Shown: positions 1 to 64,000 of the stretch, piece after piece | How the letters are laid out: every line of letters starts with the position of its first letter | How positions within the stretch are numbered: position 1 is the first letter of the stretch | Source: Methanococcoides burtonii DSM 6242 | GTDB lineage: Archaea; Halobacteriota; Methanosarcinia; Methanosarcinales; Methanosarcinaceae | NCBI RefSeq assembly: GCF_000013725.1 | Contig: NC_007955.1 | Location: forward strand, 1,395,579 to 1,459,578 | Reading direction: 5' to 3' | Length of the DNA stretch: 64,000 nt | The notes under the pieces: model-generated | Seen by the model: only the letters and a program-made list of their open reading frames with translations | Databases searched by the model: none | Told to the model about the DNA's origin: nothing | Translations under genes and position numbers: made by a program

Positions 1-1083
1 AGTCCCCATTGTCAACTTCAGAACTTCATTGATCGTAGCTTCCCTTGGACTTACCGCGCGATCTACGCCCACCAATTCGAACAATGGCACATAATCAAGA
101 TGGTCAGCCCTTACAATAACCTTCTTTGCACCAAGTTGCTTGGACAGAAGAGCGCATAACAGATTTTTCTCATCACTATCAGTGACGGAGATCACGACAT
201 CCATGTTCTGAACACCCTCTTCTTTTAGAAGATGTATATCGGTACCATTTCCTTTCAGGACAAGAACTTTTGGAAGGAGATCTGCAATCGATTCACATCG
301 ATCCAGATTCTTTTCAATTATCTTAATGCTCGTGTTGCTTTTCTCCAGAAGCTTTGCAAGATAGAAACCAACTGTCCCACCGCCAATGATGAGAACTCGC
401 TTCACATTGTCCGTATGTCCGGCAAAGAGATTACCAATGTCCATCATGGCATCGGATTTACCGATGACCACAACATGGTCACCTTTGTGGATGACATCGT
501 CACCATGTGGAATGATAATATTCGAATCTCTATAAAGCGCACTCACTATACAACATTCAGAAATATCAAGGTCTTTCATTTTTTTGTCAACAAGATCGCT
601 TTCATCCGAGACAACGAATTCCATCATCTTTACCTTTCCATCTGCAAACACCTCAGCATCTATTGCAGAAGGCATAGAAAGGATCTCAGCAACCTCAGAA
701 GCCAAAGCAAGCTCAGGGCAGATCATGACATCGATACCCACCTGAGTGCGCGTTGCAACAGGCCTGTCGATATAATCAGGGTTCGTTACCCTCGCCATTG
801 TCTTGAGCTGTTTGTGTAAAGGAGATATCAGCTTGGCAGTCGTACAGGTAACAATGTTCAATTCATCTGAACCCGTTACGGCAACAAGGAGATCAGCATC
901 GTTTATCAGACGCTCAAGAATAGAAACATTTGCACCATTACCCTGAATAACCTGTACATCCAGTTCATCAGCTCTCGCACATGCATCCTCATCGATATCA
1001 ATGACAACAACATCATTGTTGAGATAGAGAGAACTTGCAATATGAAATCCTACTTCTCCGGCACCTACGATAATGATCTTCAT
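1..1083 (-). CDS. trkA: Trk potassium uptake regulator TrkA (3' end outside window)
   Basis: The frame is open from an ATG at 1083 to the window edge, so 361 N-terminal codons are seen and the C-terminus is missing. TrkA proteins are cytosolic, nucleotide-binding regulatory subunits of Trk/Ktr potassium transporters. Two tandem Rossmann units are visible: the first begins with GAGEVG at residues 7-12, the second with GGGTVG near residues 234-239, each with a downstream stretch resembling the RCK C-lobe. This double arrangement is the classical TrkA layout of about 440-460 residues. No TrkH partner lies in the window; it may be just beyond position 1. An AT-rich TATA-like stretch (TTTATAAT) lies about 30 bases upstream of the start. 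Confidence 0.9.
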   Translation of the reverse strand, partial: MKIIIVGAGEVGFHIASSLYLNNDVVVIDIDEDACARADELDVQVIQGNGANVSILERLINDADLLVAVTGSDELNIVTCTTAKLISPLHKQLKTMARVTNPDYIDRPVATRTQVGIDVMICPELALASEVAEILSMPSAIDAEVFADGKVKMMEFVVSDESDLVDKKMKDLDISECCIVSALYRDSNIIIPHGDDVIHKGDHVVVIGKSDAMMDIGNLFAGHTDNVKRVLIIGGGTVGFYLAKLLEKSNTSIKIIEKNLDRCESIADLLPKVLVLKGNGTDIHLLKEEGVQNMDVVISVTDSDEKNLLCALLSKQLGAKKVIVRADHLDYVPLFELVGVDRAVSPREATINEVLKLTMGT

Positions 1084-1202
1084 GAAATCACACAGACCTG
1101 TTAAAATAATAGAATTATAAAGATGGATAATGAAACATATCTATGTTAAAGCTTACTGCAAATATAAAAGTGGAAAAAAGAAAAAGATCCCGGCACATGC
1201 CA

Positions 1203-2393
1203 TTATTCAACAGTACCAGGAGATATGGTAGAGATAGCACTTTCAAATGTGTCCTTTACCTTATCGAAGAAACCCTTGCCCTTAGAACCTTTAGAATTAC
1301 CAGTGCTGAGCCTATCGAATTCATCAAGTAGTTCTTTCTGTTTACCAGTAAGGTCCGTAGGCGTTTCAACGATCACTTTCACAAGTTGGTCGCCTTGACC
1401 ATGTCCGTGAAGGCGAGGCATACCCTTACCCTTTAAGCGTAATATGGAATGGGTCTGAGTGCCTGGCTTGATCTTCATCTTCACTTTCCCATGAAGGGTC
1501 GGTACTTTTATCTCAGCGCCCAACGCTGCCTGTGAGAATGATATTGGTATCCCATAAACAATATCATCGCCAATACGCTCGAATTCATCGTGTTGTTTGA
1601 CATGGATGACAATATAGAGATCACCGGATGGTGCACCAGGGCTACCAGCTTCGCCTTCTCCAGACATCTTCAGTCGAAGACCTGTATCAGCGCCCTTTGG
1701 AATCGAGACACCCATTTTGCGCACTTTCTTTTGCTTGCCTGAACCTCTACAGACAGGACAGGGAGATTCAATTACCTGACCCTTTCCATGACAAGCATCA
1801 CAAGTGGTTGTGGTCATGAAGTTGCCAAGCGGTGTTCTTCTTGCATGGGTTACCTGGCCACTGCCACGACATGTAGCACATGTTTTAGGACTTGTGCCTT
1901 CTTTTGCACCGGTTCCCCCACAGGTTTCACAATTCTCTGCACGTGGGACATTTATATGCACTTTTTCTCCGAAAGCAGCCTGTTCCAGCGTTACGCCAAG
2001 GTCATACCTCAGGTCCGAGCCTCTTGTAGGCCCCTGCCTGCGGCGTCCTCCGCCACCAAAACCGCCGAAGCCGCCACCGCCACCAAAAATACTGCCGAAA
2101 ATATCACCAAGGTCACCAAAATCGCCAAAATCAGCATTTCTAAAAATGTCTTCAGTACTGTATCGACCATCGATACCCGCATGTCCAAAACGATCATACT
2201 GCGCCTTTTTCTCAGCATCTGAAAGGACAGCATACGCTTCGGAGATCTCCTTGAACTTCTCTTCAGCATCCGCTTCTTTGTTCTTGTCAGGATGAAATTT
2301 CATCGCAAGTTTGCGGTAAGCTTTTTTCAACTCAGTATCAGATGCATCTTTCGATACACCAAGTATTTCATAATAATCTCGCGTGGTCGACAT
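1203..2393 (-). CDS. dnaJ: Chaperone protein DnaJ
   Basis: A 396-residue Hsp40 co-chaperone that stimulates the ATPase of DnaK and delivers unfolded clients. It has the full type I layout: an N-terminal J domain with the HPD motif at residues 34-36, a long Gly/Phe-rich linker (about 78-122), four CxxCxGxG zinc-finger repeats (about 155-220) and C-terminal substrate-binding domains. The start is supported by AAGGAG just upstream. It is last in grpE-dnaK-dnaJ and is separated from dnaK by a hairpin with a U-tract, so its expression may be partly uncoupled. The Hsp70 system is patchy in archaea and is generally regarded as acquired from bacteria. Confidence 0.97.
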
Positions 2394-2419
2394 TAGAACT
2401 CCTTTAAAGGTAAATAAAA

Positions 2420-2442
2420 GTGCAGATGGAAATCATCTGCAC
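2420..2442 (-). terminator. Hairpin with U-tract between dnaK and dnaJ
   Basis: Read in the gene direction, a perfect 9-bp stem (GTGCAGATG / CATCTGCAC) with a 5-base loop is followed by TTTTATTT. It lies in the 66-base gap between the dnaK stop and the dnaJ start. The form is that of an intrinsic terminator or attenuator, or of an RNA processing site that sets the dnaK:dnaJ ratio. Confidence 0.6.
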
Positions 2443-2459
2443 ATATTGCCTTCAGGTAT

Positions 2460-4322
2460 TTATTTGTCTTCGTCAACAACTTCATAGTCCGCATCAACGA
2501 CATCATCATCTGATGCAGAGCCAGTTGATGAAGGACCACTTGCATCTTCAGAAGCTTCAGCACCAGCAGAAGCCTCTTTCTGAGCTTTCTCGTACATTGC
2601 AGCAGAAACCTTATAGACAGATTCCTGAAGTGCTTCTGTTTTGCTCTTGATAGCCTCGAGGTCTTCCCCTTCAAGTGCAGTTTTCAGATCAGCGATCGCA
2701 GCTTCGATCTGTTCTTTCTGCTCATTGGTTGCAACATCTCCAGCTTCCTTCAAGGTATTTTCAGCAGCATTAACAAGAGAATCAGCATTGTTCCTTGTCT
2801 CGACCTCTTCCTTGCGTGCCTTATCTTCCTCAGCGTGCAACTCTGCATCCTTTACCATCCTCTCGATCTCTTCATCGGACAATCCACCTGGTTTCTGTAT
2901 AGAGATGGACTGTTCCTTGCCGGTACCGAGATCCTTTGCATTGACATGAAGGATACCATTGGAATCGATATCGAATGTTACTTCGATCTGTGGCAGTCCC
3001 CTTGGTGCAGGTGGTATGCCGTCAAGCACAAAACGACCGAGGGTCTTGTTCGCAGATGCGATACCACGCTCACCCTGCAGGATATGAATCTCCACAGATG
3101 GCTGGCTATCTGCCGCAGTTGAAAATATCTGGCTCTTCTTAACAGGAATTGTAGTGTTCCTCTCGATAAGTGGGGTTGCAACCCCTCCGAGAGTTTCTAT
3201 ACCCATTGTCAGTGGTGTGACATCAAGAAGGAGGACATCGTGAACCTCACCGGAAAGAACGCCTGCCTGAATAGCTGCACCAACTGCAACTGCCTCATCA
3301 GGATTGATGTTCTTGTATGGATCCTTTCCGATGAAGTTCTTGACAAGATTATATACTGCAGGGGTCCTCGTAGAACCGCCGATAAGAAGTACACGGTCAA
3401 TGTCTTTTGTGGTCAACTTCGCATCACTAAGAGCCATCTTCATTGATTCGAGGGTCTTAGCCACAAGGTCTTCGGTCATCTTCTCGAACTGTGCCCTTGT
3501 AATATCAATATCGATATGTTTTGGCTGACCATTGGAATCCGCTGTAATGAACGGAAGGTTCACATTTGTAGAAGCAACACCGGAAAGCTCGATCTTTGCT
3601 TTCTCTGCAGCATCATTGAGACGCTGGAGGGCAGCTTTGTCATTTGACAGATCGATGCCTTCAGCCTTCTTGAATTCCTCAACAAGGAACTCTGTGATCC
3701 TCTGATCGAAATCATCACCACCAAGGTGGGTATTACCGCTTGTGGAAAGCACTTCAAATACACCATCGCCTAACTCAAGGATGGATACATCGAAAGTACC
3801 TCCTCCGAGATCGTAAACGAGGATCTTGTGGTCGCCTTCCTCTTTGTCAAGACCATATGCAAGAGATGCTGCAGTAGGCTCATTGATAATTCTTAGGACC
3901 TCAAGACCTGCGATCTGTCCGGCATCTTTGGTAGCCTGTCTCTGAGAATCATTAAAATAAGCAGGTACAGTTATAACCGTCTGAGTGATGGTCTCGCCTA
4001 GATAAGCTTCAGCGTCATCCTTGAGCTTCCTCAGGATCATAGCGGAAACTTCCTGCGGAGTGTAATCCTTACCGCTGAGATTGACCTTATAGTCGCCTTC
4101 ACCGATATGACGTTTGATAGAACTTACACTGTTCCCAGGATTAGCTATCATCTGTCTTTTTGCTACCTGACCTACAAGCTTGTCTCCCTTCTTTGAAAAA
4201 CCAACCACTGATGGAGTTGTCCTTCCACCTTCAGCATTTGGAATTACAGTAGGTTTACCACCTTCGATCACAGCCATACATGAATTAGTAGTTCCAAGGT
4301 CAATACCCAATATCTTTCCCAT
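2460..4322 (-). CDS. dnaK: Chaperone protein DnaK (Hsp70)
   Basis: A 620-residue cytosolic ATP-dependent chaperone of normal family length. The ATPase domain opens with the phosphate-binding signature IDLGTTNSC (residues 6-14) and continues with further Hsp70 signatures such as [13 protein letters not shown] and LIGGSTRTP. The substrate-binding domain follows from about residue 380, and the C-terminus is an acidic tail ending in EVVDEDK. A GAGGT ribosome-binding site precedes the ATG. It lies between grpE and dnaJ on the same strand, the usual order of this three-gene chaperone operon. Confidence 0.98.
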
Positions 4323-4400
4323 AATAATACCTCACTTATATTTGATTAAAATCAGATTAACGGCAGTCTAGTTATTTCTTTCGTAAACGATACGAACCGT

Positions 4401-4976
4401 TCATTCCTCATCCGGATTCTGTGCAACTGTGACCATCGCATGACGGATAACCTTTGAGTTAAGTTCATAACCAGCTTTACAGACATCAACAATATGCTGG
4501 TCAGCGTGCTCAGTAGTCTGCACATGCATCATAGCCTCATGAAAATGGGGATCAAATTCCTTGCCCTCACAATCTATCATCTTAAGACCTTCTTTTTCGA
4601 GGATAGATGTGAATTGCTTGAACACCATTTCAACGCCTTCTATAATGGAATTAACATCATCTGCTTTTTTAGCAGATTCGAGAGCACGATCAAAGTTGTC
4701 ACGTACCTCAAGCAACTCAACCATTATTTCTTCAAGAGCAAATTTTCGAAATTCTTCTTTTTCCCGCAGGCTTCGATTTCTGAAATTCTCAAATTCCGCT
4801 CTCTGGCGCATTATTTGTTCATTTAGTTCAGCGATCTGAGAATCACAGGAAGTATGCAGATCCTCTGTGCTATCAGAAGCATTTTCCTTTAAGGCTTCTG
4901 CATTCTCATCTGCACAGCAAGTACAAGGATCGGACTTCTTCTCCGATTTAGATTTCTTTCCAAATTTACCTGTCAT
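4401..4976 (-). CDS. grpE: Nucleotide exchange factor GrpE
   Basis: A 191-residue GrpE, the nucleotide-exchange factor that resets DnaK. After a Lys/Ser-rich leader with a CTCCADENA segment and an acidic linker, residues of about 48-110 form the long dimerising helix, containing the typical run RQRAEFENFRNRSLREKEE. The C-terminal beta wing holds the family signature (DPHFHEAMM, then GYELNSKVIRHAMVTVA). It is first in the operon, 78 bases upstream of dnaK. The N-terminal cysteine pair is unusual for GrpE and could reflect metal or redox sensitivity; that is only an inference. Confidence 0.95.
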   Translation of the reverse strand: MTGKFGKKSKSEKKSDPCTCCADENAEALKENASDSTEDLHTSCDSQIAELNEQIMRQRAEFENFRNRSLREKEEFRKFALEEIMVELLEVRDNFDRALESAKKADDVNSIIEGVEMVFKQFTSILEKEGLKMIDCEGKEFDPHFHEAMMHVQTTEHADQHIVDVCKAGYELNSKVIRHAMVTVAQNPDEE

Positions 4977-5127
4977 TTCTCACGACTCCGCCATAATTTG
5001 TGAGCGGTATAATAATAACATCTGATTGTTTGATGTTCTATAAATAAGTACCGGTTAGAAAAATACGTAATACTAAATAGCATAGACAAAAAAAACAAGC
5101 ACAAAAGCCAGTCCCGATCTAATAGGA

Positions 5128-5541
5128 TCAGGCATAATCAGTTTGCATCTTATAAGACAATAATTTGACAAGCAACATACTGGCGATCATACACAACGCA
5201 AGTGCGGAGACAATCTTATCCCAGCCCAATACCCCAAGCCCACCAGTTCGCACAAACTCAACGCCTCCAAAGAATGAGAAAATAGAGATCGTGGCTGCAA
5301 ATGATACCACACATCCACCGATAAGTGCACCGACCTGATCGGCACCCCTCATTTCAAAGAAGACAGATCCTACAATGAACAATACAGCAAATATCAGCAA
5401 GATCATTGAAGAAGGCATCGGACTTTTACCGGTCTCGAAAATGTGCATTACACCCAAAGCCATGCCTATCATGAATAAAGACAATGTGCCTGAGACTGCC
5501 AGTGCTTGTACAAAAGGATTATCTGAAATATCCATATCCAT
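5128..5541 (-). CDS. Small multi-spanning membrane protein, unknown function
   Basis: This 137-residue protein has about four hydrophobic segments (roughly residues 12-35, 43-60, 70-92 and 105-128) and short loops, so it should sit in the membrane. I recognise no enzymatic or transport motif. It starts MDMDIS; either Met could be used, and the second (5535) is better spaced from the upstream AAGGGA. It is transcribed alone, divergent from the methanofuran operon, and nothing nearby suggests a role. Confidence 0.65.
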   Translation of the reverse strand: MDMDISDNPFVQALAVSGTLSLFMIGMALGVMHIFETGKSPMPSSMILLIFAVLFIVGSVFFEMRGADQVGALIGGCVVSFAATISIFSFFGGVEFVRTGGLGVLGWDKIVSALALCMIASMLLVKLLSYKMQTDYA

Positions 5542-5671
5542 CCCTTATTATTCCTCTCTCAGTAATTGTATTGCTGCTATATATATTAATTGTTAAAAAT
5601 ACACCTCAAAAAGATCGAAGATAGAATAAGTCACAGTAAATAACAAATAAGATGATATAATCTCAGCTTAT

Positions 5672-6595
5672 ATGAAAATACTTCTTTCTGAATACGCTGT
5701 CAGCACAGGGATGAGCGGCACCTACCTTCTGGAAGGAAAAGCAATGCTATCCACCCTGGCATCCAGCTTTTCGCGTCTCGGGCACGAAGTGATATACACA
5801 ACCTCCGATACGACCATCGAGCACGGGAAACCTGTCAGATCATCCGAAGAAGATATCGAAGCAACGATAAGGAAATGTGCCAAAGAATGTGATGCGGGAC
5901 TTGTCATAGCCCCCGAAGATATACTCCCGGGACTTACAGCAATAATTGAAGAGAATACACTGAACCTTGGTTGTTCACCAGATTCAGCATCCATCTGTTC
6001 GGATAAACTTGAATGTACCAGAATACTCGAAAACGCAGGGCTTGCAGTCCCCAGAACATATGCATTCGGAGAAAGTATGCCATTTAAAGGATGCTGGGTA
6101 ACAAAACCCAGATATGGTTGTGCATCTGAAGATACTTTTGTTTGCCACCGACCAGATATTAGAAGAGACCATATTGCGACCGAGTATATTGAAGGCGAAC
6201 ATCTAAGTGTTAGCCTGATCTGTGGAAAAGAACAACTTCCCCTAACAGTGAATGCACAGAGGATGGAGATAGACCCCGCAAAGGATGCTTCCAAAATAGA
6301 TTATTGCGGCTGTACAACTCCATACAGAACAGATAGAGAACAGGAGCTATATGATGTAGCAAAGAAAGCTACAAGAGCATTAGGCTGCAATGGATACATA
6401 GGAGTGGACATCATACTTGGGGACAGACCATACATAGTAGATGTTAATCCAAGACCTACAACATCCCTTGTAGGTATTACGAAGATAATGGACAAAGAGA
6501 TAGCAGAACTCCTTCTCAAGAACGGAATGGGAGAATCACTGCCAGAAATAAAGATAACCGGAGAATATTCATTCACCAAAGAGGAACTGAGATGA
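5672..6595 (+). CDS. mfnD: Tyramine--L-glutamate ligase (methanofuran biosynthesis, MfnD)
   Basis: A 307-residue ATP-grasp ligase. The ATP-grasp fold is visible in the central substrate segment (CWVTKPRYGCAS), the EYIEGEH motif and the metal-binding end VDVNPRPTTSL near residue 265. In methanogens MfnD joins glutamate to tyramine by a gamma-glutamyl bond, an early step of methanofuran assembly. The assignment rests on the fold plus the two following genes, which match MfnF and MfnE. The mfnD stop overlaps the mfnF start (ATGA at 6592-6595), indicating translational coupling. Confidence 0.85.
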   Translation: MKILLSEYAVSTGMSGTYLLEGKAMLSTLASSFSRLGHEVIYTTSDTTIEHGKPVRSSEEDIEATIRKCAKECDAGLVIAPEDILPGLTAIIEENTLNLGCSPDSASICSDKLECTRILENAGLAVPRTYAFGESMPFKGCWVTKPRYGCASEDTFVCHRPDIRRDHIATEYIEGEHLSVSLICGKEQLPLTVNAQRMEIDPAKDASKIDYCGCTTPYRTDREQELYDVAKKATRALGCNGYIGVDIILGDRPYIVDVNPRPTTSLVGITKIMDKEIAELLLKNGMGESLPEIKITGEYSFTKEELR

Positions 6596-7569
6596 GATAT
6601 ATAGGAGTAGACATCGGCGGAGCAAATACTAAAGTTGCATCAAGTGATGGCGAAATTACAGAATTGCTCTACATTCCGCTCTGGAAAGACACGATCCTCC
6701 CATCCGCACTTAAGGAACTGGCTGACAGACTGCAACCTGATGGATTGGCCGTTGTTATGACAGGAGAACTGGCAGACTGTTTTGTCGACAAGGAGGAAGG
6801 TATCAACTTCATAATGGATGCAGTGAACAACGCCTTCGACTGTGAAGTGAGATACGTCAACAATACCGGTAATTTCCAGAAAAGTACACAAAACAACAGA
6901 GAACTTGCCGCAGCAAACTGGGCTGCATCTGCCCGCCTGATAGGAGAAGAGGTCGGAGATTGCATTTTTGTAGACGTAGGCAGCACTACAAGTGATGTGA
7001 TTCCCATCAAGAATGGAAAACATGTTGCAGGACATACTGATTTTTCAAGATTGCTCAGAGATGAACTGTTCTATGCAGGTACGCTGCGCACGAACCTTGC
7101 GGCATTGCTTGAAACCGTAAACCTTGATGCTGGCACATGCCGGGTATCATCTGAACTCTTTGCAAATACAGCAGATGCATATATGATGCTTGGAGATATC
7201 GATAAAGAACTCTATACATGCGAGACTTCAGACGGTGCAGGCAAAGACAGAATCGATTGTATGAGAAGACTTGCCCGCGTTGTATGTGCAGACCTTACCG
7301 AAATATCAGAAGAGGACATATACCGGCTGGCAAAGAACGTTAAGGAAAGACAGATAGAATTGCTATGTAATTCAGTATCTGCCGTTGCTGAAGCGAATGA
7401 ACTTGACATGATAGTGTCAGCAGGTTTAGGAGAGTTCATGATAGAAAAGGCTGCAAAAAGGCTCGGTTATGACTGTTTCTCAACTGCGGACAAGTGGAGT
7501 AAGAATATATCGAAGGTATTTCCCGCATATGCTGCGGCCAGATCGATGGATAAGGAAAAGAACGAATGA
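6592..7569 (+). CDS. mfnF: Methanofuran biosynthesis protein MfnF (hydantoinase/ASKHA-like)
   Basis: A 325-residue protein of the H4MPT-linked C1-transfer family, an ASKHA-type fold. An N-terminal phosphate motif (GVDIGGANTKVAS, residues 4-16), a second glycine motif (VDVGSTTSDVIPI, near 145) and a late one (VSAGLGEF, near 285) mark the nucleotide-binding fold. MfnF is reported to couple the gamma-glutamyl-tyramine moiety to the phosphorylated aminomethylfuran unit, forming the ether core of methanofuran. It overlaps mfnD by four bases and is followed 15 bases later by mfnE, so the three form one operon. Confidence 0.85.
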   Translation: MRYIGVDIGGANTKVASSDGEITELLYIPLWKDTILPSALKELADRLQPDGLAVVMTGELADCFVDKEEGINFIMDAVNNAFDCEVRYVNNTGNFQKSTQNNRELAAANWAASARLIGEEVGDCIFVDVGSTTSDVIPIKNGKHVAGHTDFSRLLRDELFYAGTLRTNLAALLETVNLDAGTCRVSSELFANTADAYMMLGDIDKELYTCETSDGAGKDRIDCMRRLARVVCADLTEISEEDIYRLAKNVKERQIELLCNSVSAVAEANELDMIVSAGLGEFMIEKAAKRLGYDCFSTADKWSKNISKVFPAYAAARSMDKEKNE

Positions 7570-7584
7570 TAAGGGAAATTGCTC

Positions 7585-8217
7585 ATGAAGGTCGTCCTTA
7601 AACTTGGAGGAAGTCTGATAGACAGATCATCAGAGCTCATAAAGGCCATATCTGACCACTTTGCCGCAACCGAAGGGAATATGCAAGTGATCATTGTGCC
7701 CGGCGGAGGCATCTTTGCAGATACTATACGCAGGATATCTAAAGAGTATTCACTCACGGAAAAAGCAGCCCACTGGATGGCTATAGCAGCAATGGAACAA
7801 TATGCACACCTTCTCGAAGATCTAAGCAGCATACCAACCATCGAGAATACAAGCAATATCAACGCAAATGTATCAATATTACTCCCATACAGACTTTTGA
7901 AAGATACAGATGAACTACCCCATTCATGGGATGTTACCTCAGACACCATTGCAGCATGGGTGGCACAAAGGATGAGTGCAAGACTTGTCAAAGCCACCGA
8001 TGTTGATGGTATTTTCAATAATGGGAAAATGATAGAGGAAATAACCTTAAAGGAACTTGAGGTAATGGGAGAAACATGCGCTGATCGGATGTTATCCACA
8101 ATGCTGATAAAGCACGGCATGGAATGCGTGATCGTGAATGGAGATCATCCTGAGAGGGTGATTGCAGCCATTGAAGGAAAAAAAGTAATAGGAACTTATA
8201 TCAAGGGGAATGCTTAA
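7585..8217 (+). CDS. mfnE: [5-(aminomethyl)furan-3-yl]methyl phosphate kinase MfnE
   Basis: A 210-residue amino-acid-kinase-fold protein (KLGGSLID at the N-terminus, VPGGGIFAD near residue 40, KATDVDGIF near residue 140). MfnE phosphorylates aminomethylfuran phosphate to the diphosphate used by MfnF. I chose the ATG at 7585, with AAGGGA upstream, over an in-frame TTG two codons earlier. It closes the mfnDFE operon. The product cofactor is needed by formylmethanofuran dehydrogenase, which a methylamine user requires for the oxidative branch. Confidence 0.85.
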   Translation: MKVVLKLGGSLIDRSSELIKAISDHFAATEGNMQVIIVPGGGIFADTIRRISKEYSLTEKAAHWMAIAAMEQYAHLLEDLSSIPTIENTSNINANVSILLPYRLLKDTDELPHSWDVTSDTIAAWVAQRMSARLVKATDVDGIFNNGKMIEEITLKELEVMGETCADRMLSTMLIKHGMECVIVNGDHPERVIAAIEGKKVIGTYIKGNA

Positions 8218-8321
8218 ATTAGATACCGCGTATGTACAGAAACCGTTAATAGCTTATAGCGAAACAATACGTTTCGTTCCAGCATCATACAATTTACTGA
8301 ATTAAAAAGGAGATTTATAAT

Positions 8322-8486
8322 ATGGCAAAAGTTGAACAATGCACATCATGCGGAATTCACCTTGTTGAGAAAGGGTTCACAAGACTCCCTTGCCCAACAT
8401 GCGAAACCGAACTTGGAAGATGTACCAAGTGCAGACAACAGAGCAACCCTTACACATGTCCAAAATGCGGATTTGTAGGACCCTGA
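8322..8486 (+). CDS. Small zinc-ribbon protein of the archaeal translation-associated family
   Basis: A 54-residue protein with eight cysteines in four pairs (CTSC, CPTC, CTKC, CPKC), which fits two zinc-ribbon knuckles. It matches the short archaeal zinc-ribbon, RNA-binding-like family that usually sits directly before the aEF1B gene, as here (9-base gap). AAAAAGGAG lies 10 bases upstream of the ATG. A translation-linked role is inferred from the family and its neighbour. Confidence 0.85.
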
Positions 8487-8495
8487 GGAATCATA

Positions 8496-8765
8496 ATGGG
8501 TGAAGTAGCAGCAACAATGAAGATCATGCCAGAAGGGGTAGATACCGACCTGGATGACCTTAAGATCAGGCTTGAAGCAGTATTACCAGAAGGCGCATCT
8601 ATCTTTGGCTCAGAGATAGAACCTGTCGCATTTGGTTTGAAAGCACTTAAACTAGTAGTCCTCGTTGGCGACCTCGAAGGCGGCACAGAGCCTGTAGAAG
8701 AAGCTTTTGCAGCAGTACCTGGTGTAGAGAGCGTACAGGTCACTGAATTGGGAAGACCTGTTTAA
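8496..8765 (+). CDS. ef1b: Translation elongation factor aEF1B (EF-1 beta)
   Basis: An 89-residue archaeal elongation factor 1-beta, which catalyses GDP/GTP exchange on aEF1A in the cytosol. The length and sequence fit the family: VAATMKIMPEGVDTDLDDLK at the N-terminus, PVAFGLKALKLVVLV in the centre and the conserved end GVESVQVTELGRPV. It is co-transcribed with the preceding zinc ribbon gene. A long T-rich stretch (8770-8805) after the stop probably terminates the transcript ahead of the tRNA. Confidence 0.95.
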   Translation: MGEVAATMKIMPEGVDTDLDDLKIRLEAVLPEGASIFGSEIEPVAFGLKALKLVVLVGDLEGGTEPVEEAFAAVPGVESVQVTELGRPV

Positions 8766-8812
8766 CTATAAATTTTTTACTTTTTTATTTCTCTTTTTAT
8801 TATTTATCCATA

Positions 8813-8884
8813 GGGCTCGTAGATCAGGGGTAGATCGTTACGTTCGCAACGTAAAGGCCGCGGGTTCAAATCCCGCCGAGTCCA
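8813..8884 (+). tRNA. tRNA-Ala(CGC)
   Basis: The cloverleaf folds fully: a 7-bp acceptor stem (GGGCTCG/CGAGTCC with one G-T pair), D arm GATC/GATC, an anticodon arm with loop TTCGCAA giving anticodon CGC, and T arm GCGGG-TTCAAAT-CCCGC, with discriminator A. No CCA is encoded. Confidence 0.95.
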
Positions 8885-8944
8885 TTAGAGAGATCATTGA
8901 AATGAAGCAATCAGATGAATAAAAAAGAGTAATAAGAGGATTAT

Positions 8945-10120
8945 TCATTCCCCCATATGGATAACTTTTGCGTTGGAAACCGCTTCATTAACAAGAGATT
9001 CAATGTCCACTTTTTCTTCTTCTTTGACAATGGAACCAAACACTGCCTTCACCTCTGGATGAACAGGAACAGCACCACAGCCTGAGGTTGGCATTATAGA
9101 AATATCATAGGAACCAATACGTTTGGCAATATCGATTATTTCGGTTTTGTCAAGGCCTATGAGAGGATGATAAAGCGGGATTCCCAGACCCTATACTTCA
9201 GCATGCATATTGGCAGCGGTCTGTGAAGCCACCTGACCAATGGATGAACCCGTGATAATGCCATCAGCATTCTCTTTTTTCATGATCTCATATGCCATAC
9301 GATACATTGTGCGTTTACAGAGAAGGCAGGTATTCTTCACAATGCACTTCTTCATGAACTCATCAAGGTTCTTTCCATGAGGAACCTCATACATTTTCAT
9401 AGGGTCTGCAGGAGACCATTTTTGAAGCCGCTCAACAGCTTTGATCGCACGTTCAAGTGCCCTATCATCAGAAAAAGGTATGTTGTTCGCATAGACAGGT
9501 ATAACCTTCACACCACGCTTCATCATCAGCCATGCGGCCACTGGAGAATCGATGCCACCTGACATTAGAACGATCATAATACCCTGACTGCCAAGCGGAA
9601 GACCACCCACGCCTTTGACAATATCCGTAAAAACATATGCCTTGTTCTGCCTCATTTCAACGGAGATCTCACGGTCGGGATTTGAAAGGTCCACTTTAGG
9701 AGTTCTTCCAATAGATTCAAGCCTGGTCCAGACCGCATCCCCACATAATCTGCCAATGTCCGTGGAAGAAGGACCCTCTTTACCCACACGGCGTGCACGA
9801 ATTCCAAAGGACTCACCTTCATTTATGATATCGACACCAATATCTGCACAAAGCTTTGCAGCTTCATCAACATCAGCATCTATCATTTTAGCTGCTGATG
9901 TGGAAACAACCCCAAAGACGTCCGCAGCTGCTATTGCAGCTTCCGGGTCATCGGAAGTAATGAAGATACGACCCCATTCACGATGAACTCTGGAAAATGA
10001 GACGTTTTTCTGCCTCAACATAGCTTCAAGGTTCCGTACAAGGATCCTTTCATATAGATTCCTGACACCCGGACTCTTAAGTGCTAGTTCTCCATACCTT
10101 ACAATGACCACATCGAACAT
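8945..10120 (-). CDS. thiI: tRNA 4-thiouridine synthase ThiI with in-frame UAG (candidate pyrrolysine)
   Basis: ThiI makes 4-thiouridine at position 8 of tRNA. The visible parts are an N-terminal ferredoxin-like/THUMP region (about residues 1-165), the ATP PP-loop LMSGGIDSP near residue 185, the CLLC cysteines near residue 270, and SIGQVASQT just before codon 310. Codon 310 is TAG (9191-9193). The same frame then continues with GLGIPLYHPLIGLDKTEIID, typical ThiI C-terminal sequence, to a TGA at 8945, giving 391 residues, the usual archaeal length. Read as a stop, UAG would remove about 80 conserved residues. Pyrrolysine insertion is the simplest reading in this amber-decoding organism; a recent nonsense mutation is the alternative. 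Confidence 0.85.
9191..9193 (-). other. In-frame amber codon in thiI (putative pyrrolysine site)
   Basis: TAG sits between MHAEV and GLGIPLYHPL, in the weakly conserved loop after the SIGQVASQT motif. Upstream and downstream parts are in the same frame, so no frameshift is needed to restore the full protein. Confidence 0.75.
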
Positions 10121-10364
10121 GGCCCATACTAATCATGCATCTGTTTTAAGCTATTTGGTAGAGGCAAATGATAGCAATTTTAGAACAAAAAAGAAAACTA
10201 TATGTATGGATGAATCACATAGGTAGGGTTATCCATAAGGACGAAGACTATATTGAAATGCAATATAGAACAAAGGAGTGAGTTTGGGGAGTGGGATTTC
10301 CAATACACTTTTTTGCACTATAATACGATATTACTTACATATCATGGATCGGTGGGGGTATATA

Positions 10365-10502
10365 ATGAAAACATTAGACAAATGTCCAAAGTGTAACTCA
10401 GAGCTTGAGCTAGAAAATGACAGCTTGCAGGTATGCAAGGTATGTAAATACTGGACAAAAGCAGGAACTGCAAGACTTGATTCGATCACGATAATGGGAT
10501 AA
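10365..10502 (+). CDS. Small zinc-ribbon protein (45 aa)
   Basis: A 45-residue protein with CPKC near the N-terminus and CKVC about 20 residues later, one complete zinc-ribbon site. The ATG at 10365 is preceded by GGTGGGGG at good spacing; an upstream ATG at 10344 would overlap that ribosome-binding site and is less likely. Nine bases after its stop comes a second zinc-ribbon gene, so the two look like a pair. Function unknown; nucleic-acid binding is possible for such ribbons. Confidence 0.7.
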   Translation: MKTLDKCPKCNSELELENDSLQVCKVCKYWTKAGTARLDSITIMG

Positions 10503-10511
10503 GGCGATCTT

Positions 10512-10679
10512 ATGACAAGTTTACTAAAATGCCATCGTTGCGAGATCGATCTTAGGCGTATGAAGATGGGAGGCAATCTCATGTACTACTGCAGTAAATG
10601 TGGCAGTACAACATCAGTAGAGACCAGTTATAAAAGTGCCACACGATTAGTCACACATCGTGATCAGATATCGATCTGA
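10512..10679 (+). CDS. Small zinc-ribbon protein (55 aa), 3' end overlapping a convergent gene
   Basis: A 55-residue protein with two Cys pairs, CHRC at residues 7-10 and CSKC near residue 30, consistent with one zinc ribbon, then a basic tail. It follows the 45-aa zinc-ribbon gene with a 9-base gap. Its last 16 bases overlap the 3' end of the convergent Toprim gene. A weak ribosome-binding site (AAGGCG) precedes the ATG. I do not recognise a named family. Confidence 0.65.
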   Translation: MTSLLKCHRCEIDLRRMKMGGNLMYYCSKCGSTTSVETSYKSATRLVTHRDQISI

Positions 10680-11140
10680 TCACCAGTGACTATTTTTCTT
10701 AATTTTATAATATAAGTATAAAGACTTTCAACATCCTTGATCTCTTTTTTAACCAAAGAACTTAGCTTATCACGTAGCTGCATATCAACATCAGCACCGA
10801 GATATACCAGGTCCTCAGAAAGTTTCGCAGCAAGGATGTTACCCCTCCGGTCCCAATCAGTAAGAATGATAACTCGTCTCTTCTCACTTGCAACCCTTTC
10901 AGAGATCTCCGTAAGAGGGGACTGCGTGACGAGTTCGATAGGACCGTTGATACCAAGTTTTTTCAACGAAATGATGTCACGTTTCCCTTCAGCCAGAATA
11001 ATAGCTCCATTATTGGAATGTTCCGCCAGCTCAGCAAGTATGAGCTCGATCGATTCGAGCCTCCACTGATAGTCAGAAAAGGGAGCTTTCAAATGATCCT
11101 TAATTGCAGAGGACCCACTGCCAGGATGAAATTTTGACAT
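10664..11140 (-). CDS. Toprim-domain protein (small primase-like / RNase M5-related family)
   Basis: This 158-residue protein has the Toprim core: IILAEGKRDIISLKKLG near residues 47-63 with the catalytic Glu, and VIILTDWDRRGN near residues 90-101 carrying the DxD-type metal site. Toprim domains support phosphoryl transfer in primases, topoisomerases and maturation nucleases. The short stand-alone archaeal form is annotated as a small primase-like protein; its substrate is not known to me. It is transcribed alone, convergent with the zinc-ribbon pair and overlapping it by 16 bases. Confidence 0.8.
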   Translation of the reverse strand: MSKFHPGSGSSAIKDHLKAPFSDYQWRLESIELILAELAEHSNNGAIILAEGKRDIISLKKLGINGPIELVTQSPLTEISERVASEKRRVIILTDWDRRGNILAAKLSEDLVYLGADVDMQLRDKLSSLVKKEIKDVESLYTYIIKLRKIVTGDQIDI

Positions 11141-11282
11141 TAATATGGAATATCACATACAGACCTAAATAATCATCCCAAACTGACATTATTTTTTCAT
11201 ATAGAACGATAACATTATATAGAGAGATTTATGAAACTTATAATTGATGAGATAATTGTTCTTGCCATTGGAGGTGGTATAA

Positions 11283-11489
11283 ATGAGTTGCATCTTTTGC
11301 GGAAAAGCATGTAGGGAAGCAGGCGTTGAAGGGGATTATGGTAACAAAATATCAGAAGGCAGAATGATAGGCCATAGCCATGTCTGCATGGATTGTATCA
11401 TAGAACTAAAAGAGATACTGGGATTAGAGGATATTGAAAAGAAGGTTGCTGAAGCTGAATATGAGATGTTCGAAGAAAGTGAACACTGA
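11283..11489 (+). CDS. Small cysteine-rich protein with two CxxC pairs
   Basis: A 68-residue protein with CIFC at residues 3-6 and CMDC near residue 38, likely one zinc site, followed by an acidic amphipathic helix (LEDIEKKVAEAEYEMFEES). A strong ribosome-binding site (GGAGGTG) precedes the ATG at 11283. The zinc-plus-helix layout resembles ClpX-type zinc-binding dimerisation domains, but the similarity is too short to name it. It is monocistronic. Confidence 0.7.
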   Translation: MSCIFCGKACREAGVEGDYGNKISEGRMIGHSHVCMDCIIELKEILGLEDIEKKVAEAEYEMFEESEH

Positions 11490-11551
11490 ATTTAGAGCAT
11501 ATCCTTTTAAAATCGTAAAGATCCCAGATAATAGCAACCCATGTCAAACGA

Positions 11552-11842
11552 TCATCTTTTGATAAAAAAATCAGTGAAAGTATCAGAGAGACCCATCCAG
11601 CCAACTTCAATACATTCAACATTTGATAGCTCAGGGCCAATATGTAAATGGTCCAACAGTTCTGAAATGCAGGACCTTTTCCCCTGAGCAACCACTTTGA
11701 CACGACCATCAGGGAGATTCTGGGCATACCCCATCAGACCTAAACTAGTAGCGGTCTTCTGGGTAAACCCCCTGAAATAGACTCCCTGAACCCTGCCAGA
11801 GACATATATCTCCGCACAGGACACATCATCTGTCGTATTCAT
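11552..11842 (-). CDS. acyP: Acylphosphatase
   Basis: A 96-residue acylphosphatase that hydrolyses carboxyl-phosphate bonds such as acetyl phosphate and 1,3-bisphosphoglycerate. The family signature is clear: YVSGRVQGVYFRGFTQKTA (residues 13-31) with the catalytic Arg, then GYAQNLPDGRVKVVAQG with the catalytic Asn. The length is normal. It starts 22 bases after the thrS stop on the same strand and may share its transcript. Confidence 0.95.
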   Translation of the reverse strand: MNTTDDVSCAEIYVSGRVQGVYFRGFTQKTATSLGLMGYAQNLPDGRVKVVAQGKRSCISELLDHLHIGPELSNVECIEVGWMGLSDTFTDFFIKR

Positions 11843-11863
11843 AAATTCAACACCGACAAATCA

Positions 11864-13771
11864 TTAAATGAACTTTGGCCTCATGGAAAGTAGTTTTGCA
11901 AGAGGAAGACTGCGATATGGCATATCACCGATCTCATTGAATACGCGTTCACTCAATTCTTCAGCAGTCATTTCCACTTTCATCGGCTTCTTTGGTTCAG
12001 ATTCTGCACGAATTGTCACAGTGACCTTGCCGCTCTCAACCTCACTATCACCGATCACTGCCACATAAGGAATCCACTCTCTACCTGCATCACGTATCTT
12101 CTTACCAACGGTCTCTTCCCGGTCATCAATATCTGCACGACACAAGAGAGAATCAGCGACCTCTTGAGCGAAATCCATATGCCGTTCAGCAATTGGAATA
12201 ACACGCACCTGAGTAGGTGAAAGCCAGACAGGAAGATTTGGAACCTTACCTTCTTCTGCATCCATTGCCGCCTTTTCAAGAAGGGCATAGATACACCTTT
12301 CTATAGCACCACTTGGCGAACAATGTAATATAGTAGGACGATTTATCTTGCCATTTGCATCAACATAATTGATATCATACCGTTCTGCATTCTCCACGTC
12401 TATCTGGACAGTGGAAAGTGCACTCGCTTTTGCTATAGCATCAACAAAATTGAACTCGAACTTAAGTACGAAATAGAAGAAACGAGTATCCCACATCTCC
12501 ACAAGAACAGGCTTATCGACCTTCTTTGCAAGCTCGGTTATGAACTCCCTGTTATCATCATAGAACTCACGAGTAAAGCGAATAGCAACCTCAAAGTCAC
12601 TCACATCGATACCAATCTTACGAAGGATATCAATACACATGCTGTACTGTTCACCGAATTGAGAGATAGCGGCTTCCATATCAGGACAGAGAGTATGCAT
12701 ATCAGGCATTGTGAAAGCACGAAGTCTGCGAAGCCCGACAAGCTCGCCACGTTGTTCTTTCCTGAAACTGTACCTCGTCATCTCGATCATCTTAAGAGGG
12801 AGATTCTTGTAAGAGATAGTCATGTCATGGTTCATAAGAAACTGACCGAAACATGCAGCAAATCTCAGGAACATATGACGTTTGTCAGACTCAATCGAAT
12901 ACTGACGTGCCGGGAACCTATCAAGGTACTTTTTCAAGGTCGGGTGATTCATATCATACATCAGTGGAGTTTCAACCTCCATTGCCCCGATCTTTGAAGA
13001 CTCCTCGAGAACAAAGTTCTCGATCAGTGATTTCATCAACCTGCCTTTTGGATAGTAGCGCATGTTGCCGGAATCAGACCCCGGTTCATAATCCGCGATC
13101 TCGAGACGACGCATAAGTTCAACATGAGGAGGTGCTTTCTCTATGTTCCTATTCTTGGATATCTCATAGTCCACAAACTTCTGAAGATTATCATGGCCTG
13201 TAAGATCAAAGGTTTCTGCATCGTGGAGCTCACCATCAGGCGTTAGAATACGCCAGTAGGACTTTGCAGAATCCTCGGCTTTAAGGGCTTCAGAAACAAC
13301 CTCTTTCTTTTCAGCATCCAAAGAGACGACCTTTCCGCATGGCACAGCCCCTTCCAGCCTGATAGTACGGGAAAGTTCAGAAAGCGGGTGACCTTTACAA
13401 CTGATGCGGAACGCCTTATACCAGCCAAATGGAGCCCTCATGACATTGTACTTGCCCTCAAGTGCATTTTCAATGCCTTTTAGGACTGAAACAGCTACTT
13501 TCGGAGATGAAAGGTCGGAGCTTAAATGAGCATAAGGGTAAAGCATTATATTCTCTGCCTTGACCTGACCTGCAACATTCTCTATCTCAGAGACTGCGCG
13601 ATCGATTATCTCCTGAGGGTTTGCCTCATCGAAGCTCTCAACGGCCATGAATGCCGTAAGTGCGTCCTCAAGACGACCCTGTTTAAAGGACTCTTCGATC
13701 TCTTCCGCCACAGGAGTGCTCTTTTTTACTTCGTATTCGATATAATCGGAATGAATGAGTAATAATTGCAT
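11864..13771 (-). CDS. thrS: Threonyl-tRNA synthetase, archaeal type
   Basis: A 635-residue class II synthetase that charges tRNA-Thr. The first 140 or so residues (starting [15 protein letters not shown]) are the archaeal editing domain, related to D-aminoacyl-tRNA deacylases, which clears Ser-tRNA-Thr. The catalytic domain spans about 200-510, with [21 protein letters not shown] (motif 2 region) and the late [19 protein letters not shown] (motif 3). The anticodon-binding domain is C-terminal. GCGGTGA precedes the ATG. The upstream region holds two inverted repeats around the likely TATA box, described separately. Confidence 0.97.
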
Positions 13772-14071
13772 GATTTCACCGCTTGATGGTCCTGTGAATA
13801 GAACAACCTCTACAATATTGAAGATAGATCAAGATCTGAGTATCTCCGGTAAAGATCATAAAAGACAGGATGATTACTTGATGTCTTGCGACATGTTATA
13901 CATACATTCTTTAAATATCCTTTGTGATGAGAACACAAAGGAATTTAGAAAAACAGAACCATTCCTCAATTAAAGATAATTACCCATACTTTTGCAAGGG
14001 AACTGAACGATAATAACAATTGTAGAAACCATATTTGGCATGTCCTTAAAAACAAAGAAAAAAAGAAATGA
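13772..14071 (+). other. 300-base intergenic region upstream of thrS
   Basis: I find no convincing gene here. For thrS (minus strand) there is a TATA-like GATATTTAAAG near 13909-13919, which puts the transcription start close to 13885 and leaves a leader of about 115 bases. Two inverted repeats flank this promoter. The end near 14050-14070 is T-rich on the minus strand and probably terminates the small gene at 14072. Confidence 0.5.
13918..13942. promoter_or_regulatory. Inverted repeat just upstream of the thrS TATA box
   Basis: A perfect 9-bp inverted repeat, TCCTTTGTG and CACAAAGGA with 7 bases between, abuts the upstream side of the likely thrS TATA box. A second dyad, ATGTC-TTGC-GACAT at 13881-13894, lies near the expected start point. 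Such placement fits an operator for a dimeric regulator; the protein is unknown. Confidence 0.4.
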
Positions 14072-14392
14072 TCAAGCATCTTTAAATTCTATGCTCAATC
14101 CACCCGCTTTTTTGACAAGTGACCTAGCAAGAAATCCAGCTTCTATCTTGCAAACATTCAGAATAGCACATGGAACAAGGCAATTTGATGAACAATTCTC
14201 TTTCTGAGCCCTATCAATAACATAATTATCCTTAATATCGAGGGTCTCAAGTATAGGAACCTCCAGGTGCCCCATTCTTTGTATCTTCTCACAAGGAGAA
14301 TCGATATCTATCACAATATTCCCACCATCCAGGATACCATGTATATTATGTACGAAACCACATACATCAGAATTTACTATAACCTCTGTCAT
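14072..14392 (-). CDS. Conserved-looking cysteine-rich protein, unknown function
   Basis: A 106-residue protein with a Cys-dense block near residues 68-83 (CSSNCLVPCAILNVCK) and two earlier Cys (residues 11 and 34). The spacing CX3CX3CX6C is unlike a ferredoxin or a standard zinc ribbon, but could bind metal or a cluster. It has no signal peptide or membrane segment. It lies alone, 106 bases downstream of the permease gene on the same strand. I recognise no named family. Confidence 0.6.
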   Translation of the reverse strand: MTEVIVNSDVCGFVHNIHGILDGGNIVIDIDSPCEKIQRMGHLEVPILETLDIKDNYVIDRAQKENCSSNCLVPCAILNVCKIEAGFLARSLVKKAGGLSIEFKDA

Positions 14393-14498
14393 AAAAACCA
14401 GCTTTTATTGTTAAAAATAAATATGATCCATTATATTAAAAGATAATCTCACTATCAGCAATAAACTGAAAAGTCTAAAACCTTCAATTATAAAAATT

Positions 14499-15563
14499 TT
14501 ATTCGTCTGCTGAAGTCTCAGGCGAAACATACTCCAGATCTTCAACATAAACACGGTAAGCCGATACCAAAGTACCAAGAAGTATGGGTGCTGCAAAGAA
14601 ACCTGCGATACCGCCAACAAATGCACCACCGAGGAAAGCCAGCATGATCAAGAAAGGATGAATGTGTGATTTGATGCTTGCAAGATAAGGACGCAAGAAA
14701 AATTCAGGTGGAGCATAAATAATTATCGACGACACAACAAAGAAGATCAGCGCACTTTCAAATCCCAAACTGAAATAACGTACGATCGTAAGCACTACCA
14801 AGACCATATAACCTGCAAACATTGGAATTACCGATGCTACGAATATGAGAGTCGCCAGTGCAAGTACATGCGAAAGACCGAAAGCATAGAACACTATGAC
14901 CGAAAGAGTGCTCACTGAGAGTGCTGCATAAGCATTCCCTATGAAAACCCCACTAAGGATAATATCCATGTGATGGACATATCTTTTAACTAAATGCTGA
15001 TTACCTTTTGGAATAATTCTAAGAACAGAACGATAAAGTCCATCCCCGTCCGCAAGAAGGAAATAACAAACTAGAACAGCAACTAACAGATTAATCATGA
15101 ACATTGCTATACCGCGGGCATAGGATACGAAAACCAGATTCCCAAGAAGAGGGAGGATGGAGATAGACGAATTCCATATTGTTTGCCGAATGTTCTCGTA
15201 ATAAGCATCCGGAATATTGAGATTGCGGATGAAATCGAGTAGAGACTCAATTACTGCCCCCTGATTCTCAGCAATCCACATCAACTGATTAGCGATCTCG
15301 ATGATGCCCATCCCAAGTATCATCACAATAGGGATCACAATGAACATCGTAGCCACCAGAGCACCGAGATGGCGTTTCATTTTTATAAAATTGTAGATCG
15401 GGCGGCCAATATATGCGAATACGATTCCCAGCATGATACCATCAGCAATGGGTAGGAGAATAATGATGAATAGTGAAAAAAGTAGAACTAAAGCTACACT
15501 AAGAACCATTTTCCATTTGGAACTAATTTGAGGGAACAAATCGCCCGATATATCTGTGACCAT
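14499..15563 (-). CDS. AI-2E family (UPF0118/PerM-like) membrane protein
   Basis: A protein of about 354 residues with seven to eight membrane segments: paired N-terminal helices around 25-60, a helix near 70-95, a central soluble section (about 100-145), then a dense helical C-terminal half. The family named AI-2E transporter fits by length and topology, including the late glycine-rich helix FLGGAFVGGIAGFFAAPILLG. The substrate in archaea is unknown; ion or solute export is more plausible than autoinducer transport. I use the ATG at 15563; an in-frame GTG at 15572 is also possible. Confidence 0.8.
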   Translation of the reverse strand: MVTDISGDLFPQISSKWKMVLSVALVLLFSLFIIILLPIADGIMLGIVFAYIGRPIYNFIKMKRHLGALVATMFIVIPIVMILGMGIIEIANQLMWIAENQGAVIESLLDFIRNLNIPDAYYENIRQTIWNSSISILPLLGNLVFVSYARGIAMFMINLLVAVLVCYFLLADGDGLYRSVLRIIPKGNQHLVKRYVHHMDIILSGVFIGNAYAALSVSTLSVIVFYAFGLSHVLALATLIFVASVIPMFAGYMVLVVLTIVRYFSLGFESALIFFVVSSIIIYAPPEFFLRPYLASIKSHIHPFLIMLAFLGGAFVGGIAGFFAAPILLGTLVSAYRVYVEDLEYVSPETSADE

Positions 15564-15652
15564 TGAATACACGCTAAATATGTATGAATAATATTAATTA
15601 GTATATAATATAGCAATTACACCCTATTAAAAGTTCACTCAAAAATAGAGGT

Positions 15653-17656
15653 TCACTTCCTGCCATTCAACATGGCAGAAAGGATCTTGTCCGAATATTT
15701 CAGTACCACACATCCATCAGTGCATTTCCCACAGCTTATACACGAATCATTTATGTATACCCTGCCTTTTTCCGAACCCAATTCAATGGCATTTACAGGA
15801 CAGACCTTCAAACAGATACCACATTCAGTGCACTTACTCGCACGCAAAAGTTGCTTAGCAGTCGCTTCAAGGCAGGAATGCGCATATTCTTTGGAATTCG
15901 CTGTGACCTTCAAACTGCCTGATGAAAAGAATTTCACAGTTCCGGAATCCATTTTAAGTAGGACCATTCCGAGTTCTTCAGAAAAGACAGTTGAACCCAG
16001 CATGTTCAGAATCGCAGAAGCTTCGCTGACAAGTACACCTTTGACACTTGCCTCCACAGTAAAGCCACCTTCCCTGCATGGTGAAAAACCAGATGTCAGC
16101 GTAATATCGAAATCGTCAATTACACTGGAGGGTTCGGTCTCAATACCAAGTTCGCTCGCAAGTTTTAGCATTTTGGGAGGAAGTTCTTTCCAGCGCCACA
16201 TACCATGCCGCACATATTCATCAGAAAGGCCTTTAGACCTTGCCCATTTCAAAAGGAAACTGTTCCATCGATCATAGATAGAAGGATGGAGATCTTTCAG
16301 CCTTTCATACTCAGCAGACAGTTCTGCAGGACAAAGGTAGCAGCCCACCCGTTCAAAACCAACATCATAGAGTGGATTATAATCGAGCTTCCTCCAATAG
16401 ATATAGAGCCATACCTCAATGGCACGCCAATCACGAATAGGGAATATGTTCAACTGGTTCGGAACAAAGGGGTTCTTTTCGCTGGCAGAGATATTTGACC
16501 TGGAAAATGATTCAAATTTACGCTTCCCATCAATGGTCAGACATACACCCCCATTCTCGCTGCATTGATCAATGATAGCACCCGCGGGCCCAAGTTTACA
16601 AACCTTGCAGCACCACCTGAAATCCTTTGCAGGAGGACCAAAGCTCTCAAGATTCTCCCAAAAGGCATTTTCAGCTTTTGATTCAATAAGTTCGATGCCC
16701 CTATTTTCGCAATGGGAATGAACGAATTCCACAGTTTCAGGGAATTCGATACCGGTATTAAGGAAAAATGCCCTTACATCCCTGCCTTTCAGGGCACTTA
16801 GAGTAAGATCAAGGACAACAAGGCTATCTTTTCCACCACTGAATGAGACATGCACAGGAAGTTTGCGGTGCTCCTTCTGGCTCGCAATTCCTTTGATGGT
16901 ATTCATTGCGTTCTTACCAATTTTTCGCAGGTGAGGAAGATTAGCAGTAATGGCATCTTCGAGAGTTGCTACCCTAGAGCTTAACTTAAGGTCACCACTG
17001 GATATCTTCCGAACCCTTAAGACAGGACAATCTGCAGTTGCCATATTATCACTATCTACAAGTGATATCCCGACCCCAACGAGATTACCGGACACAACTA
17101 TCACAGGGTCCCCTGTTTTTATGTCATTGGTAGAACTTTCGATCAGTTCAGAACTGACCTTTTTTCCGTTCAGATGCATTTTTGTTTTTTTCAGAGTGAC
17201 GGTTCTACTACCGATAAGTCCATGAAATACCTGTGCTCCTGCCACAGATATCTCGAAGTGGTGCTCCATCAGGGACATATCAAAAAGAAGAGTGCCGATG
17301 TCCAGACCGTCCACTATGACCTGAGCGGTCTTATCCTCCCCGGATATCTTGTTCAACAGGACCAGCCTTTCACCCAAAGGATCACAGCCAAATTCAGAAA
17401 GCAAAAGCTTACCTAGAAGTTCACGTTCATACGGTGAACAGAATCTTATGTCGCCAGGCCCGGATAGCTTAATTTCAAATATCTCACCTTCACAGACGCC
17501 ACAATTCTTATCGAGAAGGGGAACATTGCAATTTTTACACCAGTATATAGTAGACTGCTCGTTAGACACTGGATTCCTTGAATGCTTCTTTTTATCAACT
17601 ACGCCTTTTCTCGAAGGCATCTTGTGAATTCGGGCATCGCTTTTTTTCAAATGCAT
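15653..17656 (-). CDS. PAPS-reductase-like protein with zinc ribbon, PUA-like and ferredoxin domains
   Basis: A 667-residue multidomain cytosolic protein. An N-terminal zinc ribbon (CKNC, CGVC) is followed by a PUA-like RNA-binding region (about 70-215). An adenylation domain of the PAPS reductase fold has the PP-loop SFSGGKDSLVVLDL near 275, CCKVC, and a further Cys pair in RVGCYLCPAE. The C-terminus is a two-cluster ferredoxin (CTECGICLKVCP and CISCGKCTDGC). Methanogens carry this fusion; true sulfate reduction is not expected, so sulfur transfer to RNA or sulfur assimilation is likelier. The start is the ATG at 17656. Confidence 0.85.
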   Translation of the reverse strand: MHLKKSDARIHKMPSRKGVVDKKKHSRNPVSNEQSTIYWCKNCNVPLLDKNCGVCEGEIFEIKLSGPGDIRFCSPYERELLGKLLLSEFGCDPLGERLVLLNKISGEDKTAQVIVDGLDIGTLLFDMSLMEHHFEISVAGAQVFHGLIGSRTVTLKKTKMHLNGKKVSSELIESSTNDIKTGDPVIVVSGNLVGVGISLVDSDNMATADCPVLRVRKISSGDLKLSSRVATLEDAITANLPHLRKIGKNAMNTIKGIASQKEHRKLPVHVSFSGGKDSLVVLDLTLSALKGRDVRAFFLNTGIEFPETVEFVHSHCENRGIELIESKAENAFWENLESFGPPAKDFRWCCKVCKLGPAGAIIDQCSENGGVCLTIDGKRKFESFSRSNISASEKNPFVPNQLNIFPIRDWRAIEVWLYIYWRKLDYNPLYDVGFERVGCYLCPAELSAEYERLKDLHPSIYDRWNSFLLKWARSKGLSDEYVRHGMWRWKELPPKMLKLASELGIETEPSSVIDDFDITLTSGFSPCREGGFTVEASVKGVLVSEASAILNMLGSTVFSEELGMVLLKMDSGTVKFFSSGSLKVTANSKEYAHSCLEATAKQLLRASKCTECGICLKVCPVNAIELGSEKGRVYINDSCISCGKCTDGCVVLKYSDKILSAMLNGRK

Positions 17657-17727
17657 TGAATTCAAGAATAGAATAGGCAGGTATTAAATACTTCCATATG
17701 GTCAGAAGCAAAATATAAAAAAAGAGA

Positions 17728-17749
17728 TGGCAGATCAATATATCTGCCA
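17728..17749 (-). terminator. Terminator of the gltA transcript
   Basis: An 8-bp perfect stem (TGGCAGAT / ATCTGCCA) with a 6-base loop lies 10 bases after the gltA stop. In the gene direction it is followed by CTCTTTTTTTATATTTTG. Confidence 0.65.
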
Positions 17750-17758
17750 CTCATCCAA

Positions 17759-19126
17759 TTATTTTGAAAGATAGTTGTTGATGGTATCAGCTGCCAGCTT
17801 GCCTGCACCCATTGCACTGATAACGGTTGCTGCACCGGTCACTGCATCACCGCCGGCACAAACGCCTTCAATGGAGGACATACCGGACTCATCTACGACA
17901 ATTGTACCCCATGGCGTAACCTCGAGACCTTTTGAACCATCGAAAATGATGGGGTTCGGTGAAGTACCTATGGCCATTATAACAATATCAGCATCGACTA
18001 TGTGCTCAGAGCCTTCTACGACCTCAGGCCGCCTGCGTCCTGAATCATCGGGTTCTCCAAGTTCCATCTTAATACATTCAACGCCATTGACAGACATGTT
18101 CTCGCCTTCGATGATACGCACAGGATTGGTCAGTAATCGGAACACAATACCTTCTTCCTTTGCATGCTCGATCTCCTCGCGCCTTGCAGGAAGTTCCTCA
18201 TCGCTGCGCCTGTAAACAATGCTGACCTCATCTGCACCAAGTCTTAAAGCACTGCGTGCAGCATCCATTGCCACATTCCCGCCACCTACGACAATAACGT
18301 TGCTGCCTCGCTTTATTGGAGTGTCGAAATCATTATTGTATGCCTTCATCAGGTTCACACGCGTAAGGAACTCATTGGCAGAATAGACACCATTGAGGTT
18401 CTCACCCTCGATACCCATGAACTTTGGCAGACCTGCACCGGTTCCGAGGAAGACCGCATCGAATCTGTCAGTTAGCTGGTCAAGGGTCAGTATGCGACCG
18501 ATAACGTAATCCATTTTGATATCAGCACCGAGCTTACGAATATGATCCACCTCTTCCTTCACAATTGCCTTTGGAAGTCTGAACTCAGGAATACCATAGA
18601 CAAGTACACCACCTGCCTCATGCAGGGCTTCGAATATTGTAACTGAATGACCTGCCTTTGCAAGGTCAGAAGCTGCTGTCAGACCTGCAGGACCTGAACC
18701 GACTATTGCCACGGTCTTACCGGTAGATTGTGCTACAACAGGGTCCTTTACACCAACTTTTCGCTCAATATCTGCGCAGATCCTTTCAAGGCGACCAATG
18801 GCAATTGGTTCGCTTTTCTTTCCGAGGATACAAAGTTTCTCACACTGCTCTTCCTGAGGGCATACACGACCGCATACAGCAGGAAGAATATTCGTGGCTT
18901 TTATGATATTGATAGCTTCCTGGAAGTCGCCTTCCTTGATCTTTGAGATAAAGCCTGGAATATCAATGTTCACAGGACAGCCTTCCACACATTTAGGGTT
19001 CTTACACTCAAGGCAGCGCTCTGCTTCAAGGATAGCCTGTTCTTCAGTGTATCCTAAAGCGACCTCATCAAAGTTAGTGATACGATCTTCAGGAGCTTGC
19101 TGTGGCATTTTCGGTCTTATTGACAT
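17759..19126 (-). CDS. gltA: NADPH-dependent glutamate synthase small-subunit-type oxidoreductase (GltA/SudA-like)
   Basis: A 455-residue flavoprotein. The N-terminus carries the 4Fe-4S cysteines (CLECKNPKCVEGCPV and CGRVCPQEEQCEKLC); two dinucleotide-binding motifs follow, VAIVGSGPAGLTAASDLA near 145 (FAD) and VIVVGGGNVAMDAARSA near 285 (NADPH). The family includes homotetrameric glutamate synthase, sulfide dehydrogenase subunit A and NfnB of electron-bifurcating transhydrogenases. Here it follows, with a 10-base overlap, the NfnA/SudB-like flavoprotein, so a two-subunit NADPH:ferredoxin enzyme is a strong alternative to glutamate synthase. I use the ATG at 19126, not the upstream TTG. Confidence 0.9.
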   Translation of the reverse strand: MSIRPKMPQQAPEDRITNFDEVALGYTEEQAILEAERCLECKNPKCVEGCPVNIDIPGFISKIKEGDFQEAINIIKATNILPAVCGRVCPQEEQCEKLCILGKKSEPIAIGRLERICADIERKVGVKDPVVAQSTGKTVAIVGSGPAGLTAASDLAKAGHSVTIFEALHEAGGVLVYGIPEFRLPKAIVKEEVDHIRKLGADIKMDYVIGRILTLDQLTDRFDAVFLGTGAGLPKFMGIEGENLNGVYSANEFLTRVNLMKAYNNDFDTPIKRGSNVIVVGGGNVAMDAARSALRLGADEVSIVYRRSDEELPARREEIEHAKEEGIVFRLLTNPVRIIEGENMSVNGVECIKMELGEPDDSGRRRPEVVEGSEHIVDADIVIMAIGTSPNPIIFDGSKGLEVTPWGTIVVDESGMSSIEGVCAGGDAVTGAATVISAMGAGKLAADTINNYLSK

Positions 19127-19968
19127 TTGCAATCATCCCCACAGCCTTTCTGGGACTTTGTGATAGCATCAGCTTCTTCTTTACGATAAAAGGACAGACG
19201 ACTCATCAACAGATTGAAGTCCACATCCTTTGCGTTGAACTCAGGCCCATCCACACAAGCGAATTTGACCTCACCGCCAACATTGACACGGCAGCCACCG
19301 CACATACCGGTACCATCGACCATTATCGGATTAAGGCTAACGAGTGTCTCAACATCATATGAGGCAGTAACACCTGCAACTGCGCGCATCATAATAGGAG
19401 GACCGATGGCTACGATCCTGTCGATATGTTCATCACCATCAAGAAGTTGCTTGACAAGGTCCGTTACAAAACCATGGTGGCCCTTTGAACCATCATCAGT
19501 CGCTACAAGAACTTCATCACTGGCAGCGATCATCTCATCCTCAAGTATGAGCATGTCCTTATTGCGTGCCCCAATAATGGAAATTACCTTGTTTCCAGCT
19601 GCACGATATTCTTTTGCCTGAGGATAGATAGGAGCGATACCAACACCGCCGCCAACAAGCACAACAGTCCCGAGCTTTTCGATCTCGGACTCTTTGCCAA
19701 GAGGCCCTACAAAATCAAGAAGATCCTCGCCGGCACTCATCTTTGCGAGCTGTTTTGTCGTTTTCCCCATTTCCTGGAAGATAATGGTGACAGACCCTTC
19801 ATCTGCATTGTAGTCTGCGATTGTAAGAGGGATCCTCTCACCGGCTTCATCGATGCGAAGAATAATGAACTGCCCTGCATTTGCAGCCGCAGCCACATCG
19901 GGAGCCTGGATGTTCATCAGGTGCACATCCGGCACCAACTGACGTTTCTCTGTTATTTTGTATGCCAT
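19117..19968 (-). CDS. Ferredoxin-NADP reductase-like flavoprotein (SudB/NfnA family)
   Basis: A 283-residue protein of the dihydroorotate dehydrogenase electron-transfer subunit type. The FAD domain is N-terminal (RIPLTIADYN near 50), the NAD(P) domain starts with VVLVGGGVGIAPIYPQA near 102, and a 2Fe-2S-type cysteine cluster (GTGMCGGCRV, later CVDGPEF) lies near 220-245. The tail GCGDDCKCQ adds further Cys. It precedes the GltA-like gene with a 10-base overlap, the usual pairing in SudBA and NfnAB. It likely moves electrons between NADPH, NADH and ferredoxin in the cytosol. Confidence 0.9.
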   Translation of the reverse strand: MAYKITEKRQLVPDVHLMNIQAPDVAAAANAGQFIILRIDEAGERIPLTIADYNADEGSVTIIFQEMGKTTKQLAKMSAGEDLLDFVGPLGKESEIEKLGTVVLVGGGVGIAPIYPQAKEYRAAGNKVISIIGARNKDMLILEDEMIAASDEVLVATDDGSKGHHGFVTDLVKQLLDGDEHIDRIVAIGPPIMMRAVAGVTASYDVETLVSLNPIMVDGTGMCGGCRVNVGGEVKFACVDGPEFNAKDVDFNLLMSRLSFYRKEEADAITKSQKGCGDDCKCQ

Positions 19969-20172
19969 GTGATCACTTTCATGCTACAGTCGGAAGTAAG
20001 CAGTATTATAATAACGTTTCTCGAAAACTGCTCATTATATATAAAGCTATCTCAAAAACACAAACCCCGAACTGAGAAGCAGTTTTAAGGACCTGAAAGA
20101 AAAAATCAACATGAAATCAAAATGTATTAGAAAAAGATATGTTTACCGGCATTTTCAGCCGGTAAGATTGTA

Positions 20173-20245
20173 CGCCCGAACCGGGATTCGAACCCGAGTC
20201 GGAGCCTCGACAGGGCTCCATGATAGGCCTCTACACTATTCGGAC
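20173..20245 (-). tRNA. tRNA-Asp(GTC)
   Basis: The minus strand folds into a full cloverleaf: acceptor GTCCGAA/TTCGGGC with a T-G pair, a D arm typical of archaeal tRNA-Asp, anticodon stem GAGCC/GGCTC with loop CTGTCGA (anticodon GTC), and T arm TCGGG-TTCGAAT-CCCGG. The discriminator is G and CCA is not encoded. Confidence 0.95.
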
Positions 20246-20324
20246 ATTGCGTTTATTTGCTGTGTGAGCACACCCCTAATACGCTGATAGGCATATAAAC
20301 CTTTCGCGAATTTAGGATGTTAAG

Positions 20325-20433
20325 TCCCGCCTCCCAGACTCGAACCGGGGACATCGCGGTGCCTGCGCGATATGTGCGACAAGTCGCATATTCCATACTA
20401 CAGCCGCGCACTCTACCACTGAGTTAAGGCGGG
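20325..20433 (-). tRNA. tRNA-Tyr(GTA) with a 37-base intron
   Basis: Acceptor CCCGCCT/AGGCGGG with discriminator A, D arm ACTC/GAGT, anticodon stem CGCGG/CCGCG and T arm CCCGG-TTCGAGT-CTGGG. The anticodon loop reads CTGTAG, is interrupted by 37 bases (20361-20397), and closes with A, so the intron sits at the canonical archaeal 37/38 site. The intron can extend the stem to form the bulge-helix-bulge cut by the splicing endonuclease. The C1-G72 pair fits archaeal tRNA-Tyr. Confidence 0.93.
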
Positions 20434-20730
20434 TCATACTGAAATCAGCATAATCCCATCCCACTTGAGTGAGATACAACCCCTCTATAGATATAATAAT
20501 ACTTATTCTTTTCGCCAATCGACCCACAGAGGGGATGCATATGAACATAATGACGATCAAAATGGACAAAGAATAGACCGAAATGTAGAAACCGCATATA
20601 GAGATGTGAAAAAATCGAAGAAAATATTAGAAAATGACAGAAATACCGTAAAAATAAAAAGGATGGGGCAGTTTTGATCGAAAACGGATCTCGCATACAT
20701 CTATGTCCCAATATATAAGATATATCGAAA
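20434..20730. other. 297-base intergenic region between tRNA-Tyr and the SAM synthetase gene
   Basis: AT-rich; it probably holds the tRNA-Tyr promoter on the minus strand (TATTATTATATCTATAG near 20480-20500). The weak reading frames on both strands have no usable start or family resemblance. I see no other feature. Confidence 0.4.
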
Positions 20731-21936
20731 TTAGAAAGTATCAAGTTCGCCTTTAACCACCATATCGGTAATCTTAGTGATATTCTCAAGCCAGTCATCA
20801 ATGACGACTACCGCTTCGGATTGGATGTGAGCAAAGTTAGCACCATCTTCAGGTATTACCTGTGCACTTGCCACAAGTGGCTGATCGATAGGCATTCCGA
20901 TCTGGGAGAGAAGCTTGATATGAACATCGCTTACTTCATCAACAGCACTGACAACATCCCTTGCCATCTGGGTAGAGAGCAAGTTATAGATCTTACCAAT
21001 GTGGTTGATAGGGTTCTTACCGCTTGTTGCTTCCATGCTCATTGGCCTGCTTGGAGTAATAAGACCGTTGCTTCTGTTTCCACGCCCTACTGAACCATCA
21101 TCACCCATTTCAGCAGATGTACCTGTAACGGTAAGGAAAACACAATCACAGCCACCATCGACCTTGTCAGCAGCATTGATGCGGGCTGAAACTGTCCTGT
21201 CGGTGTACTTGGTAGCAAGATCAAGAACGTATTCGGTCATCTCTTCCTTTGCATTTATGTAGTGGTCCATGTCATCGATGTGTCTACCGACCATACCACA
21301 GCATATAGTAAGAGAGATATCATTATTTTCCCTGAGACCCATGACCTTTATGTCTTCCCCAATTCCAGGGATCTTCTTTTTCTTAAGATCCGTCAAAAGC
21401 TGCCTCTCAGTATTGTAAACAACCTGTTCAAGTTCAGAGAAAGGAGCATGACCTACACCGAATGAAGTGTCGTTCGCCATTGGAACATGGTCCCTGGTGA
21501 AAACATCCCTAAGATCAGAAGAGCCTGTACCGAGCTTGCAATCAATGATCATATCACGCTCAAGGTCCATAGCAGGAATTGTATTACGGACATATTCACG
21601 TGCAGCCTGAAGGGCAACTGTCTCTGCAGGGATCTCCATACCATCGAATTCCATGGTAGCCCTCCCCACAAGAAGAGTGTAAATAGGCTTGAGGACCTCA
21701 CCGCCTCCGAACTCAGGACGGGAGCGTCCTGCAACAATCTGAGTCTCATCGGTGTTGTGGTGAAGAATAGCTCCACACTTGTCAATGTATTCTTTACAAA
21801 GAGCACGGCTCACAGCTTCTGCAAGACCGTCGCTGATACTGTCCGGATGACCTACACCCTTTCTTTCAACAAGTTCGGTCTCCTGTTTTTCGATAGGAGT
21901 CTCATGGAGATGTTCCACTTTGATATTTCGGATCAT
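20731..21936 (-). CDS. mat: S-adenosylmethionine synthetase, archaeal type
   Basis: A 401-residue archaeal methionine adenosyltransferase, the form unrelated in close sequence to bacterial MetK. It makes S-adenosylmethionine from ATP and methionine. Family features are the N-terminal [20 protein letters not shown] (residues 25-44), [21 protein letters not shown] near 60-80, and [20 protein letters not shown] near 285-304. The length is normal. GAGGC lies 9 bases before the ATG, and a TATATATAA box near 22022-22033 gives a leader of about 60 bases. Confidence 0.96.
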
Positions 21937-22021
21937 ATTTAGCCTCTTTTTAAAAATTTCAATAAATCAGATAGAAATGTGAAAACCACATGTCAGTTGG
22001 ATTTAGTGTATAAGATGAACA

Positions 22022-22033
22022 ATTTATATATAA
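22022..22033 (-). promoter_or_regulatory. TATA box of the SAM synthetase gene
   Basis: On the minus strand the sequence ATTATATATAAA stands about 90 bases upstream of the start codon, the strongest TATA-like match in this 296-base divergent region with hisG. Confidence 0.45.
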
Positions 22034-22133
22034 TCATTACTACCCACGTGCGCATTAATAACCTCAGGTAATAATAAAAAGTAATAAAAAGAAAAAGAGA
22101 TAATGTCAATAGTCTCAATGCTACCATGCAATA

Positions 22134-22142
22134 CTTATAAAG
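22134..22142 (+). promoter_or_regulatory. TATA box of the hisGAB operon
   Basis: CTTATAAAG lies about 95 bases upstream of the hisG ATG and resembles the archaeal consensus, implying a leader of roughly 65-70 bases. Nothing attenuator-like was seen in that leader. Confidence 0.45.
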
Positions 22143-22232
22143 GATAAATGTGTTTCAAGACATAGACCCAAGAACAGTTCTATAATAAATAGAACAAATA
22201 CAACTAAACCCGTTCTGTGAGAAGGACTTCAT

Positions 22233-23087
22233 ATGATACGTATTGCAATACCTAACAAAGGAAGATTACACGAGCCCACCATACAGATGTTCAAGGAAGC
22301 AGGACTTCCCGTACTTGGAGGTTCCAACAGAAAGCTGTTTGCAAAAACAAACGATCCGGAGATCACATTCCTGTTCGCAAGAGCAGCAGACATTCCGGAA
22401 TATGTCCAGGATGGAGCAGCAGATGTCGGCATCACCGGACTGGACCTTATCTCTGAGACCGAATCAGATGTTGAGATGCTCCTTGACCTAAAATATGGAG
22501 GAGCAGACCTTGTACTTGCAGTACCTGAAGAATCAGATATCTCATCGGCAAATGACCTTGATGGAATGCGTGTGGCAACTGAGTTCCCCGGCATCACTGC
22601 AAGGTATTTCAAGGATCTCGGGATAAAAATTGATGTAGTAAAGGTCAGCGGTGCATGTGAAATGACACCACATGTCGGCATTGCAGATGCCATTGTGGAC
22701 ATATCCAGTTCAGGAACGACCCTTGTAATGAACCATCTCAAGGTCATCGAAAAGGTATTCTCATCATCCATATATCTGATCGCAAATCACGAAACCGCAA
22801 AAACGGAAGAGAAGATAGAACACATCAAAACAGCCCTTGAGAGCGTAATGCATGCCAAAGCAAAGCGATATCTGATGATGAACGCTCCAATCACAGTGGT
22901 CGATGATTTAAAGGAAGTACTTCCCGGACTTGCCGGACCAACTATAATGAAAGTCGAATCCAAGGAAGATATCGTGGCAGTACATGCCGTCGTGGACGCA
23001 GACATCATCTTTGCCACTATTACAAAGCTTAAAGCTGCAGGTGCTTTTGACATACTTGTGATGCCTATCGAAAGAATGATACCCTAA
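22233..23087 (+). CDS. hisG: ATP phosphoribosyltransferase HisG (long form)
   Basis: A 284-residue long-form HisG, the first enzyme of histidine synthesis, joining ATP and PRPP. The N-terminus IRIAIPNKGRLHEPT, the segment DVGITGLDLISE (near 70) and the PRPP-binding VDISSSGTTLVMNHL (near 155-170) match the family. The last 75 residues or so form the regulatory ACT-like domain that binds histidine, so HisZ is not needed. AGAAGGA precedes the ATG. It leads an operon with hisA (10-base gap) and hisB. Confidence 0.97.
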   Translation: MIRIAIPNKGRLHEPTIQMFKEAGLPVLGGSNRKLFAKTNDPEITFLFARAADIPEYVQDGAADVGITGLDLISETESDVEMLLDLKYGGADLVLAVPEESDISSANDLDGMRVATEFPGITARYFKDLGIKIDVVKVSGACEMTPHVGIADAIVDISSSGTTLVMNHLKVIEKVFSSSIYLIANHETAKTEEKIEHIKTALESVMHAKAKRYLMMNAPITVVDDLKEVLPGLAGPTIMKVESKEDIVAVHAVVDADIIFATITKLKAAGAFDILVMPIERMIP

Positions 23088-23097
23088 AGGTGACAAG

Positions 23098-23838
23098 ATG
23101 AGCTTTGAAGTGATACCAGCAGTTGATATGAAAGGCGGCAAATGTGTGCAGCTCGTCCAAGGCGTGCCCGGAAGCGAGATGATATCCCTCGATGACCCCG
23201 TTGAAGTCGCCCTTGACTGGGTTTCCCAGGGTGCAAGAACACTACATCTTATCGATCTTGATGGTGCGATAGAAGGGAACAGAACAAATGCACCTATTAT
23301 AAAAAAGATCGTCGAAAAATGCAAACCACAGGGAATATACATCCAGGTAGGTGGAGGAATACGCTCCTTCGAAGATGCTGCAACCTTACTCGATATTGGT
23401 ATTGACAAAGTAATTCTTAGTACAGCTGCGTTAAAGGATCCCGAACTTATCAAAAAACTCTCCGATGAATTTGGAAGTGAACACATAAATGTTGCACTCG
23501 ATTCAAAGAACGGAAAGATATCCATCGAAGGTTGGACAAAGGAATCAGAACATACAGCAGTTGAGATGGGAAGCCAGTTTGAAGAGAAGGGAGCCGGAAG
23601 CATCCTGTTCACGAACATTGACTCCGAAGGCCTGCTAAATGGAGTAAACCCAAAACCTACAGAAGAACTTGTCAATGCTGTCACCATACCTGTTATTGCA
23701 TCTGGTGGCGTAACCACCCTTGAAGATATTGTCACGCTGAAGAACACCGGTGCAGCAGGTGTTGTTGTGGGAAGTGCATTATACAAGAAAAGGTTCACAT
23801 TGACGGAAGCAATAAATATAATCAGTGATAAAAATTGA
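23098..23838 (+). CDS. hisA: HisA, ProFAR isomerase
   Basis: A 246-residue (beta/alpha)8-barrel that isomerises the fourth histidine-pathway intermediate. The first strand [18 protein letters not shown] carries the catalytic Asp (residue 10), and [12 protein letters not shown] and the phosphate motifs [10 protein letters not shown] and [10 protein letters not shown] are present. The second catalytic Asp lies in FTNIDSEG near 175. AAGGTGAC precedes the ATG. It overlaps neither neighbour but is clearly in the same operon. Confidence 0.96.
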
Positions 23839-23864
23839 TTATCGAAATCGGCCAGAGGAAAAGT

Positions 23865-24440
23865 ATGAGAAACGCAAAGATCACACGTAAGACAAAAGAG
23901 ACGGACATCCAGATGGAACTCGAGCTGGATGGCACCGGTTCATCCAACATTGATACCGGAATAGGATTTTTTGACCATATGCTGACCTCTTTTGCCAAAC
24001 ACGGAAATTTAGATCTGATCATCGAAGCCACCGGTGACCTGATCGTTGATGAACATCACCTGATAGAGGACACTGCAATAGTTCTTGGTCAGGCGCTCTC
24101 TGAAGCACTCGGAGATAAGGACGGAATTGCCAGATTCGGAGATGCACGTATCCCAATGGATGAGGCGCTTGCAGATGTGGTCCTGGACCTGGGAGGAAGA
24201 ACCTATCTCGTAATGAAGGCTGAGTTCGAAGCTCCAAGAGTTGGTGAAATGAACACTCAACTTGTGAGACATTTCTTTGAATCCCTCACAGACAATTCAA
24301 AGATGAACCTGCACATAGCTGTCACAGGTTACAATGACCACCACAAGATAGAGGCCCTTTTCAAGGCATTTGCATACGCCCTCCGCCGTGCTGTTAAAAT
24401 AGAAGGCGAAGGCATCAAAAGTACAAAAGGTGTGCTTTAA
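23865..24440 (+). CDS. hisB: Imidazoleglycerol-phosphate dehydratase HisB
   Basis: A 191-residue manganese-dependent dehydratase, monofunctional as in archaea. The repeated His-rich signatures are present: [33 protein letters not shown] and [20 protein letters not shown] use the ATG at 23865, with GAGGAAA upstream, not the in-frame codon ten residues earlier. It ends the hisGAB operon and converges on the MutS-like gene across a shared hairpin. Confidence 0.97.
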
Positions 24441-24460
24441 AGCAGCCTAACAAAGCGAAA

Positions 24461-24480
24461 AAGCCGTATTCTTACGGCTT
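24461..24480. terminator. Bidirectional hairpin between hisB and the MutS-like gene
   Basis: A perfect 8-bp dyad, AAGCCGTA-TTCT-TACGGCTT, lies in the 38-base convergent gap and touches the stop codon of the minus-strand gene. On the minus strand it is followed by TTTTTCG; on the plus strand a run of seven T comes 8 bases later. Confidence 0.6.
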
Positions 24481-26599
24481 ACTTGAACTTTTTTTGCAAT
24501 CTTTTATAGAAGTCCTGCTCCAGACCATTTGACTTTCTTGACAAACGCTCGACTATGAGCTCGGGAGTGCTCTTTGCAACATAATTATACCTTGGCGTCC
24601 TTTCAACTATGAGGTTCAGGTCCTTATCAAGCCCGCTTGCTTCGATACCGTCAACTCGTACATTGCATTCAGTGTTCTCAAGGATAAGTTCTGATAAATG
24701 TGACACGAAAATCGACATGCCATTATCATTCTCAGAAAGCACCTCCAGTATTCCCGAAATTATCTTTGCAGAAGCTCCCGGCTCAGTAATGGATTCCAGT
24801 TCATCTGCCAGAACAAGCTTTGGAGAATCGTTTGCAACAACTGAAAAATCAACAAGTGTGGTCTCGAAAGCTCCGGCGTCCAGGGTACCTTTGGATTTTC
24901 CGAAATGATAGAACTCTTCCGCAAGACCTATCTCCATGTTCACCGCAGGAGTTGGGAAGCCCATGTGGGCAAGAATAACGCACTGTGCCACCAATTCAAG
25001 CAGAGAGGTCTTTCCTCCTGAATTGACACCACTCAAAAGGACAACTCGACTGCCATTCCCATCAGGATCATAGGAGGTATTGCCTACCGAATAATCAATA
25101 GGTACGACCGAACCATGCCGAGTTCTTATGAAAAGGTTCGATGCCGACTCGAACGCAATACCAGTCCCTTCAATGAAATCAGGAAGATGAAGGTCGAACT
25201 CCTTTGCAAAGCAACCTATTGAAAAGCCCACATCGAAATCAAGGGCTTCATGAACCATCCTCTGAGCAACATCATGGAACTCCGAGAGTGTCCTCGCAAT
25301 ATTGCATTTGTGCCGAACCTTCAGTTTTTCCACTTGATTTACGATCTGCTGCTTAAAAGAATACAGGCATTCCTGTTTCACTTCAAGAGGATAGGTGATC
25401 TCATCCGAGAAAAAGGAATCAAGGGACAACAGCTCATTCCTTTCAAGCGCAAGGTCCGCCACGATCTTTTCTTTTGCGGTCTTGATAACAGAACTGTAAG
25501 AATGGAACAGCTCTTTTTCGAGCAGGTCCTTTATCTCCATTTTCCCGTTCATTACCTTAAGCATGTCCTGACCACTAAGCGTAAGTTTGCTCTCTTCCAG
25601 ACAGGAATTAAGAGTGACATTGGCAGCAGTAATGGTTTCTGAAACACAATTATCGACATTTCTGGAGATCATCATAAGACGATCGATACGATTATCAGAA
25701 CCCTCCCTGACATCCCCATCCCCATCTATAAGAGAAAGAGTCTGCTTTAATCTTTCAATATCATCGTCCGCAATATCTTCAAGGGAACATATACCTGAAC
25801 AGCGTAATATCTCAACCATTTGGATACAGCATTCAAGCGTATTAAGATTCCTCGCAAAGAAGTAGATCTCCTTCTCCGGCACTATCTGCCACATATTTGC
25901 TTTGCGAATATCAGGAATGAACTCAGGATCAACATCTTCAGGAAGGTCAAAGGCCATGCACTTGTCATCAGCAGCAACAACATGGGAATACCCTCTTGCA
26001 GTATCAACGAACTCCCCCGCACCCTTCACGAACTGGACATCCAGAAGATCCCCGAACATCTGCCGTGCAACTTCATACTGCTTGCTATCGGCAGTCAGAA
26101 TTGCCCTGGACCTAACTTTCGGCGGGTTGCATTTGACATCCAGAGCCTTTACATTGGATAGAAGCGTGATAAGTTCTTCATTGTCACCCAATACGCAAGC
26201 AGTCCTCATATACCCGGCAACATCCTTCCTAATATCCTCGATGAGTGCCTTTTTGCTTGCAGGATAAGGTATGTAGACATGAAGCTTGTCCTTTGCATAT
26301 CTTGTATGTGTGAACTGCTTGATGATATCCAGAAGCCTCTCATAGATATCCGAAGCTTCCTTTGTCTTAAGGAAATCTTCCATACTAACACCTTCGAACT
26401 GTGCACGCACTTCGTGTACAAGAGAAATAGCATATCTTTGCCCTACTCCTTCAACTTCGGAAATACTTGCGATATCACCGCTTAAAATAGCATCCATTGC
26501 CCTATCCTCCCCACCAAAATGCTCCTGAAAGCGTTTCGCCATTTTCTCACCAATACGCGGAATATCCTGTAACCCGTTCATTATATCACCCATCTTCAT
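24479..26599 (-). CDS. MutS-family ATPase with N-terminal helix-hairpin-helix
   Basis: A 706-residue protein. The N-terminus has HhH-like motifs (IPRIGEKMAKRF and VEGVGQRYAISL), the middle holds a coiled lever region, and the C-terminal ATPase has the Walker A VLLSGVNSGGKTSLLELV near 535 and the Walker B LVLADELESITEPG near 610. There is no N-terminal mismatch-reading domain and no Smr nuclease, so it is neither MutS1 nor a full bacterial MutS2 but one of the archaeal MutS-like ATPases. Its start overlaps the stop of the DUF4130 gene (ATGA), coupling it to the radical SAM pair. Role in DNA repair or recombination is inferred. Confidence 0.85.
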   Translation of the reverse strand: MKMGDIMNGLQDIPRIGEKMAKRFQEHFGGEDRAMDAILSGDIASISEVEGVGQRYAISLVHEVRAQFEGVSMEDFLKTKEASDIYERLLDIIKQFTHTRYAKDKLHVYIPYPASKKALIEDIRKDVAGYMRTACVLGDNEELITLLSNVKALDVKCNPPKVRSRAILTADSKQYEVARQMFGDLLDVQFVKGAGEFVDTARGYSHVVAADDKCMAFDLPEDVDPEFIPDIRKANMWQIVPEKEIYFFARNLNTLECCIQMVEILRCSGICSLEDIADDDIERLKQTLSLIDGDGDVREGSDNRIDRLMMISRNVDNCVSETITAANVTLNSCLEESKLTLSGQDMLKVMNGKMEIKDLLEKELFHSYSSVIKTAKEKIVADLALERNELLSLDSFFSDEITYPLEVKQECLYSFKQQIVNQVEKLKVRHKCNIARTLSEFHDVAQRMVHEALDFDVGFSIGCFAKEFDLHLPDFIEGTGIAFESASNLFIRTRHGSVVPIDYSVGNTSYDPDGNGSRVVLLSGVNSGGKTSLLELVAQCVILAHMGFPTPAVNMEIGLAEEFYHFGKSKGTLDAGAFETTLVDFSVVANDSPKLVLADELESITEPGASAKIISGILEVLSENDNGMSIFVSHLSELILENTECNVRVDGIEASGLDKDLNLIVERTPRYNYVAKSTPELIVERLSRKSNGLEQDFYKRLQKKFK

Positions 26600-27429
26600 G
26601 CAAAACTATCAAGGGTACAGCTGGCAATGCCCCTTTCAACCTTATACCGGTCTCTTTTTGCCATCTTGCTTACCGAAGCAGAACTTTTAGGCTGCATTTT
26701 TTTCGCAAGCCCAGGATTTCTCCTTGAATCTATCATCTGGGAATTATAGTAGAGATCCCAGAGTTTATCCACATCATCTGATCTTGATGTTGACCGAAGG
26801 CTTTCCACAAAGGATGCAGTGATCTTTGCAAACCGATCAAGTCCAATAAGATCACCGTTGCCCACCCACGCAGAATCATTTTTAATAACGGCTACAGGAA
26901 CATCTGGATTTTTTCTGACAAGCCACCTGCAGAACATATCAGCAATATCGTGAGGAGTATCAATAACAACAGACAGAATGCCACCTTTAAGCTCCGGACG
27001 TGCGAACATACACAACCTCTCATATGCCTTGCCCACTTCACGCATATAATTATAGTAACGTTTCGCGATCATGTCATTCCCTGAATAGAGTATATCAGAA
27101 TCACCATTGCAGGAAACTAACAATCGCACAAGTCCAGCAGGATCACAACCCTTGTGCCTTAGAAGAAGATCTACGTACCTTAGAGGTTCAGGGTCGAACC
27201 TTGCCATACGAGGTTTACTTTTCCCAAATATCTCCTTAGATAAGGACTCGGACCTATAGGAAGGATCAAACCCTACCATATTGATCTCACCCTCAATACC
27301 TGAAAGATCGAGTTTCCTCTTAAGCTCCCCCACATCGTTAGCAAATATCAGTTCAGAACCAGGATCATCCCTGAAAGCTAAACATGCAAGCAGCACCCCT
27401 TCTACACTTGACCTAAATGCTATTATCAT
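26596..27429 (-). CDS. DUF4130 (SAM-associated) DNA-metabolism protein
   Basis: A 277-residue protein of the DUF4130 family, which in many genomes accompanies the radical SAM protein found just upstream here and is annotated as a probable DNA-metabolism partner. The visible core runs from LRYVDLLLRHKG to the basic C-terminal segment (LWDLYYNSQMIDSRRNPGLAKKMQP). The start is the ATG at 27429: it overlaps the upstream stop (ATGA) and has GGGGGC at good spacing; Met codons further upstream would invade the radical SAM gene. Its own stop overlaps the MutS-like start. Confidence 0.85.
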   Translation of the reverse strand: MIIAFRSSVEGVLLACLAFRDDPGSELIFANDVGELKRKLDLSGIEGEINMVGFDPSYRSESLSKEIFGKSKPRMARFDPEPLRYVDLLLRHKGCDPAGLVRLLVSCNGDSDILYSGNDMIAKRYYNYMREVGKAYERLCMFARPELKGGILSVVIDTPHDIADMFCRWLVRKNPDVPVAVIKNDSAWVGNGDLIGLDRFAKITASFVESLRSTSRSDDVDKLWDLYYNSQMIDSRRNPGLAKKMQPKSSASVSKMAKRDRYKVERGIASCTLDSFA

Positions 27430-28565
27430 GAACATGCCCCCATAAAGGATGAAAGGTTCATCTGCCTTGAACCATTGATAGAAATGTAAGGTCTTGCACG
27501 GGAAACTACCACACCCACCCGGCAAAGTTCCTGCTCGGAAACTATCGGACGGGCACGCACGATACGGTTAGCACTTATCGGCCCAATTCCGGGAACCATA
27601 AGCAACTCGGACATTTCAGCGGAATTGATATCCACCGGAAAACGATCCGGCTGTGATCGTGCAAGCACTTCCTTTGGGTCAGCATTTGAAAGATAGCCAT
27701 ACTCATCGTAGATCTCATCGAAATCGCTTGACCTGAGACCATAGTCCTTTAAAAGAAAGGACATCTGATACAACCTCTGCTCACGCCATTTAGGTGAAGG
27801 TGAACCATTCTCGAGCGGAGTATCAGGGACAGGGTCAAAGCTCATAAAATAAGGTCTTCGCAATGCATACTTGTCCATGAACCTGTGGACCGTCTTCACG
27901 ACCTCTTTGTCAGACTCAGCGACCGCACCCAACACGAATTGAGTGTCATTTGCACCAACCATTTTCCCCATACCGGAGTATTCACTTCTTTTCTTCTCAA
28001 TGAGGTCCCTTGTCCATTTCAGCCTCTGCAGAACATCGTTCTTATAATCAAAATTCGGACATATCTCTGAATAATTAACGGAATTGGTAGTCTCTGCATT
28101 TACACCAAACTTATCGGCATGGTCTGCGATCTGCTCAAGCAGATATTTCGGAGTGCCAGGCATCACGCGAATATTGATGTAGCCTTTAAACCCCTGACCA
28201 CGCAACAGCTCCACCACCTCTAATTGCTTCTGCGAAGTATACTCTGCATCCCCCATGATGCCAGAAGACAGGAACAGACCGTCGATGGCATTCCTTCTGT
28301 AAAATGACCAGGTGATCTTTGCAATTTCTACGGGTTCAAGAAAGGCTCTTTTAGTCTCACGCTCACAGCGGTTCGGACAATAGGCACACTCCCCTGCACA
28401 GGAATTCGATAACAGTGTCTTATAGAGCTGTATACACCTTCCATCGGGACCAAAAGCATGACAGACAGCACTCTGATTGCAACTGTCATATTTAGTACCT
28501 GCAGAGAGGATCTGCATTCTCTCTGATAAGGTCAGATGATGTTCGTTCTGTCTATAAGCACTCAT
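27426..28565 (-). CDS. Putative DNA modification/repair radical SAM protein
   Basis: A 379-residue radical SAM enzyme. The cluster motif is CAGECAYC (CX3CX2C) in the first quarter, and the barrel spans about 50-290. The C-terminus has a helix-hairpin-helix (LMVPGIGPISANRIVRARP), which suggests DNA binding. It matches the family annotated as putative DNA modification/repair radical SAM protein, distantly like spore photoproduct lyase. I use the ATG at 28565; a TATA-like TTATATATTTAAG stands about 25 bases before it, so the transcript may be leaderless. It leads the three-gene operon with DUF4130 and the MutS-like ATPase. Confidence 0.88.
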   Translation of the reverse strand: MSAYRQNEHHLTLSERMQILSAGTKYDSCNQSAVCHAFGPDGRCIQLYKTLLSNSCAGECAYCPNRCERETKRAFLEPVEIAKITWSFYRRNAIDGLFLSSGIMGDAEYTSQKQLEVVELLRGQGFKGYINIRVMPGTPKYLLEQIADHADKFGVNAETTNSVNYSEICPNFDYKNDVLQRLKWTRDLIEKKRSEYSGMGKMVGANDTQFVLGAVAESDKEVVKTVHRFMDKYALRRPYFMSFDPVPDTPLENGSPSPKWREQRLYQMSFLLKDYGLRSSDFDEIYDEYGYLSNADPKEVLARSQPDRFPVDINSAEMSELLMVPGIGPISANRIVRARPIVSEQELCRVGVVVSRARPYISINGSRQMNLSSFMGACS

Positions 28566-28722
28566 TAGTTGATAAATTGGCACTTAAATATATAACAGAC
28601 AGCCAAGCGAGGTGAAAGTATTATTTAAAAGAATATAGAAGTACTAGCATAATATAAATATAATATTGAATCTGAAAGATAATAATACATCCTTTAAATG
28701 TATGTACGAAAATATATCGGGT

Positions 28723-30081
28723 TTAACTATTCAAAAGTTCTACCCATCTCAAAAATGCAGCTGACATAACCGTATCCCCCAATCCGACCGTAGATATGGG
28801 ATCATCGCAAAGCAAAGTTGGCAAAATACAAACGTTGAGACAACCATATTTCCCGCACAATCCCACTTCTGAACCCATTTGGACAACATCCCCATCCAGA
28901 AGATCTTGAACACTTCCCATCTGCTATAACCCGTATTCACTTCTGGAAAACTTAGTCACGGAACTTTCAATATCGGGTCTATATGGAAGTTTACCTGTCG
29001 CTGCAAAAAATGCAGCACACATAATTCCAAATTCCAGACTTTGCATCTCATGATTACATGAAGAGACCGTATCTCTAAAGACCGATATAATAAAATCACG
29101 AGTATGGACAACCATTTTCTTAAGGCCGGTTGCATGAATACATTTCACACATGCTTCAACTATAACAATTGAATTTATCTCCTGAAATCGTTCTTTTGGA
29201 ATGCCATGTATCTCAAATAACATAGCTATTTCATCCTCGTTCATCCCAATACTGTCCACAATGCCCGAAAGTTCCGTAAATATGAAAACTGCCATCTCAT
29301 AGGTGGAAAAATGTCCAAGCTCAGCATGGACCAGCAGATCCGAATTTAATTCTTTCCATTCCTTTATCAAAAACAGAGCTTTTTCAAACTTCTCAACAGG
29401 ACCAGAACTATCTGGATAACTTGAACGAAGCTGATTAAAACCTGAAACAATAGCACCATTCGCAACTTTCACATATTCAAGACTGTAATCTTCAAAAGCA
29501 GGAGATATATAGAGTTCAGTATTCACATTATCATAAGTAGCAATGAACCGGTTCTCCCTCGGAACAGTGATATTCTTCCCGAAAAGCTCAAAACTAAGCC
29601 CTTCCTTAAAGTCAAAGACAAAATGTACGATCTTTTCTTTAGCACCTTTAAGACTGCTTTTCAGATTATTATCACGTTCTTCTGGAAAGATCACATTCTT
29701 TCCTGATATCAACGGCCTTATCGATCCAACATCCCCCACCGGATTAACGACAACCTCTTCTGCTCCCATCTCAGACATAACGTTTGCCATGATCGCCATA
29801 TTTCCACCAACACGTATCACCGCCCGGTCATAAAAATGGTCCATCAGAAACCTAAAAACGGACACTTCCTGAATGAACCATTCAGCGCCTGTCCCATCCT
29901 GCATGCAGCCAACAAGACCTGCAATGAGATCAGAGATCGAAGTGATAGCGCCCGAAGAACGCTGAAAACTGTCGAATAGAACATCCCCATCCACTAATTC
30001 CAGCAATTCAGCAATATCTTCCCCTGTAATAGAATAAACAGCATCCAAATTCATGTTGTAGCCGCAGAGGAACTTCATCAT
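28723..30081 (-). CDS. ADP-dependent sugar kinase paralogue with in-frame UAG (candidate pyrrolysine)
   Basis: ADP-dependent glucokinase/phosphofructokinase family. The N-terminal NMNLD motif (residues 9-13), the HAE motif near 265 and overall similarity to the adjacent intact kinase are clear. Codon 386 is TAG (28924-28926). The same frame continues 66 codons to TAA and contains ILPTLLCDDPISTVGLGD, aligning with VIPTKVVSEPVATVGIGD of the neighbour. The catalytic Asp of GxGD is therefore residue 436, beyond the amber codon, and termination at UAG would give an inactive kinase. Full length is 452 residues with pyrrolysine. GAGGTAAG precedes two adjacent ATGs (30081, 30078). A decaying paralogue is the alternative. 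Confidence 0.85.
28924..28926 (-). other. In-frame amber codon in the ADP-dependent kinase (putative pyrrolysine site)
   Basis: TAG between SRSEYGL and QMGSVQDLL, with matching frame on both sides. The downstream part includes the conserved GLGD catalytic motif, so readthrough is required for activity. Confidence 0.75.
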
Positions 30082-30087
30082 CTTACC

Positions 30088-31545
30088 TCATTTAAGCTTT
30101 GAAAGAAAACCTGCAAATGCAGCTGCTGAAATGACATCGCCAATGCCAACGGTAGCTACTGGCTCACTAACAACCTTTGTAGGAATAACAATAGCATCAT
30201 ACTGGGGTGTACGAATACAGCCATTCTCGAAATCCTCCATACAGCACATGCCACTATTCACAAGATGGTCCTCCAATCTCCCAAGGTCACCATGTCCTTT
30301 GTCAGAAACAGGAACATCAAGACCTGCAACTGTACTTTCGAGTGAAACGATCTCCCCAAGTAATGCCTGTGAAGCTGCGGTAGTGGAAGCAAACAACAAT
30401 GCTTTACGATGATCGAGAACAGACACAGGACAATCCTTAGCAACAACACAGATGTAAAAGCCAAGAGAATGGACGTGCACCCTTTCAAGTTCCAGCTCTT
30501 TTAAAAGCTTCACCGCACCTTCAAAAAGAGAAACTATCGCATTCTCGCCCTTATTGATGACAGAATATGCAAGCTCTTCATAACCAAGAACGTTCAACGC
30601 ATTTGCGACTTCAACTGTATCAAGCCCCAATGAATGAACGTGCTTTTTTACGATATATTTAAGGATAGATTGTCTGATAAGCTTATTTTGAATGGACGTG
30701 AACTCCACATGTATGCGGATATTCGGATTTCCTTCCTTTAGCCTTTCTATCACATTGACAGCTTTATCAATGTAATCCATATAGGTCGAACCATCCTCAT
30801 ACTTTTCTTTTATCATCTGATAACCGGCAAGTAGCGCACCATCTATATTCGCCTGAAGAGAAGGTATCCGCTCATACAATTCCGGAACCATCTCTATACG
30901 AATCCATTTTGGACGAGAAGAGATGATGAGACGATTGTCCCTTGGCACAATGAAATGTTCTCCTTTAAAATTGACACCCATACCTTTTGAGAATTCAAGT
31001 ATCCAGTTCACCTTAGATTTATTTTGAGGATCATAAGCATCCCTGGGACGAACAAGTCTAAGCTGATCGCCTTCAACAACAGGAAATAAAAGATTGTCCG
31101 AATCTACAAAATATTCGGCCTGTTCCGCGGAAAGCCAGGGGACATACGTTATCACATTTTGTCCGATAGATGCCAGAAGATTAGAGATTATACCTGCCTG
31201 ACCACCCATTCGTGCATTATCAAACCCCAAATGATCAGTAAGCCACTCATGGATATCAGTCGTATTTGTCGGAACCTCTGCAGCTTTTCCATCCCGCATA
31301 GCAATAATAAGTCTTGCCATAAGATCGGAAGGAGAATCGATCTGCCGAGGATATTCAAACAACTTATCTTGGACTTCATTTTGGTCAACCTGAGCCAACA
31401 GCATGGAAATATCTTCCTCACTCACATGTTTGATAGCATCAATGTTACTGTTGTAAGCTACGAACATACCCTTTACATTGTCCAGAGACGAACAAATGTC
31501 ATCATAGGACTCACGATAAACAAATTCCCACTCTCTAATATTCAT
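30088..31545 (-). CDS. pfkC: ADP-dependent phosphofructokinase/glucokinase
   Basis: A 485-residue ADP-dependent kinase of the modified Embden-Meyerhof pathway, phosphorylating fructose 6-phosphate (and often glucose) with ADP. The ribokinase-like motifs are NSNIDAIKH near residues 33-41, HVEF near 300, and TVGIGD with the catalytic Asp at 470. Length matches Methanosarcina enzymes (about 485-490). AAGGTGATCTT precedes the ATG. The second kinase starts 7 bases after its stop, and argJ lies 35 bases upstream, so the kinases may be transcribed with the arginine genes. Confidence 0.93.
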   Translation of the reverse strand: MNIREWEFVYRESYDDICSSLDNVKGMFVAYNSNIDAIKHVSEEDISMLLAQVDQNEVQDKLFEYPRQIDSPSDLMARLIIAMRDGKAAEVPTNTTDIHEWLTDHLGFDNARMGGQAGIISNLLASIGQNVITYVPWLSAEQAEYFVDSDNLLFPVVEGDQLRLVRPRDAYDPQNKSKVNWILEFSKGMGVNFKGEHFIVPRDNRLIISSRPKWIRIEMVPELYERIPSLQANIDGALLAGYQMIKEKYEDGSTYMDYIDKAVNVIERLKEGNPNIRIHVEFTSIQNKLIRQSILKYIVKKHVHSLGLDTVEVANALNVLGYEELAYSVINKGENAIVSLFEGAVKLLKELELERVHVHSLGFYICVVAKDCPVSVLDHRKALLFASTTAASQALLGEIVSLESTVAGLDVPVSDKGHGDLGRLEDHLVNSGMCCMEDFENGCIRTPQYDAIVIPTKVVSEPVATVGIGDVISAAAFAGFLSKLK

Positions 31546-31580
31546 AAGATCACCTTCGATAAAAAAACGTCAAAGCAGTA

Positions 31581-32765
31581 TCATGTAGTATATTCAGAAT
31601 TGATCCTTACATAATCATACGTAAGATCACAACCCCATGCCTTCGCATTTGCACTGCCAAGAGCAAGGCCCACCATGATAATGACTTCCAAACTTCCCAT
31701 GATAGCTTCCAGCTTCTGCAGGTGTTCTTTATCTTCAGAGAGGATCTTACCCCCATCCACAAGATAAACAGTATCCACACCATTAGAAAAAGCAAGAGAT
31801 AGCCTATCCTGCTCCAGTTCAGCACCGGAATATCCTGCTGCTGCAACAACTCTACCCCAATTCGGATCCTTGCCGAAAATAGCAGATTTCACAAGCGGAG
31901 AACGTACAATGGCTTTTGCGACAAGGCGAGCATCCTCCTCAGAGATTGCACCAGTTACCTGTGCTTCGATAAGCCGGGTAGCACCTTCACCGTCCTTTGC
32001 GATCTGTTTTGCAAGGTCTACAAGAACATGCTCAAGTCCTTCCTTAAATTCATTTATATCAGGAGAGATACCGGTAGCTCCCGTAGCTGTAAGAAGCACC
32101 ATATCATTAGTACTTGTGTCCCCATCCACTACGACCATATTGAAGCTTCGGTCAACTGCTTCCCTGAGGCATCCATCAAGTACGTCCGATGAAAGAGCTG
32201 CATCAGTGTAGACAAAACCAAGCATAGTTCCCATGTTAGGCTCAATCATGCCGGAACCCTTTGCGATCCCGCCTATACATACACCACAATCAAGCTCTAT
32301 CGCAGTCATCTTTGGGAACGTATCAGTGGTCATTATGGCCCTTGCAGCATGGCTGTTACCCTGAGGTGATGCTACAAGACCGCTCATCACTTCATCGACA
32401 TTATCACGTATCCAGTCAATATCGAGCTTCCTGCCAATAACACCGGTAGATGCCACTGCGACAAGGTCACTATCGACACCCAGTCTTTCAGAAAGGATAG
32501 AGACCATTTCCCTTGCATCGGCGAGACCTTGCTCACCTGTAAAAGCATTGGCATTTCCACTGTTTGCTATCACCGCTGCCAGTCTGCCATTCTTACCAAG
32601 GGCTTCCCTTGTAACGATCAGTGGAGCAGCTATGACCTTATTCCTGGTAAAAACGCCCGCAGCATTCCCTTCAGCCACGATTATCGCAAGGCCCATTTTT
32701 CCCGGCTTGATACCGAAAGCACGAACTCCTTTTACTGCACATAGGCCGCTATCTTTAGTTTTCAT
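31581..32765 (-). CDS. argJ: Glutamate N-acetyltransferase ArgJ
   Basis: A 394-residue Ntn-type enzyme of the arginine pathway that transfers acetyl from N-acetylornithine to glutamate. The autocleavage site is visible in VDGDTSTNDMVLL (residues about 182-194), where the Thr after the Ala/Asp-rich turn becomes the nucleophile of the beta chain. AVIANSGNANAFTG and the C-terminal FGKDPNWGRVVAAAGYSG match the family. It starts 9 bases after the CBS gene, in the order argC-CBS-argJ. Confidence 0.96.
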   Translation of the reverse strand: MKTKDSGLCAVKGVRAFGIKPGKMGLAIIVAEGNAAGVFTRNKVIAAPLIVTREALGKNGRLAAVIANSGNANAFTGEQGLADAREMVSILSERLGVDSDLVAVASTGVIGRKLDIDWIRDNVDEVMSGLVASPQGNSHAARAIMTTDTFPKMTAIELDCGVCIGGIAKGSGMIEPNMGTMLGFVYTDAALSSDVLDGCLREAVDRSFNMVVVDGDTSTNDMVLLTATGATGISPDINEFKEGLEHVLVDLAKQIAKDGEGATRLIEAQVTGAISEEDARLVAKAIVRSPLVKSAIFGKDPNWGRVVAAAGYSGAELEQDRLSLAFSNGVDTVYLVDGGKILSEDKEHLQKLEAIMGSLEVIIMVGLALGSANAKAWGCDLTYDYVRINSEYTT

Positions 32766-32774
32766 AACATCACT

Positions 32775-33239
32775 TTAAATACCTGCAAGACCGCGAATGA
32801 TGTCACCGCGGGTTATAAGGCCTACAATTTCACCATTATCGACAACAGGAAGTCTGTTAATTTTGTGCCGGCTCATTGATCTGGAAGCGTCCTCCACTGA
32901 ACTTTCCAGACCTATCGTGAACACATCCTTTTCCATTATGTCGCTGACAGGTTTTGAACCAACATCAGAAAGCATCTTTTTGGTATCTTCCCAACCAATG
33001 AGCTCACGTATAGGTATCTCAATTATCTCGAAAGGACTGGGAAGCCAGAGACCACCATGTTCAGGGATGTTAAGCAATTTCAATAGGTCAACTTCGGAAA
33101 CTATCCCTACGACCTTGCCCTCATCAACAACAGGAACACCGCTAATGTTCTTTTTCTTTAACAACTGTGCAGTACTGCTAATAGTATCCTGTGGACTGCA
33201 TACAATGACATTACTGCTCATAATATCTTTTACATTCAT
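32775..33239 (-). CDS. Tandem CBS-domain protein
   Basis: A 154-residue protein made of two CBS domains (about residues 5-58 and 95-150), each with the typical GVPVVDEGKVVGIVSEVDLL or NRLPVVDNGEIVGLITRGDII ending. Such pairs bind adenosyl nucleotides and act as energy or SAM sensors. I use the ATG at 33239, preceded by GGAG at 8 bases; an in-frame TTG lies two codons earlier. It lies between argC and argJ in one operon, so it may sense a nucleotide for arginine synthesis; this is inference. Confidence 0.88.
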   Translation of the reverse strand: MNVKDIMSSNVIVCSPQDTISSTAQLLKKKNISGVPVVDEGKVVGIVSEVDLLKLLNIPEHGGLWLPSPFEIIEIPIRELIGWEDTKKMLSDVGSKPVSDIMEKDVFTIGLESSVEDASRSMSRHKINRLPVVDNGEIVGLITRGDIIRGLAGI

Positions 33240-33259
33240 GATCAAATCTCCTATGTAAT

Positions 33260-34282
33260 TTATGGGGATGTTGCAGCTATACGAAGACCGGTGGTCTCAT
33301 CAAAACCGCACATAAGGTTCATGTTCTGGATCGCCTGACCTGAAGCACCCTTTACCAGATTATCAATTGCTGAAACAACAACGACACGCCCGGTGTTGGC
33401 ATCTACCTCAAACCCAATATCACAGAAGTTTGAGCCCTTTACAGCGCTAAGGGAAGGAATATCATCAACGACCCTCACAAAAGGCTTGTTCTTGTAGAAT
33501 TCGTGATAAAGACCGCGTACATCCTCCAACGACATTTTCTCCTTTGTGAAAAGATGTGCAGTGGTAAGAATACCACGAATGGAAGGAACAACGTGTGGTG
33601 TGAAATTCACATCAGTGAAAGCATTGTCCAACCGGTTCAGTTCCTGAAGAATCTCTTCCCGATGCCTGTGAGTGGTCAGTTTATATGCCTGGACATTTTC
33701 TGCCATGTTAGGATAATGGGACACCATTGTAGGATTTATCCCTGCCCCGGTTATTCCGGATTTGGAATCGAATATGGCCATCTTGAGAAGTTTTGCAGCC
33801 GTAAGAGGAGCAGCTGACAGAATTGCACCTGTGGGATAACATCCCGGATTTGCAACGAAGGACTCATCCTTCACTTCAGGATGGAGTTCTACAAGACCGA
33901 AAACAGCATCCCTTGGGTCAACATGCTCCATATTGTAGACCTGTTCGAAGACACTTGTCTTCAAACGATAATCGGCACTAAGATCGATAACTTTAGTATT
34001 ATCATCAATAAGCTCGGGAACTATGTTCATTGCGGTCCCATGGGGTACAGCTACGAAGACAACATCACATCTACCCCTGATATCTTCAGGAGAAAGGTCC
34101 TCAAATTCAATATCCACCAGTCCGCGCAGATGTTTGTGAGTGTCACTTACCGCTTCACCTGACAAACGGCGTGAAGTAGCCGTTTCAATATTGACATACG
34201 GATGGTTCAAAAGCAGACGCATCAGTTCACCACCGGTATAACCGGAAGCTCCGACAATTCCTGCATTTATCATATCGGTCAT
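33260..34282 (-). CDS. argC: N-acetyl-gamma-glutamyl-phosphate reductase ArgC
   Basis: A 340-residue NADPH-dependent reductase of arginine synthesis. The N-terminal Rossmann motif AGIVGASGYTGGELMRLL, the catalytic Cys in FVANPGCYPTGAIL near residue 145, and the GAVKGSNFCDIG-like segment (SAVKGSNFCDIGF) near 290 identify it. An alternative Met lies three codons in. It is the first gene of argC-CBS-argJ and diverges from the deoxyribosyltransferase gene. Confidence 0.96.
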   Translation of the reverse strand: MTDMINAGIVGASGYTGGELMRLLLNHPYVNIETATSRRLSGEAVSDTHKHLRGLVDIEFEDLSPEDIRGRCDVVFVAVPHGTAMNIVPELIDDNTKVIDLSADYRLKTSVFEQVYNMEHVDPRDAVFGLVELHPEVKDESFVANPGCYPTGAILSAAPLTAAKLLKMAIFDSKSGITGAGINPTMVSHYPNMAENVQAYKLTTHRHREEILQELNRLDNAFTDVNFTPHVVPSIRGILTTAHLFTKEKMSLEDVRGLYHEFYKNKPFVRVVDDIPSLSAVKGSNFCDIGFEVDANTGRVVVVSAIDNLVKGASGQAIQNMNLMCGFDETTGLRIAATSP

Positions 34283-34394
34283 GGTGCTATGTATATTTCC
34301 AATACTAATTAAGCTTGTTATTTTCTAAATAAGAATAATTATCAACCTTGACCAACATTACGTAGAGGGCACTATTAAGACTAAAGGAGATAAA

Positions 34395-34823
34395 ATGAAT
34401 ACTACCAAAAATATATATTTGGCAGCACCACTTTTTTCAGAAGCTGAACAGGATTATAACAGGAAACTGGAAACTGCACTGAAAGATCTAGGATTCGATG
34501 TCTTTGTGCCACAGGAAGATTCCAACGATACAGAAGCAGCAAGGGAAGAGATGGACTCCAACAAGATATTCCAGTTGAACCTTGAAGCAGTTGACAATTG
34601 TGATATAGTGGTAGCAGTCCTTGATGGCGGCAGTGATATTGATTCAGGCACAGCGTGGGAAATAGGGTATGCATATTCTAAGAAGAAGACGATCATCGGC
34701 CTGAAAACCGATTTCAGGACACTGGGACCTGAAGGACTTGTAAATCTCATGATCGGAGAGTCCGCAAATGAGCTAGAAACGAACGTGACCGACCTTCTGA
34801 AGACCATGAAGAAATATAGATGA
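34395..34823 (+). CDS. Nucleoside 2-deoxyribosyltransferase family protein
   Basis: A 142-residue protein of the nucleoside 2-deoxyribosyltransferase fold: IYLAAPLFSEAEQDYNRKL at the N-terminus, then CDIVVAVLDGGSDIDSGTAWEIGYAYS (near 70-95) containing the catalytic Glu. The family exchanges or hydrolyses deoxyribonucleoside glycosidic bonds. AAGGAGATAAA precedes the ATG at ideal spacing. It is a single gene. The exact substrate cannot be told from sequence; a nucleotide-sanitising hydrolase is an alternative. Confidence 0.87.
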   Translation: MNTTKNIYLAAPLFSEAEQDYNRKLETALKDLGFDVFVPQEDSNDTEAAREEMDSNKIFQLNLEAVDNCDIVVAVLDGGSDIDSGTAWEIGYAYSKKKTIIGLKTDFRTLGPEGLVNLMIGESANELETNVTDLLKTMKKYR

Positions 34824-34849
34824 AAGCATTTCTTTCACCTACTCTATTT

Positions 34850-35452
34850 TCACTTACAACAGGAATTGAACTTATTTTCCTCGATATCCCCACGGGGCTC
34901 AACCTCTTTGAATATCTGCCCTTCGAACCAGTACATCTGTGCACCAGTAAGCCATGCATCCTGTGGCAAGCCTGCCTTTAGACAGGTATGGTTTAAAAGA
35001 TCGATAGCATCAAAATCGTTCTCCGGTGCGACCTGCGGAAGCAACAGCCCCTGATACATGCCCATCTTCGCGATCAGACCATGACGACCGATTTCGATGA
35101 CCTCAGGCAACTTATCCGGAAGAACATCGACAAGTTCCGGTTGTGTCAGGACCGTGACCTCTACGATAATATCAGACATCTCGGAAATATCGACCATTGG
35201 AAAACGAGGGTCCCTTGTGGCCGCCGAGATCGCAGAATCGACAATTGCACTTTCCAAAACCGAATCCGCATAAGGATGACCGATACAACCTCGCAGATTG
35301 CCGTTCTTTGTCAGAGTCACGAAAACACCACGCAATTCACCGAACACCTCCGGCAGATCAATGGAATCTGATTGTTCCCCATCTTTCAGAAATGACTCAA
35401 TAGTATTCCTTGCGAGCCTTACGGTCTGTTCCCCTTCAGAAGCACTTAGCAT
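34850..35452 (-). CDS. AMMECR1-domain protein
   Basis: A 200-residue AMMECR1-type protein. The signature LRGCIGHP stands in GNLRGCIGHPYADS near residue 55, and GLLLPQVAPENDFDAIDLLNHTCLKAGLPQDAW fits the conserved C-terminal half. The start is set at the ATG at 35452 with GGGGGTT upstream; the longer frame would overlap pgk by 32 bases. Function is unknown; in archaea the gene often neighbours MEMO and radical SAM genes, which are absent here. Confidence 0.9.
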   Translation of the reverse strand: MLSASEGEQTVRLARNTIESFLKDGEQSDSIDLPEVFGELRGVFVTLTKNGNLRGCIGHPYADSVLESAIVDSAISAATRDPRFPMVDISEMSDIIVEVTVLTQPELVDVLPDKLPEVIEIGRHGLIAKMGMYQGLLLPQVAPENDFDAIDLLNHTCLKAGLPQDAWLTGAQMYWFEGQIFKEVEPRGDIEENKFNSCCK

Positions 35453-35471
35453 AGTAACCCCCACAACGATT

Positions 35472-36713
35472 TCATTCAAATTCCCTATATCTTTTTGCAG
35501 CAACCTTTAAAGCTTCAATGCCAGGCAAGAGGTCCCCGGCAAGATAATCAATACATGCCCCGCCACCTGTGCTTATGTGTGAGAACATCTTCTCATAACC
35601 CATATTACGCACTTCAGCAGTAATGTGGCCACCGCCAGCAATTGAATAACCGGCATTTGTTGCTGCCTTGATGATCTCAGAGGTGCCTATCTCAAAGCCC
35701 TCTATCTCAGAAACGCCCGCAGGACCATTTAAAACAACCGTCTTCGCATTTTCAATCTCGCTTGAATACGCTACAATGGTCTCAAGACCGATATCATTAA
35801 TTGGAAGATTTGACGAAGCCACATCATCGATGTTTGCCTCGATACGTTCTCCATTATCATTAAGAGCAACATCCCTTGGAAAACCGAGCTTACCATCGAA
35901 TCTCTCCAGGATATTTTTCGCCTTATCTATCTGGTCAAGATATCCCTGGGATTCGATGAACTTCATATTAGGTCCACCAATATCAACACCTGATGCAGCA
36001 AGCACGACATTTGCGACCACTCCTGTAACCAGAACCCTGTCAGCACCGCCACTTGAAAGGACATGCTCAGCCACCTTGAGAGAATCATCGACCTTCGCAC
36101 CGCCAAGAACAAATATGCATGGAGATTCAGATCCTTTAAGGCTCACATCAAGAGAAGTTATTTCCCTCTCCATAAGACGACCTGCTCCAGACGGAAGAAC
36201 TCCAGAAAACCCTGTGATCGAAAGATGGGAACGATGGGACACCGCAAATGCATCGTTCAGGAAAATATCGAAAAGCGGAGCAAGTTTTCGCACCATATGA
36301 GTCCCCTGATGTTCATCAACAGGTCTTCTCAAGCTTTCTTCAGAATAGAAACGCACATTCTCCAGAAGGATAACATCCCCCTTTTCCATTGAAGCGATGC
36401 TATCTCTTGCATGGGTACCAAAAATATCATCGATATAGGTAACTTTCCGACCCAGTGAACTGGACATCACATCAGCATGTAGTTGCATAGTAGTGAAATC
36501 GTTCTTTCCTGGTCGGCTCTGGTGAGCTAACAGCACTACCTTCGCATCCTCCAGGTCCATAAGGGTCGGTATATGGCTTTTGATCCTCATATCATCAAGT
36601 ATGCCACCGCCAGGACTCATTGGAGAGTTCAGGTCCACCCTCACAAGAATTGTTCTATCCCCTATATCAAAATCGTCTATCGTGAGAAAATCTTTAGCAG
36701 TCAAGGTATTCAT
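35472..36713 (-). CDS. pgk: Phosphoglycerate kinase
   Basis: A 413-residue glycolytic/gluconeogenic kinase. The N-terminal substrate motif is RTILVRVDLNSPM near 20-32, with HQSRPG, LLENVRFYSEE and NDAFAVSHRSHLS following. The C-terminal ADP/ATP loop ends in AGGGHITAEV and FSHISTGGGACIDYLAG. Length is typical for archaea. The start is the ATG at 36713, one codon after an in-frame GTG. The AMMECR1 gene follows 20 bases downstream. Confidence 0.97.
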   Translation of the reverse strand: MNTLTAKDFLTIDDFDIGDRTILVRVDLNSPMSPGGGILDDMRIKSHIPTLMDLEDAKVVLLAHQSRPGKNDFTTMQLHADVMSSSLGRKVTYIDDIFGTHARDSIASMEKGDVILLENVRFYSEESLRRPVDEHQGTHMVRKLAPLFDIFLNDAFAVSHRSHLSITGFSGVLPSGAGRLMEREITSLDVSLKGSESPCIFVLGGAKVDDSLKVAEHVLSSGGADRVLVTGVVANVVLAASGVDIGGPNMKFIESQGYLDQIDKAKNILERFDGKLGFPRDVALNDNGERIEANIDDVASSNLPINDIGLETIVAYSSEIENAKTVVLNGPAGVSEIEGFEIGTSEIIKAATNAGYSIAGGGHITAEVRNMGYEKMFSHISTGGGACIDYLAGDLLPGIEALKVAAKRYREFE

Positions 36714-36860
36714 CACCGGTAATGCTGATCATATAATCCTGATAATTTGAATTTGCAATTGAAATGAATGATGTGCACGACACTATAAACCAATATATAT
36801 TTATGTATATCCATCTGGATCCCAAAGGATGTTTTCAAAAATATAAAAGAATGAAGAAGA

Positions 36861-37928
36861 TCAGAGGCCAATCAGCGACATCAGCTCTTTGAGATCCACA
36901 TTGTCATTAATAAGCTCCACAATACGACCGAGCTTATGTTCGCGCCTGAACCTTGCACGACCAATGAGGCGCTCCATTCTTTCAATGGTAGACATCGTAT
37001 CCCCCCGAACAAGGATCACAGGTATCTGTGCCTCATCCGCACTACCAAGTACAGCTGCACTTGGCTGAAGATTTCCGGTCAGGACAAGACATTTCACACG
37101 TGCCTCGATCGCAGCCATCTGAATATCAGACCTGTCGCCCCCTGTGATCACGACAGAATTGGGAGTACGCCTAAAATATTTGATAGCGGAATTCACTTCC
37201 ATTGCCCCCACAAGATAGTGATCCACAAGCACATCGAGATTCTCAGACCCTGCAAGAACCTCTGCGTGAAGGTCTTCAACTATCTCAGAGATAGGGACCG
37301 AACGAAGGGTAGTGTCCTTTGGAAGCACACCAAGCACTTTGACCCCTTTATTTTCAAGGAAGGGAACCAACAGCTCACAAACATATTCAAGCTGTCCTTC
37401 ATCCACTTCGTTAAGAATGACACCTGCGAACATATCCGGGTCGTGTATCAATTCAATATCAGAAAGAATACGATCCACAGCATGTATGGACTCATATCGG
37501 GCGACCAGAAGGATCTTGGTCCCGACAATAGAAGCAACCTGCGGGTCGGACAGACCGTATATTGCCCCACCACCAATGCCGCCTGTGCCTTCCAAAAGAA
37601 CAACATCCTTGTCCCTGGATATCTCGCCATAAGCATCGAGAATTGTCTTATCAAGATGCTTTTCGACACCTGCGAGAGCATCTTCCACAAGGTTATCAGT
37701 AAGAAGTATAGGAGTTATGTTCTTAATATCATCTTTCAGGTCGAAGACCTTACGCGCCTGCTCTGCATCTTCATCGGAGAGCACACCATTAACATCCACC
37801 AGCATGTTACCCACCGGTTTCATGTAACCGATAGAATAACCCTTGTCCTTAAGGATAGTACCAATACCTATACACAGGGAACTTTTTCCGGAATATTTCT
37901 CAGAGGAACTTATCAATATTGAAGCCAA
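36861..37928 (-). CDS. Phosphotransacetylase N-terminal-like protein (BioD-like plus DRTGG domain)
   Basis: A protein of about 355 residues. The N-terminal P-loop of the dethiobiotin synthetase type is seen in SSEKYSGKSSLCIGIG (residues 8-23), followed by LLEGTGGIGGGAIYGLSDP near 115. The DRTGG-type domain occupies about 210-320. This is the regulatory N-terminal half of long phosphotransacetylases without the catalytic domain. It lies 34 bases downstream of the ADP-forming acyl-CoA synthetase gene, which suggests a role around acetyl-CoA. The likely start is TTG at 37928 after GGAGG; a TTG at 37937 is less well spaced. Confidence 0.8.
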   Translation of the reverse strand: MASILISSSEKYSGKSSLCIGIGTILKDKGYSIGYMKPVGNMLVDVNGVLSDEDAEQARKVFDLKDDIKNITPILLTDNLVEDALAGVEKHLDKTILDAYGEISRDKDVVLLEGTGGIGGGAIYGLSDPQVASIVGTKILLVARYESIHAVDRILSDIELIHDPDMFAGVILNEVDEGQLEYVCELLVPFLENKGVKVLGVLPKDTTLRSVPISEIVEDLHAEVLAGSENLDVLVDHYLVGAMEVNSAIKYFRRTPNSVVITGGDRSDIQMAAIEARVKCLVLTGNLQPSAAVLGSADEAQIPVILVRGDTMSTIERMERLIGRARFRREHKLGRIVELINDNVDLKELMSLIGL

Positions 37929-37971
37929 ACTGCCCAACCTCCATTTCTTCTAATTTGAATTATCAGCATAT

Positions 37972-40062
37972 TCATTCTCCTCCAAGTGTCAGCCTTATGT
38001 CCATGGCAACACATCCCTGACCTTCAGGCAACACCATCAGAGGATTTATCTCAAATTCAAGTATCTCAGGGAAATCCGATACAAGTTGTGACACCCTGCA
38101 AAGAGTATCAACGATCGATGCAATATCAGAAGGACTCTCGCCCCTTATCCCTGTCAATATAGGATATGTCCTGATGGATGATACCATCTTCTTGAGCACA
38201 TCCACTCCAACAGGAGCAACACTGAATGACACATCCTTAAGCACTTCCACGTATGTCCCGCCAAGACCGAACATAAGCAGTGGACCGAATTGCACATCCC
38301 GGTTCATACCAATGATGACCTCCTTACCACCAGTGATCATTTTCTGGACCTGTACACCAGAGACCACTGCGTGTGGCATGTAGCGTCTCACATCCGACAT
38401 CATTGTGAGGTATGCCCGCTCAACATCATCCGCATTCTCAAGCCCTATGCGAACACCCCCCACATCGGTCTTGTGGGAGATATCAGCAGAAAGCACTTTC
38501 ATCACAACGGGATAGCCCATATTCTCACATGCATCTAACGTACCTTGCAACGTCTTCACATTGAGGGTTTCAACCACAGGTATGCCATAAGCCCTGAGAA
38601 TATCAAAGGATTCGAGCCCAAGAGTGCGCCTCCCATTCGAGATGGCATCCTTTAGCAGAGAAGATACGAATTCCTTATCGACATCGAACTTCTCAGGCAG
38701 GACATATTCATGTTCCCTCATGACGCCATAGTCGCATAGAGCAGCCATGCTAACAACTGCTCTTTCGGGGAAAGGATAATTCGGAATATGATGGCGATTC
38801 AGGATAGCTTCACCCTCTTCGATCCGCGTACCCCCCACAAAACTGCATAATATGGGCTTCTTCGTATGTGCACATTTCTCAGCAACCACTTCCGCAATGT
38901 TCTTAATTTCCGTCATTGCCTGCGGAGAAGTTAGAAGGATAACACCATCCACGTTCGGATCATCGAGTATCGTTTCAATTGCAAATCCGTAGATGTCAGG
39001 ACGAGCGTCACCCAATACATCTACCGGATTATAGAGACTGGATGCCGGAGGAAGTTTGCTCCGCAGCTTTTCAATCGTACTCTCATCAAATGATGAAAGG
39101 GAAAGCCCCGCGAACTGACAAGCATCTGCTGCTAGAATACCAAGTCCACCAGCATTTGTGATGATAGCAATGTTTCGCCCATCAGGTATTGGCTGGCTGG
39201 AAAAAGCACGCATGAGATCCATTAGCTGTTCAACGGAATCGGCCCTTATGACATTGCTCTGAGAAAATGCAGCATTGTAAGCCTCATCTGAGCCTGCGAG
39301 CGTGCCGGTATGAGAAGAAACAGCTCTCGACCCAACCGCAGTCCTGCCTGATTTTATCACAATGATAGGTTTCTTGCGTGAAACCTTGCGTGCGATCTCC
39401 ATGAACTTCGGCCCGTCCTTCACACCCTCAAGATAAGCAGCTATTACAGCAGTATTTTCATCATCCTCCATTTCAAGCAGGAAATCGTTCTCGGACAGAT
39501 CTGCCTTGTTCCCAAGACTGATGAACTTTGAGAAACCTACCCCTCTTGCATCCGCCCAATCAAGCGTCGAAGTGCATATTGCACCTGACTGGGACATCAT
39601 TGAGATGTTGCCCTTCTTGGCCATGGATGCAGCAAAGGAAGCATTCAGACCTGATGCAGTATCAATGATACCCAGACAATTCGGCCCCACCATACGCATC
39701 CCGTGTTCCTTTACGATCTCAGCACACCTACGTTCAAGCTTCGAGCCTTCGATACCTGCCTCCTTGAAACCTGCGGAAATAACAACTACGTTCTTTACCC
39801 CTGCCAGACCACATTTTTCAAGCGCATCGGGAACAAGCACAGCAGGCACAACAACGACTGCAAGCTCTGCTCCCCCGGGTGCGTCCAGAATGGTCGGATA
39901 GCAAGGCAGACCGAGGATCTCATCGGCTTTAGGATTAATAGGGATTATCCTGCCACTGTAACTTTCAAGCAGATTGTCAAGCACCGCCCGCCCCACTTTC
40001 CCTTCAGTTCGGGAGGCACCGATGACAGCCACAGAAGCCGGATCAAATAATTTTTCAAGCAT
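37972..40062 (-). CDS. acd: Acetate--CoA ligase (ADP-forming), fused alpha and beta subunits
   Basis: A 696-residue enzyme that interconverts acetyl-CoA (or other acyl-CoA), ADP and phosphate with acetate and ATP. The CoA-binding domain is N-terminal (SVAVIGASRTEGKVGRAVLD), the phosphohistidine-bearing ligase domain is in the middle (MSQSGAICTS; SHTGTLAGSDEAYNAAF), and the ATP-grasp beta part begins near 470 (YPVVMKVLSADISHKTDVGG). AGGTATCACA precedes the ATG. A (TAAC)7 repeat stands about 55 bases upstream. Confidence 0.94.
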   Translation of the reverse strand: MLEKLFDPASVAVIGASRTEGKVGRAVLDNLLESYSGRIIPINPKADEILGLPCYPTILDAPGGAELAVVVVPAVLVPDALEKCGLAGVKNVVVISAGFKEAGIEGSKLERRCAEIVKEHGMRMVGPNCLGIIDTASGLNASFAASMAKKGNISMMSQSGAICTSTLDWADARGVGFSKFISLGNKADLSENDFLLEMEDDENTAVIAAYLEGVKDGPKFMEIARKVSRKKPIIVIKSGRTAVGSRAVSSHTGTLAGSDEAYNAAFSQSNVIRADSVEQLMDLMRAFSSQPIPDGRNIAIITNAGGLGILAADACQFAGLSLSSFDESTIEKLRSKLPPASSLYNPVDVLGDARPDIYGFAIETILDDPNVDGVILLTSPQAMTEIKNIAEVVAEKCAHTKKPILCSFVGGTRIEEGEAILNRHHIPNYPFPERAVVSMAALCDYGVMREHEYVLPEKFDVDKEFVSSLLKDAISNGRRTLGLESFDILRAYGIPVVETLNVKTLQGTLDACENMGYPVVMKVLSADISHKTDVGGVRIGLENADDVERAYLTMMSDVRRYMPHAVVSGVQVQKMITGGKEVIIGMNRDVQFGPLLMFGLGGTYVEVLKDVSFSVAPVGVDVLKKMVSSIRTYPILTGIRGESPSDIASIVDTLCRVSQLVSDFPEILEFEINPLMVLPEGQGCVAMDIRLTLGGE

Positions 40063-40117
40063 TGTGATACCTGTGAATTTCTAAACAATATAAACGATAT
40101 AATGTCAGACCAGTATT

Positions 40118-40145
40118 TAACTAACTAACTAACTAACTAACTAAC
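40118..40145. repeat. Tetranucleotide repeat (TAAC)7
   Basis: Seven perfect head-to-tail copies of TAAC lie in the 155-base gap between the acyl-CoA synthetase start and the convergent-side DHFR-like gene. No other such simple repeat was noticed in the window. Confidence 0.95.
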
Positions 40146-40217
40146 CAAATTATATTGAGAATACTGATAGATAATGTTTTTCTAAGAAAGAGCATTTATC
40201 GCATCAGTTAGAAAACT

Positions 40218-40742
40218 TTAGGCCAATGTTTCATAATGAAGCTGAACCATTCCTTTTTCATACTGTTTTACATCAAGTAGCTTCAGTTCGGTCTGATGTG
40301 CATATTCACGGAATAATGGAATCCCTTCACCTAAAAGAATGGGCATTACCCCAATGATGATCTCATCGATGAGCTTGGAGTCGAGAAACTCCCGGACAAC
40401 TTCCCCACCACCCAGGACCCAGATATCCTTTTCCGTTTCAGAGGAGAGCTCTTCCACAAGCCCTTTAACAGAAATGTTGGTAAACTTCACAAGGTCGGTA
40501 TCCTCGAACTTATTACCATGAGTAAGAACATATGATCGCGCGAACTTGTAGGGCCATTCGACATCAAATGAGAGTATCATTTCATAGGACTTCCTTCCCA
40601 TTACGACAACACCAATGTTCTCTATGAATCGGTCATAGAAATCATATCCGGGAATGTCGATAAGCCAATCAACGCTTCCGGACTTTGTTGCAATATAGCC
40701 GTCCAGGCTCATGGCAATGTATAGAATTTTCTTTTGAGCCAT
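40218..40742 (-). CDS. RibD C-terminal/dihydrofolate-reductase-like oxidoreductase
   Basis: A 174-residue protein of the RibD C-terminal fold: ILYIAMSLDGYIATKSGSVDWL (N-terminal substrate strand), VVMGRKSYEMIL near 55 and the NADPH-binding IWVLGGGEVVREFLDSKLIDEIIIG near 110-135. The fold serves dihydrofolate or diaminouracil reduction; the exact substrate of this short stand-alone type is unknown. I use the ATG at 40742 with GGAG eight bases before it. It follows a small gene on the same strand. Confidence 0.88.
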   Translation of the reverse strand: MAQKKILYIAMSLDGYIATKSGSVDWLIDIPGYDFYDRFIENIGVVVMGRKSYEMILSFDVEWPYKFARSYVLTHGNKFEDTDLVKFTNISVKGLVEELSSETEKDIWVLGGGEVVREFLDSKLIDEIIIGVMPILLGEGIPLFREYAHQTELKLLDVKQYEKGMVQLHYETLA

Positions 40743-40803
40743 TAGGTCAACTCCAACAATGGTAGTATCAATATTTTGCCGTATACTTTTTTGGCATCTT
40801 CGT

Positions 40804-41013
40804 TCAGGAAACCCCATATGAAACACAAAGAATTGCAGAAACTGGAATAATATGTTTCTCTCCGCGCCTTTCATCGTCCAATATAATATAATCTTTGTTT
40901 GCACGAATTCTGCCTTTTCTAACTGCTCCCGTTAATAACGTAACTTCTACAAACATTTCAAGATCTGATATATTATCAAGTTCTTCAATTATTGTCCATT
41001 TGTTTGCAAACAT
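40804..41013 (-). CDS. Small hypothetical protein, beta-rich
   Basis: A 69-residue protein. Residues 20-69 read like a small beta-barrel (VEVTLLTGAVRKGRI, then DYIILDDERRGEKHIIPVSAI), similar in rhythm to Sm/LSm or Hfq folds, but I cannot assign it to a family. A strong GAGGTAATGGGGG precedes the ATG, which argues for translation. It lies 61 bases upstream of the DHFR-like gene and may be co-transcribed. Confidence 0.6.
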   Translation of the reverse strand: MFANKWTIIEELDNISDLEMFVEVTLLTGAVRKGRIRANKDYIILDDERRGEKHIIPVSAILCVSYGVS

Positions 41014-41269
41014 CCCCCATTACCTCTTAGCTTAGATCGTTCAATTCTAGTACTAAACTATTGAAACCTGTTAAAACCTATTAAATTAATAGAGTATCTG
41101 AATTATTCCCACTTATATCTGTCCTTTTATGCAGCTTAGTCAAATATAATTAATATGACTGATTGTATATATTAATAATCAATAAAAGAAGCGTAAACGA
41201 AAAAAACAGCATAATCGATTCCATTTCTACCACCTAATTAGTTTATTCCTGCTCTTTCACGTACACTGA

Positions 41270-41404
41270 TCATGCCTTATCTTTGATTGTTCCTTCTACT
41301 TTACCACATCTACGACAAATTTTCACAATATGTAGTTTCCATGAACCATTTTCCAGCTCTGTAGAAAAACTATAAAGATCAACATCAGTGGACTGTAATT
41401 GAGA
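41270..41404 (-). pseudogene. Possible remnant of a small zinc-binding protein gene
   Basis: The minus strand is open for 44 codons before a TGA and is cut off upstream by TAA. The peptide has a protein-like composition (DVDLYSFSTELENGSWKLHI, then a CRRC pair in KICRRCGKVEGTIKD), but there is no start codon with a ribosome-binding site. It may be the decayed 3' end of a gene or a chance frame. Confidence 0.3.
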
Positions 41405-41860
41405 TTATATTCCAACACCGTGTCACACATCCCATAATATTTTTTAACTCGAATTATTGCCAGAATATTGAGGATTTCTACAAAGCCTAGATTTCGTTAT
41501 TTTATATCATAATAATGAAAACTAAAATTTTAACTATATTTTGTTGAGACAAAAACAGTTTAAACTAATCATTATGTTGACCCAATGCCGAAAATATGTG
41601 GATAGATCGGCATTTGTAATATGATGTGGCCGCTGGCTGCAGCTCCCGAAAAAACGGTATTTGTATGAGAGGGAAATCGTTTGAAGCTCAAATCGCGATC
41701 ATAGATGTTCCATCAAATAGAGAGTGATTTTTATATTTTGGAATCATATGATCGAAAATAGCCCATTTATATACAAGTAACATATAAATTGACTCGATAT
41801 TATGATAAATACTTCTTTTATCTAAAATAAAAGAATATATTCGCAAATCACGGTCACCAA

Positions 41861-41868
41861 TTATAAAT
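41861..41868 (+). promoter_or_regulatory. TATA box of the secreted protease gene
   Basis: TTATAAAT, in the context CACCAATTATAAATAG, stands about 25-30 bases upstream of the first stem of the leader, placing the transcription start near 41890-41895. Confidence 0.5.
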
Positions 41869-41893
41869 AGAACTAGTATAATGTATCATTTAG

Positions 41894-41995
41894 AATGTGG
41901 AGTTCAGATAATTGGTAACCAACCAAAACTCCACATTAGCCCAAAGGCAAGGTTAGTTTGTCGTTTTCATTATATAAGCTTAGCTTTGCCTCTGG
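41894..41995 (+). ncRNA. Structured 5' leader of the protease mRNA (two long stem-loops)
   Basis: Stem 1 pairs AATGTGGAGTT (41894-41904) with AACTCCACATT (41927-41937), 11 perfect pairs, with a small inner TTGGT/ACCAA dyad. Stem 2 pairs 41941-41956 with 41980-41995, 16 positions with three G-U pairs and one mismatch, closed by a 23-base loop. G-U pairs preserve the RNA fold but not a DNA palindrome, which favours RNA function. The transcript predicted from the TATA box would begin at stem 1, and the ribosome-binding site follows stem 2. Confidence 0.5.
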
Positions 41996-42023
41996 AGTAA
42001 ATAAATGAAAGAGGTAAATAAGA

Positions 42024-43130
42024 ATGAAGAATATGACTAAAATGACCTTGAGCATATTGATTATAGGTATTATAGGAATTATGCTCACTGGTTTCGCATG
42101 GGCAGAATCATCAGATTCCAGCCAAGATGAAGCTTTTGAAGAAGAATATTATTTTCCCGAATATGAATCAACCACACTCGAGTCCCTAAAGAAAAGTTCA
42201 GATGTGATTGAAACTCGAGGAACTGTACCTATACTTACAAAGGATAAAGAAAAAGTAGAATGGCTGGATTCGATGTGGGAAAATATCAATAATTCAGAAA
42301 GTGAACTTCATCCTTACATGAAAGAATACGGAGGTCCTTTAACTGGATTTGGTGTTAACTATGGAGGATATATATTTGTAGACTTTGATGAAGGGATAAG
42401 AGATGTTGATAAATCTACGATTGACAAATTTTACAATATAATAGATGCAAATACAAAAGAAGCAGAACTATCTGATATTCCAGTCGTTTTTAGAAAAGGA
42501 AAAGTCGTGCATCTTGATTCACGCACTACAAGATGGGATGATATGATTGGAGGAATAAAAATAAATTACCAGAATTCAACCGGATCATGGTTTGCGTCAA
42601 CATTATCATTTGCTGCAGAGGACAGCAGTGGGAATAAAGGATTTGTGATGAGTGGACATGCCGCAAATACATCTGGTGGTGTTGGAGGAGATATTTACCA
42701 AGGTGGACGAAAAGTAGGAGACGTCACTTATATCACAGCCCATTTTGCAGATGCTGCATGGGTGCAAACCAATGATGTCAACGACGACATCTATTATGAT
42801 GACATTGATGATGTTAGAGATGTGCGCTCCTTTTACGATCCGTCCTTAGGCACCAAAGTCTATATGTCAGGAATAACCTCAGGTCTAGTATATGGCGATG
42901 TTACAGAAAGATATATAAATAAAAACCACGCCGTATTTGGAACTCTTTATGACCAATTCGTTGCAGATTATAATTCCGCGAGTGGCGATAGTGGAGCTCC
43001 TGTCTTTAAAAAGTATGGGAGTCAAGTAATGATTTCTGGTGTACACTGGGGACATAACGACACTAATACCTTTTTCTCACCGATAAGTGGTATTGCGCTG
43101 GATTTAGACGTAGAACCTTTGACAAGCTAA
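42024..43130 (+). CDS. Secreted chymotrypsin-fold serine protease
   Basis: A 368-residue exported protein. The signal peptide covers about residues 1-27 (basic start, hydrophobic ILIIGIIGIMLTGFAWA). Residues about 45-165 form a propeptide-like domain; the protease domain follows, with the triad His in MSGHAA, Asp in AHFADAAWV and Ser in ASGDSGAPVF, arranged as in trypsin/alpha-lytic proteases. There is no visible C-terminal anchor, so it is probably released. GAGGT precedes the ATG. A structured leader lies upstream and a terminator downstream. Its propeptide-like domain recurs in the next gene. Such secreted trypsin-like proteases are uncommon in methanogens. Confidence 0.85.
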   Translation: MKNMTKMTLSILIIGIIGIMLTGFAWAESSDSSQDEAFEEEYYFPEYESTTLESLKKSSDVIETRGTVPILTKDKEKVEWLDSMWENINNSESELHPYMKEYGGPLTGFGVNYGGYIFVDFDEGIRDVDKSTIDKFYNIIDANTKEAELSDIPVVFRKGKVVHLDSRTTRWDDMIGGIKINYQNSTGSWFASTLSFAAEDSSGNKGFVMSGHAANTSGGVGGDIYQGGRKVGDVTYITAHFADAAWVQTNDVNDDIYYDDIDDVRDVRSFYDPSLGTKVYMSGITSGLVYGDVTERYINKNHAVFGTLYDQFVADYNSASGDSGAPVFKKYGSQVMISGVHWGHNDTNTFFSPISGIALDLDVEPLTS

Positions 43131-43155
43131 GTACATAAACTCTTTCAGCATAGTA

Positions 43156-43180
43156 GCCAAATTATTATTAATAATTTGGC
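43156..43180 (+). terminator. Terminator of the protease gene
   Basis: An 11-bp perfect stem (GCCAAATTATT / AATAATTTGGC) with an ATT loop, 25 bases after the stop codon, followed by ATATTTTTTATA. Confidence 0.75.
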
Positions 43181-43271
43181 ATATTTTTTATAATATCAAT
43201 TAAAGTCTTTAAGTAAATTAGAAGGTATCTATTGAATACCAATAATATATTGTTAATAGTGAGGCGATTAG

Positions 43272-44327
43272 ATGCTAAAGAGAGGAGAATTTGGTAAAAT
43301 TTTGATGCTAGTGTTATTTGTTTGTTTTTTATCATTTAATTCTGCAAATGCTGCTGGTGACGAATTAAATGATTCTAAAAATACCAATAAATTCACCGAT
43401 TCAAATAATACAAGTTCCTATTTTGAAGAATCGAAAGATCATCCGCTTTACATAGCCAGCAGAGGAAACATTCCTGAAACAATTGATCAGCAATGGAAAA
43501 ATTCGGTTAACAAATGCTGGTTATCCATAACAACTGAAAGATCGGTTGTCGAATTAGATCCGTCTGTATATGCCATAGCTAGTACCGGTGAATTACTGGA
43601 AGTGCATCTGGATTCTGATTATCAGGAAAAGATTAACGAGTCAAAAATTGATGAAATCTATCGGAAAATAAATGAACACTGCGAGCAAGAAGCAGGAATC
43701 AGCAATATGCCCATCGTTTTTATGTGGGCAGAGGATGATGAAGACAAGCCCCTTCCTGACTATGGTCCGGAGATATTTGAGGAAGCTAAAAGAAATCCAT
43801 CGGTTATAGCTGTCTACGGGACAATGCCTATAATTGAGCAGGAAAGTGATAAAAGAGCGTGGACAGATTTACTTGGCCATACAAAACACAGGGAACTTGA
43901 TCCGTTTTTTGCTGAATTTGATGGACCTGTATTAAGTTATGGAGTCAGTATTAATGGCTATCTGTCTGTGGGAATGGACTTGGAAACCCCGGAAAAAGTA
44001 AATGAGTCTGTAATTGATGAAATATATCAGACTATAGACAGGCACTTTGAACAAAAAGCTAGCATAATTGAAGTGCCCGTAGTATTTGAATGGGAAGGGC
44101 GCGCTGTTCTAGATGAAATGGTTGAAGAAGACATTATAGTGATAGGTGATGATGGAAACCTTATAACCTATACAAAGGATGAAGCATATTATGACGAAGA
44201 TGGAAATCTTGTAATCATAGGCAATAAAACAACACAAGAAGAGCCTGAGACTAAAAACCAACTTCCCGGTTTCACTGCACTAATGCTCATAATTGGACTA
44301 TTGTTATCGACAAAGAGTGGAAAATGA
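43272..44327 (+). CDS. Secreted PGF-tail protein made of two protease-propeptide-like repeats
   Basis: A 351-residue exported protein with a signal peptide (about 1-28) and a C-terminal PGFTALMLIIGLLLS segment plus basic end, resembling PGF-CTERM tails processed by archaeosortase. Between them are two copies of a domain of about 120 residues (about 55-160 and 165-280). The second aligns with the propeptide region of the preceding protease: GPVLSYGVSINGYLSVGMD against GPLTGFGVNYGGYIFVDFD, and IPVVF against VPVVF. It has no protease domain. It could be a surface-bound inhibitor, chaperone or adaptor for the protease; that is inference. Confidence 0.75.
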   Translation: MLKRGEFGKILMLVLFVCFLSFNSANAAGDELNDSKNTNKFTDSNNTSSYFEESKDHPLYIASRGNIPETIDQQWKNSVNKCWLSITTERSVVELDPSVYAIASTGELLEVHLDSDYQEKINESKIDEIYRKINEHCEQEAGISNMPIVFMWAEDDEDKPLPDYGPEIFEEAKRNPSVIAVYGTMPIIEQESDKRAWTDLLGHTKHRELDPFFAEFDGPVLSYGVSINGYLSVGMDLETPEKVNESVIDEIYQTIDRHFEQKASIIEVPVVFEWEGRAVLDEMVEEDIIVIGDDGNLITYTKDEAYYDEDGNLVIIGNKTTQEEPETKNQLPGFTALMLIIGLLLSTKSGK

Positions 44328-44384
44328 AGGAAACAACACCCAAAAGCTAATAATCCTACATTGCCTATGCAAATCAGTGATCAT

Positions 44385-44948
44385 ATGAAAATACTTGGAA
44401 TATCAGGAAGTCCCAAACAAGAAGGTAACAACGAGACCATCATAAAGAATGTACTGGAAGTCGCAAAAAGCAAAGGTTTTGAGACTGACAGCATCATGAT
44501 CTCACAAAAGAAAATAGCCCCATGTATTGCATGTGGAACATGTGCAAGAGGGGAAAAATGTCCCATCAACGATGACATGCAGGAAGTATATGGCAAACTT
44601 GTAGAAGCTGATGCTATCGTATTCTCAACTCCGGTGTATTTCGGCGGCATGACAGCACAACTCAAAGCATTGTTCGACAGAAGCGTACTGCTCAGGCGTC
44701 AGGGATTCCAGCTTCGTGGTAAATTCGGTGCGGTAATGGCAGTCGGAGGCTCCAGAAATGGCGGTCAGGAAAAGACCATACAGAACGTCCACGACTGTAT
44801 GATGGTACATGGAATGATACCTGTAGGAGATGGGGCACACTTTGGCGGAATTGCACTAAAACCGGTCGATGATGACGAAATCGGCATGAAGACCGTGATT
44901 GATACCATTGAGAACCTTTGTGCAACCCTCAAAAAGAATGAGTTATAA
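44385..44948 (+). CDS. NADPH-dependent FMN reductase/iron-sulfur flavoprotein-like protein
   Basis: A 187-residue flavodoxin-fold protein. ILGISGSPKQEGNNETIIKN (residues 3-22) is the FMN phosphate loop, and CIACGTCARGEKC near 46-58 is the compact Cys motif that binds a 4Fe-4S cluster in archaeal iron-sulfur flavoproteins. FSTPVYFGGMTAQLKALFDR follows. These proteins carry electrons or reduce oxygen species in methanogens. The start is the ATG at 44385. It is a single gene between the secreted proteins and the ClC channel. Confidence 0.87.
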   Translation: MKILGISGSPKQEGNNETIIKNVLEVAKSKGFETDSIMISQKKIAPCIACGTCARGEKCPINDDMQEVYGKLVEADAIVFSTPVYFGGMTAQLKALFDRSVLLRRQGFQLRGKFGAVMAVGGSRNGGQEKTIQNVHDCMMVHGMIPVGDGAHFGGIALKPVDDDEIGMKTVIDTIENLCATLKKNEL

Positions 44949-45056
44949 ATTATTTACAAAATTTCAGCATGCAGAGGATGAGCAATATTGCACACCCTTT
45001 GCATTCCATAGAATTAATATCGAATATCCATCTATATGTGAAGTTCGTGGACCAAT

Positions 45057-46790
45057 ATGTTCTCAAGATCGGACATCACTAAATTAATGCAACGCTGGCC
45101 CCACTTTGAAGATGGGGTCACCAATGATATCGCAATACTGATAGGAATATTCACAGGACTTACCATCGTAGCATACAATATTTGTTTGAAATATGCAGAA
45201 GATATATTCTGGAGCAATAGTGATATCACGAGCAGCTATATTGTGATACTCATCCCCGCCATTGGCGGATTATTGGTCGGGATCATTGTTTTCTTTTCAG
45301 GAGATATACATCGCTGCAACGTACCAGAGGTCATTGAAGGGACTGCCTTGCATGGAGGGCGCATCAGCGTAAGGGGTGCTTTTCGGGAAGTGGTATTATC
45401 AATAATATCCATTGCAACCGGAGGTTCCGTAGGTAAAGAAGCTCCCGGCATCCTTGCAGGTTCCGGTATCGGCTCGATATTCGCAAAGGCCCTGAAAGCG
45501 CCTGACCATCGATACAGAACATTGATAGGATGCGGTGCTGCCGGAGGTATCGCTGCTGCTTTTAATGCACCCCTTGCGGGTGTGGTCTTTGTTGTAGAGG
45601 TTATATTGGGAGAACTTGAAACAAGGACCTTCATACCCATTGTCATATCAGCCGTATTCGCTACACTTGTAGCAAATCTGATCTTCGAGGTCAAGCCGAT
45701 ACAGATATCGTACTACGGCCTTGTGGACCCGATAGGCGAATCTATCCTTTACCTCATACTTGGAACTCTTTGTGGCATAACATCCGTATTATTGATACGT
45801 ACCCTTTTCACAGTACATGACGGATTTAGCAAACTTCCCATCCACAGTGCATTCAAACCTGCCATTGGTGGTCTTTTGGTAGGTCTGATGGGATATTTCT
45901 ACCCCCAGATACGGGGGATAGGTTATGACGTCATAGCAGATGTGCTAACGAACAGCTTTACCATTCAGCTGCTTCTGGTATTATTCGTCCTGAAAATACT
46001 CGCATTCTCATTTACAATAGGCTCCGGTGGTGCTGGTGGTTCTATCGTACCATCGATGTTCGCAGGGGCCATGCTAGGCGGAGCATACGGAACATTAGTA
46101 CACAGCATATTCCCGACCAGCACTGCCGCTGCAGGAGCTTATGCACTGGTGGGAATGGGGGCCACACTTGCAGGAACAGCAAGAGCTCCACTTACAGCGG
46201 TGCTTATCCTTTTTGAACTTACACAGAACTACAACATCATATTGCCACTTATGTTCGCATGTGTGGTCAGCAACTCCATTTCCAACAGCCTTCACGAAGA
46301 ATCAATGTTCACAGAAATGCTTAAACGAAGAGGTTTCACGATACGCAGAGGAAAAGAGATCAACATAATGGAAGCAATGTTCGTCAGGGACAATATGCGC
46401 ACAAATGTCCATACGATATCTGATGATGATACTGCGAAGGACCTACTGGACCTTATGCAGTCAAGCCGGCACGCAGGCTTCCCAGTACTTGATGGTAATA
46501 AGAAGTTATGCGGGATAGTAACTCTCGAGGATATGAGAGAAAAAGTCAATTATGGAGAGCTTGACATCAGGATAAGCCAAATTGCAACCCATAATGTTAT
46601 CTCAGCATACCCTGACGAAACTCTGGACGTGGTACTAAAACGATTTGCAATGAGGGACGTTGGGAGACTACCCGTTGTCTCAAGAGATGATGACAAAAGC
46701 CTTCTAGGCATCATTACAAGAAGTGATATCGTCAAATCCTACAACAAGGAGATAGTCACTCATGTCCAGGAAAAAGATATAAGGAAATGA
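45057..46790 (+). CDS. ClC-family chloride channel/antiporter with C-terminal CBS pair
   Basis: A 577-residue membrane protein. The ClC core of about 420 residues has the filter segment GSVGKEAPG near 125, corresponding to GxxGxExP, with the gating Glu retained, and the later GSGGAGGSIVPSMFAGAMLGG near 325. Two CBS domains follow (about 440-500 and 510-570), binding nucleotides in the cytosol. It has the length of archaeal ClC-CBS fusions. It converges on the methylthiotransferase gene with a 2-base gap. Confidence 0.92.
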   Translation: MFSRSDITKLMQRWPHFEDGVTNDIAILIGIFTGLTIVAYNICLKYAEDIFWSNSDITSSYIVILIPAIGGLLVGIIVFFSGDIHRCNVPEVIEGTALHGGRISVRGAFREVVLSIISIATGGSVGKEAPGILAGSGIGSIFAKALKAPDHRYRTLIGCGAAGGIAAAFNAPLAGVVFVVEVILGELETRTFIPIVISAVFATLVANLIFEVKPIQISYYGLVDPIGESILYLILGTLCGITSVLLIRTLFTVHDGFSKLPIHSAFKPAIGGLLVGLMGYFYPQIRGIGYDVIADVLTNSFTIQLLLVLFVLKILAFSFTIGSGGAGGSIVPSMFAGAMLGGAYGTLVHSIFPTSTAAAGAYALVGMGATLAGTARAPLTAVLILFELTQNYNIILPLMFACVVSNSISNSLHEESMFTEMLKRRGFTIRRGKEINIMEAMFVRDNMRTNVHTISDDDTAKDLLDLMQSSRHAGFPVLDGNKKLCGIVTLEDMREKVNYGELDIRISQIATHNVISAYPDETLDVVLKRFAMRDVGRLPVVSRDDDKSLLGIITRSDIVKSYNKEIVTHVQEKDIRK

Positions 46791-46792
46791 GA

Positions 46793-48085
46793 TCAGTCCA
46801 GAACACGTCCTAGGAAATATCCGGCAGTTGTATCATATATCTCAACGTTGCAGGAAGTTCCCGGAGAAACAGAACCTTCTGGAAGAACGACCGGTTTGTA
46901 TGATGCAGTGCGTGCCATCACTCCTTTGACCTTTGCATCCATTGAAATGAAAACCTCCCCCTTCCAGCCGATCATTTTTTTCTTTGAATCCAACTTAATG
47001 GTATCGCAAAGTTTGTGAAGCTTATTTGAGCGCTCGACAACGATACGTGTATCGAGATTGCGATATTCAAGTGCTTTTGTAAGGGGTCGGGGAGTATAAC
47101 GGGAAATGTTCACCTTGTCAGGCTTCATTGTCTTCACCCATTCAAGTGTCATGTTGAAATCATTATCGGATTCACTGGAAAATCCTACGATTATATCAGT
47201 GAAAAGGGTGAGATCGGGAAAAGCTTCTCTTAAACGGAAAACAATGCCGTTGGCCTCTTCTATGGAATGGTAACGGTTCATCTTCTTAAGGACATTATCG
47301 GATGCGGACTGTATAGGAAGATGCACGATCTTGTATATCTTGTCAGATCTGAAGACCTCAATAAGGTCGTCAAGGATAGGAGTTACTGAGAACGGATTCA
47401 TCATACCTACCCTTATCTTGAAATCGCCGGGGATCGCCACGATACGTCTTAAGAGCTCAGGAAGCAAAACATCCCTGTCAGTGCCATACTGCCCGTTATC
47501 CTGTGAGGTCAGCCATATCTCACGACATCCCTCATCCACTGCCATACGAATATCCTCAACAATGGAATCGGCATCGAAAGAGCGTAATTTGCCCCGGGCG
47601 ATCGTAACGATGCAATAGGCACAGCTATAATCACATCCCTGAGATATCTGGCAGATGTGTATGTTCGGATTAAAACGCGAATGAGCAGTCTTGAGAAATC
47701 CTTCCGGCTCGGAGGTGATCAGTTCCACCCTTTCGCGTGAACCGACTTTGCAGGAGTTTTCAATGGACCTCAGGACCTGCCCTATCTTTGCAATGGAGTT
47801 CACACCAAGGATATGAGCATCGGGATTCCTTTCAAGTATAGTTTCGAGCTGTACCTGTGGCATGCAGCCGGTGACGACCACATCAATGCCCTTAGCCCCA
47901 AGGTCCTCGATCTTGTGAAGGATCTTCTGCTCAGTGGTATACTTGACAGTACATGTGTTGATGACCACTACTTCGGCATCCATCTCATCCACAAGCTCAT
48001 ACCCAAGATCTCTGACCGATGCGATCATGATCTCGGATGAAGCCTGATTTGCCGAACATCCATAGGTTGTGATGTGTACTTTCAT
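46793..48085 (-). CDS. tRNA-t6A37 methylthiotransferase (archaeal MiaB/MtaB-type radical SAM)
   Basis: A 430-residue radical SAM enzyme that adds a methylthio group to t6A37 in ANN-decoding tRNAs. The UPF0004 domain has Cys in TYGCSANQAS, INTCTVK and VTGCMPQVQ, the radical SAM cluster is CDYSCAYC near 152, and the TRAM domain is at the C-terminus. I use the ATG at 48085 rather than an upstream TTG. It starts 12 bases after the fructose bisphosphatase stop. The KEOPS subunit Cgi121, which helps make t6A, is encoded about 1.2 kb upstream on the same strand. Confidence 0.92.
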   Translation of the reverse strand: MKVHITTYGCSANQASSEIMIASVRDLGYELVDEMDAEVVVINTCTVKYTTEQKILHKIEDLGAKGIDVVVTGCMPQVQLETILERNPDAHILGVNSIAKIGQVLRSIENSCKVGSRERVELITSEPEGFLKTAHSRFNPNIHICQISQGCDYSCAYCIVTIARGKLRSFDADSIVEDIRMAVDEGCREIWLTSQDNGQYGTDRDVLLPELLRRIVAIPGDFKIRVGMMNPFSVTPILDDLIEVFRSDKIYKIVHLPIQSASDNVLKKMNRYHSIEEANGIVFRLREAFPDLTLFTDIIVGFSSESDNDFNMTLEWVKTMKPDKVNISRYTPRPLTKALEYRNLDTRIVVERSNKLHKLCDTIKLDSKKKMIGWKGEVFISMDAKVKGVMARTASYKPVVLPEGSVSPGTSCNVEIYDTTAGYFLGRVLD

Positions 48086-48097
48086 GTCAAGGAACAA

Positions 48098-49186
48098 TTA
48101 CAGACGCAGAGGTGTCTGTTCTTTGTCGCCGATATAGATGGAATCGGTTAGTTTCACAACACCAGAACTGCCCATGCAAATACTGTGGACCCTGGCATTC
48201 CCACCACCGAAAAGGTTCACCTGGTTCAGGAACTGACCACTTGTGACCCCGGATGCTGCAAATATGAAATCAGTCCCTGGAACGAGTTTGTCAGTGTCAA
48301 GAATATCATTGATGTTGTCTTCTGTGATACCCATGGTAGCAAGACGAGGCATCTTCTCTGCTTTCTCTTCTGCTATCTCTTCTTCAGATCCACCATTGGC
48401 TACTGTCGGAAGGACGAGCCTTGCAAGGACCTTGCCACCAAGGATCTTGATCGCAGCTGCAGTCAGCACGGCCTCACCTGAACCGCCTGAACCCATTACG
48501 ACATGAATGCCTGAACCACGTATAGCTGTGGAAACGCCTGGCATGAGATCTCCGTCAGAAACAAGGTTTACACGTGCACCAGTGGCGCGGATCTCCTCGA
48601 TCATATTCTTGTGCCTATCCCTTTCGAGAATGACAACCACGATCTCCCCAATATCCCTTTCCAGTGCCTTTGCAACGATCTCAAGATTCTTTATGATAGG
48701 TGCATCAAGATCTATCTTTTCATCAGGATGTTCCTTTTCATACCTGACAACATCAGGACCAACAACGATCTTGTCCATATAAACATCAGGACCGTGGAAC
48801 AATCCACCAGGCTCTGCCATTGCCATAACGGAGATAGAACCAGGTATACCGTCTGCGGTCAGATTTGTCCCTTCAAGAGGATCGACCGCAATGTCTACTA
48901 CGATGTCACCTTTGCCGGTACCGACTTCCTCGCCGATGAATAGCATAGGAGCTTCATCGCGCTCGCCTTCACCGATCTTGATAACACCTTTGAAATCAAG
49001 GGTGTTCATCATTCTACGCATGGCTTCTACGGAAACCTGATCTGCGTAGTTCTTGTTGCCCTTGCCCATCTGGTATGATGCAGCAATGGCTGCAGCTTCT
49101 GTTACGTGGATAAGGCTTGGAAGTAATGCACATTCGACAGGACCTGCGCATTTTATCATGTTCTCTACTGTCTTTGGGTGAGGCAA
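48098..49186 (-). CDS. glpX: Class II fructose-1,6-bisphosphatase (GlpX family)
   Basis: A 362-residue GlpX-type phosphatase of gluconeogenesis. Metal-binding and substrate segments are visible: KIGEGERDEAPMLFIGEEVG near 70-89, DIAVDPLEGTN near 98-108 and GSGGSGEAVLTAAAIK near 230. Length fits the family. The likely start is TTG at 49186, eight bases after GGAG; an ATG lies nine codons downstream. Many archaea use the bifunctional FBP aldolase/phosphatase, so a GlpX form here fits the sugar-metabolism genes of the window. Confidence 0.92.
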   Translation of the reverse strand: MPHPKTVENMIKCAGPVECALLPSLIHVTEAAAIAASYQMGKGNKNYADQVSVEAMRRMMNTLDFKGVIKIGEGERDEAPMLFIGEEVGTGKGDIVVDIAVDPLEGTNLTADGIPGSISVMAMAEPGGLFHGPDVYMDKIVVGPDVVRYEKEHPDEKIDLDAPIIKNLEIVAKALERDIGEIVVVILERDRHKNMIEEIRATGARVNLVSDGDLMPGVSTAIRGSGIHVVMGSGGSGEAVLTAAAIKILGGKVLARLVLPTVANGGSEEEIAEEKAEKMPRLATMGITEDNINDILDTDKLVPGTDFIFAASGVTSGQFLNQVNLFGGGNARVHSICMGSSGVVKLTDSIYIGDKEQTPLRL

Positions 49187-49296
49187 AATATCATCTCCGA
49201 TAAACGTATGTAGCTGACTAATGTTTCAAAACTATTAATGTTTTGCATTAACTTTCATCAAGCACTACCATTGGTGCAAGCAGGGTCGAAATAAAC

Positions 49297-49851
49297 TTAT
49301 TTAAGAATATCCACAAGAGCAACCCTTTCCAGAACCAGTTCAGGTATCCGGTCCTCTCCCACCGCTTCAAGTTCAGCGTCCGTTATAGAGAATTGGGAAA
49401 TAAGTTGTTCGTTCTTGGATACTGAATATTTGAGCACATCCGAAAGCTCAACCAGTGAAGAGATCTTTTTAGCGGCTTCACCCACATTCACAGGAGCTCC
49501 TATTATAATGAACACAACATCCAGCCTACCTTCGGAAAGACCAATGGAAAATGCCTCGCCGATCTGCTTTTTACCAGAAGCATAACGCATCATCTCCACC
49601 CCAAGGTCCTTTGCAATGTTAGTGCCATTCTCCATTGCTTTCATTGCTTTTGAAATTGCATGGTCTATATGGGCTTTTCCCGCGATCTTTCCAGCATCCA
49701 TTCCCTGTATTATCACATCGTGTTCGGATGCTATTGAAGAAAGACCTTTCAAGAACCTTTGTAGTTCATCTATGACCAAAGAGCCTTCTATGAGCTGGAT
49801 ATCCATGATATGTGGATTAGATTTCCCTTCAATAAGTATGACGGTCACCAT
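49297..49851 (-). CDS. cgi121: KEOPS complex subunit Cgi121
   Basis: A 184-residue protein matching the Cgi121/TPRKB family: AHIDHAISKAMKAMENGTNIA, then MRYASGKKQIGEAFSIGLSEG (the RxSGxRQIxEAF signature) and the end VLERVALVDIL. Cgi121 binds the CCA end of tRNA and recruits it to the KEOPS complex for t6A37 synthesis. The start is the ATG at 49851. It is a single gene, divergent from leuS. Confidence 0.85.
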   Translation of the reverse strand: MVTVILIEGKSNPHIMDIQLIEGSLVIDELQRFLKGLSSIASEHDVIIQGMDAGKIAGKAHIDHAISKAMKAMENGTNIAKDLGVEMMRYASGKKQIGEAFSIGLSEGRLDVVFIIIGAPVNVGEAAKKISSLVELSDVLKYSVSKNEQLISQFSITDAELEAVGEDRIPELVLERVALVDILK

Positions 49852-50073
49852 ATAAAGAAAACAATATATGATCAAAGGGAAGCGTTCTTTCCGCTCCTTT
49901 TATTTAGTTTGTCATTAATTAAACGAAATAGAACTAAATAGACTAAATTTATCAGAAATAGAGCTATTATCATATCTCCAATTTTCCATATCAAAAGTCG
50001 CGGATACCAAGATCGAAGCTATCCATGATGTGTTCTCGAAATAAGATAAGAACTTGTTGGAACGGTGTTATTT

Positions 50074-52962
50074 ATGCAACAGGATTATAATTCAAGCAAT
50101 ATTGAACAGAAATGGCAACAAAAATGGAATGAGAGCAAGGTCTTTGAAGCTGAAGCCGATGACCGCGACAAGTATTTCATAACTATCCCATACCCATACC
50201 TGAACGGAAATCTCCATGCCGGGCATACAAGGACATTCACCATCGGTGATGTCGTTGCAAGGTACAAGAGGATGATGGGCAACAATGTCCTCTACCCAAT
50301 GGGATTCCATGTGACAGGAACACCGATAGTCGGGCTTGCAGAGCTCATACAGAATCGGGACCCGGAAACTATGAAGGTGTATACCGAGTTCCACGGGATA
50401 CCAGTGGAAACGCTCAAGGGCATGGACACTCCTGAAAAGATAGTGGATTATTTCAGTGTGGAAGCTGAAAGGTCCATGCGCTCCATTGGATATTCCATCG
50501 ACTGGAGACGCAAGTTCACGACCACCGATCCAAATTATAAGAAGTTCATCGAATGGCAGTTCAATCTGCTTTATGAAAAGGACCTCATCGTCAAGGGTTC
50601 ACATCCTGTCAAATGGTGCCCTAATGACGACAATCCAGTGGAAGACCATGATATCCTCCACGGAGAAGAAGCTACGATCATCGATTACACTCTTGTCAAA
50701 TTCAAGTATGATGGCATGATTATCCCATGTGCCACATTGAGACCTGAAACGGTCTTCGGTGTGACAAATCTGTGGATCAATCCAGATCTGGAGCATGTTA
50801 AGATAAAAGTGACCTTTGAAGGCAGGGAAGAGGTATGGGTCGTAAGCAAGGAAGCATATCGTAAACTTATTTTCACGGACAGAGAGGTAGAGTTCATCGA
50901 GGATGTCGATGCCAGTTCATTGATAGGCATCAAGGTCACTAACCCCCTGAACGACGCACAGGTCATTACCTTGCCTGCATCCTTTGTTAAGGGAGAGAAC
51001 GGAAGCGGTATCGTAATGAGCGTGCCTTCACATGCACCATACGATTATCTTGCTTTGAGAGACCTCTATGACAAGGACCTGAGGGAATATGGAATCACTG
51101 AAGACCTGCGGGAACTTAAGTTCATTTCATTGATCAAAGTGAAAGAATTCGGGGAATTCCCTGCGATTGAGGCTGTGGAACAGTTCGGAGTAAAGGACCA
51201 GGACGATCCCAAGGCAGAAGAGGCGACAAAGATCGTCTATCGCCGCGAGTTCCATGGTGGTGTGCTTAAGGAAAATACCGGAAAGTATTCCGGAATGGCT
51301 GTTTCCAAGATCAAGGATGTTCTTACAAGGGACCTCATCGAGATGGGGATCGGCGAAGTATTCTACGAGTTCAGTGAACCGGTCGTCTGCCGTTGCGGAA
51401 CACCATGTGTTGTAAATATGGTTAAAGGACAGTGGTTCCTCAACTATTCCAACCCTGAATGGAAGGACAAGGTTTACCGCTGTATAGAGAACATGGACAT
51501 CATCCCTGAAGACCTCAGGGTAGAGTTCAACAACAAAGTGGACTGGCTCAAGGACAAGGCATGTGCAAGGAAGAAAGGGCTTGGGACACTTCTGCCTTTC
51601 GATAACCAGTGGCTTATTGAATCCCTTGGGGATTCCACTATCTACATGTCATATTATATCATTGCGAAGTTCATTGCAATGGGAATTGAGACCGAGCAGC
51701 TAGTACCGGAACTGTTCGACCATGTGCTCCTTAAAAAATGTTCATTGGAGACTGCTGCTGAAAGGAGCGGTATCGATGCAAACATTATCGAACAGATCAG
51801 CAGCGATTTCGAGTACTGGTACCCTGTTGACCTGAGGTCTTCAGGAAAGGACCTGATACCGAACCACCTTTTGTTCTTCCTCTTCCACCACGTAGCTATC
51901 TTCGATGAGGATAAATGGCCACGTGCAATAGCCATCAATGGTTTTGTGTCACTCGAAGGGAAGAAGATGAGTAAATCAAAGGGTCCCCTTCTTACACTGA
52001 ATGATGCCATCACAAATTATGGTGCGGACATTTCCAGGATGTATATCCTTTCCAGTGCGGAACAGATGCAGGATGCTGACTGGAAGAACTCCGGAATCGA
52101 AACTGCCAGAAAGCAGATAGAAAGGTTCTATAATTTCTCAAAGGATATTATCGGATCCGGCATCCCAACCTGTAACGTGGAGAACCTGAAAGGCATCGAC
52201 AAATGGATGCTCAGCAGATTGCAGCAGCGCATACTTGAAACAAATGAAGCGCTTGATACGATCAGAACCCGAAATGCATTACAGAATGCATACTTCCTGC
52301 TGTTCAATGATATAAGATGGTATCAGAAACGTGGCGGAAACGCTCTTCTTTGCGAAGTACTGGATGTCTGGATAAGACTCATGGCGCCATTCACCCCACA
52401 TATCTGTGAAGAGATATGGGAAGCAATAGGCCATACGGACAATGATCTTATTTCATTGGCAGACTATCCGCAGTATGATGAAAGTCTCGTGGACACTCAG
52501 GCAGAATTTACAGAGGAGCTTATCGGCGGCACCCTTTCAGATGTTGATGAGATTATAAGGGTTACGAAGCTCACACCAAAGAAGGCCATATTGTATACTT
52601 CACCTGAATGGAAGATGGAGACCTTCAAGAAAGCCCTTTCAATGCAAAAGGAAGGAAACCTGAACCCTGGTATACTTATAAAAGACCTTATGAGAGATCC
52701 GGAAATGAGGAGCCATGGAAAGGAAGTTCCTAAGTTCGCGCAGAAGGTCGTTTCGGACATAACGGCCATGAACGAGGAAAAGTTCGATACCCTTTCGAAC
52801 TTCGATCTTGATGAGAAGATCGCACTTGAGGAAAATCTAGAATTTTTTAAGAACGAACTTGGATGCTCTGTGGAAATATATTCAGCAGATAATGCAGAGT
52901 ATGACCCCGAAAATAAGGCAAGGTTCGCATATCCGCTCAGACCGGCCATCTATCTTGAATGA
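50074..52962 (+). CDS. leuS: Leucyl-tRNA synthetase, archaeal type
   Basis: A 962-residue class I synthetase. The HIGH-like motif is NLHAGH in YPYLNGNLHAGHTRTFT (near 47), the CP1 editing domain lies about 200-480, and GKKMSKSKGPLLTLNDAI near 630 is the KMSKS loop. The anticodon-binding helices and an archaeal C-terminal domain of about 120 residues follow. The ATG at 50074 is used, not the TTG three codons earlier. A hairpin terminator directly follows the stop. Confidence 0.97.
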   Translation: MQQDYNSSNIEQKWQQKWNESKVFEAEADDRDKYFITIPYPYLNGNLHAGHTRTFTIGDVVARYKRMMGNNVLYPMGFHVTGTPIVGLAELIQNRDPETMKVYTEFHGIPVETLKGMDTPEKIVDYFSVEAERSMRSIGYSIDWRRKFTTTDPNYKKFIEWQFNLLYEKDLIVKGSHPVKWCPNDDNPVEDHDILHGEEATIIDYTLVKFKYDGMIIPCATLRPETVFGVTNLWINPDLEHVKIKVTFEGREEVWVVSKEAYRKLIFTDREVEFIEDVDASSLIGIKVTNPLNDAQVITLPASFVKGENGSGIVMSVPSHAPYDYLALRDLYDKDLREYGITEDLRELKFISLIKVKEFGEFPAIEAVEQFGVKDQDDPKAEEATKIVYRREFHGGVLKENTGKYSGMAVSKIKDVLTRDLIEMGIGEVFYEFSEPVVCRCGTPCVVNMVKGQWFLNYSNPEWKDKVYRCIENMDIIPEDLRVEFNNKVDWLKDKACARKKGLGTLLPFDNQWLIESLGDSTIYMSYYIIAKFIAMGIETEQLVPELFDHVLLKKCSLETAAERSGIDANIIEQISSDFEYWYPVDLRSSGKDLIPNHLLFFLFHHVAIFDEDKWPRAIAINGFVSLEGKKMSKSKGPLLTLNDAITNYGADISRMYILSSAEQMQDADWKNSGIETARKQIERFYNFSKDIIGSGIPTCNVENLKGIDKWMLSRLQQRILETNEALDTIRTRNALQNAYFLLFNDIRWYQKRGGNALLCEVLDVWIRLMAPFTPHICEEIWEAIGHTDNDLISLADYPQYDESLVDTQAEFTEELIGGTLSDVDEIIRVTKLTPKKAILYTSPEWKMETFKKALSMQKEGNLNPGILIKDLMRDPEMRSHGKEVPKFAQKVVSDITAMNEEKFDTLSNFDLDEKIALEENLEFFKNELGCSVEIYSADNAEYDPENKARFAYPLRPAIYLE

Positions 52963-52963
52963 T

Positions 52964-52984
52964 GTGAAGGGATCATCCCTTCAC
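52964..52984 (+). terminator. Terminator of leuS
   Basis: A perfect dyad GTGAAGGGA-TCA-TCCCTTCAC starts one base after the leuS stop and is followed by TAGCCCTTTTTTATG. It also lies at the 3' side of the convergent regulator gene. Confidence 0.75.
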
Positions 52985-53008
52985 TAGCCCTTTTTTATGA
53001 TCTTAGCC

Positions 53009-53617
53009 TTAAATAAGAGTTACCTGTTTAGTCTTTGGTACAAGACCACTAAGATCGGACATCTCTTTGACCAAAGCAATAAGAACAGTGTTCGCGATAA
53101 GCAGTATCTCGGCTGATGTGGGATCGACTGCAATATTATATGCCGGGTCCGAATCGGGAATTACGATACGGTTTATGGACCTTCTCAATTCTTTCAGGTC
53201 TTTACTCGCTAGGTCCGTGACCGTAATGAGAGAGCGGCGATAGTTCCTGATGTGGGATTCATTGATACCCATTAATTTCAGTTCTTCCTTGAAAACAGGT
53301 CTTTCAAAAATGGAAGTGGCAATATGAACGGCTACAGGAAAACGAATGTCCGGTTCAAGGGATTGAAAATGTTTAGACATTACAGAATAGATTTCACTTT
53401 CGGATGCATTCTCACTTTTCACACATACATATACCTTGGATGGAGGTATCTCGACTTCAGTTAATTTCTCCATATCACGCAATGCGCGAAGGTAACCTGT
53501 GATGATAAGACGGTGTTCTTCAAAGCCTTCTGCTTTGAGCTCCCTACTTATACCGCTTATGGATAATTGCTTTTTATCAAGTATCTTATAGATTTTTTTG
53601 GATAGATCTTCAGACAT
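53009..53617 (-). CDS. Winged-helix-like protein, unknown function
   Basis: A 202-residue protein starting MSEDLSKKIYKILDKKQLSI. Residues 1-65 look like a winged helix (ISGISRELKAEGFEEHRLIITGYLRALRDM, then a wing), suggesting DNA binding. The C-terminal part has no motif I recognise. The start is the ATG at 53617, with TAGGAAGC just before it. It converges on leuS and diverges from the regulator pair. Confidence 0.65.
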   Translation of the reverse strand: MSEDLSKKIYKILDKKQLSISGISRELKAEGFEEHRLIITGYLRALRDMEKLTEVEIPPSKVYVCVKSENASESEIYSVMSKHFQSLEPDIRFPVAVHIATSIFERPVFKEELKLMGINESHIRNYRRSLITVTDLASKDLKELRRSINRIVIPDSDPAYNIAVDPTSAEILLIANTVLIALVKEMSDLSGLVPKTKQVTLI

Positions 53618-53859
53618 GCTTCCTAACCAGTATTGATAACAAACTTGGATAAATGTATCGGTCAATTAGAGATGCTGCTGCAATTCAGAAAAAAGAAGAG
53701 CATAAGACGCTAAAATATGCATAATGAGGACATCTCCCCACAACACCTTTATTAAGTAAAAGTTGTATATGGGAATAGGCATAGTGAATAAAAAAGTGGA
53801 TTTTACCCGAAAAGGATCTGCAAACCCCCCAAAACTGACCTTATAAGAGGTTTATAATA

Positions 53860-54366
53860 ATGCCGAAAAGGACTCGAATTATAAATGACCCCTCAGAACT
53901 GGTTCCCCTGCTCCAGACATTTCAATCAAAAGAACATAAACAGGTGTTTAATCTCCTTTTAGAAGAATGGTTGACAAAAGGAGACATAGAAGATAAAATG
54001 GGATTTGATGCAACCGAAAGCATTAGCATACTGAAAAAATGTGGCCTTCTTGAAAGTCAGTGGCACATGCCGAAACCAGGCAAAATGCCCGAAAAAGAAT
54101 ATCATTCATCTTATTCTAAAGTTCAATCGAACTTCCAATGTTCTTTTGAAGATCTGAGCGATATCATAATACTTACTTTCAATAAATATGAAGAGATCAG
54201 TGATCTCATAACAGAGCTGGAAGAACTTGTGGAGAAAGGAAATCATTCCATGAGCAGTCTGACACGTGCTATGAACAAAAATCCATTGTACATTCGTTCT
54301 TTGGCTAGAAGATCATCAAAGCTTTCTGTCATGGGACAAAGGCTCAAGATGAATGAGGAAAATTAA
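53860..54366 (+). CDS. ArsR/winged-helix-type transcription regulator
   Basis: A 168-residue protein with a winged-helix core (about 22-110: HKQVFNLLLEEWLTKGDIEDKMG, then ESISILKKCGLLESQW) and a helical C-terminus. It resembles ArsR-like archaeal regulators that bind DNA as dimers, but the effector residues are not recognisable. Its stop overlaps the start of the next regulator gene by one base (TAATG), so the two are translated together. Confidence 0.7.
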   Translation: MPKRTRIINDPSELVPLLQTFQSKEHKQVFNLLLEEWLTKGDIEDKMGFDATESISILKKCGLLESQWHMPKPGKMPEKEYHSSYSKVQSNFQCSFEDLSDIIILTFNKYEEISDLITELEELVEKGNHSMSSLTRAMNKNPLYIRSLARRSSKLSVMGQRLKMNEEN

Positions 54367-55154
54367 TGATAGATATTCTTCAAAGTAAAAGTGGTATCAC
54401 CAAATTTCAGATACTTACAGAAGTTGCTGCACATCAGCCAAATGTTCGCCAGAAGGAGATCGCTGAAAAGATCGGTGTAACTCCCCAGGCAGTTTCTGAA
54501 TATATAAAAGAACTTACTGCAGAGGGATTTATCTTTTCTGATGGTAGGGTACGTTACAGGATCACTAAAAAAGGTGTTGAGTGGGTCCTGGAAGGTGCTG
54601 CGGACATGAAACGTTACGCTAATTTTGTCATGAGCGACATCATTAGTCATGTTTCTACATGGACAGCCATTGCAGATGAAGATCTTGAGAAAGGGGATGA
54701 CGTATATCTTCAGATGCGAAAAGGTTTACTTTACGTCAGCAAAACGAATATAACAAGTGCAACTGGCATCACCATATCTTCTGTTGAAAAAGGAGATGAT
54801 GTTGGAGTTACGAACCTTTTGGGAATGATCGAACTTGAAACGGCAAGCATTACCGTATGCAAGATACCACGAAGTGAACGTGGCGGATCAAGAAATGTAG
54901 ATCTCGAAAGGCTGGAAAAACTTGCCAGTTCAAAATCATTTATTGCAGTCATTGGTGTTGAATCGCTTGTGGCATTGAAAAAGATAAACAAGGAACCAGA
55001 TGTAATGTATGGGGCCAAGGAATCAATTGTTGAAGCTGCATTCCACGGATTATCATCTCTCGTGCTTGCAATTGATGAAGAAGTGCCACAGATCATGAGC
55101 AGGCTGGAAACTGAAAATCTGGAATATGAGCTTGTAGACCTCAATGTTCAGTGA
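54366..55154 (+). CDS. MarR-like HTH regulator with C-terminal sensor domain
   Basis: A 262-residue protein. Residues about 10-75 form a MarR-type winged helix (NVRQKEIAEKIGVTPQAVSEYIKELTAEGFIF). The remaining 180 residues form a sensor-like domain conserved among methanogen regulators of this size: DDVGVTNLLGMIELETASITVCKIPRSERGG, then VIGVESLVALKKINKEPDVMYG. I do not know its ligand. It is coupled to the preceding regulator, and a phosphodiesterase gene follows 29 bases later. Confidence 0.75.
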   Translation: MIDILQSKSGITKFQILTEVAAHQPNVRQKEIAEKIGVTPQAVSEYIKELTAEGFIFSDGRVRYRITKKGVEWVLEGAADMKRYANFVMSDIISHVSTWTAIADEDLEKGDDVYLQMRKGLLYVSKTNITSATGITISSVEKGDDVGVTNLLGMIELETASITVCKIPRSERGGSRNVDLERLEKLASSKSFIAVIGVESLVALKKINKEPDVMYGAKESIVEAAFHGLSSLVLAIDEEVPQIMSRLETENLEYELVDLNVQ

Positions 55155-55183
55155 GGAAAAGCTGATATTCATAAGGGGATACT

Positions 55184-55714
55184 ATGAGAATACTTGCTAT
55201 TTCTGACACACATCTCAAGGGAGGAGATATACCCCCCACTTTCAGAGGATTAGTAGATGACTGCGATATGATCGCCCATGCTGGCGATTTCACATCAAAT
55301 GAATGCTATAATGCATTTGCAGCTACAGGTAAACTTAAGGCTGTACATGGAAATTCAGATAATTCAGAATTAAAACAATTATTGCCTGAAAGACTTGTTT
55401 TTGAAACAGAAGGAATTAAGATAGGGATAGTTCATGAAGGATCCCTATCCATTATGGATACGACCGCTTTGCGTTATCTGGCTCTTGAGATGGGAGTTGA
55501 TGTCCTTATATTCGGACACATTCACAGACCATTGATCGAAAAAAGTGATGTGATACTGATATGCCCGGGTTCGCCTACAGAACCACGTCAATCTGATCCA
55601 TCCGTGGTATTGATAGATATTAAAGATGGAAAAATATTGCCACGTATCGTTGAGATAGAAGGAAAAACATGCGGAGCCATCGATTTTTCACGAGATCTTG
55701 AAAAAGATAGATAA
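55184..55714 (+). CDS. YfcE/MJ0936-type metallophosphoesterase
   Basis: A 176-residue calcineurin-like phosphoesterase. The metal-binding motifs are in place: ISDTHLKG (residues 5-12), HAGDF near 34, HGNSDNSEL near 57, and VHEGS and FGHIHRP near 88 and 117. The MJ0936 family shows phosphodiesterase activity with artificial substrates; the natural one is unknown. It is third in the operon after two transcription factors, which might respond to its product. A 10-bp dyad (AAAGATAGAT / ATCTATCTTT) lies across its stop codon and may aid termination. Confidence 0.85.
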   Translation: MRILAISDTHLKGGDIPPTFRGLVDDCDMIAHAGDFTSNECYNAFAATGKLKAVHGNSDNSELKQLLPERLVFETEGIKIGIVHEGSLSIMDTTALRYLALEMGVDVLIFGHIHRPLIEKSDVILICPGSPTEPRQSDPSVVLIDIKDGKILPRIVEIEGKTCGAIDFSRDLEKDR

Positions 55715-55870
55715 AAAATAGAATTCGTGAAGATCTATCTTTCCTAACCCATACATTTTTTATTTTGAACACAACACCAATGTTATGAAGACTGAAGTTT
55801 ACATTATCACCAAATGTCAGTATCTCATTAACATTTGAGAATTATTCCAGTCATAAGCATCAAAAAAGAA

Positions 55871-55891
55871 AACTGCACAAAATGTGCAGTT
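55871..55891 (-). terminator. Terminator of the RPA operon
   Basis: A perfect 9-bp stem (AACTGCACA / TGTGCAGTT) with a 3-base loop, 10 bases after the last stop. In the gene direction it is followed by TTCTTTTTTG. Confidence 0.75.
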
Positions 55892-55900
55892 GTTAAGATA

Positions 55901-56467
55901 TCAGATATCTTCTTTCAATGATCTCAAAGCTTCCCTGACCATTGATGAATAATGATCTTTATCAGTATTATAGTGCTCTTTTGCTTTGATGACATTGGAA
56001 TCCATATTATCAAGGTCCTTTACACGCTCAAGAGTTCGCCTCGCTGTATCCTCAACCCAGAGGTCACGTGTTGTGACATCGACAATCGAGATAGATTCTG
56101 GCCTTACTGATGTCAGAACAGTACCTTCTGCAGTTGTATAAGTGCTTGGTTTACCTACGATAGCTACAAAAGCAGGAGTTTCACATTCTGCAAGGGCCTG
56201 AGCGGCTTCCGGTTGATACTGACCTGCATAGATCATGAATGAACCCGTAGGATCAGACACTCGACCTCTCCAATACTCAGAATCCGTACCTATATCCTCT
56301 TTCTCGATGAGAGTACCTACAATGAAAAGGCGATTTACCTTTGCACCGGTAGGTGTCAGCAGATATTGAGGAGAATACTGATCATCTCCGTCCTTGAAGG
56401 TCAGATTGGATTCTCTGAATTCCTGTGCAAAAACACGCCTTGAAACTTCCCTAACGTAGCCAGCCAT
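55901..56467 (-). CDS. RPA-associated protein (COG3390-type)
   Basis: A 188-residue OB-fold protein encoded immediately after the RPA gene, with the ATG starting directly after its stop. The segment RRVFAQEFRESNLTF, followed by a compact core (NRLFIVGTLIEKEDIG) and FMIYAGQYQPEAAQALAE, fits the archaeal RPA-associated family found next to the two-OB-fold RPA in Methanosarcina. It likely forms part of a single-strand DNA-binding complex in replication and repair. GGAGATGATCTAA supplies the ribosome-binding site. Confidence 0.85.
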   Translation of the reverse strand: MAGYVREVSRRVFAQEFRESNLTFKDGDDQYSPQYLLTPTGAKVNRLFIVGTLIEKEDIGTDSEYWRGRVSDPTGSFMIYAGQYQPEAAQALAECETPAFVAIVGKPSTYTTAEGTVLTSVRPESISIVDVTTRDLWVEDTARRTLERVKDLDNMDSNVIKAKEHYNTDKDHYSSMVREALRSLKEDI

Positions 56468-57748
56468 TTAGATCATCTCCGCATCTGCAATAAGTTCACC
56501 AAGCTTTTCCAGGTCCACTCCACCCTGCGGTTCAATTGAATCCACAAGAATATAGCGATCAACTTTAGAACCGGTCACCATGAAATATTTTCCAAGTAAT
56601 TTCAACTTCATCTGATCGAGAACAACGCCCTGATCAAGTGCATCCGCAGCCATGGAAATCGCATTATCCAGAGTGATACCACTTACCTGTTCAGCAAGTT
56701 CTCTTTTAAGGATAGATTCCTGTGCAATGTTACCATCATCAAGAACAGCCTTGATACGAAGATCATAAGTGCCATCGACTTTCCCATGCTCCATACAGGC
56801 ACCTTTCGTGAGTGCTCTTTTACACTCCGGACAACGTTTGATCAATCCTGAACCTGACTGTACATCTACCATTGCACCAGCAAATGTTATGGAGGTGGAA
56901 GCAATCTCTATATCTTCATCAAGTTCTTCTATAGAACTGTTCTTGTTTAGAGTTATCTCAAATTTGTCATTCCACTCTTGTGCAACGACATTATTGAAAA
57001 GATAACTATTCCCCTCTGTGAGATCTAACAGATCCGCACTTGTCCATTTGATGAATTTGATAGTACCCGTACTATCTCCGACCAATCCTACCTGAGATAT
57101 AGATTCATGGGAATTATCCCATAACTGAGCCACCTTTGCTTTAATAGACACCCATTTTCCATCTTCGGTAATATCAACAACATTAACCATTGGTGCAGGC
57201 TGACCATCCCCGGCCCCGCCCATCGGAGATGAAATAACTTCAACGTCCTCATCGAGTTCTTCTACCACAGTGTTCTTGTTAAGAGTTACTTCAAACCTTC
57301 CATTCCATTCATTGCTAACAATATTCTTGAAATAGTAGCTTTTTCCTTCTTCAACATCAGGGATTATGTCACGTGACCATTTGATGAACTTTATTGTAGC
57401 AGTCTCATCACCGATGATACCTACCTGTGAAACAGATTCATGGGAACTATCCCATAACTGTAATACCTTTGCCCTGATGTTCACCCATTTTCCACCCTCA
57501 TCGATCTCATTGAGCTTAACATCGGGTGTTGACCTCGAATCCGGTGTTGTTGACTGACCACCAAAAAAAGCATTTCTGTCGAGATCATTTTCCTTTAAGA
57601 AATAGGTAATGACACTTCTGCGAGCTTCATCAAGAGGAACTTTGAATTTAGTCACCAATTTATCAAGGCGTTCTGTAATGTCCTCAATTGGTATATCTAC
57701 ACCAAGTTCCAAAAATTTTGCTTTTATATTCTCTGCTGTTTTATCCAT
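56468..57748 (-). CDS. rpa: Replication factor A (RPA) with two OB folds and a zinc finger
   Basis: A 426-residue single-stranded DNA-binding protein. After a helical N-terminus, two OB folds follow (about 77-172 and 189-282) that are close copies of each other: WVNIRAKVLQLWDSSHESVSQVG against WVSIKAKVAQLWDNSHESISQVG. A zinc finger (CPECKRALTKGACMEHG) lies near 308-325. It matches the smaller multi-OB RPAs of Methanosarcina that work with the RPA-associated protein. GAGGAAATAAT precedes the ATG. Confidence 0.92.
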   Translation of the reverse strand: MDKTAENIKAKFLELGVDIPIEDITERLDKLVTKFKVPLDEARRSVITYFLKENDLDRNAFFGGQSTTPDSRSTPDVKLNEIDEGGKWVNIRAKVLQLWDSSHESVSQVGIIGDETATIKFIKWSRDIIPDVEEGKSYYFKNIVSNEWNGRFEVTLNKNTVVEELDEDVEVISSPMGGAGDGQPAPMVNVVDITEDGKWVSIKAKVAQLWDNSHESISQVGLVGDSTGTIKFIKWTSADLLDLTEGNSYLFNNVVAQEWNDKFEITLNKNSSIEELDEDIEIASTSITFAGAMVDVQSGSGLIKRCPECKRALTKGACMEHGKVDGTYDLRIKAVLDDGNIAQESILKRELAEQVSGITLDNAISMAADALDQGVVLDQMKLKLLGKYFMVTGSKVDRYILVDSIEPQGGVDLEKLGELIADAEMI

Positions 57749-57858
57749 ATTATTTCCTCAAGCCTCATGTTTGTTCCTGATAGAGAGGCAAATTAACTTA
57801 CATCATTTAAGTATAAATAATTAAAGTAAGCGGGGTGAAAGTAATCGCAGAGCTGAAA

Positions 57859-59691
57859 TTACCTACCCAAAAGGTCTGCAACAATCTTTGCTGCATCCCC
57901 TTCACCAATGACAGTTACCACATCATCGAATTCAAGTACGAGGTTACCGTTTGCAATGAACGATTGGTCGCCCCTCCTCACCATTAGCAGAAGACTGTCC
58001 TCAGGAAGAGACAACTCTTTAATGGATTTTCCGGCAACCTTTGGGTTTGTGACCTTGACCTCAAGTATATCCCCACCTTCCCCTACTTCGCACATGGAGA
58101 ACATGTGAGGCCTTCCAACCATATTATCGAGGAAAAGGGCAGTACTCATAGCAGGGCTCATTGCGCGTATCTCAAGGTCCCAAAATGCATGCAGATTTTC
58201 CATATTGTTTACCCTTGCAACGATCTGATCTTCCTTGAAACCGAACTTTGTCTTTGCGATCTGACATACCAGAAGATTGGTATTATCCTGATTGGTACTT
58301 GCAACGACATATTTTGCATTTTCAATACCGGCTTTTTTAAGGACATTCACATCTTCCGCATCGCCATGTACGACACGAATTCCAGATTTCATAAGGCGTT
58401 GGCAATGTTCCTCGGATGATTCAACGACAACTACATTTTCACCTCTTTTTTCAAATCTCTCCGCAAGTATTCTGCCGACTTCTCCTCCACCTACTACAAG
58501 GATTTCCATGGGTATCACTCCTAAAAACTTAGCAACATATTTAGACAGGGAACCTGTCATTAATACAGTAATAATAACAGTTAAAAATACCAGACCTACA
58601 AGCTCTTGCCCACCTTCAATGTTCAAACTATTCATTTTTATAGCAAAGTAAGTTGCAATGGATGCAGGTACAACTCCGCGAGGACCAACAAATGAGATGA
58701 ACAGCTTTTCTTTTGTCCTGAAATTAGTCCTTGCAGTACTAACGAAAACAGAAAGTGGCCTGACAAAGAACACCAACAACAATACAACAATGATCCCGGC
58801 AAAACCAATTCTGAAAATGTCCTCAAACTTCAACATTGCAGCCAGGAGAATGAATATCAAAGAAAGCATCATGAGCACAAGATCGGATTTGAATTCCTTC
58901 AGCGCGGCCTTGTAACGAACGTTAGAAGAACCTACAATAATACCGAACAGCGCTACTGCAAGGATTCCTGATTCCGCACCTAATGACTCAGCTATGACAA
59001 AAGTTGCTATCACGGATGTAAATGTAACAAAACGGACCACTTGCTCGGAAAGTACAGAACTTGATAAAAAACGAGTAAGCAAAAGACCACTTGCAATACC
59101 CATAGTAAGACCGATCATAGTTCTGTATACTATAAAGCTCACAGCTTCAAATCCTGAAAGCTGGGAAATAATCACCTCGAACACAAGTGCAGCCAGAATT
59201 ACACACACTGCATCATTAAGCACCCCTTCGAGTTCAAGCGTTTTGCTGACCCTATGGTTTACCCGTACCTGTCTCACAACAGGAGTTATCACAGTCGGCC
59301 CCGTCGCAGTTACCAAGGCACCGAATACCGCAGATATTTCCAGTGAAAGACCGACTATATAGTGGGTGAAAAGTGTTGCGAAGATGAATGTGATGATCAC
59401 ACCCACCGTAATAAGACTGAGCACACCTTGCTGGATAGACCTTATAGACTTCAGATCAATATGGAGCCCACCATCGAATACGATCACTGCAACGCATAAG
59501 GAGACAATTGCAGCAAGGCCTTCTCCAAGAAGAGAAGGGTCCAGAAGCCCAAGTACTTCAGGTCCTGCAATGATACCTTCTGCAAGCAGAAAAATAAGGA
59601 CGGGCATTTTGAAAAGTCTGCTCAGACTTTGTGCCACAAGGCTCATGACCAATACCGCAAGCGCGACCTGTAACAGATATATGGATTCCAC
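57859..59691 (-). CDS. CPA-type Na+(K+)/H+ antiporter with TrkA-N and TrkA-C domains
   Basis: A 610-residue membrane protein. Twelve or thirteen hydrophobic segments fill residues 1-385, with FDGGLHIDLKSIR, GALVTATGPTVITPV and LEGVLNDAVCVILAAL as typical antiporter motifs, including the ND pair for ion transport. A TrkA-N Rossmann domain begins at LVVGGGEVGRILAERFEKRG near 395 and a TrkA-C domain closes the protein, allowing nucleotide control. The start is GTG at 59691, seven bases after GGAG. Confidence 0.9.
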   Translation of the reverse strand: MESIYLLQVALAVLVMSLVAQSLSRLFKMPVLIFLLAEGIIAGPEVLGLLDPSLLGEGLAAIVSLCVAVIVFDGGLHIDLKSIRSIQQGVLSLITVGVIITFIFATLFTHYIVGLSLEISAVFGALVTATGPTVITPVVRQVRVNHRVSKTLELEGVLNDAVCVILAALVFEVIISQLSGFEAVSFIVYRTMIGLTMGIASGLLLTRFLSSSVLSEQVVRFVTFTSVIATFVIAESLGAESGILAVALFGIIVGSSNVRYKAALKEFKSDLVLMMLSLIFILLAAMLKFEDIFRIGFAGIIVVLLLVFFVRPLSVFVSTARTNFRTKEKLFISFVGPRGVVPASIATYFAIKMNSLNIEGGQELVGLVFLTVIITVLMTGSLSKYVAKFLGVIPMEILVVGGGEVGRILAERFEKRGENVVVVESSEEHCQRLMKSGIRVVHGDAEDVNVLKKAGIENAKYVVASTNQDNTNLLVCQIAKTKFGFKEDQIVARVNNMENLHAFWDLEIRAMSPAMSTALFLDNMVGRPHMFSMCEVGEGGDILEVKVTNPKVAGKSIKELSLPEDSLLLMVRRGDQSFIANGNLVLEFDDVVTVIGEGDAAKIVADLLGR

Positions 59692-59879
59692 TTTAAAACT
59701 CCAGAAAGCATTTAGGCATCTGCCTGAGTAATGTTAATAAGGATAAGGCAATTCAAATATAAATCTGTTTTCAAAAAAGACTAATATAATGGCGTTGAAA
59801 CCAAATGATTTTGAAAGATCACTAAAAAAAGAAAAGGTAAAAGGAAGACAGGGTAGACCCCTATCTGCTTTTATTGAAA

Positions 59880-61283
59880 TTATGCGATTGTTTCCCTGAA
59901 CTTATCACAGCAGTTGATGTCTATGCCGAGAAGCTTCTCGATGTTCATCTTAGCTGCAATACCCTTTGCACAACCTGGCACAGAGGTAATTACACCAATG
60001 TCGAGCTCTTCCCTGAGTTCCCTCATGACATACTCGTCGGAGAGATCTGCATTTGAAACACCAAGTTTCTTTGCAACGAAGTCCTTTGCTTCACCGATTC
60101 TCATGCTCTTGTCAAACTGCATCCTTGCAACAAGGTCACCAGCTGCTCTCATACCGGTCATACCGGAAGCCATGATGTGTGAGATTGGCATACCCATTGG
60201 GTCACCAACACCAATCTATATACCATCGACACCAGCGATCTCGACCATTGCCTTGCTTGCCCTTGTTACTGCATCTATTGGTGGGGTCTCAAGCATTGGG
60301 ATACCACCTACACCCATACCCATATCTGCATGACATGGAATTGTTGATGCCTCAACAGCTGCCTTTGTGAATGTTACTGAACGACCAAGGTTCCATGCAG
60401 ATGTCCTGCTGGTGTTGGTATTACATACAGGACCGAATATGTTTGCTCCTGCCTTTGCTACAAGTGGTGCCTGCTGGTGTGGCCACAGACCTGCAAGTAC
60501 TGTACCATCGTACTCAAGCTCTCCGTGCATACCGAGAACAAGTTCTCCTGCCATACCTGCTTCAATGTAGATTCCCGGGAATTCTTTCCTGAGTGCCTCG
60601 ATAGCATTAAGTGATGCATACATGTCACCGTCACCGGCTGCACCGATGGTATCGAAATTGACACCGTCACAACCAACATTCTGGAGTTTTTGCATGATCC
60701 AGGTCATGTCGCGGATACCGTGCTCTGCAGCATGAAAAATAGAATCCTGTGCTTCAGAGATCTTAAATGCTTTCATAAGATCACCAGGGTTCTCGAATGG
60801 ACCATCAGGAGTGTAGTAAAGACCCATGTTTGGCATTGCGCCATAGAGCATAGGAATGATCATGTTCTGCTGGCAGGACTCCATTGTCTGGCATTCCTGA
60901 GAGATGACAGGCTTTACGGGCTTGTAACTGTAGTCGATGTGACCGAGTTCCATTGTATCCGCACCAAAAGCACGCTCGTGGATCATTGAACCAACAAGTC
61001 TGCTTGCAGGAATACCTACACCACTGTTACCCTGGTCACCATCGATCCTGATAGCACCGATATCGTGAGTTACAGGAACTTCCATGCCTGGCTCCACACC
61101 GACGATCCTGCCAGGTGAAGTGATGATATCAAGCATATGATCCATTTCATTTTCAGAAAGTGCTGGAATGTCACCAAGGTCTGCTGCATCTGCACTACCT
61201 GCTTCGATGTCAGCTCTGATGTCTTCCTTTGTCATGAAGATCTTCTGACCGTCACCCATTCTTAAGAAATATTCTGTTGCCAT
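59880..61283 (-). CDS. mtbB: Dimethylamine:corrinoid methyltransferase MtbB with in-frame UAG (pyrrolysine)
   Basis: MtbB moves a methyl group from dimethylamine to the corrinoid of MtbC. The N-terminus [25 protein letters not shown] near 145 and the barrel-like C-terminal half match the family. Codon 356 is TAG (60216-60218), and the frame continues with [20 protein letters not shown] to TAA at 59880, giving 467 residues, the usual MtbB length with UAG at the known pyrrolysine position. GAGGTG precedes the ATG at 61283; earlier Met codons are not needed. It lies 18 bases after mtbC in one operon. The 3' side is T-rich with a weak AGGG/CCCT hairpin. Confidence 0.97.
60216..60218 (-). other. 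Pyrrolysine codon (UAG) in mtbB
   Basis: TAG at codon 356 in the context GVDGI-UAG-IGVGD, the established pyrrolysine site of dimethylamine methyltransferases. Confidence 0.97.
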
Positions 61284-61301
61284 ATTATACACCTCGAACG
61301 A

Positions 61302-61946
61302 TCAGAGAAGTAATTCTTTTGCTTTTGCGACAGCTTCGCTTGCATTTTCTGCATAGCAGTCTGCACCACATTTCTTTGCCCATGCATCAGTTGCTGGTGC
61401 GCCACCGACCATGACCTTTACCTTGTCCCTGAGTCCGTTCTCTTTGAGAAGCTCAATGACTTCTTTCTGGCCCTGAAGGGTTGTTGTCATAAGTGCGGAA
61501 AGACCGACCATGTCAGCGTTGGTTTCCTTTATCTTGTCAATGAAGTTCTGTACAGGAACATCCCTGCCAATGTCGTGGACTTCAAAGCCTGCTGCCTGAA
61601 GCATTGTTGATACGATTGCCTTACCAATGTCGTGAACGTCACCCTCGACGGTACCGTTTACGATAACACCGAGCTTAGTGGATGCGCCTTCGCCTGATGC
61701 AAGCTCGTCCTGGAGCATTTCAACACCAGCGGACATTGCGTCTGCTGCCATCATGACGTGTGGAAGGAAAAGCTTTCCTCTCTCGAAGAGTACACCAACT
61801 TCGTTCATGCCTGCTGCGAGACCATTGTCGATAAGTTCTACTGCTGGAGCCTTACCTTTTGCCTTCTCTACTGCAGCGATTACTTCATCTTTCTTGCAAC
61901 TTACTACCGCATCGGATAGTGTTTTAAATAATTCTTCGTTTGTCGT
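61302..61946 (-). CDS. mtbC: Dimethylamine corrinoid protein MtbC (apparent ACG start)
   Basis: A 214-residue corrinoid protein that shuttles the methyl group from MtbB to the methylcobamide:CoM methyltransferase. The B12-binding motif DxHxxG is EGDVHDIGKAIV near 102-109, with VGLSALMTTTL and VMVGGAPATDAWAKKCGAD following. An ATG-initiated frame would add about 37 residues with no family resemblance (from 62057). A perfect GGAGG stands 7 bases before ACG at 61946, at exactly the family's N-terminus (TNEELFKTLSDAV), so ACG is the likely start. It precedes mtbB. Confidence 0.93.
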   Translation of the reverse strand, partial: TTNEELFKTLSDAVVSCKKDEVIAAVEKAKGKAPAVELIDNGLAAGMNEVGVLFERGKLFLPHVMMAADAMSAGVEMLQDELASGEGASTKLGVIVNGTVEGDVHDIGKAIVSTMLQAAGFEVHDIGRDVPVQNFIDKIKETNADMVGLSALMTTTLQGQKEVIELLKENGLRDKVKVMVGGAPATDAWAKKCGADCYAENASEAVAKAKELLL

Positions 61947-62008
61947 TTTAAAACCTCCTTTGAAAACAATTCTATGACAATCCCAAAGGGACTTATAGAA
62001 AATTGAAA

Positions 62009-62071
62009 GTGTAGTTGGGGCGGATGCGCTGAGGCATATACCCCATCGTTTACCCAAAAGTCCAACTACAC
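62009..62071 (-). promoter_or_regulatory. Inverted repeat in the mtbC leader
   Basis: Two perfect 10-base arms, CCAACTACAC and GTGTAGTTGG (62062-62071 and 62009-62018), are separated by 43 bases in the 150-base gap between the small membrane-protein gene and mtbC. They could form an RNA stem that protects or delimits the mtbCB part of the transcript, or a protein-binding site. Confidence 0.45.
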
Positions 62072-62095
62072 ATATATATTTTGTGTTTTAGGTCT

Positions 62096-62254
62096 TCAGA
62101 ATTGGGACACGAATGTCCTGGCCTGCCACAATGCAATCAATGCAATAACAATGACTGCAACCATCCAAGTATATTCTGCTGCTGGCATAGGAGCGGTGGT
62201 CATATCATAACCAGGGCCATAGTAAGCAACTGTTAAATCATTCATTATACCCAT
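62096..62254 (-). CDS. Small single-span membrane protein of the methylamine cluster (52 aa)
   Basis: A 52-residue protein with one membrane segment at residues 30-43 (WMVAVIVIALIALW) and a polar, Tyr/Pro-rich N-terminus. Translation is well supported by AAGGAGG at 7 bases from the ATG at 62254. Its ribosome-binding site overlaps the stop of the preceding 98-residue gene. Lying between the permease and mtbC, it may assist MttP or anchor the methyltransferases; no function is known to me. Confidence 0.75.
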   Translation of the reverse strand: MGIMNDLTVAYYGPGYDMTTAPMPAAEYTWMVAVIVIALIALWQARTFVSQF

Positions 62255-62266
62255 ATCAAAACCTCC

Positions 62267-62563
62267 TTATACATACTCAAGACATGCATCTGATGCACGG
62301 GTCTTTCCGAAATCTGTGATGACATATTGGTGTAAAAGGAAACCTTTCTTATACACACCATCTTCATCTACTTTTGATTGTACTGATCTAAGCATACCAC
62401 CTGAAGCTAACTCAATGATATCGAAATTTATCGAATCCCTACCAAAGTTGTTGTTCATGTTGTATTCTTTCTGCATCTGTACAACGATCTCATTGTTCCA
62501 GTGTTCTTTCTCATCAGAGAATAGCTCAAGCAACCTAAATTTTATTGGACGTTCTCCAGCCAT
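62267..62563 (-). CDS. Small winged-helix-like protein in the methylamine cluster (98 aa)
   Basis: A 98-residue protein with a winged-helix-like pattern: MAGERPIKFRLLELFSDEKE, helix NEIVVQMQKEYNM, then SINFDIIELASGGMLRSVQS and a final strand-rich segment with ITDFGKTRAS resembling the wing of PadR/ArsR-type regulators. The ATG at 62563 has AGGTGA just upstream, better than the GTG three codons earlier. It starts directly after mttP and may regulate the cluster; this is inference. Confidence 0.7.
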   Translation of the reverse strand: MAGERPIKFRLLELFSDEKEHWNNEIVVQMQKEYNMNNNFGRDSINFDIIELASGGMLRSVQSKVDEDGVYKKGFLLHQYVITDFGKTRASDACLEYV

Positions 62564-62564
62564 A

Positions 62565-63611
62565 TTACTCACCTCTCAGAGATTCCATGTCACCTGTATC
62601 TTCAGAAATCATTACAAAGCTACCAAGGACACAAAGTGCACCACCGACAAGTACTGTCCATGCTGGCACCTGTGCCATGAATAGGTACATGAAGATAACA
62701 GCGCAAAGACCATAAAGATTCCCGATACCCTGACCCCTTCCAACACCGATAAGTGGGAAAGACTTGTACCAGGAGACGTAGCAGTAACCAAATGTGATAC
62801 CTGCAAATCCAAGTACCAGAATTGATAGTGGGTTGAATGCCTGAAGTGCATACTCAAGGATTGGATAACCAGCAATTGCTGCAATAGGTATAAGGATTAC
62901 CCAGTACAGGAGGCTCTCACCAAGGAATCTGATTGTAATTCCTACATCAGGTTCTGCGATGTCAAGACCTTTACCAGCGATTGCGCCTTCAATACCCCAC
63001 CCTAGTGCTGCCATCAGTCCACCAAGGTAACCAAGGTAGCTGATGCTACCAGAAGTGATCTCAGTAATTGCTCCACCAACGAAGATGGTTAGACCACCGA
63101 CAATGATGACAAGAATACCCATCCAGGCCCTCTTGGAGATCTGTTCACCATACCATTGTCTTGCAAGTACAGAACCAATCACAGGGTACATCAAAGCAGC
63201 AACTGCTGCGAATCCTGCTCCAATAAATCCAATAGCTATGAATGAACCAAGAATTGCGATTGGCCCACCAAATATAGATGCAAGGAAGAACCATTTACTA
63301 CATGGATGGAATTCCTTCAATGTTCTCTTCATCTCACCGAACTTACCAAGATATGCATTCCATATAAGAAGTGCAACAATAACAGTTAATGCATTGAATG
63401 CAGCTATCAAAAGAGCGACAACAATGGTTGCCATTGAACCACCATGTGTTGCATCAATGTCTACCCACATTGCATCAAATGGAGGTACTGCCCAGATAAT
63501 TGTACCAGGAACATACCATATACCCCATAAGATTGCACAGAACAAGGCCCACATATAACCTTTGTTCATTTTACGCTTATTTTCCAATTTCTTCAGTTCT
63601 CGAATATCCAA
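62565..63611 (-). CDS. mttP: Trimethylamine permease-like membrane protein MttP
   Basis: A 348-residue membrane protein with about ten helices and a soluble start (MDIRELKKLENKRKMNKGYMW). It matches the MttP/MtbP proteins encoded within methylamine methyltransferase clusters and thought to import methylamines. The start is TTG at 63611, five bases after GGAGGAGGAG; an ATG lies 14 codons later. It is followed without gap by the small winged-helix gene, and preceded by the mttC terminator. Confidence 0.88.
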   Translation of the reverse strand: MDIRELKKLENKRKMNKGYMWALFCAILWGIWYVPGTIIWAVPPFDAMWVDIDATHGGSMATIVVALLIAAFNALTVIVALLIWNAYLGKFGEMKRTLKEFHPCSKWFFLASIFGGPIAILGSFIAIGFIGAGFAAVAALMYPVIGSVLARQWYGEQISKRAWMGILVIIVGGLTIFVGGAITEITSGSISYLGYLGGLMAALGWGIEGAIAGKGLDIAEPDVGITIRFLGESLLYWVILIPIAAIAGYPILEYALQAFNPLSILVLGFAGITFGYCYVSWYKSFPLIGVGRGQGIGNLYGLCAVIFMYLFMAQVPAWTVLVGGALCVLGSFVMISEDTGDMESLRGE

Positions 63612-63697
63612 ATTGACTCCTCCTCCAACTATTAATAATAATTATGAGTGATACACGTATATATAATTATAGATAGAAATTCTAAAAAAAGGAAGAA

Positions 63698-63713
63698 GGA
63701 CCCGAGCGAGTCC
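63698..63713 (-). terminator. Hairpin with U-tract between mttC and mttP
   Basis: In the gene direction GGACTC-GCTC-GGGTCC forms a 6-bp stem with one G-U pair, followed by TTCTTCCTTTTTTTAG. It lies 22 bases after the mttC stop and may lower the amount of downstream mRNA relative to the abundant corrinoid protein. Confidence 0.6.
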
Positions 63714-63734
63714 CTTACCTTTTTATAGAGAGAT

Positions 63735-64000
63735 TTACTCAGCTGCTGCGTTACATTTGACGACTGCGTCAGTTGCATTCTCAGCATAGATGTCTGAGCC
63801 GATCTTGTCTGCCCAGTCCTGTGTGACAGGTGCGCCACCGACCATGGTCATGACAGAGTCACGAATTCCAGCTTCCTTAAGCTGTTCTTCGATGTTCATC
63901 TGAAGGATCATTGTTGTGGTCATGAGTGCGGAAGAACCAACAATCATTGGCTTGTGTTCCTTCACTGCATCTACGTATGCTCCGATTGCAACGTCCCTGC
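63735..64000 (-). CDS. mttC: Trimethylamine corrinoid protein MttC (5' end outside window)
   Basis: Eighty-seven codons of the C-terminal half are visible: RDVAIGAYVDAVKEHKPMIVG, then SSALMTTTMILQMNIEEQLK, MTMVGGAPVTQDWADKIGSDIY and the end ENATDAVVKCNAAAE. This matches MttC, the corrinoid carrier for trimethylamine:corrinoid methyltransferase MttB, whose gene should lie beyond the window. The B12-ligating His motif is outside. It differs clearly from MtbC, so the cluster handles both tri- and dimethylamine. Confidence 0.93.
   Translation of the reverse strand, partial: RDVAIGAYVDAVKEHKPMIVGSSALMTTTMILQMNIEEQLKEAGIRDSVMTMVGGAPVTQDWADKIGSDIYAENATDAVVKCNAAAE

Follow-up and report, generated by a model that had tools for sequence, protein, structure and literature searches.

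The locus raises the question of whether a sugar kinase gene of Methanococcoides burtonii DSM 6242 that carries an in-frame TAG is broken, or is translated through that codon with pyrrolysine (Pyl). The gene, here called k2, lies at 28723..30081 on the minus strand of the window, the 64,000-nucleotide stretch of DNA that was analysed, and encodes an ADP-dependent sugar kinase (PF04587; NF010642 type) of 452 aa when the TAG at codon 386 is read as pyrrolysine. Very probably, k2 is a working kinase in which an ancestral GAG (Glu386) became TAG by neutral drift, is read as pyrrolysine, and allows the full 452 aa to be made.

Gene structure and catalytic motifs of k2

Reading on the minus strand, k2 opens with an ATG at 30081 and runs for 385 codons to the TAG (28926-28924), followed by 66 codons and a TAA (28725-28723), so that the post-TAG part occupies 28723..28923. 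An earlier note on this DNA had given the same arrangement of codons and stops, to which the strand is added here. The TAG is an in-frame UAG within the conserved family domain PF04587, which read-through k2 matches over residues 3-444 with 272 bits (cut-off 27); the 385-aa part alone reaches just 235 bits. Read-through k2 also scores 498 bits against NF010642, an NCBIfam equivalog named ADP-dependent glucokinase (cut-off 387). On these matches, k2 is predicted to be a working second ADP-dependent sugar kinase belonging to a glucokinase-like subfamily.

Alignment demonstrated that the motif residues are all kept (motifs as in PMC7948494). These include the sugar-binding NxNxD motif at residues 9-13 (N9, N11 and D13; 30043..30057), the HxE motif at residues 252-254 (H252 and E254; 29320..29328), the NxxE motif at residues 281-284 (N281 and E284; 29230..29241), and GLGD at residues 433-436 (G433 to D436; 28774..28785), all on the minus strand. 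The GXGD motif is found solely beyond the TAG. Its aspartate, D436, is 50 residues past the TAG. In the ancestral Methanosarcinales kinase 6C8Z the residue aligned with it is D471, the catalytic base within the GXGD motif (PMC7948494). Because Asp436, the putative catalytic base of k2, sits downstream of the TAG, a product stopping at residue 385 would be without it. The earlier note had described a family C-terminus with GLGD past the TAG, kept NxNxD and HxE motifs, and loss of the catalytic Asp upon termination; the first two are confirmed, and the third is what the 6C8Z alignment predicts.

The k1-k2 pair

The adjacent intact kinase with an ATVGIGD motif, to which the earlier note had compared k2, is indeed present. 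This paralogue, k1 (30088..31545, minus strand, read from 31545 to 30088), is of the ADP-PFK type (TIGR02045, 568 bits), lies 6 nt upstream of k2, and shares 26% identity with it. Owing to the 6 nt spacing, k1 and k2 are an operon-like pair. The kinase family occurs in 103 of 112 family genomes, each with at least two matches among the matches listed, a few of which are fragments from draft genomes. Virtually all family genomes with this kinase family retain the pair, and in each Methanococcoides genome examined the second kinase comes after the first. Since the pair is kept across the family, k2 is not simply redundant.

M. seepicolus LLY encodes two second-kinase subtypes about 9 kb apart, one like that of the window and one like that of the rest of the genus. 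The two are 56% identical, and their presence indicates that the k1-adjacent subtype has been duplicated or replaced before.

Codon 386 in related genomes

In the three nearest orthologues, from sister genomes and 81-84% identical to k2, codon 386 (28924..28926, minus strand) is GAG (Glu), one base from TAG. The alignment of orthologues that the earlier note had proposed as a check was thus carried out, and it returned a sense codon in 3/3 and TAG in none. Among the relatives compared, TAG at this codon is confined to a single genome and species, and no internal stop other than that of the window's k2 was found among the matches listed for kinase homologues of 103 related genomes. Family members differ in the residue found at this site (K, E, I, D, A, L, Y, N, G or Q). 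In a confident structure model residue 386 falls in a helix (residues 382-392), and on that model it is not expected to be catalytic. The codons right after the TAG, 387-408, form a segment that is variable in all relatives. Of the residues invariant among 22 homologues, k2 keeps 68/68 before the TAG and 11/11 after it and, because all are kept, its conservation past the TAG exceeds chance.

Selection downstream of the TAG

Omega was estimated with a branch model on eight orthologues, comparing the window's own branch with the other branches. Before the TAG, omega is 0.23 on the window branch versus 0.16 elsewhere, slightly higher but not significantly so, in a subfamily that is fast-evolving. 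For the whole tail, omega is 0.41 versus 0.29, a relaxation that is not significant, and a test of neutrality across all 66 post-TAG codons gives only p = 0.04; both values arise because all relatives vary in the loop of codons 387-408. When the tail is split into codons 387-408 and 409-452, a division chosen after the alignment had been seen, the latter have an omega of 0.175 on the window branch versus 0.187 on the other branches. For these codons omega = 1 is rejected with the outgroup (2dlnL 8.8, p = 0.003) and along the ingroup path (2dlnL 19.5, p = 1e-5), and 14 synonymous and 5 non-synonymous codon differences separate k2 from its nearest orthologue. Purifying selection on codons 409-452 matches that in the sense-codon orthologues. 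The comparison of dN/dS upstream and downstream of the TAG that the earlier note had proposed therefore finds constraint on both sides, and the loss of downstream purifying selection, which it had named as evidence against a functional gene, is not seen in codons 409-452. The branch test gives the TAG no date: had it arisen at the very end of the branch, the observed selection would predate it.

Pyrrolysine machinery and stop codon usage

The genome, a single contig of 2,575,032 bp, encodes PylS (440 bits) and PylD (415 bits), and a tRNA-Pyl with anticodon CUA adjoins pylS. It holds two mtmB genes with one TAG apiece, and mtbB (PF09505; 59880..61292, minus strand), with its known Pyl TAG at 60216-60218, served as a positive control within the window. 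Terminal stops were surveyed across 864 kb of the 2,575 kb, in 300 genes that encode 150 aa or more and whose alignment with a sister-genome gene reaches the C-terminus of the latter. The stops were TAA in 135, TGA in 163 and TAG in 2. One of the two TAGs is the internal Pyl codon of mtbB, leaving a true terminal TAG in about 1/299. As a terminator, TAG is near-absent, and almost abandoned, in the sampled 864 kb.

Automatic counting of in-frame stops against the ORFs of a relative was dropped, as shadow ORFs and over-extended starts were too numerous, and a Fisher p = 9e-8 was set aside as it mixes real genes with artefacts. The raw counts of single stops (7 TAG, 5 TAA and 5 TGA) show no TAG excess by themselves (binomial p = 0.33); the argument for a UAG code rests on the inspected genes and the terminal-stop census, not on these counts. 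Clear pseudogenes in the genome, such as a glutamate dehydrogenase-like one at 72.5 kb and a PAP2-like one at 208.4 kb (names from inspection of the sequence), have several lesions each, with TAA and TGA, unlike k2.

Other genes with a single TAG

The ThiI frame (8945..10132, minus strand) has a single TAG at 9191-9193 that is spanned by the ThiI catalytic domain, and the site is Tyr (TAT or TAC) in 10/10 other Methanococcoides. An acyl-CoA synthetase gene (genome positions 622697-624406, minus strand), 97% identical to its nearest relative, has a single TAG where 10/10 relatives have Glu; the codon stands directly ahead of the C-terminal PKTISGKIRR, and the gene resembles k2 in having a conserved functional motif downstream of its TAG. 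A gene for a MobA-like NTP transferase (genome positions 87125-87787, minus strand) has one TAG, with Gln in the compared relative, and that for a small DUF5655 protein has a single TAG in place of a sense codon. Apart from the TAG, all four genes are intact.

Acyl-CoA synthetase homologues of other Methanococcoides species hold single in-frame TAGs and no TAA or TGA, which suggests that drift into TAG may be genus-wide. The best reading is that UAG serves as a near-general pyrrolysine codon in the M. burtonii genome.

Interpretation and alternatives

We propose that the ancestral GAG at codon 386 mutated to TAG in a host that would charge tRNA-Pyl(CUA) with pyrrolysine and barely use UAG for termination. 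Ribosomes would put pyrrolysine at 386, giving a 452-aa enzyme that includes the catalytic Asp436. Pyrrolysine would be tolerated at this variable helix position, leaving the Glu codon free to drift to UAG. Several observations support the full-length product: the host has Pyl machinery, terminal TAG is rare, the stretch after the TAG is under selection, and other genes carry a single TAG. On these grounds, the amber decoding to a complete kinase suggested in the earlier note is well supported as a prediction. That the substitution was neutral fits with a TAG that is species-private, replaces GAG at a variable position, has no accompanying RNA structure and has counterparts in unrelated genes. 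Pyrrolysine insertion at 386, its efficiency and the enzyme activity of k2 are all things that we infer from sequence. UAG reporters in M. acetivorans gave an apparent read-through efficiency of 20-30% (PMC2933860), and Pyl insertion is a competition with release factor (reviewed in PMC2933860, PMC8211752 and PMC9499178). By analogy, some termination at the UAG of k2 is to be expected.

A recent pseudogene, in which a fresh nonsense TAG limits the product to 385 residues and too little time has passed for the tail to decay, would also explain a TAG found in a single genome. The mutation could be very recent, in which case the selection test says little; moreover, the gene evolves fast, and the genus has a second k2 subtype, the gene having earlier been duplicated or replaced. 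However, a UAG-decoding tRNA is present, so a lone UAG mutation should leave k2 not fully silenced, codons 409-452 are under selection like those of the orthologues, and the clear pseudogenes here bear multiple TAA and TGA lesions rather than one TAG. Decay of k2 is unlikely. The caveat in the earlier note, that k2 might be a decaying redundant paralogue, is not favoured given the conservation of the pair, although the mutation may be very recent. A sequencing error in the finished genome, the true codon being GAG, would need only the one base that separates TAG from the codon of the sisters, but further conserved genes have single TAGs that replace different source codons (Tyr and Glu), a pattern for which random errors would have no preference; such an error is scarcely credible.

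The earlier note had also tied sugar phosphorylation to methylamine use. With UAG assigned to Pyl and Asp436 past the TAG, active k2 would depend on pyrrolysine, and this part of the claim stands as a prediction, although such dependence would be common to every TAG gene. Regulatory control is not supported. Termination would remove the catalytic Asp, as a switch selected to couple the kinase to methylamine use through pyrrolysine supply would have it, and in Acetohalobium arabaticum UAG is Pyl only on trimethylamine (PMC8211752). Nevertheless, UAG386 is conserved in no relative, a PYLIS-like structure was looked for in the RNA downstream of the k2 TAG and none was found (z = -0.5), and the same single-TAG pattern recurs in unrelated genes, for example those for ThiI and MobA. 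The M. burtonii lineage is an obligate methylotroph, in which Pyl shortage may be rare. We consider selection for such a switch very improbable. It is somewhat less doubtful, yet still doubtful, that k2 activity tracks methylamine supply in vivo via pyrrolysine availability and that part of glycogen or sugar metabolism follows suit.

Comparison with known systems

Drift of GAG to a pyrrolysine codon, our preferred reading, would make a kinase of central metabolism one of the very few likely Pyl proteins beyond the methylamine methyltransferases. Standard annotation would label k2, ThiI, MobA and the acyl-CoA synthetase as broken or split. A 2025 paper in Science by Kivenson et al. reportedly describes an archaeal 'Pyl code', in which TAG is generally read as pyrrolysine, and may already list the k2 protein. 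As in that code, M. burtonii has a near-absence of terminal TAG and has TAG inside unrelated genes; the genome sample thus points, here from sequence alone, to near-general use of UAG as a sense codon by this species.

Like MtmB, MtbB and MttB, k2 has an in-frame UAG, and the same genome has mtmB twice and mtbB in the window. Unlike the UAG of k2, which is species-private and at a variable site, that of the methylamine methyltransferases is conserved across species and its Pyl is catalytic. With the ADP-dependent PFK/GK of Methanosarcinales (6C8Z; M. jannaschii 5OD2), k2 shares the family and all catalytic motifs, but it differs from 6C8Z and 5OD2 in its subfamily, a separate one of glucokinase-like type (NF010642), and in its TAG at codon 386.

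The change from a sense codon to a Pyl codon is an already known kind of event. According to the summary in PMC2933860, Thg1 (tRNA-His guanylyltransferase) of M. acetivorans has a dispensable Pyl gained in one species (Heinemann et al., 2009). As far as that summary describes it, the Thg1 pyrrolysine was physically observed, whereas that of k2 is predicted, and the UAG of k2 differs from that of Thg1 in preceding the catalytic Asp, so that a terminated product would be without it. In the same account the two are alike in being conserved, housekeeping-type genes of one Pyl-decoding species, with UAG at a codon that is sense in relatives and a UAG-encoded residue that, in k2, is likewise expected to be non-catalytic.
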